Part shown: positions 1 to 39,249 of the stretch, one piece after another | How positions within the stretch are numbered: the stretch's first letter is position 1 | How the letters are laid out: every line of letters starts with the position of its first letter | Assembly: GCA_003003725.1 (NCBI GenBank) | Contig: PVWI01000017.1 | Span: 1 to 39,249, forward strand | Direction: 5' to 3' | DNA from: a filamentous cyanobacterium Phorm 6 | GTDB taxonomy: Bacteria > Cyanobacteriota > Cyanobacteriia > Cyanobacteriales > Microcoleaceae | DNA: 39,249 nt | Translations under genes and position numbers: made by a program | The notes under the pieces: generated by a model | Database searches by the model: none | Seen by the model: the letters and a program-made list of their open reading frames with translations, nothing else | Told to the model about the DNA's origin: nothing

Positions 1-221
1 GCTATAAGTTTAAGTGCATTTACGATGTCTTTCTTCTTTATTAGCTCGTGAGCATAAACTAAAGTAGGAGGTGCTTCTTCACTGCCAATATTAATCTTGA
101 TTTCCATCTGGTTAGCATCATTTTTTCTACCTTTAAAGATGTGGACATGAGCAGGAGTGCGATCGTTAGTATAGATGTATACAAATAAATTGTTCTGAAG
201 GTCTTCAAGAACTTTGGGCAT
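1..221 (-). CDS. DUF4160 domain protein, 3' end cut by window edge
   Basis: Reading the minus strand from an ATG at 219-221 gives an open frame of about 73 codons that runs off the window. It begins MPKVLEDLQNN and continues with an IYTNDRTPAHVHIFKG stretch. The pattern of a Tyr-Thr-Asn-Asp segment followed by a His-x-His motif near the N-terminus is typical of DUF4160, a family of small proteins of unknown biochemical role often found beside other small accessory or toxin-antitoxin-like genes. The partner, if any, would lie outside the window. The gene is divergent from the protease gene at 418, with about 196 bp of AT-rich spacer between them. The family call is from motif memory only. Confidence 0.6.
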   Translation of the reverse strand, partial: MPKVLEDLQNNLFVYIYTNDRTPAHVHIFKGRKNDANQMEIKINIGSEEAPPTLVYAHELIKKKDIVNALKLI

Positions 222-417
222 AAATTTTTATTATTTTTTATTTTTATTTTTACTTTTTATATATGACCCACAATAACCCAAGCGTTGGGTTTTGTCAAGT
301 GACGCACCCTACAGAATTCGATCGCCCAAACACTCTTCCATGCTCAACCGTCAACGCGCCACAAACCGGAAAACCGATCCGTTTGTTGATATGTGGTTAT
401 GTTAAATTGACACAATC

Positions 418-2085
418 ATGAACTACAACAGAACAATTCCGGCTATTTTGAGTGCTACGATCGCCCTAAGCTCGATCGCCCTCATCCCACTCACATCACC
501 TCAAATCGCCCTCGGATTAACCGCCGACGCAGTGAAAACCGTCGCCAAACAAATTACCGTTCGCATCCAAGGGCCAAAAGGCGGTTCTGGAGTAATTTTA
601 GAGAAAAAAGGTAGCACATACTATATTCTGACAAACTGGCACGTTGTCGATAAAGCAGGCGATTACGAAGTTGTAACTCCCGACGGCAAAGCTCACTCTG
701 TATCATATAGCCTTGTGCGGCGAATGCCTGGTGCGGACTTGGCGATCGTCCCCTTCAGCAGCCCTCAAAGCTACCGCCTCGCTCAATTGGCAAATTCCCC
801 AGCAACTCCAGGAAAAAAGGCGATCGTCGCGGGCTGGCCGACATCTGGCGGTTCCCTGAGACAGCCGATTTTCATCGCCACCGAAGGTCAGCTTACCGGC
901 CGCCAGACTCCCTGGAACGGTTATACTTTGGTATACAATAACTTAGTGAGAGCGGGGATGAGCGGCGGGCCCGTACTCGACGATGCGGGGCGAGTTGTGG
1001 CAATTAACGGCATTGTCAGGTTAGAAGAAAATTCGGATAAAATCGTGGCGGCGGGGATAGAAATCAATACTTTCATGAAATGGCGATCGACTATTTCGCT
1101 GCCGGTTGTTCCCCAATCTCCCACAGCCGGAAACCCGAAAACTCCTGTTAATAATCCGCCTCGGAAGCCTGGAAGCGCGATCGCCTTTGTCGCCACAAAT
1201 AGCCTCAAAGGATCTTCGGAAGTTGTGAGTTCCCTTGCCCTAGCTTCAGCTTATTTTACTACAGGAAATAGCAACGGCACAATCTCAGTTTGGAATTTTT
1301 CCGACGGGCAATTAAAAACTACCCTGCAAGGACACACAGAAGCCGTAAATGCACTGGCAGCCAGTGCGGACGGAAAAGTGTTAGCTAGCGGTAGCGACGA
1401 CAAAACTGTAAAAATTTGGAATTTAGAAACAGGCGCGGTTGTACGCACTTTGAGTGGGCATTCCGGTGCTGTTTCCAGCGTTGCCCTCAGTCCCGACGGC
1501 TTGTTTGTCGCGAGTGGCAGTTGGGATAAAACTGTGAAGATTTGGAATGCCAAAACTGGGGAGTTGCTGCGGACTTTAACCGGGCATTCTGGACTGGTGA
1601 ATGCTGTGGCGATTAGCCCGGACAGCAAAATTTTAGCTAGCGGCGGTAAAGATGGTTCAATTAGGTTGTGGAATTTAGCAACAGGTCAAGCAATTCGCAC
1701 GATTAGCGGCAAAAATTTGTCTGTTTTGTCCCTAGTTTTTACTCCCGATGGGAAAACTTTGGCTGCGGGAAACAGTAACGGGACAATTGGGTTGTGGAAT
1801 GTCGGAAACGGGCAGTTAATTCGGCGCTTAAGCGGGCATACTGATGGGGTTTGGTCGCTGGCAATCAGTCGGGATGGGAGTATACTGGTTAGTGGGAGTT
1901 GGGATAAGAGCGTGAAATTGTGGGATGTGCGATCCTCTTCGAGGGCTTCGCTAACGGGCGAATTGAAAGGTAATTTGAGCGGACATTCGGGCTATGTTAC
2001 GGCTGTGGGAATTAGTGCAGATGCTAAGACGATTGTGAGTGCGGGTTGGTTGGGGGAAATTAAGATTTGGAAAAGGGGGAATTGA
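418..2085 (+). CDS. Secreted trypsin-like serine protease fused to WD40 beta-propeller
   Basis: This 555-residue protein has an N-terminal signal peptide (positive residue then hydrophobic stretch, about residues 5-33). A chymotrypsin-fold protease domain of about 190 residues follows. The catalytic triad is visible as His75 (NWHVV), Asp107 (ADLAIV) and Ser182 (GMSGGPV). A Pro-rich linker (about 228-252) leads to seven WD40 blades (about 258-553), each ending in a W-N or W-D or W-K motif, enough for one closed propeller. It probably acts in the periplasm or at the cell surface, with the propeller as a protein-binding platform; the substrate is unknown. Blade 6 to 7 carries an extra Ser/Arg-rich loop encoded by repeat-like DNA (1929-1958). 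No strong ribosome-binding site precedes the ATG. Protease-propeller fusions are common in filamentous cyanobacteria. Confidence 0.88.
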   Translation: MNYNRTIPAILSATIALSSIALIPLTSPQIALGLTADAVKTVAKQITVRIQGPKGGSGVILEKKGSTYYILTNWHVVDKAGDYEVVTPDGKAHSVSYSLVRRMPGADLAIVPFSSPQSYRLAQLANSPATPGKKAIVAGWPTSGGSLRQPIFIATEGQLTGRQTPWNGYTLVYNNLVRAGMSGGPVLDDAGRVVAINGIVRLEENSDKIVAAGIEINTFMKWRSTISLPVVPQSPTAGNPKTPVNNPPRKPGSAIAFVATNSLKGSSEVVSSLALASAYFTTGNSNGTISVWNFSDGQLKTTLQGHTEAVNALAASADGKVLASGSDDKTVKIWNLETGAVVRTLSGHSGAVSSVALSPDGLFVASGSWDKTVKIWNAKTGELLRTLTGHSGLVNAVAISPDSKILASGGKDGSIRLWNLATGQAIRTISGKNLSVLSLVFTPDGKTLAAGNSNGTIGLWNVGNGQLIRRLSGHTDGVWSLAISRDGSILVSGSWDKSVKLWDVRSSSRASLTGELKGNLSGHSGYVTAVGISADAKTIVSAGWLGEIKIWKRGN

Positions 2086-2145
2086 GCGGGCGATCGAATG
2101 TGTTAAGATAATAGTCAATAAAACTGTCTTATCAAAAGGTGAAAA

Positions 2146-2793
2146 ATGAGTACAGTAACAACTCAATTACCTACAGATATCTGGGTAGCAGCAACATGGG
2201 AAGAATTTATCGCGATGGCGGATGACCCAGCTTACAGTCAAGCCAAATGCTACTATCGCAACGGACAAATGAGGATTGAAACTATGTCAGTAGGCCCAGA
2301 CCATGCTAGAGACAATGGAAGCATTTTTTTAGGAGTGAGTCTGTTCTGTATTGCGAAAGCTATCCCTTTAAATGGTTTGGATAACTGTAGCTACCGGAAA
2401 ACAGGAGTGCGAGAGTGTCAACCGGATGTATCATACTATATCGGAGAAAGAGCGCAATTAGCACCGAGGGGAACTTCGATCGCAAGTCTTGACGTTACCC
2501 CACCGCCAGATTTAGTCATAGAAGTTGCTGATTCAACTTTGGCTGATGATATTGGTGAAAAACGGTTGCTTTACGAAGAGCTAAAAGTCGCTGAATATTG
2601 GGTACTAGACGTGCAAAAATCCGAAATTATTGCCTTTGCTATTATTGCTGATAATGGCAGTCGGCGGATTGTGCGATCGGAAGTTTTGCCGGGATTAACT
2701 ATTTCTTTGGTAGAAGAAGCTTTGCGCCGGAGTCGCACTGAAGATCAAGCGCAGGTAGGTGCTTGGTTGTTGGCTCAATTTCAGCAGCAGTAA
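2146..2793 (+). CDS. Uma2 family (DUF820) PD-(D/E)XK nuclease-fold protein
   Basis: This 215-residue protein shows the Uma2/DUF820 pattern. PDVSYY gives Asp94, PDLVIEVADST gives Glu126, Lys139 follows in a D..GEKR segment, and YWVLDV comes after. These match the D-ExD/V-K core of the restriction-endonuclease-like fold. The family is hugely expanded in cyanobacteria and is usually annotated as a putative endonuclease; the cellular role is unproven. An AAAGGTG ribosome-binding site lies 5-6 bases before the ATG. It lies 60 bp after the protease gene and 23 bp before a second Uma2 gene, so cotranscription is plausible. The last 30 codons are Arg/Gln-rich and lie outside the core. Confidence 0.85.
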   Translation: MSTVTTQLPTDIWVAATWEEFIAMADDPAYSQAKCYYRNGQMRIETMSVGPDHARDNGSIFLGVSLFCIAKAIPLNGLDNCSYRKTGVRECQPDVSYYIGERAQLAPRGTSIASLDVTPPPDLVIEVADSTLADDIGEKRLLYEELKVAEYWVLDVQKSEIIAFAIIADNGSRRIVRSEVLPGLTISLVEEALRRSRTEDQAQVGAWLLAQFQQQ

Positions 2794-2816
2794 TCATGGA
2801 TAGAGGAATAAACATC

Positions 2817-3434
2817 ATGGTTCAATCACCTCCAAAACTTATAACTATTGATGAATTTATTGTCAACTACGGTGACAGCAATTGTTACGAACTAATTGAT
2901 GGTGAATTAACCGAAATGGAACCAACAGGGCCGCACGAACAAGTATCCGGGTTTCTGGGGCGAAAACTGAATGTAGAAATCGATCGCCTGGATCTATCCT
3001 ACTTTATCCCTCCTCGCTGTCTCATTAAACTATTAGGAACATCCACAGCTTTTCGCCCCGATGTGCTTGTATTAGATCAAACTCGACTAATTAACGAACC
3101 TTTATGGCAACAAGAACCCGTAATTACATCAGGGTTATCAATTAAACTGATCGCTGAAGTCGTTAGCACCAACTGGCCAAACGACTACGCCAGAAAAGTT
3201 GAAGATTATGCTCTATTAGGAGTGCCTGAGTATTGGATTGTTGACTATTTGGGCATTGGTGGCAGAGAATATATTGGCAAACCTAAACAGCCGACAGTGA
3301 CAATTTGTACGCTGCGAGAGGATGACTATCAAAAACAGTTGTTTCAAAATGACGATCGACTTGTTTCCTCAATGTTTCCAGATTTGCAATTAACTGCACA
3401 ACAAATCTTCGCAGCAGGCAGAATTGCTATGTAA
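2817..3434 (+). CDS. Uma2 family (DUF820) PD-(D/E)XK nuclease-fold protein
   Basis: This 205-residue protein has the Uma2 core residues Asp82 (RPDVLVLD), Glu114 (IAEVVSTNW) and Lys127, followed by the EYWIVDY strand. The start at 2817 is chosen because AGAGGA sits 9 bases upstream. An in-frame ATG at 2796 and a TTG that overlaps the previous gene are less likely. It is clearly paralogous to the Uma2 gene at 31245-31880: both share EVVSTNW, PEYW and NPKQPT/KPKQPT blocks. It is less like its immediate neighbour at 2146, so the adjacent pair is not a recent tandem duplication. Function is inferred from fold only. Confidence 0.86.
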   Translation: MVQSPPKLITIDEFIVNYGDSNCYELIDGELTEMEPTGPHEQVSGFLGRKLNVEIDRLDLSYFIPPRCLIKLLGTSTAFRPDVLVLDQTRLINEPLWQQEPVITSGLSIKLIAEVVSTNWPNDYARKVEDYALLGVPEYWIVDYLGIGGREYIGKPKQPTVTICTLREDDYQKQLFQNDDRLVSSMFPDLQLTAQQIFAAGRIAM

Positions 3435-3754
3435 TTGATAGTTGGCGACACGTTAACGGCAATATTGTTGTCCCAGCCCGATCGCCTTCAACACCAAATT
3501 AGCGATCAACTAAAATCATCAAACAGCCAAAAGCAATCTCAACCTTAGCTGAAAACTCGTCGCCAGTTTCTCTGGTCCGATCGCCACTTATGATAGATTT
3601 GGTTACGGCCGGACTACACTAAAAGACAAAATCAAATTAAAATTTGCGCCATAAATTCGATAGACCCCCACTGTTCGCGTGCTAAGACGCACAGCGCACA
3701 AGCGGTTGAGTCACATCTAAAATCTAAAATCTAAAATCGACTGGCTTCGGAAAA
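3435..3754 (+). other. Intergenic region upstream of the ABC operon, with a TCTAAAA heptad run
   Basis: This 320-bp gap has no convincing gene on either strand. It contains several GCGATC-type HIP1-related sites. Just before the ATPase start is a short tandem run of the heptad TCTAAAA (about 3716-3738), one of the short tandemly repeated sequences of cyanobacteria. The promoter of the downstream ABC operon is expected here, but no box is clear enough to call. Confidence 0.5.
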
Positions 3755-5416
3755 ATGATTGAAGTAGAACACTTAAGCAAAACTTACGGTTCAACCGCAG
3801 CGATCGCGGACGTGTCTTTCTCGGTCGAATCAGGAGAAATTCTCGGTTTTTTGGGCCCAAATGGCGCTGGGAAGACCACAACTATGCGGATTTTGTCGGG
3901 ATATTTGCCCGCATCCAGCGGTACCGCCCGCATCGCCGGCCTCGACGTTCACGCAAACTCGATGGGAGTTCGACAGCGCATCGGTTATTTGCCCGAAACC
4001 CCGCCTCTGTATCCAGAAATGAGTGTGGAAGGGTTTCTGTTTTTTGTGGCGCGGATTAAGCAAGTATCGGCGGGCGATATCGCGCGAAGAGTTACTTCGG
4101 CGATCGAACGCTGCGGCTTGGTTGACAAACGCAAAGTTTTAATCCGTAAACTTTCCAAAGGCTTTAAGCAACGTGTCGGTATCGCCCAGGCCATCGTCCA
4201 CGATCCACCCGTAATCATCCTAGACGAACCAACCGTCGGACTTGACCCCCGGCAAATCATCGAAGTCCGCAACTTGATTAAAAGTCTGGGCGGCCAACAT
4301 ACAATCATTCTTTCGACTCACATTTTGCCGGAAGTCAGCATGACTTGCAACCGCGTCACCATCATCAATCGCGGTAAAATCGTCGCTGCGGGTACTCCAG
4401 ACAATTTGGTGGGAGAGTTGGCGGCTGGAGAAGGTTACGAAGTGGAAGTTGAAGGTGAGGCGGATTTGTTGAACAGTCTGCTGTTGCCTTCTTTGGAAAA
4501 TGTGCAAGGAGTTCGATCGGTCGAATTGATTCCAAACCAGCAATTTTTAGCCAATCGCTACCGCCTGCGGGCCTTGTGCGAATCGGACATAGAACCCGGA
4601 CGAGAAATTGCCGCAGCTATCATCGCCTCTGGGTTCGGACTCTGCGAAATGCGTCGCAATCGGGCTACTCTCGAAGATGTGTTTTTGAGGCTGACAGCCG
4701 CTGAAAACAAACCGGAAGAAACACTGGTTCACAGCGAACCGGAGGTCGATCGCAATCTACAAGCAGCGACAGAAATCCCAGATGCGATCGTGGATGTCGA
4801 TCGATTGGAATCACCATTGATTGTGGACGATTTGCCAGTTTTAGATAAGCAAGAGTCGCCCTATGATTCTCAACCTCAACCGGAACCAGTTGCGGAAATT
4901 AGAGAGTCGATCGAACTTCCTGAATCCGAACCGGAACCAGTTGCGGAAATTCCAGCAACGGTAAACGATTTAGAACCTGAACTGCAATCAGTTGCACATT
5001 TTCTGGAAATTGCAGAGAGACAAGAGTCGATCGAACTTCCTCAACCGGAAGCAGCAGTTATAGAAACATTAGAATCGATTGACGATTCTCCATCCGAACC
5101 GCCTCCGGTTCCAGATTTTCTGCAAATTGCCAAAAAATCGGAGTCGATCGAACTTCCTCAACCTGAAACCGTTGTCGAAACCGTAGAGTCGATCGAACTT
5201 CCTCAACCTGAAACCGTTGTCGAAACCGTAGAGTCGATCGAACTTCCTCAACCTGAAACTCCACCAGTTGTCAGAAATAGGCAAGCAAAGAAAAGACCAC
5301 AACCGACAAATAGCGATTCTCCAGAACAACCACCTGCTACCAGAAAGCAACAAATAGAAAAAAAGCAACAGAATAGTGACGACAGCACAACACCACCCAC
5401 AGGCGACTCAACATAA
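3755..5416 (+). CDS. Gliding-type (GldA-like) ABC transporter ATPase with long acidic Pro/Glu tail
   Basis: Residues 1-315 form an ABC-2 exporter ATPase. The Walker A motif is at 34-42 (GPNGAGKTT), the signature at 132-137 (KLSKGF), Walker B Asp157-Glu158, and the switch His189. It resembles the ATPase of gliding-motility-associated ABC systems (GldA family) and would energise the permease encoded at 5473. Residues 316-553 are an extra low-complexity, acidic tail rich in Glu, Pro and Ile. It carries repeats of the ESIELPQPE type and ends in a short Lys/Arg/Gln-rich segment. Ordinary members of this family end near residue 310-340, so the tail roughly doubles the length. It is probably disordered and may bind another protein; that is inference. 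Confidence 0.87.
   Translation: MIEVEHLSKTYGSTAAIADVSFSVESGEILGFLGPNGAGKTTTMRILSGYLPASSGTARIAGLDVHANSMGVRQRIGYLPETPPLYPEMSVEGFLFFVARIKQVSAGDIARRVTSAIERCGLVDKRKVLIRKLSKGFKQRVGIAQAIVHDPPVIILDEPTVGLDPRQIIEVRNLIKSLGGQHTIILSTHILPEVSMTCNRVTIINRGKIVAAGTPDNLVGELAAGEGYEVEVEGEADLLNSLLLPSLENVQGVRSVELIPNQQFLANRYRLRALCESDIEPGREIAAAIIASGFGLCEMRRNRATLEDVFLRLTAAENKPEETLVHSEPEVDRNLQAATEIPDAIVDVDRLESPLIVDDLPVLDKQESPYDSQPQPEPVAEIRESIELPESEPEPVAEIPATVNDLEPELQSVAHFLEIAERQESIELPQPEAAVIETLESIDDSPSEPPPVPDFLQIAKKSESIELPQPETVVETVESIELPQPETVVETVESIELPQPETPPVVRNRQAKKRPQPTNSDSPEQPPATRKQQIEKKQQNSDDSTTPPTGDST
5141..5259 (+). repeat. 45-bp in-frame tandem repeat in the ATPase tail
   Basis: Two perfect 45-bp units (5141-5185 and 5186-5230) are followed by a partial third (5231-5259). 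Each unit encodes 15 residues, ESIELPQPETVVETV. Related imperfect ESIELP units occur upstream at about 4906 and 5026, so the tail grew by internal duplication while keeping the frame. The perfect identity of adjacent units suggests recent expansion. Confidence 0.9.
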
Positions 5417-5472
5417 ACCAATTACCAATTCCCCATTCCCAATTACCAATTCCCCAATTTCCAAGGTTAGTA
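5417..5472 (+). repeat. ATTACCA/ATTCCCA-type heptad repeat spacer
   Basis: The gap between the ATPase and permease genes is almost wholly made of alternating ACCAATT, CCCAATT and related 7-bp units (STRR). The permease ribosome-binding site (AAGG, 7 bases before the ATG at 5473) lies directly after the repeat. Confidence 0.8.
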
Positions 5473-6264
5473 ATGCTTAGTAACATTGTCGCAATTTACC
5501 GCAAAGAACTGCAAAGCTACTTTGCCTCACCATTAGCTTATGCGATCGCCGCAGTTTTTTGGCTGATCACCGGCTACTTTTTAATCGCCATTCTCCTCGC
5601 CCCCGACGGGTTAATTCCCCAAATCTCTCAGCGAGACCAAATGGGAATTACCGAACCCCCAATCGACGTTGCATACGAATTCCTGCAACTATTTCTGCGC
5701 ATCATGGGTTCCCTTTCATTATTCGTATTACCCGCACTTTCAATGGGACTTTACGCAGAAGAACGCAAACGCGGCACCTTAGAACTTTTAGCAACATCTC
5801 CCTTAACAAACTGGGCAGTTGCTACGGGCAAACTCCTCGGTGTTTTAACATTTTACACCACAATGTTGCTGCCCCTGCTCTTCTGCGAGGCGATCGCCCT
5901 AAGTTCATCAACCCCACCCGTACCTCCGGGCGTCCTACTGCTAGGACACGGCGGCTTAATCTTACTAGCAGCCGGAGTATTGTCCCTAGGAATGTTTATT
6001 TCCTCCCTCACAGACAGCACAATTTTATCAGCCATCCTGACCTTTGCTCTAGTATTATTTCTGTGGGTAATCGACGCAGCCGCCGTCGGAATCGGCGGCC
6101 CATTCGGAGCAGCATTAGGACAGTTGTCACTCTTAACACATTATACCAATCTTGTCAAAGGAGTTTTCGATACCAGCAGTTTAATTATGTTTGCCAGTTA
6201 CATCATTTTAGGAGTATTTCTGACAGCCCAATCCATCGACGCCTTACGCTATCAACGTTCTTAA
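5473..6264 (+). CDS. ABC-2 type permease, GldF-like
   Basis: This 263-residue membrane protein has about six hydrophobic segments (roughly residues 20-42, 75-97, 115-137, 157-180, 185-207 and 235-255). It carries the EERKRGTLELLATSPL motif at about 97-112, which is characteristic of ABC-2 permeases of the GldF type (transport system linked to gliding motility). It is expected to pair with the ATPase encoded just upstream and with the GldG-like auxiliary protein downstream. The transported substrate is unknown. An AAGG element precedes the ATG at a suitable distance. Confidence 0.88.
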   Translation: MLSNIVAIYRKELQSYFASPLAYAIAAVFWLITGYFLIAILLAPDGLIPQISQRDQMGITEPPIDVAYEFLQLFLRIMGSLSLFVLPALSMGLYAEERKRGTLELLATSPLTNWAVATGKLLGVLTFYTTMLLPLLFCEAIALSSSTPPVPPGVLLLGHGGLILLAAGVLSLGMFISSLTDSTILSAILTFALVLFLWVIDAAAVGIGGPFGAALGQLSLLTHYTNLVKGVFDTSSLIMFASYIILGVFLTAQSIDALRYQRS

Positions 6265-6302
6265 AAACAACAACCGGCATCGGGCATCGGGAATTAATCT
6301 GC

Positions 6303-6397
6303 CTTCTTCCTTCTTCCTTCTTCCCTCTTCCTTCTTCCGTCTTCCCTCTTCCTTCTTCCGTCTTCCTTCTTCCTTCTTCCTTCTTCCTTCTTCCTTC
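6303..6397 (+). repeat. CTTCTTC heptad tandem repeat (STRR)
   Basis: About thirteen consecutive units of a CCTTCTT-type heptad, with occasional CCCTCTT and CCGTCTT variants, occupy the gap between the permease gene and the Rpn nuclease gene. The same unit, on one strand or the other, recurs at 9497-9522, 9666-9720, 11750-11818 and 14335-14380. Apparent open frames across it arise only because three units make 21 bases. Confidence 0.92.
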
Positions 6398-6441
6398 TGT
6401 TATATTTTCAGGATAAATAATTCTACCAAGTAAATCAAACA

Positions 6442-7347
6442 ATGAGATTTATCAATCCCAAAATCGACTTTGCGTTCAAAAAAATATTCGGTTCTACCGA
6501 AAATAAGGACATTCTGATTAATTTTTTAAACGCCATCCTTTATGAAGCACAACCAGTCATCGAAAACTTAGAAATAATCGAAGCCCAACCAGCAGGAAAT
6601 CAACCTTTCGGAATCCAAGACACACAGCTAGATGTCAAAGCCACAATTAATGGTGACAGAATCGCCCTAGTTGAAATCCAACTGATTAACGTGCCTTCCT
6701 TCGGGAACAGAGCTTTGTACAATGCTGCCAAAACCTACAGCCTAAAATTAACACCAGAAGAACGCTATCAAAGACTAAAAACAGTAATTTCCTTAAAAAT
6801 TGCCGACTTTGAAATGTTTGAAAATCAGCCAGAATTTATGTCCAGGTTTGTTTTCAAAGGAAAAGATCAACAGTTTGAGTGTCCAGATACTGAAATAGAA
6901 TTAGTATTTATCGAACTGCCAAAATTTAGCAAAGAATTAGCACAATTAGAAACAGCCGCTGATCAATGGATTTATTTCCTTAAAAATACCAGCACTTTAG
7001 AAACATTACCAGAAACACTGAGTGCAGTTCCCGAAATTAATAAAGCTTTGAAAATTGCCAGCGAAGATAACTTCACTCAGGCAGAATTAACCCAATTGCA
7101 AAACCAAGAAGTGTGGATTCAAGACCAGCAGATTGCTATAGATGTAGCAAAAGACCAGGTGACAAAAACTGCTCAACTCTCCTTAATATTGCGTCAATTC
7201 GTGCGGCGTTTAGGCGCAATCCAACCACAAACAGAAAACTGTATTCGTCAATTAGGTCTAGAGGAATTAGAAGAATTAGGAGATGCCGTGCTAGATTTCA
7301 AGCATCCGTCAGATTTAACAGCATGGTTGCAGGCTAATGCGATATAG
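6442..7347 (+). CDS. Rpn family PD-(D/E)XK nuclease / putative transposase
   Basis: This 301-residue protein begins with the family signature MRFINPKIDFAFKKIFG. It has the expected nuclease core Asp64 (LDVKA) and Glu78-x-Gln80 (VEIQ), followed by a YNAAKTYS segment. These match the Rpn/PDDEXK-transposase family (recombination-promoting nuclease), related to RpnA of E. coli. Such proteins cleave DNA and stimulate RecA-independent recombination in E. coli, but the many cyanobacterial copies are uncharacterised. It lies between the permease and the GldG-like gene on the same strand, flanked by heptad repeats on both sides. It thus looks like an inserted cargo gene within an otherwise coherent transporter operon. 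The frame is intact. Confidence 0.87.
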   Translation: MRFINPKIDFAFKKIFGSTENKDILINFLNAILYEAQPVIENLEIIEAQPAGNQPFGIQDTQLDVKATINGDRIALVEIQLINVPSFGNRALYNAAKTYSLKLTPEERYQRLKTVISLKIADFEMFENQPEFMSRFVFKGKDQQFECPDTEIELVFIELPKFSKELAQLETAADQWIYFLKNTSTLETLPETLSAVPEINKALKIASEDNFTQAELTQLQNQEVWIQDQQIAIDVAKDQVTKTAQLSLILRQFVRRLGAIQPQTENCIRQLGLEELEELGDAVLDFKHPSDLTAWLQANAI

Positions 7348-7401
7348 AATAATATTCTCGAACCGGAATTTTCTCACGCCTGAAAATTGGGTCTGAAGCC
7401 T

Positions 7402-7416
7402 CCCCGTTTAGGGGGA
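7402..7416 (+). other. Small hairpin after the nuclease gene
   Basis: CCCC, a short GTTTA loop and GGGG form a small stem about 55 bases after the nuclease stop codon. There is no T-run, so a terminator call is weak; it may only be a local palindrome. Confidence 0.25.
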
Positions 7417-7469
7417 AATCAAACAAAATGATTCATTGCTTCAATCCTCTTCTATCGACGGCTATGGGT

Positions 7470-7510
7470 AACTGTTAACTGTCAACTGTCAACTGTCAAC
7501 TGTCAACTGA
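7470..7510 (+). repeat. AACTGTC heptad tandem repeat (STRR)
   Basis: Five to six consecutive copies of the heptad AACTGTC (first copy varied to AACTGTT) lie just upstream of the GldG-like gene. This heptad differs from the CTTCTTC and ATTACCA units elsewhere in the operon, so at least three STRR classes are present here. Confidence 0.9.
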
Positions 7511-7525
7511 TGAAATATTTACCTT

Positions 7526-9490
7526 ATGAAAATTAGCAAAACAAATTGGAAATACATTTTTTGGCTGGGCCCTCTCCTTACCGCAGCCGGGTTAACAGCA
7601 AGACTCCTATCCTCCGCATGGGAACCCCTGACAGTCGGTTTAGTAATTGCCGGCATAGTGACGATCGCACTTTGGCTGCTATCTTTAACTTACGAACAAG
7701 GCTTTTGGGGAAAACGTTCCACTCAAGCCAGTACCAACGCCCTGATTGCTACCCTCGCCGTCTTCCTGATTCTCGGGGTAATTAACTTCATCGCCTTTCG
7801 CTATCCCGTCCGCATCGACTTAACCGAAAGCAAACAATTTACCCTCGCCCCCCAGACTCAACAAATCCTGCGAAACCTGCAACAACCGGTCAAAGTTTTG
7901 GTGTTTGATCCCACCCAAAATCCCCAAATTAAAGAATTACTGCAAAGCTACAAACGCGAAGGAGGCGAAAAATTCCAATTCGAGTTTGTAGACCCCCTGT
8001 CCCAACCGGGAAAAGCCCGGGAATTTAGCATTACGAGTATCGGAGAAATTTACCTACAATCTGGTGACAAAAAACAGGTACTACAAAAAGGCGGTACTGC
8101 TTTTGGTAGCGACCCAAATCAAGGACTTTCTGAAATAAAACTTACCAATGGCTTAGAAGAAATACTCAGTACCCGCAATCCCACTGTCTACTTTTTGCAA
8201 GGTAAAGGAGAACGCCCGATAAAGGAAGGTCAAGGCGGAATTCAGCAAGCTGAAAAAGCCCTGAAAGACAAATACTATAATGCCAAAACGCTAAATTTGG
8301 CAGAAAGTAAACAAATACCAGAAGATGCAGATGCTTTAATTATGGCTGGACTGGAAAAACCATTTTCAGATACAGAAATTAAAGCACTTCAAGCTTATTT
8401 CGATCGCGGCGGCAGTCTATTCTTAATGGTAGACCCGGGAATTAATACGGGATTGGACAAAATTCTGCAAGAATGGGGCGTAAAACTAGACAATCGTCTG
8501 GCTATCGATGCTTCGGGCGGTGGTCAAAGATTCGGCCTCGGCCCCACGGTTCCCACAGTCAGGCGCTACGGCGAACATCCGATTACTCAAAGTTTTGGCG
8601 CTGGTATTTCATTTTATCCCTTTGCTCGTGCTTTGGAAACCTCGCCGGTAGTAGGGATAGAGGAAAAACCGCTGATTTGGACGAGTCAGGAAAGTTGGGC
8701 GGAAAGCGATTTGACGACTAAGAAATTGGAGTTTGATCCGAAGACCGATCGACAAGGCCCGTTATTATTAGGTGTAGCTTTAGTTCGATCGGCTTCTGAC
8801 AGCACTCCATCAAAGCCCTCACCCACAACATCACCATCACCCTCACCCACATCCGTCACGCCTTCACCCACAACATCGCCATCACCAACAGAATCACCAT
8901 CACCAACAACATCACCAACAACATCACCATCACCAACAACATCACCATCACCAACAACATCACCGACAGCTTCCCCAATCAGCTACTCAGTAATTGTTTC
9001 GCAAGAAGCTACACCTCCAGCATTACCGACGACTTCGCCAACACCCGCAGCAACTCCCACAACATCTCCCACACCCACACTAGAAAGTTCGCCAACACCG
9101 ACAACATCTCCTACAACATCTCCGACACCAACAACAGAAATATTTCCCACAACATCACCCACAGCATCACCCACAACATCACCCAGTCCAAAGTCAACTC
9201 CTGCTGCGCCTTCAACTCCTAGAAAAATAGCCCGCATGGTAGTGATAGGTACATCTCAATTTGTGACTAACGGTTGGTTTGACCAACAACTGAATAGCGA
9301 CGTGTTTCTCAACTCAGTCAGTTGGTTGAGTAAACCAGACCAACAAAGCTTTTCTATCAGTCCGAAAAAAGCGACAAACCGTCGCATTAATATGACTACC
9401 ATCCAAGTAGGATTACTGGTTTTAGGTTGGCTAATTTGGCCTTTACTCGGACTAGGAATTGGCGGCTTTATCTGGTGGAAGAGAAGATAA
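7526..9490 (+). CDS. GldG-like ABC auxiliary protein with Thr-Ser-Pro linker
   Basis: This 654-residue protein has two N-terminal membrane spans (about 11-28 and 34-54) and a third at about 71-91. A large extracytoplasmic domain follows, of the type found in the auxiliary component of gliding-motility ABC systems (GldG/ABC_transp_aux). The marker RIDLTESKQFTLAPQT sits right after TM3. A final span lies at about 627-648, ending in a Trp-Lys-Arg-Arg tail. Residues 424-565 are a Thr/Ser/Pro-rich low-complexity insertion inside the otherwise recognisable domain; the fold resumes at about 566 (RKIARMVVIGTSQF). It should form a complex with the upstream permease and ATPase. The start at 7526 is the first in-frame ATG after the heptad repeat. 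Confidence 0.86.
   Translation: MKISKTNWKYIFWLGPLLTAAGLTARLLSSAWEPLTVGLVIAGIVTIALWLLSLTYEQGFWGKRSTQASTNALIATLAVFLILGVINFIAFRYPVRIDLTESKQFTLAPQTQQILRNLQQPVKVLVFDPTQNPQIKELLQSYKREGGEKFQFEFVDPLSQPGKAREFSITSIGEIYLQSGDKKQVLQKGGTAFGSDPNQGLSEIKLTNGLEEILSTRNPTVYFLQGKGERPIKEGQGGIQQAEKALKDKYYNAKTLNLAESKQIPEDADALIMAGLEKPFSDTEIKALQAYFDRGGSLFLMVDPGINTGLDKILQEWGVKLDNRLAIDASGGGQRFGLGPTVPTVRRYGEHPITQSFGAGISFYPFARALETSPVVGIEEKPLIWTSQESWAESDLTTKKLEFDPKTDRQGPLLLGVALVRSASDSTPSKPSPTTSPSPSPTSVTPSPTTSPSPTESPSPTTSPTTSPSPTTSPSPTTSPTASPISYSVIVSQEATPPALPTTSPTPAATPTTSPTPTLESSPTPTTSPTTSPTPTTEIFPTTSPTASPTTSPSPKSTPAAPSTPRKIARMVVIGTSQFVTNGWFDQQLNSDVFLNSVSWLSKPDQQSFSISPKKATNRRINMTTIQVGLLVLGWLIWPLLGLGIGGFIWWKRR
8800..9215 (+). 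repeat. Low-complexity Thr-Ser-Pro coding repeat
   Basis: Degenerate in-frame repeats of ACATCACC/ACCAACA-type units encode runs such as TTSPSPTTSP. They make up nearly all of a 140-residue linker in the GldG-like protein. Strings of Thr/Ser/Pro like this are typical of flexible, often surface-exposed and sometimes glycosylated linkers. Confidence 0.88.
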
Positions 9491-9496
9491 TTGCGA

Positions 9497-9722
9497 AGAA
9501 AGAAGGAAGAAGGAAGAAGGACACAAATAAGATGATCCGCTTTGTTTCTTGATTTTTTTCCACCAATTTCTAATTCCCAATTCCCAATTCCCAATTACCC
9601 GTTATCGAGTAAATCCACCTAATTAAGCGTAAAATATGGATCGGTAAAAAGCTTGCTGTGTATATCTCCTTCCTTCTTCCCTCTTCCTTCTTCCTTCTTC
9701 CTTCTTCCTTCTTCCTTCTACT
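9497..9722 (+). repeat. Opposed heptad repeats between gldG-like and DUF4340 genes
   Basis: A purine-rich GAAGAAG/GGAAGAA run (about 9497-9522) is followed by ATTCCCA heptads (about 9567-9597). The pyrimidine-rich CCTTCTT run follows (about 9666-9720). The first and last are reverse complements of each other, so the gap forms a long-range inverted repeat of about 25 bp arms separated by about 145 bp. The transcript could fold across the whole gap. Confidence 0.8.
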
Positions 9723-9723
9723 T

Positions 9724-10362
9724 ATGAAATTGCAGAAAAATACATTCATATTGATAGCCGTTGCGCTAAGCATGATTGGGTTAGTTTCGTTGTTCGAGAT
9801 GCAAGTTTCTCCGCAGCAGGAAGCGGCTAAGGATGAAAAACAAAAGATTTTTACCTTCAAGTCCGATCGCGTACAATTCTTTACAGTGAAAACTCCTGAA
9901 AAAATCTTGACTTTTGAACGAGTTTATGCTACAAAAGGAGGCCATTCTAACTGGGAAATGAAATTGCCAGTGCAAGCACACGCGAGTCAGGCATCAGTGG
10001 ATTTTTTGTTAGACAGGCTAGCAACAGGAAAGAGCGATCGTACAATTAATATTACAGCCGCTCAACTGCCAGAATTCGGTCTAGACAAACCCCAAGCTAC
10101 AGTCACAGTCAAGCTAGACAACCAAGAAACTCACCGCTTAGTTTTAGGCAAAACAGACTTTAGCGGCCGCTTCTTGTACGCTCAAGCCAACCCAGCGGAA
10201 GCGCCACCTCAAAATTCTGCCCAAAATTTGCCCGTCCTGCTAGTGCCTTTTGACTTTAAAAATGCCGTCCAGCGACCTTTGTCAGAATGGAAAAAAGCAG
10301 AAGCACCCAAGACAGAGAAACCACAAAAACCCTCTCCCACGCCAAGTCCTGAGAATCAATAG
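9724..10362 (+). CDS. DUF4340 domain membrane-anchored protein
   Basis: From the ATG at 9724 this gives 212 residues with one N-terminal membrane span (about 7-24). A soluble DUF4340-type domain follows (about 38-190), including QFFTVKTPEK, LDRLATGKSDR and FGLDKPQATVTV segments. The tail is Lys/Pro-rich. DUF4340 proteins usually follow GldG-like genes in bacterial operons, which supports the call. The frame is open further upstream to a GTG at 9658, but that stretch only translates the CTTCTTC heptads. No ribosome-binding site is visible before 9724 because the repeat abuts the start. Role: likely a periplasmic accessory of the gliding-type ABC complex (inference). Confidence 0.8.
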   Translation: MKLQKNTFILIAVALSMIGLVSLFEMQVSPQQEAAKDEKQKIFTFKSDRVQFFTVKTPEKILTFERVYATKGGHSNWEMKLPVQAHASQASVDFLLDRLATGKSDRTINITAAQLPEFGLDKPQATVTVKLDNQETHRLVLGKTDFSGRFLYAQANPAEAPPQNSAQNLPVLLVPFDFKNAVQRPLSEWKKAEAPKTEKPQKPSPTPSPENQ

Positions 10363-10413
10363 ATAGCCCGCGCGATTTTGAGATGCTGTACCATTCTCAA
10401 TAAGCCTTTTATG

Positions 10414-10481
10414 AACAGGCTCTCGGGCCTGTTCCACAAAGAGTGAATTTTCTTCTTGTGGAACAGGCCGGAGAGCCTGTT
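10414..10481 (+). terminator. 26-bp inverted repeat after the gliding-type operon
   Basis: Arms at 10414-10439 and 10456-10481 are complementary at 25 of 26 positions, with a 16-base loop. The arms contain AACAGGCTCTC and GAGAGCCTGTT. It begins 51 bases after the DUF4340 stop codon and could end transcription or act as a protective 3' hairpin. It lacks a T-run and therefore may instead be a dispersed palindromic repeat (MITE-like) rather than a classical terminator. Confidence 0.6.
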
Positions 10482-10612
10482 GCGCTCTGAGATAAAATCT
10501 AAAGAACAAATTCTAAAACCTCTCAATTCCAACATTCCTCGCCTAAAATACAGAAAAGTCTAAACTTAAACTGTATTTAAGCGGCGTGCATTAACCCCAG
10601 GAAAGGGCGAAT

Positions 10613-11743
10613 ATGTTTCAGACAGCACTCAATCAAGGTACGACAGCAACGGATACAGCGCTTGACGTTGAACTCCGCAAGGTCTTTAAGGTATTTAATG
10701 GCGAAACCGCAGTTCGCGGAGTTGACCTCAGCATTCGCCAAGGAGAATTTTTTAGCATTCTCGGCCCTTCCGGCTGTGGTAAGACTACGACGCTGCGGTT
10801 AATCGCTGGTTTCGAGACTCCCTCGGCGGGCGAATTGATGATTCGCGGCCAGTCGATGACTAACACTCCGGCTTACCGCCGTCCGGTAAATACTGTGTTT
10901 CAAAGTTATGCTTTGTTCGGACACATGAATGTCTGGGACAATATTGCTTTTGGATTGCGGATTAAAAAGCTACCGAAAGCGGAAATTGAAGAACGGGTAC
11001 GGGAAGTTTTGCAATTGGTGAAAATGGAATCTTTCGCCAACAGGTTTCCTGGTCAAATGTCGGGCGGCCAGCAGCAGCGGGTGGCTTTGGCGAGAGCTCT
11101 GGTAAATCGACCGGCGGTTCTACTTCTGGATGAGCCCCTCGGTGCTCTGGATTTGAAGTTGCGGAAGCAGATGCAGTTGGAATTGTCGAATTTGCATCAA
11201 GAATTGGGCTTGACTTTTGTGATGGTGACTCACGACCAAGAAGAGGCGATGAGTCTTTCTGACCGGATTGCGGTGATGCACGAGGGCAGGATTGAGCAAA
11301 TTGGCTCTCCTGAAGAAATTTATGAGTGCCCGCAGTCGGCTTTTGTGGCGGATTTTATTGGTGATACGAATTTGTTTTCTGGTACGGTGGAGTCGATCGA
11401 CCGATCGACTCTCACAGTTCGCACATCAACTAATCTGAAAATAATCGTTCAGCAGTCGGATATGTGGAGTGGTGTCATCGGCGATTCTGTGAAGGTTAGC
11501 GTCCGGCCCGAAAAAGTATATTTGAATCTCTACCAACCGGAAGTTTCGGTCAACTGTTTTGAAGGGCGACTCAAAAATATTATGTACATGGGTACGCACG
11601 TTCATTACGTGGTTGAGTTGTCGTCGGGCGATAAAATTACGGTGCGCCAGCCAAATACAGGCGGCACTTTCCCAGACCCGCATACGCCGATTTATGCCTA
11701 CTGGGGAACTACTGATTGTCTCGCTTTGGGCGATCGAAAATAA
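10613..11743 (+). CDS. potA: Spermidine/putrescine-type ABC importer ATPase PotA
   Basis: This 376-residue ATPase has Walker A at 51-59 (GPSGCGKTT), Q-loop Gln97, signature Ser150-Gly-Gly-Gln, Walker B Asp173-Glu174 and switch His207. A C-terminal TOBE-type regulatory region (about 240-370) is present. Length and the motif [16 protein letters not shown] match PotA of the polyamine import family. A strong AGGAAAGGGCG element precedes the ATG. It leads a potA-potD-potB-potC set encoding a complete importer, whose substrate could be spermidine, putrescine or a related cation. In cyanobacteria this family is often annotated as polyamine transport without direct proof. Confidence 0.92.
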
Positions 11744-11747
11744 TTAT

Positions 11748-11902
11748 GAAGGAAGAAGGAAGAAGGAAGAAGGAAGAAGGAAGAAGGAAGAAGTAAGAAG
11801 GAAGAAGGAAGAAGGAAAAAAATAATTCAACCTTTTTCAATTACCGATTCCCGATTACCAATTCCCAATTACCAATTACCAATTACCAATTCTCAATTCC
11901 CA
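11748..11902 (+). repeat. GGAAGAA and ATTACCA heptad repeats between potA and potD
   Basis: About nine GGAAGAA units (11750-11818) are followed by a run of AATTACC/AATTCCC units (about 11838-11902), then a few AAAATC-type units up to the potD start. Here the purine-rich strand is the coding strand, the reverse of the arrangement at 6303-6397. Confidence 0.9.
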
Positions 11903-11945
11903 TTCCTGAATCAAAAATCAAAAATCAGAAATCTAAAATCAAACT

Positions 11946-13076
11946 GTGCCTCCAACTAATCTACCAATTTCCAGGTTTTGCAGGGCTAATTCTACACGTC
12001 GTCATTTCCTAAGAAATTCGGCGGCGACAATCTCCGGCTTAGCCCTTTCTAGTTGCGGCTGGAGACTTGCAGACGTACAATCTGCCCCTCCCGTCAAAGG
12101 TAATGCTGACCAACTCTTTATCTACACTTGGGCCGGCTATACGGATGAAGCTTTGCTCGATCGCTTTGCCGAAAAAACAGGCATCCGCGTAGTTGCAGAC
12201 GTATTTAGCTCCAACGAAGAGATGCTGGCTAGAGTTCAAGCTGGGGGCGGCAGGGCTTACAGCATCATTTACCCGTCTGACTACATGGTGATTCAGATGG
12301 CGCAGCTAGGTCTGTTGAGCCAATTAGACCACTCGATTTTAGGCGGACTCGATCGGCTAAAAAAGCAGTTCCAAAACCCTGTCTATGACCCAGGAAACCG
12401 CTACAGCGTAGCTTTGGCTTGGGGAACCACAGGCCTAATTTACAACAGCGAACAGCTCAAGGAATCTCCAGAAGATTGGAGTTATTTGTGGAAACACAAA
12501 CAGGAGTTGAAAAAGCGAATGACGCTAGCCAGCGATGTTCGAGAAGTCATGGGCGCTGCGTTACGGATGCTGGGCTATTCCCTGAATTCTACGAACCCAG
12601 AGCAAGTCAAAAAAGCTTACGAAAAGTTGGTAGAGTTAAAACCGTCGATCGCCTCTTTTACGACTGACGCTTGGCGGCCGCAAATTCTGACGGGAGATTT
12701 GAAACTAGCCATGTGTTACTCTTCTGATGCCAATGAAGTAATTCCAGATAATGACAAATTGCGCTACGTTGTGCCAAGCAGCGGTTCTTCCCTGTGGACT
12801 GACACTTTAGTAATTCCTAAAGGTGCTCCGAATCCCGAAGCAGCTTATAAATGGATTAACTTTATGCTGCAACCAGATGTTGCTGCTTCTTTAGTAGAGC
12901 GGTTGAGTTTTTCAACTCCTTCGGAAGATGCTTTTAGTTTATTGTCTCCGGAAGTTAGAGAAAATCCAATTCTTTTCCCCTCGGAAGCTATTTTGAAAAA
13001 TTGCGAAGGTGTTGCTCCAGTAGGAAAATTCATCGACGTGTACGATCGCTATTGGACTAAATTAACCAGTGGCTAA
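11946..13076 (+). CDS. potD: Polyamine-type ABC substrate-binding lipoprotein PotD
   Basis: This 376-residue protein belongs to the spermidine/putrescine-binding family (extracellular solute-binding, class F type; YTWAGYTDE segment). The N-terminus has a twin-arginine-like TRRHFLR motif at 17-23, followed by a hydrophobic stretch and a lipobox LSSC with Cys37. This suggests Tat export and lipid anchoring. The GTG start at 11946 is chosen because the Tat and lipobox signals need this N-terminus and no in-frame ATG precedes them. It sits 202 bp after potA. It captures the substrate outside the inner membrane for PotBC. Confidence 0.9.
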   Translation: MPPTNLPISRFCRANSTRRHFLRNSAATISGLALSSCGWRLADVQSAPPVKGNADQLFIYTWAGYTDEALLDRFAEKTGIRVVADVFSSNEEMLARVQAGGGRAYSIIYPSDYMVIQMAQLGLLSQLDHSILGGLDRLKKQFQNPVYDPGNRYSVALAWGTTGLIYNSEQLKESPEDWSYLWKHKQELKKRMTLASDVREVMGAALRMLGYSLNSTNPEQVKKAYEKLVELKPSIASFTTDAWRPQILTGDLKLAMCYSSDANEVIPDNDKLRYVVPSSGSSLWTDTLVIPKGAPNPEAAYKWINFMLQPDVAASLVERLSFSTPSEDAFSLLSPEVRENPILFPSEAILKNCEGVAPVGKFIDVYDRYWTKLTSG

Positions 13077-13216
13077 TCTTAATTTTTTCCATAAATTTCA
13101 TGTAGATTTCGATTTACCGTGGGGGCGTGTTTAGGAGATTATTTATTTTAGCGGTAGATTGCCGGTCGTTGGTGTCAAATCTAGCCTGAAACCCTCTATA
13201 TCTCTGGCTGGTAGCT

Positions 13217-13311
13217 GAGTCTCGATCCCCCCTAGCCCCCCTTAATAAGGGGGGGACAAGAGTCTTCTCAAAGTCCCCCTTATTAAGGGGGATTTAGGGG
13301 GATCGGGACTC
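13217..13311 (+). repeat. Long inverted repeat between potD and potB
   Basis: Arms at about 13217-13257 and 13273-13311 are complementary over roughly 39 bases with a few mismatches. They contain CCCCCCTTAATAAGGGGGG and CCCCCTTATTAAGGGGG, each itself a palindrome. The loop is about 15 bases. It lies in the only long gap (341 bp) of the pot operon. It could be a MITE-like repeat, and in the mRNA it could partly terminate or stabilise the potAD part. The rest of 13077-13417 shows no gene. Confidence 0.75.
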
Positions 13312-13417
13312 GAATAAAAGGGATATTTATCATGGGTTTCAGGCTTGAGTAGACACCAGTGATTGCTGGTGAAACCCACCTCGACAAATCACAACTCAAA
13401 AATCAAAACACTTATTT

Positions 13418-14329
13418 ATGGCTGTTTCCACTCAAGCTCCTCCTCCTACTCCTCCGAGTTCTCCGTCGAAGGCTGAAACTGTTTCTCCCTGGTCATCTTG
13501 GATAGGGCCGCTAGCATTGCTTGGCCCTTCTGGCTTATTCCTGATTTTATTATTAGTAATACCAACTCTGGTGATTTTTCAGCTTAGTTTGGTGCCGAAT
13601 ATTAAGCCGGGAGATTTGGTGAATCCTTCGGGAATCGGCAATTACCTGCGAGTGTTTGAACCGCTGAATTTGCAGGTGATGGGTCGATCGCTCTTTTTCG
13701 CCACAGGAACGACTATTCTGTGTTTACTGCTAGGATTTCCCGTCGCTTACTGGATAGCTCTCAATGTCTCGCCCAAGTGGCGGAATTTAACGTTGTTGGG
13801 CTTTGTGTTGCCGCTGTGGACTTCTTCACTTTTGCGATCGTATGCTTGGATTACAATTCTGCGTCCTACGGGCGTTCTCAACTCGCTCCTAGCCCTTGTA
13901 GGCATTCCTCCTCTAGAATTGCTAAATCAAAGTTCCGCCGTTCTCATCGGCATGGCATACAGCTATTTGCCATATATTGTGACAGTTCTCTACGCTTCCT
14001 TGGAAAAGCTCGATCGCAGATTGCTAGAAGCATCTCAGGATTTGGGCGCGAATCCGGTAGAAACTTTCTGGAAAGTGACAGTACCGCAGACGATGCCGGG
14101 GATTGCGGCTGGTTCTTTGCTAGTATTTATTAGCTGTTTGGGCGATTTTGTCGATCCAGAGTTGCTCGGTGGAGCTTCCAGCATGACGGCGGCTCGTTTA
14201 ATTTACAATCAGTTTTTGGGGGCGACTCAAAATTGGGGGCTAGGATCGGCTCTGAGTATGGTATTAATTTTTGCAGTGAGTATCGGAATTGCACTTTTAC
14301 TCAAATATGGCGATCGTAATGCAGTTTAA
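13418..14329 (+). CDS. potB: Polyamine-type ABC permease PotB
   Basis: This 303-residue permease has a Pro/Thr-rich cytoplasmic N-terminus and six membrane spans. The EAA loop ASQDLGANPVETFWKVTVP at about 207-225 contacts PotA. It matches the PotB half of the PotBC channel. No clear ribosome-binding site precedes the ATG; the region upstream is A-rich with the long inverted repeat about 110 bp away. Confidence 0.9.
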   Translation: MAVSTQAPPPTPPSSPSKAETVSPWSSWIGPLALLGPSGLFLILLLVIPTLVIFQLSLVPNIKPGDLVNPSGIGNYLRVFEPLNLQVMGRSLFFATGTTILCLLLGFPVAYWIALNVSPKWRNLTLLGFVLPLWTSSLLRSYAWITILRPTGVLNSLLALVGIPPLELLNQSSAVLIGMAYSYLPYIVTVLYASLEKLDRRLLEASQDLGANPVETFWKVTVPQTMPGIAAGSLLVFISCLGDFVDPELLGGASSMTAARLIYNQFLGATQNWGLGSALSMVLIFAVSIGIALLLKYGDRNAV

Positions 14330-14334
14330 GAAGA

Positions 14335-14489
14335 AGGAAGAAGGAAGAAGGAAGAAGGAAGAAGGAAGAAGGAAGAAGGAAAACAAATAATTCTACTTTT
14401 TGCGATTACCAATTACCAATTCCCAATTCCCAATTCCCGATTACCAATTACCAATTACCAATCACCAATCACCAATTACCAATTCCCGA
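14335..14489 (+). repeat. GGAAGAA and ATTACCA heptad repeats between potB and potC
   Basis: Six to seven GGAAGAA units (14335-14380) are followed by about twelve AATTACC/AATTCCC/AATCACC units (14404-14489). The order and strand are the same as in the potA-potD gap, so the two gaps appear to carry copies of the same composite spacer. Confidence 0.9.
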
Positions 14490-14499
14490 TTAACGAGAT

Positions 14500-15345
14500 A
14501 TGGAAAATACCGCCGACAATCCACAGGAGGAAATACAACCCGATATGTACTTAAAACCTAAATTTAAGATTTCTTGGCAGGTTATCTTTGCCGTTTTGAT
14601 GTTTTTTTATATGTACCTGCCCATTCTGGTACTCACATTTTACAGCTTTAACAAATCGCGCTTTAGCGCCGGCTGGGAAGGATTTACCTTAGATTGGTAC
14701 GTTAAATTATTTAGCGATACGCGGATTTTAATTGCTCTGAGAAACAGTTTAACAGTGGCTGTTTGTGCAGTTGCTATCTCGGCTGTACTCGGCACTCTCA
14801 TGGCTGTTGGTTTAGCCCGCTACCGCTTTCCGGGCAAAAGCTTATATCAGGGAGTTTCATATTTGCCGATTATTATTCCAGATATTGCGAGTGCGGTTGC
14901 GACTCTGGTATTTTTAGCAGCGCTGGCTATTCCCCTCAGTTTGTGGACAATTGTCGCGGCTCACGTTGTATTTTGTTTGGCTTACATTGCTCTAGCTGTT
15001 TCTACTAGATTGGCAGATTTAAACCCGTCTTTAGAAGAAGCAGCCTTGGATTTGGGGGCGACACCTGTAGAAGCTTTTATTCAGGTTTTATTACCTCAAT
15101 TATTACCTGGTATTGTTTCTGGTTGTCTGCTGTCTTTTGTCCTCAGCATGGACGATTTTTTGATTGCCAGTTTTACCGCAGGTAGCGGAACTACAACTTT
15201 GCCGATGGAAATTTTTAGTCGGATTCGGACTGGGGTGAAACCTGATATTAATGCTTTGAGCGTGCTGTTGATAGTAGGTTCGGGAGGATTGGCGTTTTTA
15301 GCGGAATATTTGCGCGGGCGGGGCGACCAAAAACGGGCTAATTAG
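14500..15345 (+). CDS. potC: Polyamine-type ABC permease PotC
   Basis: This 281-residue permease has six membrane spans and the EAA loop ALDLGATPVEAFIQVLLP at about 183-200, matching PotC. It completes the importer with PotA, PotB and PotD. An alternative ATG at 14545 (residue 16) has AGGAGG 14 bases upstream, a somewhat long spacing. The ATG at 14500 lacks a good site, so the true start is uncertain. The extra 15 residues are acidic and polar. Confidence 0.9.
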   Translation: MENTADNPQEEIQPDMYLKPKFKISWQVIFAVLMFFYMYLPILVLTFYSFNKSRFSAGWEGFTLDWYVKLFSDTRILIALRNSLTVAVCAVAISAVLGTLMAVGLARYRFPGKSLYQGVSYLPIIIPDIASAVATLVFLAALAIPLSLWTIVAAHVVFCLAYIALAVSTRLADLNPSLEEAALDLGATPVEAFIQVLLPQLLPGIVSGCLLSFVLSMDDFLIASFTAGSGTTTLPMEIFSRIRTGVKPDINALSVLLIVGSGGLAFLAEYLRGRGDQKRAN

Positions 15346-15347
15346 TT

Positions 15348-15384
15348 ATTAGTCATTAGTCATTAGTCATTAGTCATTAGTCAT
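15348..15384 (+). repeat. ATTAGTC heptad tandem repeat (STRR)
   Basis: About five consecutive ATTAGTC units begin two bases after the potC stop codon. This is a further heptad class in the same locus. Confidence 0.9.
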
Positions 15385-15388
15385 CCTA

Positions 15389-15447
15389 TCTTGTAGGGTG
15401 CGTCCAAAAGCACCGGCAAATCTTGTAGGGTGCGTCCAAAAGCACCG
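15389..15447 (+). repeat. Direct repeat of a 27-bp GTAGGGTGCGTCC unit
   Basis: Two identical 27-bp copies (15389-15415 and 15421-15447) are separated by 5 bases. The TAGGGTGCGTC core is a dispersed cyanobacterial repeat, seen again as inverted pairs at 15678-16015. Confidence 0.88.
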
Positions 15448-15538
15448 ACTCAACCACTGGGGGAGTGGGACACGAAGTCAACCGGTGCGCAGTGCACACC
15501 CTACAAACTGCGGTTGACCAAGAATTTCAAAGGTGGTA

Positions 15539-15651
15539 CAAGCCCCCGGATTTATCCGTGGAATCAATCCAAAATCTAAAATCTAAAATCCTCAAGCCCC
15601 CGCATTTATCCGTGGGGTCAATCTAAAATCTAAAATCTAAAATCTAAAATC
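15539..15651 (+). repeat. Tandem direct repeat ending in TCTAAAA heptads
   Basis: Two near-identical units (15539-15590 and 15593-15651) each start CAAGCCCCCG, continue with ATTTATCCGTGG, and end in a run of TCTAAAA heptads. The second has more heptads. The repeats differ in heptad number, as expected from slippage after a duplication. Confidence 0.85.
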
Positions 15652-15674
15652 GATTGACCTATCAATCAAAGTCG

Positions 15675-16015
15675 TAGGGTGCGTCGCCCTAAAAAATCCC
15701 TTGCATTCAATCGACAATATCGCAAGCGACGCACCTTTTACCATTTATAAAAAGTCTGGCTACAAAACAATTCTTGGGATTCTGTCCTCAACTATTGTCG
15801 CTTGGTGCGTCGCTGTAATACTGTTGCTCTGTATGCGACGGATTTTCGATGACGACGCACCCTACAAATACTGTTGCTGAAAATTATACCAATTTAAAAA
15901 ATCCTTGCTACAACAATTGAGGTTCAGTTTGTTTATTCAAATATTGTGGCTGGTGCGTCGCTCGATCGATTTTTCGTCTTTTTTTTGTACTATCGATGGC
16001 GACACACCCTACCAA
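15675..16015 (+). repeat. Cluster of three GGTGCGTCGC inverted-repeat (MITE-like) elements
   Basis: Three short elements each have outward GGTGCGTCG and inward CGACGCACC-type ends. They are about 15675-15737 (arms 15678-15687 and 15726-15735, perfect), about 15799-15868, and about 15950-16012 (one arm changed to GACACACC). They share ATATTG/TACTGTTGC segments. No protein is encoded. They fill the rest of the 760-bp gap between potC and the convergent desaturase gene. Confidence 0.7.
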
Positions 16016-16105
16016 TATTGTTGCATTGATTTTTATTGCTTGGTATGAATTATTATGGTTGCTTCTAGCGCGCCCCCATAAATTAAATCTAAACGCCACA
16101 ACAGC

Positions 16106-16924
16106 TTATTTTGCTGCTGGTAATTTGATTTTACTTGCCAAACCAAGTGCTTCCATCACTTGAATAGTCACCCAAGTGAAGTCAAATTCCCACCATTTCA
16201 TACCGTGACGCGCAGAGTATTGATAAGCGTGGTGGTTGTTGTGCCAGCCTTCGCCGTAAGTCAAAACCGCAACCCACCAACAGTTAGTAGAACTATCTTT
16301 TGTTTCGTATGTGCGGTAGCCAAATTTGTGAGTAGCGCTGTTGACAAACCATGTGCAGTGATATACCAAAATTAAGCGGGCAAAAATTACCCAAACTACA
16401 AATGACCAGCCTGCTGCTAAGTAAAGCAACACGCCAAAGACGATTTGCATGGGGAGAAAGTAATTTTGCAAAAATTGGTAAAATGGGTCGCTCGAAATGT
16501 CTTTTGTGCAGCGGGAAATTTCAGCGTGAGCGGGGCCTTTATACAGCATCCAGCCGATGTGACTCCACCAAAAACCATTCTGGGCGTTGTGAGGGTCGAT
16601 CGCATTTTGGTCAGAGTGGGTATGGTGTAAACGGTGCAGCCCAACCCAATCAATTATTCCTCCTTGACAAGCAAGGGCTCCGCAAAATGCTAGAAAATAT
16701 TCTACGAATTTTGGTGTCTGAAAACTGCGGTGGGTGAGCAGGCGATGCCATCCGAGAGTTATTCCCAAACCGCCGGTTATCCAGTGCATAAATACTGTTA
16801 AACCAACTGCTGTCCAGTTAAAGTTACTCGGAAGCAATGCGAACAAAGCGCCGATGTGAAGTCCTGCTAAACTAATAACGTGCTTCCAATTGTATTGAAG
16901 TTTGTCTTGTGTTGCTATTGTCAT
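16106..16924 (-). CDS. desC: Acyl-lipid delta-9 type fatty acid desaturase (DesC family)
   Basis: This 272-residue membrane di-iron desaturase has three histidine boxes: HRLLTH (60-65), HRLHH (97-101) and HNNHH (228-232). Two hydrophobic hairpins are present. It would introduce the first double bond into acyl chains of membrane lipids in thylakoid and plasma membranes. The start at 16924 gives MTIATQDK, matching the family N-terminus; an in-frame GTG 39 bases upstream adds only a Lys/Ile-rich stretch. It is a close paralogue of the gene at 17284-18096, with the same orientation. The two could be DesC1/DesC2 types acting on different positions; the sequence alone does not decide. Confidence 0.9.
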   Translation of the reverse strand: MTIATQDKLQYNWKHVISLAGLHIGALFALLPSNFNWTAVGLTVFMHWITGGLGITLGWHRLLTHRSFQTPKFVEYFLAFCGALACQGGIIDWVGLHRLHHTHSDQNAIDPHNAQNGFWWSHIGWMLYKGPAHAEISRCTKDISSDPFYQFLQNYFLPMQIVFGVLLYLAAGWSFVVWVIFARLILVYHCTWFVNSATHKFGYRTYETKDSSTNCWWVAVLTYGEGWHNNHHAYQYSARHGMKWWEFDFTWVTIQVMEALGLASKIKLPAAK

Positions 16925-17283
16925 TCTTTTTTTGATTTTGATTAGATGCCGAGCTGGATTCACTTATAAAAGTTGGGATTGAATAGTGAACTTTTTTTGC
17001 TGCACACTTGCCCAAACTAATAAAAAATGAATGATAGGTTTTGGTTGAGGATTGAAAAAGATTTACAGCTTTATTTTGAAATGAAAAATTTTGGTTGCTA
17101 AACAAAATTTTTTGTTCCAAATTCTATTATAACTGATTCTGGATTTGGTTGGGTCGATCGCACAACGCGATTTAACCTCAGTTCAACCCAACCAAAACCC
17201 GATCGCAAAAATTGACTAATTAGGCAAAAGAAGCAGTTGGCAGTTGACAGGGAAGCAATTACCAATTACCAATTACCAAATTA
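16925..17283 (-). other. Intergenic region between the two desaturase genes
   Basis: This 359-bp gap is AT-rich, with one short AATTACC heptad run at about 17255-17283. No gene is supported on either strand. The promoter of the downstream desaturase (start 16924) should lie here. A short leader with A-runs precedes the start, but no box is clear enough to call. Confidence 0.5.
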
Positions 17284-18096
17284 CTATTTTTCGGCTAATT
17301 TGACTTTGGTTGCCAAACCCAGTGTTTGCAGGAGTTGAATTGTCATCCAGGTGATGTCAATTTCCCACCATTGAAGACCGTGGCGAGCCGAGTATTGAAA
17401 GGCATGGTGGTTATTGTGCCAGCCTTCGCCGTAGGTGAGGACAGCAACCCACCAGCAGTTTGTGGAGCCATCGCCCGACTCGTAGGTGCGATACCCGAAT
17501 TTGTGGGTAGCGCTATTCACCAGCCAAGTGCAGTGGAATACCACTACAATCCGCATAAAGACGCCCCAAGCCACGAAGGACCAGCCGCCTAATAAATAGA
17601 TCAAGAGACCGAAGACTATTTGGATGGGGATAAAATATGCTTGGAGAAACTTGTATACTGGATCGTCGCTAATGTCTTTTGTAAAGCGGGGGATTTCAGC
17701 TCTGATCGGTATATCTGAGAGCATCCAACCCATGTGGCTCCACCAGAAGCCTTGATTGGAATCGTGGGGATCTTTTTCGGTGTCAGAATGTACGTGGTGT
17801 AACCGATGCATTCCTACCCACTCGATGGGGCCGCCTTCACAGCAAAGCGTGCCGCAGAAAACTAGGAAATATTCTAGCCATTTGGGTGTTTGAAAACTGC
17901 GGTGGGTGACGAGACGGTGAAATCCGAGGGTAATTCCTAGGCCACCTGTTACCCAGTGCAGGAATACAGCGAAGCCGACAGCAGACCAGCTAAAGTTGGC
18001 GGGTAGGAGAGCAAATAAAGCACCGATATGGAGGAAGGCCATAAAGCCTATGACAGGCCAATCAGGAGAAGTTTTTTTGGAAGTTGCGATCGTCAT
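17284..18096 (-). CDS. desC: Acyl-lipid delta-9 type fatty acid desaturase (DesC family)
   Basis: This 270-residue protein has histidine boxes HRLVTH (60-65), HRLHH (97-101) and HNNHH near 226-230. It aligns end to end with the desaturase at 16106-16924, indicating an old tandem duplication that has diverged. The start at 18096 (MTIATSKK) fits the family; an ATG 33 bases upstream is in frame but gives an atypical N-terminus. It is divergent from the PLP-enzyme gene at 18177, with only 80 bp between them, so the promoters overlap or face each other. Confidence 0.9.
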   Translation of the reverse strand: MTIATSKKTSPDWPVIGFMAFLHIGALFALLPANFSWSAVGFAVFLHWVTGGLGITLGFHRLVTHRSFQTPKWLEYFLVFCGTLCCEGGPIEWVGMHRLHHVHSDTEKDPHDSNQGFWWSHMGWMLSDIPIRAEIPRFTKDISDDPVYKFLQAYFIPIQIVFGLLIYLLGGWSFVAWGVFMRIVVVFHCTWLVNSATHKFGYRTYESGDGSTNCWWVAVLTYGEGWHNNHHAFQYSARHGLQWWEIDITWMTIQLLQTLGLATKVKLAEK

Positions 18097-18176
18097 GAAG
18101 ATATTATGTTTACAAACTAGGGGCCGCATTTACGCGATAATCAGCAGCGCGCACGCAAATAGTGAGCGAGGTATAG

Positions 18177-19409
18177 ATGAATAGCGTTTCACGGCTACAG
18201 GAAGCAGAACAGGCACTCTTTCAGATTTTTTCTGGTATTGACGCGACAGTCAAGCAAAATCTTCAAAGAGTCTTAAAAGCTTTTCGCAGCCACCGGGTTG
18301 GAGTCCACCATTTTGCAGGTGTTACGGGTTACGGCCACGATGATTTAGGGCGGGAGACTTTGGACGGGGTATTTGCCGAAGTGGTAGGGGCCGAGGCCGC
18401 GGCTGTGCGGGTACAGTTTGTTTCGGGTACTCACGCGATCGCCTGTGCTCTTTTTGGCGTTTTGCGTCCTGGTGACGAAATGTTGGCAGTGGCTGGTTCT
18501 CCCTACGATACTTTAGAAGAAGTGATCGGCTTGCGGGGGCAAGGTCAAGGTTCACTGATTGAGTTTGGCATTAATTACCGTGAGTTGCCTCTAACTCGGG
18601 AGGGAAGTGTGGATTGGCAGACACTGAGCTCTACTATTTCAGCAAAAACTCGCCTGGTTTTTATCCAACGCTCTTGCGGTTATTCTTGGCGATCGAGTCT
18701 GTCTATTTCTGAGATTAAAAAAATCGTCACAATAGTCAAACATCAGAATCCTAACACAATTTGCTTTGTTGATAATTGTTACGGAGAATTTGTTGATGAT
18801 TGCGAACCTACTGCTGTGGGTGCGGATCTGATGGCTGGTTCTTTGATCAAAAATCCGGGGGGTACGATCGTCCCTGCGGGCGGTTACGTGGCCGGGAGGG
18901 CCGATCTGGTGGAGGCTGCAACTTGTCGCTTGACGGCGCCGGGAATCGGCAGCAGCGGAGGCGCAACTTTTGATTTGAATCGCTTGCTGTTTCAGGGTTT
19001 ATTTTTGGCCCCTGGGTTTGTGGGGGAGGCGATGAAGGGCAATCATTTGACGGCTTACGTTTTTTATAAGTTGGGTTATCGGGTGAATCCGATTCCCTTG
19101 GCGAGGCGCAGGGATGTGATTCAGGCTATCGAATTCGGTTCTGCTGATAAGTTAATTGCTTTTTGTAGGGCGGTTCAGCAAAATTCCCCCGTCGGTTCCT
19201 ATTTAGATCCGGTGCCCGCGCCAATGCCGGGGTACGAGAGTCAATTGGTGATGGCTGGAGGTACTTTTATTGATGGGAGTACCTCCGAGTTTTCGGCTGA
19301 CGGGCCTCTGCGCGAGCCTTACGTGGCTTTTTGTCAAGGGGGGACTCATTGGACTCATGTATCGATCGCCCTGGAAGCTGCGATCGAGGCCGTGGGCCCG
19401 GCCGGGTAA
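18177..19409 (+). CDS. PLP-dependent methionine gamma-lyase family protein (aluminium-resistance type)
   Basis: This 410-residue fold-type I PLP enzyme belongs to the Met_gamma_lyase family, once called aluminium-resistance protein. Marker residues are FAGVTGYGHDD (46-56), FVSGTHAI (81-88), VDNCYGEF (198-205, cofactor-contacting Asp199) and the expected Schiff-base Lys225 in GSLIKNPGG. It probably catalyses a C-S or beta/gamma elimination on sulphur amino acids, but the physiological substrate is not established. GCGAGG precedes the ATG. The length is normal. Confidence 0.85.
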   Translation: MNSVSRLQEAEQALFQIFSGIDATVKQNLQRVLKAFRSHRVGVHHFAGVTGYGHDDLGRETLDGVFAEVVGAEAAAVRVQFVSGTHAIACALFGVLRPGDEMLAVAGSPYDTLEEVIGLRGQGQGSLIEFGINYRELPLTREGSVDWQTLSSTISAKTRLVFIQRSCGYSWRSSLSISEIKKIVTIVKHQNPNTICFVDNCYGEFVDDCEPTAVGADLMAGSLIKNPGGTIVPAGGYVAGRADLVEAATCRLTAPGIGSSGGATFDLNRLLFQGLFLAPGFVGEAMKGNHLTAYVFYKLGYRVNPIPLARRRDVIQAIEFGSADKLIAFCRAVQQNSPVGSYLDPVPAPMPGYESQLVMAGGTFIDGSTSEFSADGPLREPYVAFCQGGTHWTHVSIALEAAIEAVGPAG

Positions 19410-19582
19410 GTTTTTTGATGGTTGACCTGATTTTGGAGTGTTTTGACCGCTGATGCTGGCAGATTTACGCTGATGAACGCAGATTAGAAGATGTTTGGGC
19501 GGTATGCTGTTTGGAGTTTGTGCAGGGCGATCGATCGTGAACCGGTATGCGTAACTGCGGTCAAAATCAATCTGCATAAATT

Positions 19583-20215
19583 TTACTCAGCATGATTCAG
19601 CGCTTGAAGATCGGATTGCATAATTAAGTGAATGTTGCGCGTAATCTTGTCAATTTCCCAATCCCACCACCGAATTTCTAATAGTTGTGCAACTTCAGCA
19701 TCGCTGAAACGCTGCTTAATTATACCCGCAGGATTTCCACCAACAACCCTATAAGCGGGAACATCTTTCGTGACGACAGATTTAGCAGCAATAATTGCAC
19801 CGTCGCCGATTTTAACTCCCGGCAAAATCACCGATTCGCAACCAATCCAAACATCATTGCCAATGACAGTATCGCCTTTAGTTGGCAGTTCCATCAATAA
19901 ATTCATAGCAGTTTCCCAACCGTTGCCAAAGATCGGAAATGGATAAGTAGAAATGCCGTCGAGTTTGTGATTTGCACCGTTCATGATGAATTTGACGTTG
20001 GTGGCGATAGCACAAAATTTACCAATAATTAATTTCTCATTTCCGTAGTTATAAAGGACATTTTTCTCAAAGTCTTCCGGGGCGATCGGATCGTCGTAGT
20101 ACGAGTAATCGCCGACAATAATATTTGGCGCTTTAACAAAATTTTTGATAAAGCAAACCCGGCGCTGGTCTGCCATCGGATAAGGTCGGTTTGGATCGGG
20201 CCCCAATTCTGTCAT
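19583..20215 (-). CDS. Xenobiotic acyltransferase, Vat/CatB-type hexapeptide acetyltransferase
   Basis: This 210-residue left-handed beta-helix acetyltransferase resembles streptogramin A/chloramphenicol O-acetyltransferases (XAT subgroup). Markers are the [10 protein letters not shown] start, catalytic His83 in [15 protein letters not shown], and hexapeptide repeats ([29 protein letters not shown]). It uses acetyl-CoA and should be cytoplasmic. Such genes occur widely in environmental bacteria; actual antibiotic resistance is unproven. It is convergent with the PLP-enzyme gene. Confidence 0.85.
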
Positions 20216-20397
20216 TTTTTTTAAAATATCTAATTTTTAATTGTTAATTATACCTGCCAAATTCTCTATATCCATCATTTTGGGAATCCTTTCCTTGCTA
20301 AAATATTCTAGCAGCGCTTACCCGCCCTCGCATCCCAAACACGCCATCAATCCCCATACAAAACCCGCCAATCCTACTAATCTGCACCTATACAATC

Positions 20398-20859
20398 GTG
20401 AAAATCCGAAACTACGAAATCGGCGACACCGAAAAAATTGCCAAACTTTTTTACGACACAGTACACGAAGTCAATATCCGCGATTATACAACAGCCCAAG
20501 TAGATGCTTGGGCACCTGCAGACACCGACATTCAAACTTGGATGCAAAGTTTAAGCAGTAAATTTACTTTTGTAGCAGAAGAGGGCGATACAATCGCAGG
20601 TTTTGGAGAATTAGAAGCCAACGGCCACATCGATCGCTTTTACTGTCACAAAGACTTTCAAAGACAAGGAGTTGGCAAGCTTATTTTAACAGAAATTGAG
20701 TCAAAAGCCCAAGACTTAGGACTTAACAAGTTATTTGCCGAAGCCAGCATTACAGCTAGAGCTTTTTTTGAAAGCCGGGGATTTATTGTGATTAGAAAGC
20801 AGGAAGTAGAACGGAGGGATCAAAAATTCCTCAACTTTGTCATGGAAAAATATCTATAA
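20398..20859 (+). CDS. GNAT family N-acetyltransferase
   Basis: From a GTG start, 153 residues show a GNAT fold with the acetyl-CoA loop QRQGVGKL at about 88-95 (Q/R-x-x-G-x-G/A). The C-terminal strand has FFESRGFIV at about 122-130. The substrate is unknown. The GTG start is supported by the conserved N-terminal strand (KIRNYEIGD) beginning immediately after it; no ATG lies upstream in frame. Confidence 0.85.
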   Translation: MKIRNYEIGDTEKIAKLFYDTVHEVNIRDYTTAQVDAWAPADTDIQTWMQSLSSKFTFVAEEGDTIAGFGELEANGHIDRFYCHKDFQRQGVGKLILTEIESKAQDLGLNKLFAEASITARAFFESRGFIVIRKQEVERRDQKFLNFVMEKYL

Positions 20860-20911
20860 ACAACTAGCTTTTGTGTAAAATTAGATCGAAGAGTTTTGCG
20901 GAGGAGTTGTG

Positions 20912-21283
20912 ATGGTGACGGAAGCTACAAATGTTCTGGGCGGAAAATTAGAGACTTGCTGCACTTCGCCAATGACGGGCTATTATCGGGACGGCAAATG
21001 CAATACAGGTGGCGGCGACTTTGGGGCTCACACTGTTTGTTCTCAACTGACGGAAGAGTTTTTGCAATTCACCAAGTCGAATGGAAATGATTTGAGCACT
21101 CCGGTTCCCGAATTTAATTTCCCCGGTTTGAAGCCTGGGGATTGCTGGTGTTTGTGCGCTTCTCGCTGGAAGGAAGCGATGGATGCTGGATGCGCGCCGC
21201 TTGTTGTTTTGGCTGCGACTCACGCCTTGACTTTGGAATACGTTTCTTTGGATGAATTGAAGCAGCACGCTGCTGATTTGTAG
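20912..21283 (+). CDS. DUF2237 family protein
   Basis: This protein of about 123 residues matches DUF2237 over its whole length: NVLGGKLETC, TGYYRDGKCNTG, DFGAHTVC, PGDCWCLCASRW and LAATHALTLEYV. The six conserved cysteines suggest metal or redox chemistry, but the function is unknown. GGAGG lies 7 bases before the ATG at 20912; a GTG directly before it is also in frame. Confidence 0.88.
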   Translation: MVTEATNVLGGKLETCCTSPMTGYYRDGKCNTGGGDFGAHTVCSQLTEEFLQFTKSNGNDLSTPVPEFNFPGLKPGDCWCLCASRWKEAMDAGCAPLVVLAATHALTLEYVSLDELKQHAADL

Positions 21284-21450
21284 GGGGAATGTGCGATCGC
21301 TTTTAATCACTAAGGGCGATCGGGTTTTTATACAAACTGTAGGGTGCGTCAGTTTGCATTGTTTTTTCAATAATTCAGGCTTTCTTTACTGACGTATCCT
21401 AGAAAATTACTCCAATCAGTTATCATAGGTTTAGAGGTGAGGTATAACCA

Positions 21451-21870
21451 GTGTCAGCTAAGGATAGATTTCATAATGCTGTGAAGCGAGGTCTTGAAAA
21501 ATCTGAGTGGGTCATTACTCACGATCCTCTCAGGCTAGAATTTGCTGAGAATGAGAGAGTCGAAATCGATTTGGGAGCAGAAAAACTCCTCGCGGCGGAA
21601 AAATCAGGAAATAAAATTGCAGTAGAAGTCAAGAGCTTTTTAAGTGCTTCAGCTCTCTCTGATTTTCATACCGCCCTCGGACAATTTTTAAATTATCGTT
21701 TAGTCTTAGAAAAGATCGAACCAGCTCGCATTCTATATTTGGCAGTTCCGATCGCAACTTACGAATCTTTTTTCAGTCGGGAGTTACCTCAAGCATCGGT
21801 TAGACAACACCAAGTCAAGCTTATTGTGTACAACCCAGTTCAGGAGGCAATAGTCAAATGGATCGACTAG
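21451..21870 (+). CDS. xisH: XisH, fdxN-element excision controlling factor family
   Basis: This 139-residue protein has a GTG start, with GAGG 8 bases upstream. It begins MSAKDRFHNAVKRGLEK and carries EIDLGAEKLLAAEKSGNKI and IAVEVKSFL motifs. These are typical of XisH, which has a PD-(D/E)XK-like core (the VEVKSF strand with Glu and Lys). In Anabaena, XisH and XisI help control developmental excision of the fdxN element. Many cyanobacteria carry xisHI without that element, so the role here is unclear. The 3' end overlaps xisI by 13 bases, so translation is coupled. Confidence 0.88.
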   Translation: MSAKDRFHNAVKRGLEKSEWVITHDPLRLEFAENERVEIDLGAEKLLAAEKSGNKIAVEVKSFLSASALSDFHTALGQFLNYRLVLEKIEPARILYLAVPIATYESFFSRELPQASVRQHQVKLIVYNPVQEAIVKWID

Positions 21871-22193
21871 AGCATTACCGTCAGTGCATTCAAAAACTCC
21901 TAATTGAAGATAGCAAGATAGCACCAATTAACGGAGAAATCGAGGTACAAACAATTTTCGATCTAGAAAAAGACCGCTATCTAGCCGTAGATTTAGGATG
22001 GGACGGACACCGCCGCGTGTATAACTGTGTGTTTCATTTGGATATTAAAAATGGCAAAATCTGGATTCAGCGAAATCAAACTGACAGACAGATTGCTGAT
22101 GAATTGGTAGAAATGGGAGTACCCAAAGAGGATATTGTGCTGGGACTTCAGCCAACTTATGCACGCGAACATACAGGGTTTGGAGTTGCATAG
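21858..22193 (+). CDS. xisI: XisI, fdxN-element excision controlling factor family
   Basis: This 111-residue protein begins MDRLEHYRQCIQKLL and carries DLEKDRYLAVDLGWDG and RQIADELVEMGVPKEDIVLG, the standard XisI signature. It always follows xisH and is proposed to act with it. No XisF recombinase or element end is recognisable in the window, so this is an orphan pair, possibly with a toxin-antitoxin-like or regulatory role (speculation). Confidence 0.9.
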   Translation: MDRLEHYRQCIQKLLIEDSKIAPINGEIEVQTIFDLEKDRYLAVDLGWDGHRRVYNCVFHLDIKNGKIWIQRNQTDRQIADELVEMGVPKEDIVLGLQPTYAREHTGFGVA

Positions 22194-22259
22194 TAATACA
22201 AAATACGGCTTCATTCGCGACTGAAATATTTAAGTGCGATCGGGCGTCATTCTCGAGTT

Positions 22260-23540
22260 TTATGGTTGAGCTTGTGGTTCCCACTGACAGATAGACTCTG
22301 GTTTGAGAGGGCAAGTTTTAGGGGCGATCGGATTTCCGCTGAGGAAGAGCTTCGTCAGGTTAGTTAAGGATTCTAGCGGTTTGATGTCGTTGATTTTATT
22401 GTCGGTGAGGTAGAGATCAGTCAGATTAGTCAAAGATTCTAGCGGTTTGATGTCGCTAATTTCAGTGTCGCTGAGGTAGAGCTCAGTCAGGTTAGTCAAG
22501 GATTGTAGCGGTTTGATGTCACTGATTTTATTGAATCTGAGGCTGAGCCAAGTCAGGTTAATCAAAGATTCTAGCGGTTTGATGTCATTGATTTTATTGT
22601 TTTTGAGCTCGAGCCGAGTCAGGTTAGTCAAAGATGCTAGCGGTTTGATGTCGCTGATTTGAATGTTGCTGAGGTCGAGAAACTCAAGTTTAGTCAAAGA
22701 TTCTAGCGGTTTAATGTCGCTGATTTGAATGTTGCTGAGGTAGAGAAACTCAAGGTTAGTCAAAGATTTTAGCGGTTTGATGTCGTTGATTTGAATGTTG
22801 CTGAGGTAGAGCACAGTCAGGTTAGTCAAAGATTCTAGCGGTTTGATGTCGCTGATTTGATTTAATCTGAGGTCGAGCTTTGTCAGTTTATTCAAGGATT
22901 CTAGCGGTTTGATGTCGCTGATTTTATTGTCGGTGAGGTCGATATCGGTCAGGTTAGTCAAAGATTGTAGCGGTTTGATGTCGCTGATTTGATTGTTCCA
23001 GAGGGATAGATCAGTTAGGTTAGTCAAAGATTTTAGCGGTTTAATGTCGCTGATTTGATTGAATCTGAGTTCGAGATAAGTCAGTTTAGTCAAAGATTCT
23101 AGCGGTTTGATGTTGGTGATTTGATTGTTGTCGAGTTCGAGATAAGTCAGTTTAGTCAAGGATTCTAACGGTTTGATGTTGGTGATTTGATTGAAGCTGA
23201 GGTAGAGCTGTGTCAGGTTAGTCAAAGATTCTAGCGGTTTGATGTCGCTGATTCGATCATTGCCGAGGTTGAGTCTCGTGAGACTCGAAAGTTCCCGATC
23301 GGCTGCATCGCACTCAGTGCTCTTTGCTTTATTCAACAGCACCTCAACAGTATGTTTAGCTTCAGGACTCAAATCAGCTTTTTGGCGACACCATTCCGCA
23401 AATGTTCGTTTGCTGTTTCCCGATCGCACTTCTGCTGCTTTCGCTGATAGCACATTTCCAGATAATGCTAGAATTGCACAACAAGCAAGCGCGATCGACT
23501 TTGGTAAATTCATGTGTTTGTTTGCAAATATAAGTGTCAT
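22260..23540 (-). CDS. Secreted leucine-rich-repeat protein (internalin/SDS22-type repeats)
   Basis: This 426-residue protein has a signal peptide whose hydrophobic core is residues 15-28, with likely cleavage after Ala35 or Ala36. A short Cys-containing cap follows. Fourteen 22-residue leucine-rich repeats lie at about 97-405, each with the pattern I-x-D/N-I-K-P-L-x-S-L. A 22-residue tail contains a Cys pair. The start at 23540 is preferred to the inner ATG (23513) because AGAGGT lies 8 bases before it. The very uniform repeats indicate expansion by duplication of 66-bp units. It is likely an extracellular or periplasmic binding protein with unknown ligand. Confidence 0.87.
   Translation of the reverse strand: MTLIFANKHMNLPKSIALACCAILALSGNVLSAKAAEVRSGNSKRTFAEWCRQKADLSPEAKHTVEVLLNKAKSTECDAADRELSSLTRLNLGNDRISDIKPLESLTNLTQLYLSFNQITNIKPLESLTKLTYLELDNNQITNIKPLESLTKLTYLELRFNQISDIKPLKSLTNLTDLSLWNNQISDIKPLQSLTNLTDIDLTDNKISDIKPLESLNKLTKLDLRLNQISDIKPLESLTNLTVLYLSNIQINDIKPLKSLTNLEFLYLSNIQISDIKPLESLTKLEFLDLSNIQISDIKPLASLTNLTRLELKNNKINDIKPLESLINLTWLSLRFNKISDIKPLQSLTNLTELYLSDTEISDIKPLESLTNLTDLYLTDNKINDIKPLESLTNLTKLFLSGNPIAPKTCPLKPESICQWEPQAQP
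22330..23265 (-). repeat. 66-bp tandem coding repeats of the LRR gene
   Basis: Fourteen tandem units of about 66 bp encode the leucine-rich repeats. A core block encoding SDIKPLESLTNL (on the plus strand AGATTCTAGCGGTTTGATG) is nearly invariant, while the segment between cores varies. They are coding repeats, not a CRISPR array. Confidence 0.88.
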
Positions 23541-23635
23541 AATCTTGTACCTCTAATTTTCTGAACTGTATACAACAAAGACACGGTAATACCGTGTCCC
23601 TGCAAAACAGCTATTAAAAACTCTGTCTATCCGCC

Positions 23636-24835
23636 TCACTCAGGTAACTTATACTGCCCCACAATCCGCTTAGCATATTCCGGCACATGAGCCTCCAACT
23701 TCTCCGGGTAATTCCGCTTCACATACAGATAATTGCGAGTGAAATGAGAATCAATTGAAAAGCGCGCATATTCCAAACCCTTCGGCCCAATTCTCTCAAT
23801 AAAAACACCCATCAACTTCGCCGCCCACATCGGCAAAGTCACACCTTTCTCGTAAGCGGGAATACTTTGCTGAACGGCTTCTTTGCGGTTTCCTTGAGAC
23901 ATCACCGGCTGAGTGTTTAGCTGATCCGTTACCAAGTCTAACATTTCTTGCCCGGTGTCATTTCTTACTACAATCCACTGCCAGCCAAAAGGTGCGCCCA
24001 TGTAGCCGACAACTAAATCTGCTAAAGAATTGACGTAATCAAAACAGCTCAAACAAGAAGGAGCAAAAACATCTTTCAATTCTTTAGTATTCAATCCAAA
24101 AAATGGCACTTTTTCTTCGGAACCATCTTCGTGTTTGAAGTGAACGTTAAAGTCTTGCATAAACTCGTAAGAAACCACCGTTTCAGGAGAGCGGCTAGTT
24201 GTATCTAGGAATTTCTGCAAGCCTGCACGGCTGACATTATCGACACAGGGAGTTCCCAAAACGTAAAGCTTTTCTAAACCGAGTTGTTTTTCGACTGTTC
24301 GCAGGGCTTGAATTTGACAGCCTACGCCAATTACTAACAGTCGTTTCATTCCCGATTTTTCGATTTGTTCTAATACTGAAAGGTTGGGAGATAGAGTTGG
24401 TTTGTTGACTTTGGCGGCGAGAATTTCTTCGCGATTTCTAGCAATTATTGGCATCGGTTGAAAGCGGTCTTCTTTCGTATTTTGGACGCAGACAACGCCT
24501 TCAACAATGCCTTTTTCTAGCATTTCGATCGCAATTGAGCTGACAATTCCCGTCCACTGAGCGCCTTCAATTGGTTCTTTTTTCTTAGCAGCCATCATAT
24601 TTTGACTGACTCCGAAGTACCAATCGTCGGGATTGTCGAGATTGCGCGATCGCCCGTGAATCTCTGCTTCTAGTTCTGCGATATGCTGTGTTAAGAAAGC
24701 GCAAGCTTCCTTGACATAATGGATATAATATGTATCGCACAAACCGCACTCGCTGCAAAGTTCTTTAGCGGGGCGGCGGCTGCCCGGTTTTAGGGCTTTA
24801 GATTTTTGGTGCTTAGTAGAATCTATTGCGGTCAT
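23636..24835 (-). CDS. bciB: Ferredoxin-dependent 3,8-divinyl chlorophyllide 8-vinyl reductase BciB
   Basis: This 399-residue iron-sulfur flavoprotein belongs to the F420-hydrogenase/dehydrogenase beta subunit family. Cysteines that can bind two [4Fe-4S] clusters are visible: CSECGLC (27, 30, 33), Cys173 (GVGCQIQ), Cys197 (GTPCVDN), and Cys261 with Cys264 (SCLSCFDY). The cyanobacterial orthologue (Synechocystis slr1923) reduces the C8-vinyl group of divinyl chlorophyll precursors with reduced ferredoxin. The related 7-hydroxymethyl-chlorophyll a reductase is the alternative. The length fits BciB. It is a core housekeeping gene for chlorophyll synthesis. Confidence 0.88.
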   Translation of the reverse strand: MTAIDSTKHQKSKALKPGSRRPAKELCSECGLCDTYYIHYVKEACAFLTQHIAELEAEIHGRSRNLDNPDDWYFGVSQNMMAAKKKEPIEGAQWTGIVSSIAIEMLEKGIVEGVVCVQNTKEDRFQPMPIIARNREEILAAKVNKPTLSPNLSVLEQIEKSGMKRLLVIGVGCQIQALRTVEKQLGLEKLYVLGTPCVDNVSRAGLQKFLDTTSRSPETVVSYEFMQDFNVHFKHEDGSEEKVPFFGLNTKELKDVFAPSCLSCFDYVNSLADLVVGYMGAPFGWQWIVVRNDTGQEMLDLVTDQLNTQPVMSQGNRKEAVQQSIPAYEKGVTLPMWAAKLMGVFIERIGPKGLEYARFSIDSHFTRNYLYVKRNYPEKLEAHVPEYAKRIVGQYKLPE

Positions 24836-25156
24836 CTAAATTGCGGATTTTATGGAGAAACGCCTTTTGTTAGGATATCACAGCAATTCCGGCGATCGAG
24901 TAGTCGCGCTAATTAAACGTAAAATGGCGTTGGTATTCAGAAACTCCAAATTAGGGCGATCGCGGGGGAACAGCCCCGCAGCGAAACCGATTTTCTACGT
25001 GTTATATTTTTGGAGATGAATATTTTTATTTTTTTCTTCCGCTGAAAGTGGGCTTTACCTGTGTTCGAGGGAATTCTCTTCGCCCGTAATGATTAGTATT
25101 GATCCTGATCTAACAGGCGATCGCGCGAATAACTTGACAAATAAAGGTATAAAAAA
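24836..25156 (+). other. Intergenic region between bciB and a secreted hypothetical protein
   Basis: This 321-bp divergent gap must hold the bciB promoter on the minus strand and that of the hypothetical gene on the plus strand. A TTGACA hexamer at 25134-25139 lies too near the hypothetical gene's start to be its -35 box. GCGATCGC sites occur at about 24958 and 25119. No gene or strong hairpin was found. Confidence 0.5.
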
Positions 25157-25717
25157 ATGGTAAAGTTGTTTGCGATCACAGCCATTGCTGCGATCACGCT
25201 CAATATCGCAATTTCAAGCTTAGGATTTGCTGCTTTAGTTCGCCCTGTTGCTGGTATGAATCAAACTGTTGTCGCTTTAGAAAAAATGCTGGGCGCGACA
25301 CAAACGCCGGCGGCGATCGACTATTCGCGCTTGGGGATTGGCGGCGTGAGGTTGGGGATGTCTGTAGATGAGGCAAAACGCAAGTTGGGCAAACCGCAGC
25401 GCGACGAAACTAAACCGGGCGGTAAGGCTATCGGTGGCAAGATTCGCACGCTAACCTACTCAAAATTGACAGTAGCAGCCTGGGATGGCAAAGTTTATTT
25501 AATTTCTACTACCAATCCCAAGTACGTGACAATTGATGGGATTAAGGTAGGAGATAACAGCAAAAAAATTGTTAAAACTTACAGTTATGGGTCGCAATCT
25601 GTGCAGGGTGAAGTGACTCGGTTGACTTACAGCAATGACCAAAAGGCTTCTAATTTGGTTTTGGAACTTAAGGGCGATCGCGTGCAGAAGATTATTGTCG
25701 GCACCCAGCTCAACTAA
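25157..25717 (+). CDS. Secreted hypothetical protein with two copies of a small IxGxxxG-type motif
   Basis: This 186-residue protein has a signal peptide (about 1-24) and a short linker. Two similar halves follow: LGIGGVRLGMSVDEAKRKLGKP at about 60-81 and IDGIKVGDNSKKIVKTYS at about 125-142. Each has a G-(V/I)-x-(L/V)-G followed by a helix, resembling the repeats of SmpA/OmlA/BamE-like or cyanobacterial periplasmic proteins. I do not recognise the family with certainty. AAAGG lies 8-9 bases before the ATG. Confidence 0.7.
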   Translation: MVKLFAITAIAAITLNIAISSLGFAALVRPVAGMNQTVVALEKMLGATQTPAAIDYSRLGIGGVRLGMSVDEAKRKLGKPQRDETKPGGKAIGGKIRTLTYSKLTVAAWDGKVYLISTTNPKYVTIDGIKVGDNSKKIVKTYSYGSQSVQGEVTRLTYSNDQKASNLVLELKGDRVQKIIVGTQLN

Positions 25718-25749
25718 AATATTACACAACAGTCCAAAAATCCCGCGTA

Positions 25750-25845
25750 CAGGTTCGTAGTCAGGACTTCAGTCCTGCTTATTTCTGAGAATTTTCAGGT
25801 TCGATCGTTCGGACTTCAGTCCTTTTTATTTCTGAGAATTTTCAG
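25750..25845 (+). repeat. Two tandem copies of a 48-bp palindrome-bearing repeat
   Basis: Copies at 25750-25797 and 25798-25845 share GGACTTCAGTCC and, downstream, TTATTTCTGAGAATTTTCAG. The palindrome in the first copy, CAGGACT-TC-AGTCCTG (25762-25777), is almost the same as the hairpin at the end of the IS200/IS605 element (34054-34071). Confidence 0.85.
25811..25827 (+). terminator. Possible intrinsic terminator
   Basis: GGACTTCAGTCC (5-bp stem) is followed immediately by TTTTT, 94 bases after the stop of the secreted hypothetical gene. The stem is short; it is part of the 48-bp repeat, so the function may be incidental. Confidence 0.35.
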
Positions 25846-25963
25846 CCTTTCGGTGAGTTGACTGGAGGGCTTTTTCCTGAAGTGCGATCGGGCTTAGTTG
25901 AGCCTCCGGGCGATCGCCCCTGATAAAATAGTATAATATTAGTGTTTTTAATCTCTGTCTTTC

Positions 25964-26305
25964 GTGAGTGAGTTTGATCCGACTAATTTAGAGGCAGTAC
26001 AGGAGCGAATACGCTTTCAAGCCGCTGCGGATGACATTCGCTTGACTCTCCACGCACAGCAAGAGATGCTTGAGGAAAACATTACACTAGATCAAGTAAT
26101 TCAAGCATTAGTTAGAGGTCAACTGTTAGAAAACTATCCTCAACATCAGCGCGGTGCTTGCTGTTTATTCGGCGGTTTTTCTCAAGATAGTCGTCCCTTG
26201 CACATTGTCTGTACTACTGTCCAACCGTTACTGATTATTATCACGGTTTATGAGCCAAAACTGCCCAAATGGATAACTCCCACCACTAGGAGGCAATTAG
26301 AATGA
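25964..26305 (+). CDS. DUF4258 domain protein, probable toxin partner of a YgiT-type protein
   Basis: This 113-residue protein starts at GTG 25964. A DUF4258-like core is visible: IRLTLHAQQEMLEENIT with the conserved His, then LVRGQLLENYP, HIVCTTVQPLLIIITVYEP. DUF4258 proteins resemble RelE/MqsR-type small toxins and often pair with a YgiT-type zinc-finger antitoxin, as here, where the two genes overlap by 4 bases. The likely action is mRNA cleavage or ribosome interference, but this is inferred from context. Confidence 0.78.
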   Translation: MSEFDPTNLEAVQERIRFQAAADDIRLTLHAQQEMLEENITLDQVIQALVRGQLLENYPQHQRGACCLFGGFSQDSRPLHIVCTTVQPLLIIITVYEPKLPKWITPTTRRQLE

Positions 26306-26541
26306 AATGCAGTATTCAAGGATGTCCAGGTACTTATGAGGAGCGAGAAATCATTCACGCTGTTCGATACCAAGGTGAAATCGTCGTAATCGATAAAGTT
26401 CCCGCAGAGGTTTGTACATTCTGTGGCGATATTCTCCTAAAACCGAAGACTGTTCGACAAATTGAAGAGTTACTCAAAACAACAATAAAACCTGCACGTT
26501 CAGTACCACTTTACGAGTATTCAGCATCAGGTAAACATTAG
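26302..26541 (+). CDS. YgiT-type zinc finger protein (MqsA-like antitoxin N-terminal module)
   Basis: This 79-residue protein has a zinc-finger pattern C3-x4-C8 and C38-x2-C41, with the IVVIDKVPAEVCTFCGD block typical of YgiT/MqsA N-terminal domains. The usual C-terminal DNA-binding helix-turn-helix of MqsA is absent, so it probably neutralises the partner but would need other means to regulate the operon. ATGA overlap with the upstream DUF4258 gene implies translational coupling. GGAGG lies 10 bases before the ATG within the upstream gene. Confidence 0.82.
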   Translation: MKCSIQGCPGTYEEREIIHAVRYQGEIVVIDKVPAEVCTFCGDILLKPKTVRQIEELLKTTIKPARSVPLYEYSASGKH

Positions 26542-26563
26542 TACGAAACACATTAAAAAATAA

Positions 26564-26615
26564 GGTGCGCATTGCGCACCCTACCAGTTAGAAAATAAGG
26601 CGCGCAGTGCGCACC
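26564..26615. terminator. Two tandem GC-rich palindromes between convergent genes
   Basis: GGTGCGCATTGCGCACC (26564-26580) and GGCGCGCAGTGCGCACC (26599-26615) are in direct orientation, each flanked by AATAAGG and CTA. They sit in the 81-bp gap between the convergent YgiT-type and helicase genes, so a bidirectional terminator role is plausible. They are also a dispersed repeat type of this genome (the same GTGCGCAGTGCACACCCTAC motif occurs near 15485). Confidence 0.5.
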
Positions 26616-26622
26616 CTACTAA

Positions 26623-28095
26623 TTAGCTGTTCTGGGGAACAGGAGAAGAAACGCTCGATCCCACAGAATTGCTCGACGCACCAGTCTTAGCCCGCTTCTT
26701 GATCAAGATTGGCTTGACGCTGTTTTCTCCACCAATCGGGGGATCTTCTTGTTGAGCGTAATCCGCGCCCATCCAAGCCGGACGGCTTTGATCGAAGGCC
26801 ATTTGCAATGCTGCAGCGGCGATCGCGTGGGCGTCGTATTCCTCAGACAACTGAGACACCAGAGGCAAGAAAGATGCCATCCGTTCGCCAGCCAAAGCTT
26901 CGCGAACTTTACCCTGCATCTTTTCCAACTGACGCGCTTCAATTTGTGCCCGTGTCGGAATGTTCCGCACTGTCAAGCTCGATCGCACGTGGCGTTCAAT
27001 CAAGCGCAATTTGCGGCGATCAACCGGTTGAATCAGCGTGATTGCAGTTCCTTCGCGACCAGCCCGGCCGGTACGTCCGATCCGGTGAACGTAGCTTTCT
27101 ACGCTATCGGGCAAATCGTAGTTAATCACGTGAGTCAAGTGATCCACGTCCAAACCCCGCGCCGCAATATCAGTCGCCACTACCCAGCGCACTTGACATT
27201 GGCGGAACCGATGCAGCAAACGTTCCCGCTGTGCTTGGTTCAAATTACCGTGATACTCGTCAACGCTGTGACCTGCTGCTTGCAGTTGGCTAGTAAGTTC
27301 TGCCGCCGACTGCCGCGTCCGCACAAAAATCAGTGCAGATTCTGGGTCTTCCATTTCTAGGATTGGCTGTAGAGCTCTTGCCTTCGACCAGCCGCGAGGA
27401 ATCATGTATACGCCTTGGCTGATCCGCTTCGGCGTTGCTTTTGGCTGTTCTACGGTGACGTTGACTGGGTTACGCAAATGGCGCGTTACCAATTTCCGAA
27501 TGGAAGCTTCCATCGTCGCCGAGAAAAATGCCGTTTGACGATCTTTTGGTGCAGCATCCAAGATTTTTTCCACATCTTGGATAAAGCCCATGCTCAGCAT
27601 TTCGTCAGCTTCATCCAAAACCAGCCATTTTACCTTGTCTAGTTTCAGGCTGCCGCGGCTGAGCATATCTAATATGCGTCCGGGTGTACCAACAACGATG
27701 TGAACGCCACGCTTCAAACGCTGCATTTGGCGATCGATCGATTGACCACCGTACACCGTCAGAACTTGCAGAGAGCGACCGACTTTTACCGGGCCGTCGC
27801 TGCTGATGCCGCTCAAATCGCGGATGGCTTCAGTTACCTGCATCGCCAATTCGCGAGTCGGTGTCAGCACCAATGCTTGCACCGCAGTTACATCTAAATC
27901 AATCCGCTCCAAGATGGGCAACGAAAATGCTGCCGTTTTGCCAGTTCCTGTTTGGGCTTGACCCACAACATCGCGACCTGCTAACAGGTGTGGAATGGCT
28001 TGTACTTGGATGGGAGTAGGTTCTGTAAAGCCGAGTGTTTCCAGATGGAGAACGAGTTCTTCCGAAAGACCCAAGCCTTCAAACAATAAATTCAT
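26623..28095 (-). CDS. crhR: DEAD-box RNA helicase, CrhR-like
   Basis: This 490-residue helicase has AQTGTGKT at 47-54, PTRELA, the VLDEADEML box, FFSATM and the C-terminal HRIGRTGRAGREG motif. It matches the cyanobacterial CrhR family in length and in C-terminal blocks such as GWSKARALQPILEMEDPES and GERMASFLPLV. CrhR of Synechocystis is a redox- and cold-regulated RNA helicase that remodels RNA; cold regulation here is by homology. TTAGGAGC 4 bases before the ATG is a good ribosome-binding site. The tail (about 455-490) is low-complexity. Only a long non-coding leader lies upstream. Confidence 0.88.
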   Translation of the reverse strand: MNLLFEGLGLSEELVLHLETLGFTEPTPIQVQAIPHLLAGRDVVGQAQTGTGKTAAFSLPILERIDLDVTAVQALVLTPTRELAMQVTEAIRDLSGISSDGPVKVGRSLQVLTVYGGQSIDRQMQRLKRGVHIVVGTPGRILDMLSRGSLKLDKVKWLVLDEADEMLSMGFIQDVEKILDAAPKDRQTAFFSATMEASIRKLVTRHLRNPVNVTVEQPKATPKRISQGVYMIPRGWSKARALQPILEMEDPESALIFVRTRQSAAELTSQLQAAGHSVDEYHGNLNQAQRERLLHRFRQCQVRWVVATDIAARGLDVDHLTHVINYDLPDSVESYVHRIGRTGRAGREGTAITLIQPVDRRKLRLIERHVRSSLTVRNIPTRAQIEARQLEKMQGKVREALAGERMASFLPLVSQLSEEYDAHAIAAAALQMAFDQSRPAWMGADYAQQEDPPIGGENSVKPILIKKRAKTGASSNSVGSSVSSPVPQNS

Positions 28096-29025
28096 TAATG
28101 CTCCTAATAACGAGTCCTTAGCCTTCTAAGTTGCCCAACTCGGATGCGGATTTCTGCTATAAGGCAGGAACTCATTATGAGTTCTGTACGGTGCTGCGCC
28201 TGCGCGCACCTTTTTAAATAGCAATCGAGTATAGGGCAGCTCCGTCGATGGTGACTAAATTTACCGATTCGACAGCCGTCTTTGATTTTGTGACATCACC
28301 GATACCAACCGCCAGCGATCGGGTTATCGACTTCCAACATTCTTAAAATAGTACATTGGACTTCCTTTGAGGTACTTGCAAGCTTTCTCTCTAGGGCGTT
28401 TTATAGTGAGGATGATGACCAGCCCCACTGAACTGCACTACATAGTAGTTACAGGTTTGTTAGTTCAGGCGCTATCCCGCAATCCGTCGTCTGCGGGATT
28501 CAACAGGGGATGCAGCGACCGTTACTGCCTATCCATCTCAACACTCTTTCGGGATACCGTTGTCGTGTAGGGCGGACGGCGAAGCAATCTCAAATTCTCC
28601 CCGCTGGTTTCTGACTTTATATTAGCATAACTCTTTACATTCAGAAACAAAACAGTGAACTACCCGACGGTGACCTGCGGTACACCACGGGCTTCCCAAT
28701 TCATTGGCAACAGCCGCCAGAACTCCGTAATTCTATTGGTCTTACATTGCCTCCAAGGGCAGGAGTCCTGGTTCCCAAGACCCATACTTTTTCTGGCAAC
28801 ACGTACCTTTGAGCTTGGTTTTCGCTTACGGCATTGGTGGTCAAGATGTACCAATTTTATCAGAAGAATTGCTCGTTTCCTCATCCACCCCGTCGCTGTT
28901 CCACAGCACGGCTTGGAATTCGACTCGCGGGAGTGGAATCGTCAACTCACTGGCACTCATCCCGACGCGAGGCTACACTCTTAGCGCGGGGCTGATGCTG
29001 AGCGTGGCTAACGAGACAGTTCGAG
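28096..29025 (-). other. Long gene-poor region upstream of crhR (probable leader plus unidentified remnant)
   Basis: This 930-bp gap has only short open frames, with no recognisable protein. The crhR-proximal part (28096 to about 28610) has modest structure, including a perfect 8-bp stem ATCCCGCA/TGCGGGAT (28474-28481 and 28492-28499). The distal part (about 28650-29020) shows discontinuous frames on both strands, as in decayed coding or transposon DNA, but I could not identify it. No tRNA, tmRNA or RNase P signature was seen. Confidence 0.45.
28607..28648 (-). promoter_or_regulatory. Candidate crhR promoter inside an 8-bp inverted repeat
   Basis: On the minus strand, TATGCTAATATAAAG provides a TAATAT-type -10 box. 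It is enclosed by the perfect inverted repeat GTTTCTGA ... TCAGAAAC (28607-28614 and 28641-28648), which could bind a regulator or form a hairpin. If it is the crhR promoter, the untranslated leader would be about 500 bases. No clear -35 box is present, so this is tentative. Confidence 0.3.
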
Positions 29026-30342
29026 CTATACTTCTACTTGACCGTAGAGGTCATAGACATCGGCACTCGTAATTTTCACAGATACGATCGATCCCAGCCG
29101 TGCTTCTCCTGTCACATAGACGAGTCCATCTACTTCTGGGGAAAATCTGGCGGATCTACCAATCAACTCACCTGTCTCTGGCTGTTCTTGTTCTATCAGG
29201 ACATCAACTACCTGACCGACAGATTCTTGATTCTTCTTCAATGATATAGGTTGTTGTGCCGCCATTACCGAATCGCGCCAAACTTCCATTTTTTCTGCTG
29301 GCAGTTGATTTGGCAAGCTGAAGGCTGGGGTACCTTCTTCGGCGGAAAATGTGAATACTCCGACGTGATCGAATTCGTGGCGCTTGACAAATTCCAGCAA
29401 GTGTGCTGCGTGTTCGTCGGTTTCGCCGGGGAAGCCAACAATAAAAGTTGTTCGCATCACGGCGTTGGGAATTGCTGCTTTGAGCCGATCAACTATAGCA
29501 TCATTAATCCCAGCTTGAAAAGGTCTGTTCATCGCCCGCAGAATTTCCGGGTGCGAGTGTTGCAGGGGTAAATCCAAATAGGGTAGAACGTTCGGCGTTT
29601 CGCGGATTGCCGCGACAACTTGCGGAGTCAAACCTGTAGGATAGGAGTAGTGCATCCGAATCCAGGGTACATCTACTTCACCCAAAGCGCGCAGTAGTTC
29701 GGCTAGCTTCGGTTCGCCGTAAATATCTTTGCCGTAGTTGGTGGTAATTTGAGAAATTAAGATAATTTCTTTGACACCTTCCGATGCTAATTGCTTAGCT
29801 TCGGCGACAATAGATTCGATCGTGCGCGATCGTTGATTTCCGCGCAAGTGCGGGATAATGCAAAATGCACAGCGGTAGTCACAGCCTTCTGCTATCCGCA
29901 GATAGGCGACACCTTCCGATGTCGTGCGATAGCGGGGAGTCGTTTCGTCAGCGATGTAAGTAGGTTCACTAGAGACGAGGGAAACTCGATCGCCCTTTTC
30001 GACCCGCTGCATCACATCGACTATTTTATGATAATCGCCAGTGCCGACAATTGCGACTGCTTCCGGCAATTCATCCAGCAATTGTTGTTGAAAATGCTGT
30101 GCCATGCAGCCGGTGATGACTACTTTTTTATTAGCTTCTGCCAATTCGACCAAAGTGCGGACTGACTCTTCTCGCGCAGCTTGGATAAAACTGCAAGTAT
30201 TGACTACAACATAATCGGCTAATTCTTCATTAGAATCGACTTCATAGCCTGCTTGAGCCAGCAAGCCAATCATGTGTTCGGTATCGATGCGATTTTTTTC
30301 GCAGCCGAGGTGGGTAAATGCGATCGTTGGCTTCGTTGCCAT
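29026..30342 (-). CDS. rimO: Ribosomal protein S12 methylthiotransferase RimO
   Basis: This 438-residue radical-SAM enzyme adds a methylthio group to the aspartate of ribosomal protein S12. It has the N-terminal MTTase domain with Cys14, Cys50 and Cys79 for one [4Fe-4S] cluster. The radical-SAM motif is C154-DYR-C158-AF-C161 for the second. A C-terminal TRAM domain is present (about 370-437). [12 protein letters not shown] separates it from MiaB. The length is typical. It is a housekeeping gene, located 930 bp upstream of the crhR start on the same strand. Confidence 0.95.
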
Positions 30343-30524
30343 GAAGTAATATTTGCTGTTGCGATATTTCTAAGAACGTTTTATGATATCACACAATTTC
30401 AAAAATTGCAAGGTTGCGTGAATTTGAACCGGGAATTACGCATCAAAACCAAATAAACCGGGTTTTTGGGAGTTTCTGCACTGGAAATCTATCACAGTAC
30501 AGAATTATTTTATACGATGATTCT

Positions 30525-30875
30525 CTATAAATTTAAAAGAATACGCAGTCTTTCCTCTACCATCATTAATGTTGTTGGACAAACTGCGCCCCACAGTTCA
30601 AAAAGTCTTTCTATACTAATTGAGCGTACATCTTCACATTTGATGAAACTTCGCTGTCTAAGTCCTCCTTCTGGAGGGTTAACTTCAACGTGCCAGGGAA
30701 TTCTTTTATCTTTAGATGTAACTGGCAGCACAACGACTAATTCCGAAGCACCCTGATTGAATAAATCTACAGATACTATCAGACAGGGACGCTTGCCAGA
30801 CTGCTCGCGTCCTCGTATTGGATTCAAGTCAATCAGCCATATATCACCGCGTGATGGTTTTGCTGCTGAAGTCAT
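30525..30875 (-). CDS. MazF/PemK-type endoribonuclease toxin
   Basis: From the ATG at 30875, 116 residues match the PemK/MazF toxin family: PSRGDIWLIDLNPIRGREQSGKRP, then LVVVLPVTS and FIKCEDVRSIS. It should cleave mRNA at specific short sites. The ATG overlaps the antitoxin stop codon as ATGA, so translation is coupled. A longer frame starting at 30905 is an overlap artefact, since it would read far into the antitoxin gene. Confidence 0.88.
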   Translation of the reverse strand: MTSAAKPSRGDIWLIDLNPIRGREQSGKRPCLIVSVDLFNQGASELVVVLPVTSKDKRIPWHVEVNPPEGGLRQRSFIKCEDVRSISIERLFELWGAVCPTTLMMVEERLRILLNL

Positions 30876-31117
30876 TCTAAACCATCCTCTAAAGTAATAT
30901 CCCATACCGATCGTTCTTCAAGTTCTTCTTGCCAAGCTTCGGAGTTATTGCGTAGAGCAATATAAGCTTGGTTTGCTGCTTCTAAAAACTGTTGTCTTCG
31001 GTATTGTTCGATTGCTTGTTCGAGAACTGCTTGGATTGATTTTCCAGAGCTTGCAGAGAGTTCTGCGAGGATTTGATAAAATGTATCGCCGATCGTAACT
31101 GTAGAAGTTTGATTCAT
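30872..31117 (-). CDS. Antitoxin paired with the MazF/PemK toxin
   Basis: This 81-residue protein has a ribbon-helix-helix-like N-terminus (TVTIGDTFYQILAELSASSGKSIQAVLEQAIEQ) and an acidic tail with several Trp and Glu residues. That organisation is usual for MazF antitoxins: DNA binding first, then toxin wrapping. It precedes and overlaps the toxin gene by 4 bases and probably autoregulates the operon. Confidence 0.78.
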   Translation of the reverse strand: MNQTSTVTIGDTFYQILAELSASSGKSIQAVLEQAIEQYRRQQFLEAANQAYIALRNNSEAWQEELEERSVWDITLEDGLE

Positions 31118-31244
31118 GTTAGTTTTTTAATTACCCCAACGTTACCCAACTATTATAGCTCGTATTGAAAACACATTTTCCTTAAATTGGTGTCCTTTTG
31201 TACCCCATTTGATATCCTTTTGATACCCGATCGCCGTATTCGTT

Positions 31245-31880
31245 CTAGCTTGGCTCAGTTGGAGGCAAACCGGCTCGAAAAATCTGCTCGACAGTCAACC
31301 TCAATTCTGGAAAAGCCAGTGACTTAACTATGTCATCTCCCTGAAACTGGTTGATTTGATATTCCCCGTCAACCAACTGGTAAACCGAGATAGTAGGTTG
31401 TTTCGGATTGCCAATGAAGCGTCTGCCGCCCAAAGCAGCATAATCTACAACCCAATATTCCGGGATACCCAGTCTTTCATAATCAGCTACTTTAACCAGG
31501 TAATCATCTTGCCAGTTCGTACTGACTACTTCTACAGCCAGTCGCACCGAAGACCCCATCGTGATGATAGATTCTTTTTTCCAGCGCGGCTCGTTTGCAA
31601 GTGCGGTTCTGTCTAGGACTATTACGTCTGGCTGATAACCTGCCTCGTCACGGACGGGTTTAAGTAGGCAGTCACCAGGGACGAAGTAAGGCAATTGCAG
31701 TCGCCTGATTTCAAAATTGATCTCACTGGAGATGAAACCCATAACTTCCGAATGGTCGCCGGTTCCTAAAGGCATTTCAACAATTACTCCATTGTGTAGT
31801 TCGTACTTGTGGACAGAGTTCTCTGGATACCAGGCAACGAACTCATCAAACGTGATTGTTTTGGATATGGTTTGGATCAT
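31245..31880 (-). CDS. Uma2 family (DUF820) PD-(D/E)XK nuclease-fold protein
   Basis: This 211-residue protein has core residues Asp85 (QPDVIVLD), Glu117 (AVEVVSTNW) and Lys130, then PEYWVVDY. It is the closest relative in this window of the gene at 2817-3434, sharing EVVSTNW, EYW, NPKQPT and the QIF-AG end. GAGGAA lies 8 bases before the ATG. The 127-bp gap to the antitoxin gene contains direct repeats of a TATCCTTTTGATACC-like unit. Confidence 0.86.
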   Translation of the reverse strand: MIQTISKTITFDEFVAWYPENSVHKYELHNGVIVEMPLGTGDHSEVMGFISSEINFEIRRLQLPYFVPGDCLLKPVRDEAGYQPDVIVLDRTALANEPRWKKESIITMGSSVRLAVEVVSTNWQDDYLVKVADYERLGIPEYWVVDYAALGGRRFIGNPKQPTISVYQLVDGEYQINQFQGDDIVKSLAFPELRLTVEQIFRAGLPPTEPS

Positions 31881-32116
31881 ATTGCGGTTTCCTCTGTCTG
31901 GTGATTAGTATACGGAAATCTAAAAGATGACACAATGTACAGAGTACAATTGACAAATTGGACTGTAGCTGATATGAGTCCAATCGCCACGTCCTGAGAG
32001 AACAGCCTCTGGTACAAAACGCAGATTTGTCAAAATACCGATCGCGCCGATCGACTAAATCAGAAATCAGTATCTAGGCGATCGACCGTTGTGAGCGATT
32101 GTATCCTAATTTTAAA

Positions 32117-32695
32117 TTAGGCTGGAAATACCAAAGACAAATCCAGAGACAAATCGGAAAAACCCGGAATTACGATTGTCTCATTTTGCAAAACAACTCG
32201 TTTGACTCGATAATTGAAATCCCCTTGTCTTTCTTGATAAGGTTCGCTGTGCATTTCCAGTTGACTACCGACTAAATTAAATATCCAATAATTAGTAATC
32301 CCAGCTTCAGCATAGAGAGATAACTTAGTTCTTTGATCGTACTTTAAAGTAGAATCAGAAACCTCAATTACCAACAAGATATCCGCAGGTTCCGGGTGAG
32401 AAGATAAATAATTATCAGAACGATTGCGGGCGATAACCACATCAGGTTCTGGTTCGCTATCTGTAGTAGATAAAATTATCGGCTCTTGTACGCGCAAATG
32501 AGCAAGTCTTCCGAGTAAAATGACTAATTCCCGAAGTAAAAGACTGTTACAAACAGAGTGAAACCTACCTTTAGCAGCCATTTTGATAATTTCTCCGCGA
32601 ATCAATTCAACTCGCTCATCGGGAGCGAAAAATTCCAGTTCTCCCAAACGGTGATATTCTGCGATCGAGAATCTTTTCGCGGTGGCACTATTCAT
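32117..32695 (-). CDS. Uma2 family (DUF820) PD-(D/E)XK nuclease-fold protein
   Basis: This 192-residue protein has Asp85 (EPDVVIAR), Glu111 (LLVIEVSDSTL) and Lys124 in YDQRTKLSLYAEAG, then NYWIFNL. It belongs to a different Uma2 subgroup from the 31245 gene (S-D-S-T-L and short C-terminus). It is thus the fourth and most divergent Uma2 in the window. The function is unproven. Confidence 0.85.
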   Translation of the reverse strand: MNSATAKRFSIAEYHRLGELEFFAPDERVELIRGEIIKMAAKGRFHSVCNSLLLRELVILLGRLAHLRVQEPIILSTTDSEPEPDVVIARNRSDNYLSSHPEPADILLVIEVSDSTLKYDQRTKLSLYAEAGITNYWIFNLVGSQLEMHSEPYQERQGDFNYRVKRVVLQNETIVIPGFSDLSLDLSLVFPA

Positions 32696-32800
32696 AGCTT
32701 TGCTTACCTAGTATTCTACAAGCGACGAGCGAGGCAGAGCCTCTGGATCTCGATTCCCCGGCTCTGCCGGGGAATCAGTTGGAGTGACGTAATGATATAA

Positions 32801-33349
32801 CTAAGGTCGATCGCCCGACAGCACTTGAACAGCAGACGCAGCAGGTAATTGCTCGTAAGAGCTTCCACCCAAACCATTAACTTGACGCATCAAAGTGCCC
32901 ATTTCTAAAGCATTCATCGCATAATTCCAGCCCAAATTGCTCTTAATTCCGGCCCTTTCCAAAGCTTGCTGCATCGTGTCAGTCGTCACCACCCCAAAAA
33001 TCACCGGCACTCCACTTTGAAAAGCAGCCGCAGCAATTCCCTTAGAAACCTCACCAGCTACAAAATCGAAATGAGGAGTTTGGCCGCGAATTACCGCACC
33101 CAGACAGATTACCGCATCGTAGCGGCCAGAAAGAGCAGCTTTGCGCGCCACCAAAGGAATCTCAAAACATCCCGGAACCCAATAAAAATCAACTTGATTC
33201 CCATCAGGATTAATATCAACCCCGTGGCGCTTCAAACAATCTTCACATCCTGCCAAAAGTTTGTTGACAATCAAATCATTAAAACGACCGATCACAATCG
33301 CAAACCGCAAGGATTCTGTCTGAGTAAAAGTTCCCTCGAAAACAGTCAT
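32801..33349 (-). CDS. ribH: 6,7-dimethyl-8-ribityllumazine synthase RibH
   Basis: This 182-residue protein is lumazine synthase, the penultimate step of riboflavin biosynthesis. Visible landmarks are [47 protein letters not shown] and the [16 protein letters not shown] block with active-site residues. The C-terminus extends slightly beyond E. coli RibH. The start has no strong ribosome-binding site and is preceded by AAATCTA/TCTAAAA repeat units. ribH next to psbZ is a frequent cyanobacterial arrangement. Confidence 0.93.
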
Positions 33350-33580
33350 AGTGTTTCTAGTTTAGATTTTAGGTTTTAGATTTTAGTTTTTTGTTGGTGA
33401 GAAGGCAAAAGTCAGAAAGCCGAAACATCTCATCTGAATCTCAAGTGCAAAAACATACAGGTTCGTCGTGCTGGCTGGACAATTCCTAGCTTCTGCCGAA
33501 TGCGGAATGACTTTAAATTGCTGGCTAATGCCTTCAACCTTCTATCTTTTACCTTCTTTCTTCGATAATCTTAGGAGAAA

Positions 33581-33772
33581 TTAAACTACCAAAAAGTTTA
33601 AAACACCCACTGCAATAACCAGCAAAAACCAGAGACCAGAACCAGCATAAATCAGCGTTTTAGACTGATTCCAGTTTTGGGGAGAGGCATAGGCAACTGG
33701 CACGCCAACAACCATCACAAAAGACAGTAGCACGAGACCGAGTAAAACCACTTGAAACAGAATTGATAACAT
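33581..33772 (-). CDS. psbZ: Photosystem II protein PsbZ (Ycf9)
   Basis: This 63-residue protein has two transmembrane helices (about 4-24 and 40-61) joined by a loop with [10 protein letters not shown], typical of PsbZ. It is a small peripheral subunit of the photosystem II core in the thylakoid membrane that helps photosystem II-antenna interaction. AGGAG lies 5 bases before the ATG, an ideal site. It precedes ribH on the same strand with a 231-bp gap. Confidence 0.95.
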
Positions 33773-33802
33773 CTTTTCTCCTTTCGATATGACGGTGGAT
33801 TG

Positions 33803-34006
33803 ATGAAAATTGTCACTCCCCAGCGTGAATGTGTGGGGATTCTAGAGTTTTTGAAAGTCTTGCAACGATCAATCGGGAGATTATCGGTTTATAAAATTCG
33901 ACTCGCCCGTGCAAATTCTCAGTTGCGCAAACAGGCGTTAGCGGCTCTTGAGATTTTAATCAATTTTATCATTGTTCGCTACTGCACAGAAAACTGGAAA
34001 GGTTAA
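33803..34006 (+). CDS. Small hypothetical protein, divergent from psbZ
   Basis: An open frame of 67 codons begins at ATG 33803, 30 bases from the psbZ start on the other strand. It is Leu/Ala/Arg-rich and mostly helical in character ([23 protein letters not shown]), with no recognisable family. No ribosome-binding site precedes it and it covers the likely psbZ promoter, so it could be a chance frame. Confidence 0.3.
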
Positions 34007-34053
34007 GTTACAGCCCAAAGCCGTGCCAACTTAAGGTCAAACCATCAGTCCGA

Positions 34054-34071
34054 CAGGGACTTCAGTCCCTG
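34054..34071 (-). other. Right-end hairpin of the IS200/IS605 element (likely omega-RNA 3' stem)
   Basis: CAGGGACT and AGTCCCTG are perfect complements around a TC centre. On the tnpB strand the stem lies about 200 bases after the tnpB stop, where the guide (omega) RNA scaffold of IS200/IS605 TnpB systems normally ends. The scaffold itself, about 34072-34300, is inferred by position only. Confidence 0.4.
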
Positions 34072-34272
34072 GCGGTCTTTCGAGCTAAGCTGAAACCAAT
34101 AGTTAAACCCTAATCGCCACACATGGAATGCAGCAATCGGTTTCTAAGCTACCTCATCTTCAGCCGACGTTTTGGCTGAGCCGGAGCAGGGATGTGCAAC
34201 CCAATGTAAGCCCCGACAGCAACCTTGGTCAGATCGCCGAACATGGGGCGGGTGCTGGGGTCATTGACACTC

Positions 34273-35602
34273 TCAGGGCTGAAGCCACTGAGATTCTGCG
34301 GACAGAGCGGATTTGGGTAACATCCAAATTCTAACTCTCGCTACGGTCGTCAAGCACCGTCTACCCAGTCGGTCAAGGTTTACACCCAACTTACTGGCTA
34401 CTTTTCTCAGGATATTGGCGGAACCATTTAAGTCTGCATTCATCACTGTTCCATCGACAGACCGATACAATCCACGCTTAATTCGCTTTCCAGATGCTTT
34501 CCACCCTTCCGGTTTTTCACCATATTTGGGCAGGGAGTCTCCATCTAAAAAACTAGCTTTGGACGTATACGCTTCTTCGGTTTCTGTAAACTTAATACCG
34601 TGCAAGTCACACAGTTGATTTAATCGGTCTTTCAGCTTTCCCAAAGGCATTTGAACAAACTTTTGATTGTTTTTTTTGCCCATATTGACATGGGATTTGA
34701 AACCTTGATTCCAACCACAAATAATATTCCCGACCCTGTATTTCAAGCAATGGCTGACAATCAACTTCGCAGCCTTATTGATGCCATCACGCATTTGGTG
34801 ATTGCGTTTGCGAGTTACGCGGTCTAGCCAATTATCCCAATAGCCTTCAGGCTTTCCTTCTTTTCTGGTTGCGACTTTTTTATTCCACAATTGATTCATC
34901 GCTTTCATGGCACGAGCATCAATTAAGAAGGAGTTTCCTAGTGTATCGACACAAGCTGCTAAATTGTCAGCAGTCCCCAAGTCAATTGATAATGCTTGGC
35001 CAATATCCAGATTATGTTGTTCTTTTTCAACCTCGTAGGATATCTCAAGGTAAAAAACTCCATTCTTAGGGAGAATCGTAAACTCTTTCACCAAGAGAAA
35101 AATCAACATTTGACGACATAGGCAGAAAGAATTCGGAAACTCCAAACCATCGCTTTACCGTCAATCCCAACGAGAATCTCAACTGATTGCCGATAAGTTT
35201 AGGCCTTAAACCTCCAGAATTAGGATAAGCTACTTTGAACAACTTAGACCCTTTCAGGTATCCCGGCGGCTTGGGTTTAAAATGCAATTGACCTTTGAGA
35301 TACAAATCTCTTAATTCTTTGAAAGATTTAAAAGCTTCTGTGACTGACATCAATGTTTGCTGCATTGGTGTTGATGGCAAGGACTTAGCAACCATTGACT
35401 TTGAAATTGATGGTTCAAAGGACAAGTCAAACTTTCCAGTCAACATTTTTCCTGTTTTAAAAAAAGTCTGACGAGCCAAATAAACACCACTGTTATATAG
35501 CTTGCCTGATTGTTGACAGAGATACTCCAACAACGCTTTAAGTTCCTGATTGGGCGACAGCAATACTTGCTGAACTCCCATTGCTTTTTTGGTTTTAGTC
35601 AC
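34273..35602 (-). pseudogene. tnpB: RNA-guided nuclease TnpB, disrupted by a +1 frameshift
   Basis: Two overlapping frames together give a full TnpB. The first (start 35602 GTG or, more likely, 35581 ATG) encodes the N-terminal part up to SNVDFSL. The second continues from VKEFTILPKNGVFY to the end at 34273. Deleting one base of the CC pair at 35091-35092 (GG on the coding strand) would restore S-L-V-K-E continuity, so a single-base insertion explains the break. RuvC residues are all kept: Asp in SIDLGTADN, Glu in TETEEAYTSKAS, Asp in MNADLNG. The zinc-ribbon cysteines of classical TnpB are absent between the last two, as in a common cyanobacterial subfamily. A sequencing error is possible. 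Confidence 0.85.
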
Positions 35603-35683
35603 CTCTATTTTCCCGAAGATTGGTTGATTTGTCTAGCTGAGGCGACTATAGTGGATACGTCAAGCTATATCAACAAAATATTT

Positions 35684-36091
35684 ATGTTGCCACTACCTGA
35701 ATACAAAACCCACAACCACGTCAAGTTCTTACTTAACTACCACTTCGTCTTTATCCCTAAGCGCCGCAAGAAAGTTCTAATCGGGAATGTGGCAACTAGA
35801 ACCCGCCAAATATTTCTGGAACTGTCAATTGAAAAAGGTTGGGACATTCTGGCGCTAGAAGTAGCGCCAGACCATGTACATCTGTTTGTAGCTGTTAAAC
35901 CAACGGATACCCCTGCGTTAGTCGTTAAATTATTTAAGGGTCGTTCTAGCCGTTATTTGCGGGAAGAGTTCCCGCAACTAAAAAAGCTGCCATCTTTATG
36001 GACGAGCAGCTATTTTGTGAGTACGGCAGGTAATATTAGTAGTGAAGTGGTAAAAAAATATATAGAAGATCCACATCACTCGGCCAACTAA
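35684..36091 (+). CDS. tnpA: IS200/IS605 family Y1 HUH transposase TnpA
   Basis: From the ATG at 35684, 135 residues cover a complete TnpA: HVKFLLNYHFVFIPKRRK at the N-terminus, the HUH motif DHVHLFV at about 63-69, and the catalytic Tyr in SSYFVSTAGN at about 109-118. It cuts and joins single-stranded DNA at hairpins at the element ends. The frame is intact, so the element could still move even though tnpB is broken. The open frame continues upstream of 35684 but opposes tnpB, so that extension is not used. Confidence 0.9.
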   Translation: MLPLPEYKTHNHVKFLLNYHFVFIPKRRKKVLIGNVATRTRQIFLELSIEKGWDILALEVAPDHVHLFVAVKPTDTPALVVKLFKGRSSRYLREEFPQLKKLPSLWTSSYFVSTAGNISSEVVKKYIEDPHHSAN

Positions 36092-36169
36092 AGAAAGAAC
36101 ACTCTTGACTGAAGTCCCCCGCGCCGCTTCCCTCTCAGGACTAAAGTCTCGCTCGTTTCCCGCATCCCG

Positions 36170-36191
36170 CATTAATTCTTATGAATTAATG
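36170..36191 (+). other. Perfect AT-rich hairpin near the IS left end
   Basis: CATTAATTC and GAATTAATG form a 9-bp stem with a 4-base loop, about 80 bases after the tnpA stop. It may be part of the IS end recognised by TnpA or simply an intergenic palindrome. Confidence 0.4.
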
Positions 36192-36197
36192 AATCAA

Positions 36198-36223
36198 CGC
36201 CTAGAGAATACTCTAGGTGTTTC
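36198..36223 (+). terminator. Intrinsic terminator candidate downstream of tnpA
   Basis: CGCCTAGAG, loop AATA, CTCTAGGTG form a near-perfect 9-bp stem followed by TTTCTTT. It lies just before the next gene on the same strand (start 36282) and would separate IS transcription from it. Confidence 0.55.
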
Positions 36224-36281
36224 TTTGTATAAGACTTTTATACCCTTAACGTGCGAAGTCTATAGAAATCTTGAGAAGTAA

Positions 36282-39233
36282 ATGAAAATCTTTAAAACTC
36301 TTTACAGCCCGATCGCCCGATCGCGTATCCGAGCACCAGAAATTGCTACTGTGGGAGTGAGAGATGCGAGATTTTCGGCTATGGACTTAGTTTTGTGCCA
36401 CACAACAGCAGATTTTGACAGCTTGGGCGCGGCGGTGGGACTTTGCGTGCTGTACCCCGGTAGCAGAATTGTGCTGACTGGCGGTTGTCACCCGACGGTG
36501 CGAGATTTTTTGGCGCTACACCGCGACGAATATCCGCTGATTGAACGTCGATCGGTCAATCCGCAACAAATTCGATCTATCAGTATAGTAGATGCGTCAC
36601 AGCGCGATCGACTAGGAAAAGCCGCCGAATGGCTAGACTTGCCACATATCAAGCAAATAGCCGTTTTCGACCACCACCTGCAAGCCGATTTAGACATCCC
36701 CGCCACACTCACTCAGATAGAAGCAGTCGGAGCAACCACCACATTAATTGTCGAAAAACTGCGCGAAAAACTCAAAAATGCAGCAGAAAATGGCGATACA
36801 GTATCGCGCCTGCTACCTTCAGAAGCCACAGTCATGGCCCTGGGTATCCACGTCGATACAGGTTCCCTCACCTTTGAGGGCGCAACCGCGCGAGATGCAA
36901 TGGCTTTGGCATGGTTAATGGAACAAGGAGCAAGTTTGGGGGTAATCGCTGAATATGTAGAACCCGGTTTGTCTCCGCAATTGCAGGATTTGCTGCAAGA
37001 ATCGCTCAAGAATTTGCGATCGGAAACCTTGCATGGCTATACAGTAGCTTCAGTATTGCTATCTACTGACGACTATGTTCCCGGACTTTCTTCCCTAACT
37101 TCCCGCTTGCTCGATTTGACTGAAACCGATGCTCTACTTTTAGGCAATGTTTATAACTTTAGCGAAAACGACAGCAACATCGCTGAATCGATAGTTTCCA
37201 ACCGCTTAGCTATTATCGGTCGATCGCGCATCGAAGGCACAAACCTCAGCGAATTATTTAAACCCCTCGGTGGCGGAGGCCACGCCCGCGCCGCATCCCT
37301 CGCTACACGGGATGTTGATCCGCTGCTGACTTTGAATCAATTAGCCGACCAACTCAAAGCTCAAATCCCCCATCCTCCAACCGCCCGCGAATTAATGTCA
37401 TCCCCAGTGCGGAGTATTCGCCCGGAAACTTCGGTGGGAGAGGCTCACCGTATCCTCCTACGCTACGGACATTCGGGGCTTTCCGTGGTCGATGCGGGCG
37501 ATCGGCTGGCCGGCATTATCTCGCGCCGCGACATTGACATTGCCTTGCACCACGGTTTCAGTCACGCCCCAGTTAAGGGTTACATGACTCCGCAGCTCAA
37601 AACCATTGGCCCGGATACCTTGCTGCCAGAAATTGAAGCTTTAATGGTGACTTATGATATCGGGCGTTTGCCAGTATTGGAAAACAATCAACTGGTGGGA
37701 ATTGTGACTCGCACTGATGTTTTGCGGGAATTGCACCAGCAAAAAGCGCGAGATAGCGGAAGTAATACTGAGTTGTCTAATTGTCCCATGCCCGAATCGG
37801 TTGAGCAGTTGTTGCGATCGGGCATTAGTAGCGAATTATGGCAATTATTGTCGATCGCAGCCAACATTGCCCAAAAACGCGGCTGGCAACTTTATATTGT
37901 CGGTGGAGCAGTCCGAGATTTACTCTTAGCCACGGATGATAAACTGGCACTCACAGATATTGATTTGGTAGTCGATGGCAACTGCGGTACCGACGATTCC
38001 GGTGCGGGAGTAGCATTAGCCTCAGCGCTGCAAAAGCTTTACCCAGACTCGCGTTTAGACGTTCACGGTCAATTTCAAACCGCCGCGCTGTTGTGGCACA
38101 AAGACTCTGCTTTCGGCTCCCTGTGGCTGGATATCGCTACGGCTCGTACTGAATTTTATCCTTATCCGGCTGCAAATCCTGAAGTTGAAGCGAGTTCGAT
38201 TCGTCAAGATTTGTACCGCAGAGATTTTACAATTAATGCGCTGGCTGTGCGGTTGGGTGTTCCTCGCAGCGGTGAATTGTTAGATTTTTTTGGCGGTTTG
38301 CTAGACTTGGAAGCGCGGCAAATTCGAGTTTTGCACGCCAATAGTTTTATTGAAGATCCGACGCGGATTTATCGGGCTGTGCGGTTTGCGGTGCGGCTGG
38401 GATTTTCCATTGAGTCGCAGACTGAAGGATACATCCGCAACGCTACCGAAAGTGGGATTTATTACCGCATTCAAGGGGAAAACGGCCGAGCTCCGGCTTT
38501 GGAAACTCGCCTGAAAAGTGAGTTAAAATACATTTTGCAAGCTCCTTATTGGCAGGCTGCTTTGCAAATGCTGGGAGATTTGCAGGCTTTGCGCTGTATT
38601 CATCCTACTTTGGATTTGGATCGCGAATTGTGGCGCAGGTTGCGTTTACTCGATCGATGTTTGAATGGCAGGAAGTTCGGCAACGAGCAAAGTACGGGAT
38701 TTAACGGATTGATGTTGAAAGAAGCAACTATTGCCAATTCCCAGTTACAAATTGCCAATTCCCAATTCCCAGTTATCAATATTCCTGATTGGCTGATGCG
38801 GCTGGAAGTTTTGATCGCTTATTTAGCACCGGAATATCGGGTTAAGGTAGCGGGAAATGTTCAGTTACCTGCTGACAGTATTAAACGGCTGGAAGTTTTG
38901 GAAGCTGGAAATAACGAATTAGCAGAGAATTTGCCGAAGTGTAAGTTACCGAGTCAATTGGTGTTTCTGTTGAGGAATTATGAGTTGCCGCTGTTAATTG
39001 CGATCGCCCTACAAAGCCCCCGAAGTATCCGTCGCCAGATTTGGGAATACCTCACCAAGTGGGCAAATGTTGAGTCGCCTTTAAACGGCAACGACTTGAA
39101 GGCATTGGGTTACAAGCCGGGGCCTGGGTTTAAACGGATGTTGGATGATTTGTTGGCGGCTGCGTTGGATGGCGATTTGGGCGATCGGGCTACTGCGATC
39201 TCTTTCTTAGCACAACATTATCCTCAATCTTAG
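36282..39233 (+). CDS. DHH-CBS-CBS-tRNA nucleotidyltransferase fusion (CCA/A-adding type)
   Basis: This 983-residue fusion starts with a DHH phosphoesterase domain (DFD 44-46, DHH 130-132) and a DHHA1 part with GGGGHARAASLA at 330-341. Two CBS domains follow (about 367-425 and 432-490). A class II nucleotidyltransferase head comes next, with GGAVRD at 541-546 and the catalytic Asp pair in TDIDLVV (559 and 561), then RNA-binding helices. Cyanobacterial proteins of this layout add A (or CCA) to tRNA 3' ends; in Synechocystis a split CC-adding and A-adding pair is known. A second in-frame ATG at 36381 (MDLVLCHTTADFDS) matches the usual family start, so the first 33 residues may not be translated. 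Heptad-repeat DNA is embedded at 38730-38783. Confidence 0.85.
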   Translation: MKIFKTLYSPIARSRIRAPEIATVGVRDARFSAMDLVLCHTTADFDSLGAAVGLCVLYPGSRIVLTGGCHPTVRDFLALHRDEYPLIERRSVNPQQIRSISIVDASQRDRLGKAAEWLDLPHIKQIAVFDHHLQADLDIPATLTQIEAVGATTTLIVEKLREKLKNAAENGDTVSRLLPSEATVMALGIHVDTGSLTFEGATARDAMALAWLMEQGASLGVIAEYVEPGLSPQLQDLLQESLKNLRSETLHGYTVASVLLSTDDYVPGLSSLTSRLLDLTETDALLLGNVYNFSENDSNIAESIVSNRLAIIGRSRIEGTNLSELFKPLGGGGHARAASLATRDVDPLLTLNQLADQLKAQIPHPPTARELMSSPVRSIRPETSVGEAHRILLRYGHSGLSVVDAGDRLAGIISRRDIDIALHHGFSHAPVKGYMTPQLKTIGPDTLLPEIEALMVTYDIGRLPVLENNQLVGIVTRTDVLRELHQQKARDSGSNTELSNCPMPESVEQLLRSGISSELWQLLSIAANIAQKRGWQLYIVGGAVRDLLLATDDKLALTDIDLVVDGNCGTDDSGAGVALASALQKLYPDSRLDVHGQFQTAALLWHKDSAFGSLWLDIATARTEFYPYPAANPEVEASSIRQDLYRRDFTINALAVRLGVPRSGELLDFFGGLLDLEARQIRVLHANSFIEDPTRIYRAVRFAVRLGFSIESQTEGYIRNATESGIYYRIQGENGRAPALETRLKSELKYILQAPYWQAALQMLGDLQALRCIHPTLDLDRELWRRLRLLDRCLNGRKFGNEQSTGFNGLMLKEATIANSQLQIANSQFPVINIPDWLMRLEVLIAYLAPEYRVKVAGNVQLPADSIKRLEVLEAGNNELAENLPKCKLPSQLVFLLRNYELPLLIAIALQSPRSIRRQIWEYLTKWANVESPLNGNDLKALGYKPGPGFKRMLDDLLAAALDGDLGDRATAISFLAQHYPQS
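38730..38783 (+). repeat. ATTGCCA/ATTCCCA heptad repeat inside a coding sequence
   Basis: About seven 7-bp units of the AATTGCC/AATTCCC/AGTTACA type lie within the C-terminal RNA-binding region of the nucleotidyltransferase. They encode IANSQLQIANSQFPVIN at about residue 817-833, keeping the frame. The same heptads otherwise occur only between genes in this window. Confidence 0.8.
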
Positions 39234-39249
39234 CATGGTGTGTGTTAAG

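What the first reader, a model, noticed from the sequence alone, without database searches (positions are those of the whole stretch)
34054..35602. TnpB with one-base frameshift but complete catalytic residues, lacking the zinc ribbon, next to a likely omega-RNA
Removing one G of the pair at 35091-35092 restores a full TnpB with D-E-D RuvC residues. Cysteines of the usual zinc ribbon are missing between the E and last D motifs. Its 3' region to the hairpin at 34054-34071 is where the guide RNA scaffold should be. Either the nuclease is newly inactivated, the reads contain an error at a short homopolymer, or ribosomes slip there. The cysteine-poor subfamily is less studied as RNA-guided nucleases.
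Basis: partly seen in the sequence, partly recalled or inferred. Interest (0 to 1): 0.5.

Follow-up and report, generated by a model that had tools for sequence, protein, structure and literature searches.

The report
Broken TnpB gene in cyanobacterial insertion sequence
This is one copy of a common cyanobacterial jumping gene whose RNA-guided DNA-cutting enzyme has been split by one extra base, while its transposase and its likely guide-RNA segment still look intact; it is mostly ordinary.

Summary
The broken TnpB is real: two overlapping minus-strand ORFs (35066-35602 and 34273-35145), with the D-E-D residues in the second and no zinc-ribbon cysteines. The element runs from 36180 (left end, after a TCAT target) to 34264 (right end, ...GTGTCAA). 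The hairpin at 34054-34071 is about 200 bp outside it and belongs to a separate small dispersed repeat. Of 74 distinct relatives whose match covers the break, all 74 stay in one frame, so this is decay of one copy (or, less likely, a sequence error), not programmed slippage. Absence of the zinc ribbon is a trait of the subgroup: 0 of 61 relatives with a usable frame have it, and 7 of 8 further relatives picked from plasmids and phages also lack it. The last ~100-150 nt of the element has an RNA-like structure with compensatory changes across 54 sequences; it overlaps the tnpB 3' end and sits at the right end, as an omega-RNA should. tnpA (35684-36091, divergent) looks intact. Best reading: a TnpA-competent element with an inactivated zinc-ribbon-less TnpB and a leftover omega-RNA. 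New member of a known kind.

The parts
34264..36180 (-). IS200/IS605-type element (1917 bp, read on the tnpB strand); left end at the high coordinate, right end at 34264
   Evidence: DNA matches to relatives start at about 36184-36187 and stop at 34263-34264 with unrelated flanks
36181..36184 (-). TCAT target motif abutting the left end (TAM candidate)
   Evidence: TCAT in 23 of 24 distinct left-end junctions, window included, CCAT in 1 (anchor chosen as the nearest [TC]CAT)
36107..36180 (-). left end (LE) with subterminal hairpin
   Evidence: conserved in relatives, including those without tnpA
35684..36091 (+). tnpA, Y1 (HUH) transposase, 135 aa, HVH motif, apparently intact
   Evidence: Pfam Y1_Tnp 5.9e-36, profile 3-120/121; NCBIfam transpos_IS200 3.7e-43
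35066..35602 (-). tnpB, upstream ORF (N-terminal part), 178 aa, in frame with relatives to about residue 169
   Evidence: 92% identical to L056 and L075 over residues 1-169; NCBIfam guided_TnpB 4.4e-11 but 42.7 bits, below the whole-protein cut-off of 100; no Pfam match
34273..35145 (-). tnpB, downstream ORF (RuvC, TNB position, C-terminal tail); D-E-D present, zinc ribbon absent; stop codon lies inside the right-end hairpin
   Evidence: OrfB_IS605 1.4e-12, Cas12f1-like_TNB 26.4 bits just over its cut-off of 26.3; guided_TnpB 110.3 bits, cut-off 100
35091..35098 (-). frame break: one extra base relative to relatives; exact base not determinable by alignment
   Evidence: 74 of 74 distinct relatives keep one frame here
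34264..34413 (-). likely omega-RNA scaffold (best-supported part 34264-34360), overlapping the tnpB 3' end
   Evidence: 54-sequence alignment; 93.5% of cells paired, 99 double-sided changes against 25.3 in shuffles; model R1 112.8 bits here, window being one of its 42 training rows
34272..34292 (-). right-end (RE) hairpin CTCAG...CTGAG, followed by AGTGTCAA
34248..34263 (-). 16 nt of flanking DNA that would be the guide
   Evidence: position inferred from the ISDra2 precedent (PMC8612924 passages); no transcript data
   Evidence: similar stretches at six other places in the genome; inverted repeat 34047-34061/34064-34078

Best explanation
A cyanobacterial IS200/IS605-type insertion sequence with divergent tnpA and tnpB. 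In intact relatives, TnpA (a Y1 transposase) would excise and insert the element next to TCAT. TnpB, guided by an RNA made from the 3' end of tnpB and the right end plus about 16 nt of flanking DNA, would cut the empty donor site (TCAT plus guide) and so favour retention of the element; the element's own junction reads TCAA plus guide and would be spared. In the window copy one extra base has split tnpB, so no full TnpB should be made. tnpA, both ends and the RNA scaffold look intact. The lack of the zinc ribbon is a trait of this TnpB subgroup and not damage. Shown by computation: element ends, frame break, absence of the ribbon in the relatives examined, covarying structure, fold relationship. 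Inferred: transcription, guide use, TCAT as TAM, loss of nuclease activity.
For: Element ends and TCAT/TCAA. Same frame on both sides of the break in 74 of 74 distinct relatives covering it; in 72 the matched stretch is also free of stops. Pairwise dN/dS of window versus L075 is 0.09 and 0.06 for the two parts (this averages both lineages). Covarying structure. The predicted structure of the intact relative L075 (mean pLDDT 77.7) matches ISDra2 TnpB (Z 21.6, 3.6 A over 328 residues), tied with Cas12f1 chains at Z 21.5 and 21.3. tnpA complete.
Against: No transcript or protein data. No Rfam family matched the region. Helix 5 of the RNA is also the DNA hairpin that TnpA would bind, so its covariation need not be RNA-level; a +1 slide of the structure still shows 10 pairs and 39 cells with double changes, against 14 and 99. 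The TNB stretch of the model has low confidence (pLDDT under 50 at 344-358 and 366-368). No empty site was found: flank 34090-34263 was found in full only in the window's own genome among 291. A sequence error at the break is not excluded.
Confidence: 0.75

Rival explanations
1. The extra base is a sequencing or assembly error and the living cell carries an intact tnpB; the rest of the explanation stands.
For: Both halves are otherwise well conserved and free of other breaks: away from the out-of-frame ends, the departures at conserved columns are one P-to-S shortly before the break and one I-to-V. Pairwise dN/dS is low. The genome is a 526-contig draft.
Against: The site differs from the relatives aligned by substitutions as well as by length, and the extra base is not in a long homopolymer.
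Confidence: 0.18
2. Programmed +1 ribosomal frameshifting makes full TnpB from the two ORFs.
For: The two ORFs overlap by 80 nt in the right relative frame.
Against: 74 of 74 distinct relatives covering the site use one frame, and the extra base is absent from the 15 relatives aligned.
Confidence: 0.02
3. The leftover RNA acts in trans with another TnpB of the same genome, as an orphan guide or regulator.
For: The scaffold looks intact here (112.8 bits). Three other zinc-ribbon-less TnpBs with open frames of 423-437 aa exist in the genome.
Against: Those proteins are only 36-39% identical. No other strong copy of this scaffold was found in the genome (next best 34.1 bits; 150 of 2386 first-look candidates were scored), so their own guide RNAs probably differ.
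Confidence: 0.04

Closest known systems
ISDra2 (Deinococcus radiodurans) tnpA-tnpB element and its TnpB
   Same: Y1 TnpA plus TnpB with D-E-D RuvC; guide RNA from the tnpB 3' end and right end in ISDra2 (PMC8612924 passages); top structural match by Z (8exa, Z 21.6, tied with Cas12f1 chains)
   Different: Target here TCAT rather than TTGAT; no CCCC zinc finger (ISDra2 has C331, C334, C351, C354; PMC10097598 passages); 15% identity over the aligned fold; tnpB broken in this copy
Other zinc-ribbon-less TnpB family proteins, e.g. in Methanohalobium, Finegoldia, Vibrio breoganii and Alkalihalophilus plasmids and in Nodularia phage 2AV2
   Same: Same kind of E-to-D segment (RGLY/RGLF/RGVY...AD-N) with no CxxC pair; the four plasmid ones named here are annotated as RNA-guided endonuclease TnpB family protein
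   Different: 40-52% identical over the RuvC part; their guide RNAs were not examined here
Cas12f1 (AsCas12f and relatives)
   Same: Same overall fold; best Foldseek E-values (8.5e-17); the only solved relatives by sequence profile at E up to 0.001 (7 sequences)
   Different: CRISPR-associated effector whose TNB holds a CxxC...CxxC zinc finger (PMC10097598 passage)
tnpB-only elements (IS1341 type, named in PMC3627910 passages)
   Same: Many relatives here have ends and tnpB but no tnpA inside: 14 of 21 distinct loci with both ends located
   Different: The window copy retains tnpA

Membership tests
IS200/IS605-type insertion sequence | Y1 (HUH) TnpA transposase | tested here: met
   Y1_Tnp 5.9e-36; NF033573 3.7e-43
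IS200/IS605-type insertion sequence | subterminal hairpins and a fixed short target/cleavage motif at each end | tested here: met
   hairpins at LE and RE; TCAT in 23 of 24 distinct left ends, TCAA in 57 of 57 distinct right ends that could be located
IS200/IS605-type insertion sequence | empty target site in a relative | tested here: inconclusive
   flank 34090-34263 matched in 2 of 291 genomes, its own and one over only 24 nt
TnpB (RNA-guided endonuclease) | family profile above curated cut-off | tested here: met
   NF040570 110.3 bits, cut-off 100, downstream ORF alone
TnpB (RNA-guided endonuclease) | RuvC D-E-D | tested here: met
TnpB (RNA-guided endonuclease) | C4 zinc ribbon (in the 2013 consensus motif, PMC3627910; a 2023 paper says 'many' TnpBs and Fanzors have it, PMC10711439, so not strictly defining) | tested here: not met
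   0 of 61 relatives and not the window
TnpB (RNA-guided endonuclease) | fold of TnpB/Cas12f | tested here: met
   model of intact relative L075, Z 21.6 to ISDra2 TnpB; the window protein itself was not modelled
TnpB (RNA-guided endonuclease) | guide RNA ending at the transposon right end | tested here: inconclusive
   structure conserved with compensatory changes; no transcript data
TnpB (RNA-guided endonuclease) | continuous reading frame in this copy | tested here: not met
TnpB (RNA-guided endonuclease) | guided DNA cleavage | not testable with these tools
   needs biochemistry
programmed frameshift gene | split frame conserved in relatives | tested here: not met
   0 of 74 distinct relatives covering the point change frame there

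The most novel reading that the evidence does not exclude
A large subgroup of TnpB, seen here in cyanobacteria, other bacteria, archaea and phages, works as an RNA-guided nuclease without any zinc ribbon, using a metal-free replacement (YTSKASFLDGDxLPxYGEKPxGWKASGKRxxRGLYxS in the cyanobacterial branch) in the TNB position, with a TCAT TAM and an omega-RNA lying largely inside the coding end of tnpB. The window copy shows the guide RNA outliving its nuclease.
Probability: 0.5. Interest if true: 0.4.

Novelty: new member of a known kind. Interest (0 to 1): 0.25.

Why it matters
The copy itself is an ordinary decayed accessory gene. The useful by-product is a TnpB subgroup with clear ends, a likely TAM (TCAT) and a covarying omega-RNA candidate. 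It would let one test directly whether TnpB needs its zinc ribbon. In the PDB copy used, no chain matched the window's downstream ORF at E up to 0.001, and the subgroup profile matched only Cas12f-type chains (7 sequences).

Tried and rejected
Guide RNA ending at hairpin 34054-34071: rejected, because it lies outside the element in another repeat.

The third-frame tail downstream of the right end (SPESVNDPSTRPM...), which I first took for a displaced TnpB C-terminus: rejected. Among the loci held at that point it occurs only in the window's own copies, the repeated 34-35 nt part is the shared right end, and the rest is nearly unique flank.

Programmed frameshifting: rejected. Rfam families: no match at E up to 5 over 33400-36700. 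Further copies in the same genome: none of this subgroup found (one search scored all 13 candidates; searches scored 40 of 65 and 150 of 2386). Empty site of this insertion: not found. Several relatives (e.g. G024, G012, G027) join query 457 to 2743 (window 34016 to 36302), so they lack about 369 bp around the element as well.

Seven literature searches ran on TnpB with zinc-finger loss, omega-RNA, TAM or frameshift (one search returned none, one search listed 25 of 50). I saw no paper on zinc-ribbon-less TnpB among the titles and abstract openings listed. The library is open-licence only, so this is not evidence of absence in print. Passages only were read from PMC10711439, PMC3627910, PMC10097598, PMC11043419, PMC9956272 and PMC8612924.

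Limits of the samples: the genome-contig search kept the best 80 of 136 relatives; the genus search scored 10 candidates per genome and did not list all matches; right and left ends were counted only where a DNA match to the window reached them, which favours similar ends; the RNA model used 42 of the 54 aligned sequences, chosen by hand; the protein alignment used 48 of the 61 relatives.

Not done: a search of this genome for other tnpA copies (one search failed on a wrong frame and was not repeated); a phylogenetic tree of TnpB; use of sequencing reads.

Full report
What is there. On the minus strand of the window two ORFs overlap by 80 nt: 35066-35602 (178 aa) and 34273-35145 (290 aa). The second matches OrfB_IS605 and, just over its cut-off, the Cas12f1-like TNB domain in Pfam, and passes the NCBIfam cut-off for RNA-guided endonuclease TnpB (110.3 bits, cut-off 100). 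The first matches the start of the same NCBIfam model (42.7 bits, below the whole-protein cut-off) and no Pfam family. On the plus strand 35684-36091 encodes a complete Y1 transposase, TnpA. The neighbours look like host genes: psbZ-like Ycf9, lumazine synthase, two Uma2 genes, and a protein with a poly(A)-polymerase head and CBS domains.

The element's ends. A genus-wide DNA search (29 genomes, 10 candidates scored in each) showed that a unit from about 34264 to 36186 recurs in other genomes. Comparison with 94 other loci (81 distinct) fixes the ends. The right end stops at 34264 with GTGTCAA, and all 57 distinct right ends that could be located, window included, read TCAA, followed by DNA with no consensus. 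The left end starts after TCAT in 23 of 24 distinct junctions, window included, and after CCAT in one (the anchor was chosen as the nearest [TC]CAT, so this count leans towards that motif, though the unselected list shows it at a near-constant offset). It is the centre of a separate small repeat with similar stretches at six other places in the genome.

The break. Aligned with 15 relatives, the window has one extra base in a short stretch at about 35091-35098. In 74 of 74 distinct relatives whose match covers this point the frame is the same on both sides; in 72 of them no stop interrupts the matched stretch, and the other two (L060, L128) have a stop within the upstream part. Seven further distinct loci did not cover the point well enough to count, and one of these (L138) changes frame, apparently at a different place. 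Apart from the break the window protein is well kept: pairwise dN/dS against L075 is 0.09 and 0.06 for the two parts. At conserved alignment columns 9 of 144 window residues differ, of which seven lie in the out-of-frame ends of the two ORFs and two are true changes, a P-to-S shortly before the break and an I-to-V. Recent loss in this one copy is the simplest reading. A sequence error cannot be excluded without reads. Slippage is very unlikely.

No zinc ribbon. The segment between the catalytic E and the last D reads EAYTSKASFLDGDSLPKYGEKPEGWKASGKRIKRGLYRSVDGTVMNADLN, with no cysteine. None of 61 distinct relatives with open frames of 400 aa or more has a CxxC pair there; five have one isolated CxxC elsewhere. 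In the window's own genome 4 of the 30 TnpB-like loci examined (of 33 matches) have this type, the window included, and the other three have open frames of 423-437 aa; of the rest, some carry full or variant ribbons, two have another cysteine-poor segment (L048, L050), and several are cut short. Seven of eight relatives fetched from plasmids and a phage (archaea, Bacillota, Vibrio, cyanobacteria, Nodularia phage) lack it too; the eighth, from Thermus, has a CxxC...CxC ribbon. These eight were picked by hand from 81 plasmid and 39 phage records with a match. So the absence is a trait of a widespread subgroup, several members of which are already annotated as RNA-guided endonuclease TnpB family protein, and not damage to this copy. 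The 2013 consensus motif includes a C4 zinc finger (PMC3627910, passages); a 2023 paper says 'many' TnpBs and Fanzors have one (PMC10711439, passages); the ISDra2 structure shows four zinc-binding cysteines (PMC10097598, passages).

Fold. The AlphaFold2 model of the intact relative L075 (50 alignment rows: 48 of the 61 relatives plus the two window pieces) has mean pLDDT 77.7 and pTM 0.69, with pLDDT under 50 at 1-3, 300-316, 344-358, 366-368 and 429-443. It matches AsCas12f (Foldseek E 8.5e-17) and ISDra2 TnpB (VIA-align Z 21.6, 3.6 A over 328 residues, tied with Cas12f1 chains at 21.5 and 21.3). The low-confidence TNB stretch means the model does not tell what replaces the ribbon.

The guide RNA. 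I aligned the last 150 nt of 54 distinct right ends (of 57 listed, L137, L138 and L149 were dropped as rearranged or divergent upstream). A five-helix structure that I wrote by hand after seeing the alignment pairs in 93.5% of cells (shuffles 87.3, s.d. 0.4), with 14 pairs showing changes on both sides (shuffles 7.4) and 99 double-changed cells (shuffles 25.3); 0 of 500 shuffles reached any of the five measures. Sliding the partners by 1-3 columns drops pairing to 31.5-47.9%; the +1 slide still shows 10 pairs and 39 cells with double changes. RNAalifold on its own found 18 pairs, 8 with double changes. Helix 2 (ACGGT/ACCGT, with ACGTT/AACGT, ACGAT/ATCGT and GCGGT/ACCGC) lies in coding sequence away from the end hairpin and supports RNA-level constraint. 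Helix 5 is the right-end hairpin and may be kept as DNA for TnpA. Helix 1 has alternatives. In the window all five helices can form, helix 1 with one mismatch, and the tnpB stop codon lies inside the end hairpin. A covariance model (42 of the 54 sequences) finds this copy at 112.8 bits and nothing above 34.1 bits elsewhere in the genome among the 150 of 2386 candidates scored. By the ISDra2 precedent (PMC8612924, passages) the guide would be the 16 nt at 34263-34248.

How it most likely works (inferred). TnpA moves the element to sites after TCAT. In intact relatives TnpB with its right-end RNA would cut the resealed donor site (TCAT plus guide), favouring return of the element, as proposed for ISDra2 (PMC8612924, passages); its own junction, TCAA plus guide, would be spared. 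In this copy TnpB should not be made, so the element keeps mobility in principle but not the retention function. Fourteen of 21 distinct relatives with both ends located carry tnpB but no tnpA inside, so the family also travels in non-autonomous form.

Judgement. Real but ordinary: a decayed member of a known kind, in a subgroup (zinc-ribbon-less TnpB) that seems little studied. The literature searches I ran (open-licence library only) showed no paper on that subgroup among the titles and abstract openings listed.

Noticed in passing
window 34023-34098: Small dispersed repeat with a central hairpin (34047-34061/34064-34078) and imperfect ends of the type GTGTCAACTTA...TAAGTTGACAC; similar stretches at six other places in the genome. 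Looks like a miniature inverted-repeat element.
   Followed up: partly
window 34017-34263 and 36181-36302: About 369 bp around the element are absent from relatives such as G024, which join window 34016 to 36302; origin unknown, and 34090-34263 was found in full only in this genome among 291 searched.
   Followed up: partly
L075:2318-2425: A second right end (77% identical) sits directly upstream of the tnpB copy at 2426, suggesting tandem or nested insertions of the same family.
   Followed up: no
L008:44-78, L009:44-77, L010:1501-1534, L012:1501-1535, L017:1501-1534, L054:1501-1527: Right ends of the same type in the window's genome without the full omega-RNA scaffold; no tnpB seen beside L012, L017 and L054, while L008-L010 lie at contig ends. 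Possibly tnpB-less elements moved in trans.
   Followed up: partly
L068, L115, L117 (right ends): Omega-RNA copies that lack the third hairpin altogether, suggesting that the hairpin is dispensable.
   Followed up: no
L168:1021-2274 (Nodularia phage 2AV2): A zinc-ribbon-less TnpB (52% identical) in a cyanophage, near a KilA-N gene and DNA polymerase A.
   Followed up: no
window 31245-31880 and 32117-32695: Two neighbouring Uma2-family genes.
   Followed up: no
window 36282-39233: 983-aa protein with a poly(A)-polymerase head domain and two CBS stretches; the N-terminal DHH match is just below Pfam's cut-off (27.6 versus 28.1 bits).
   Followed up: no
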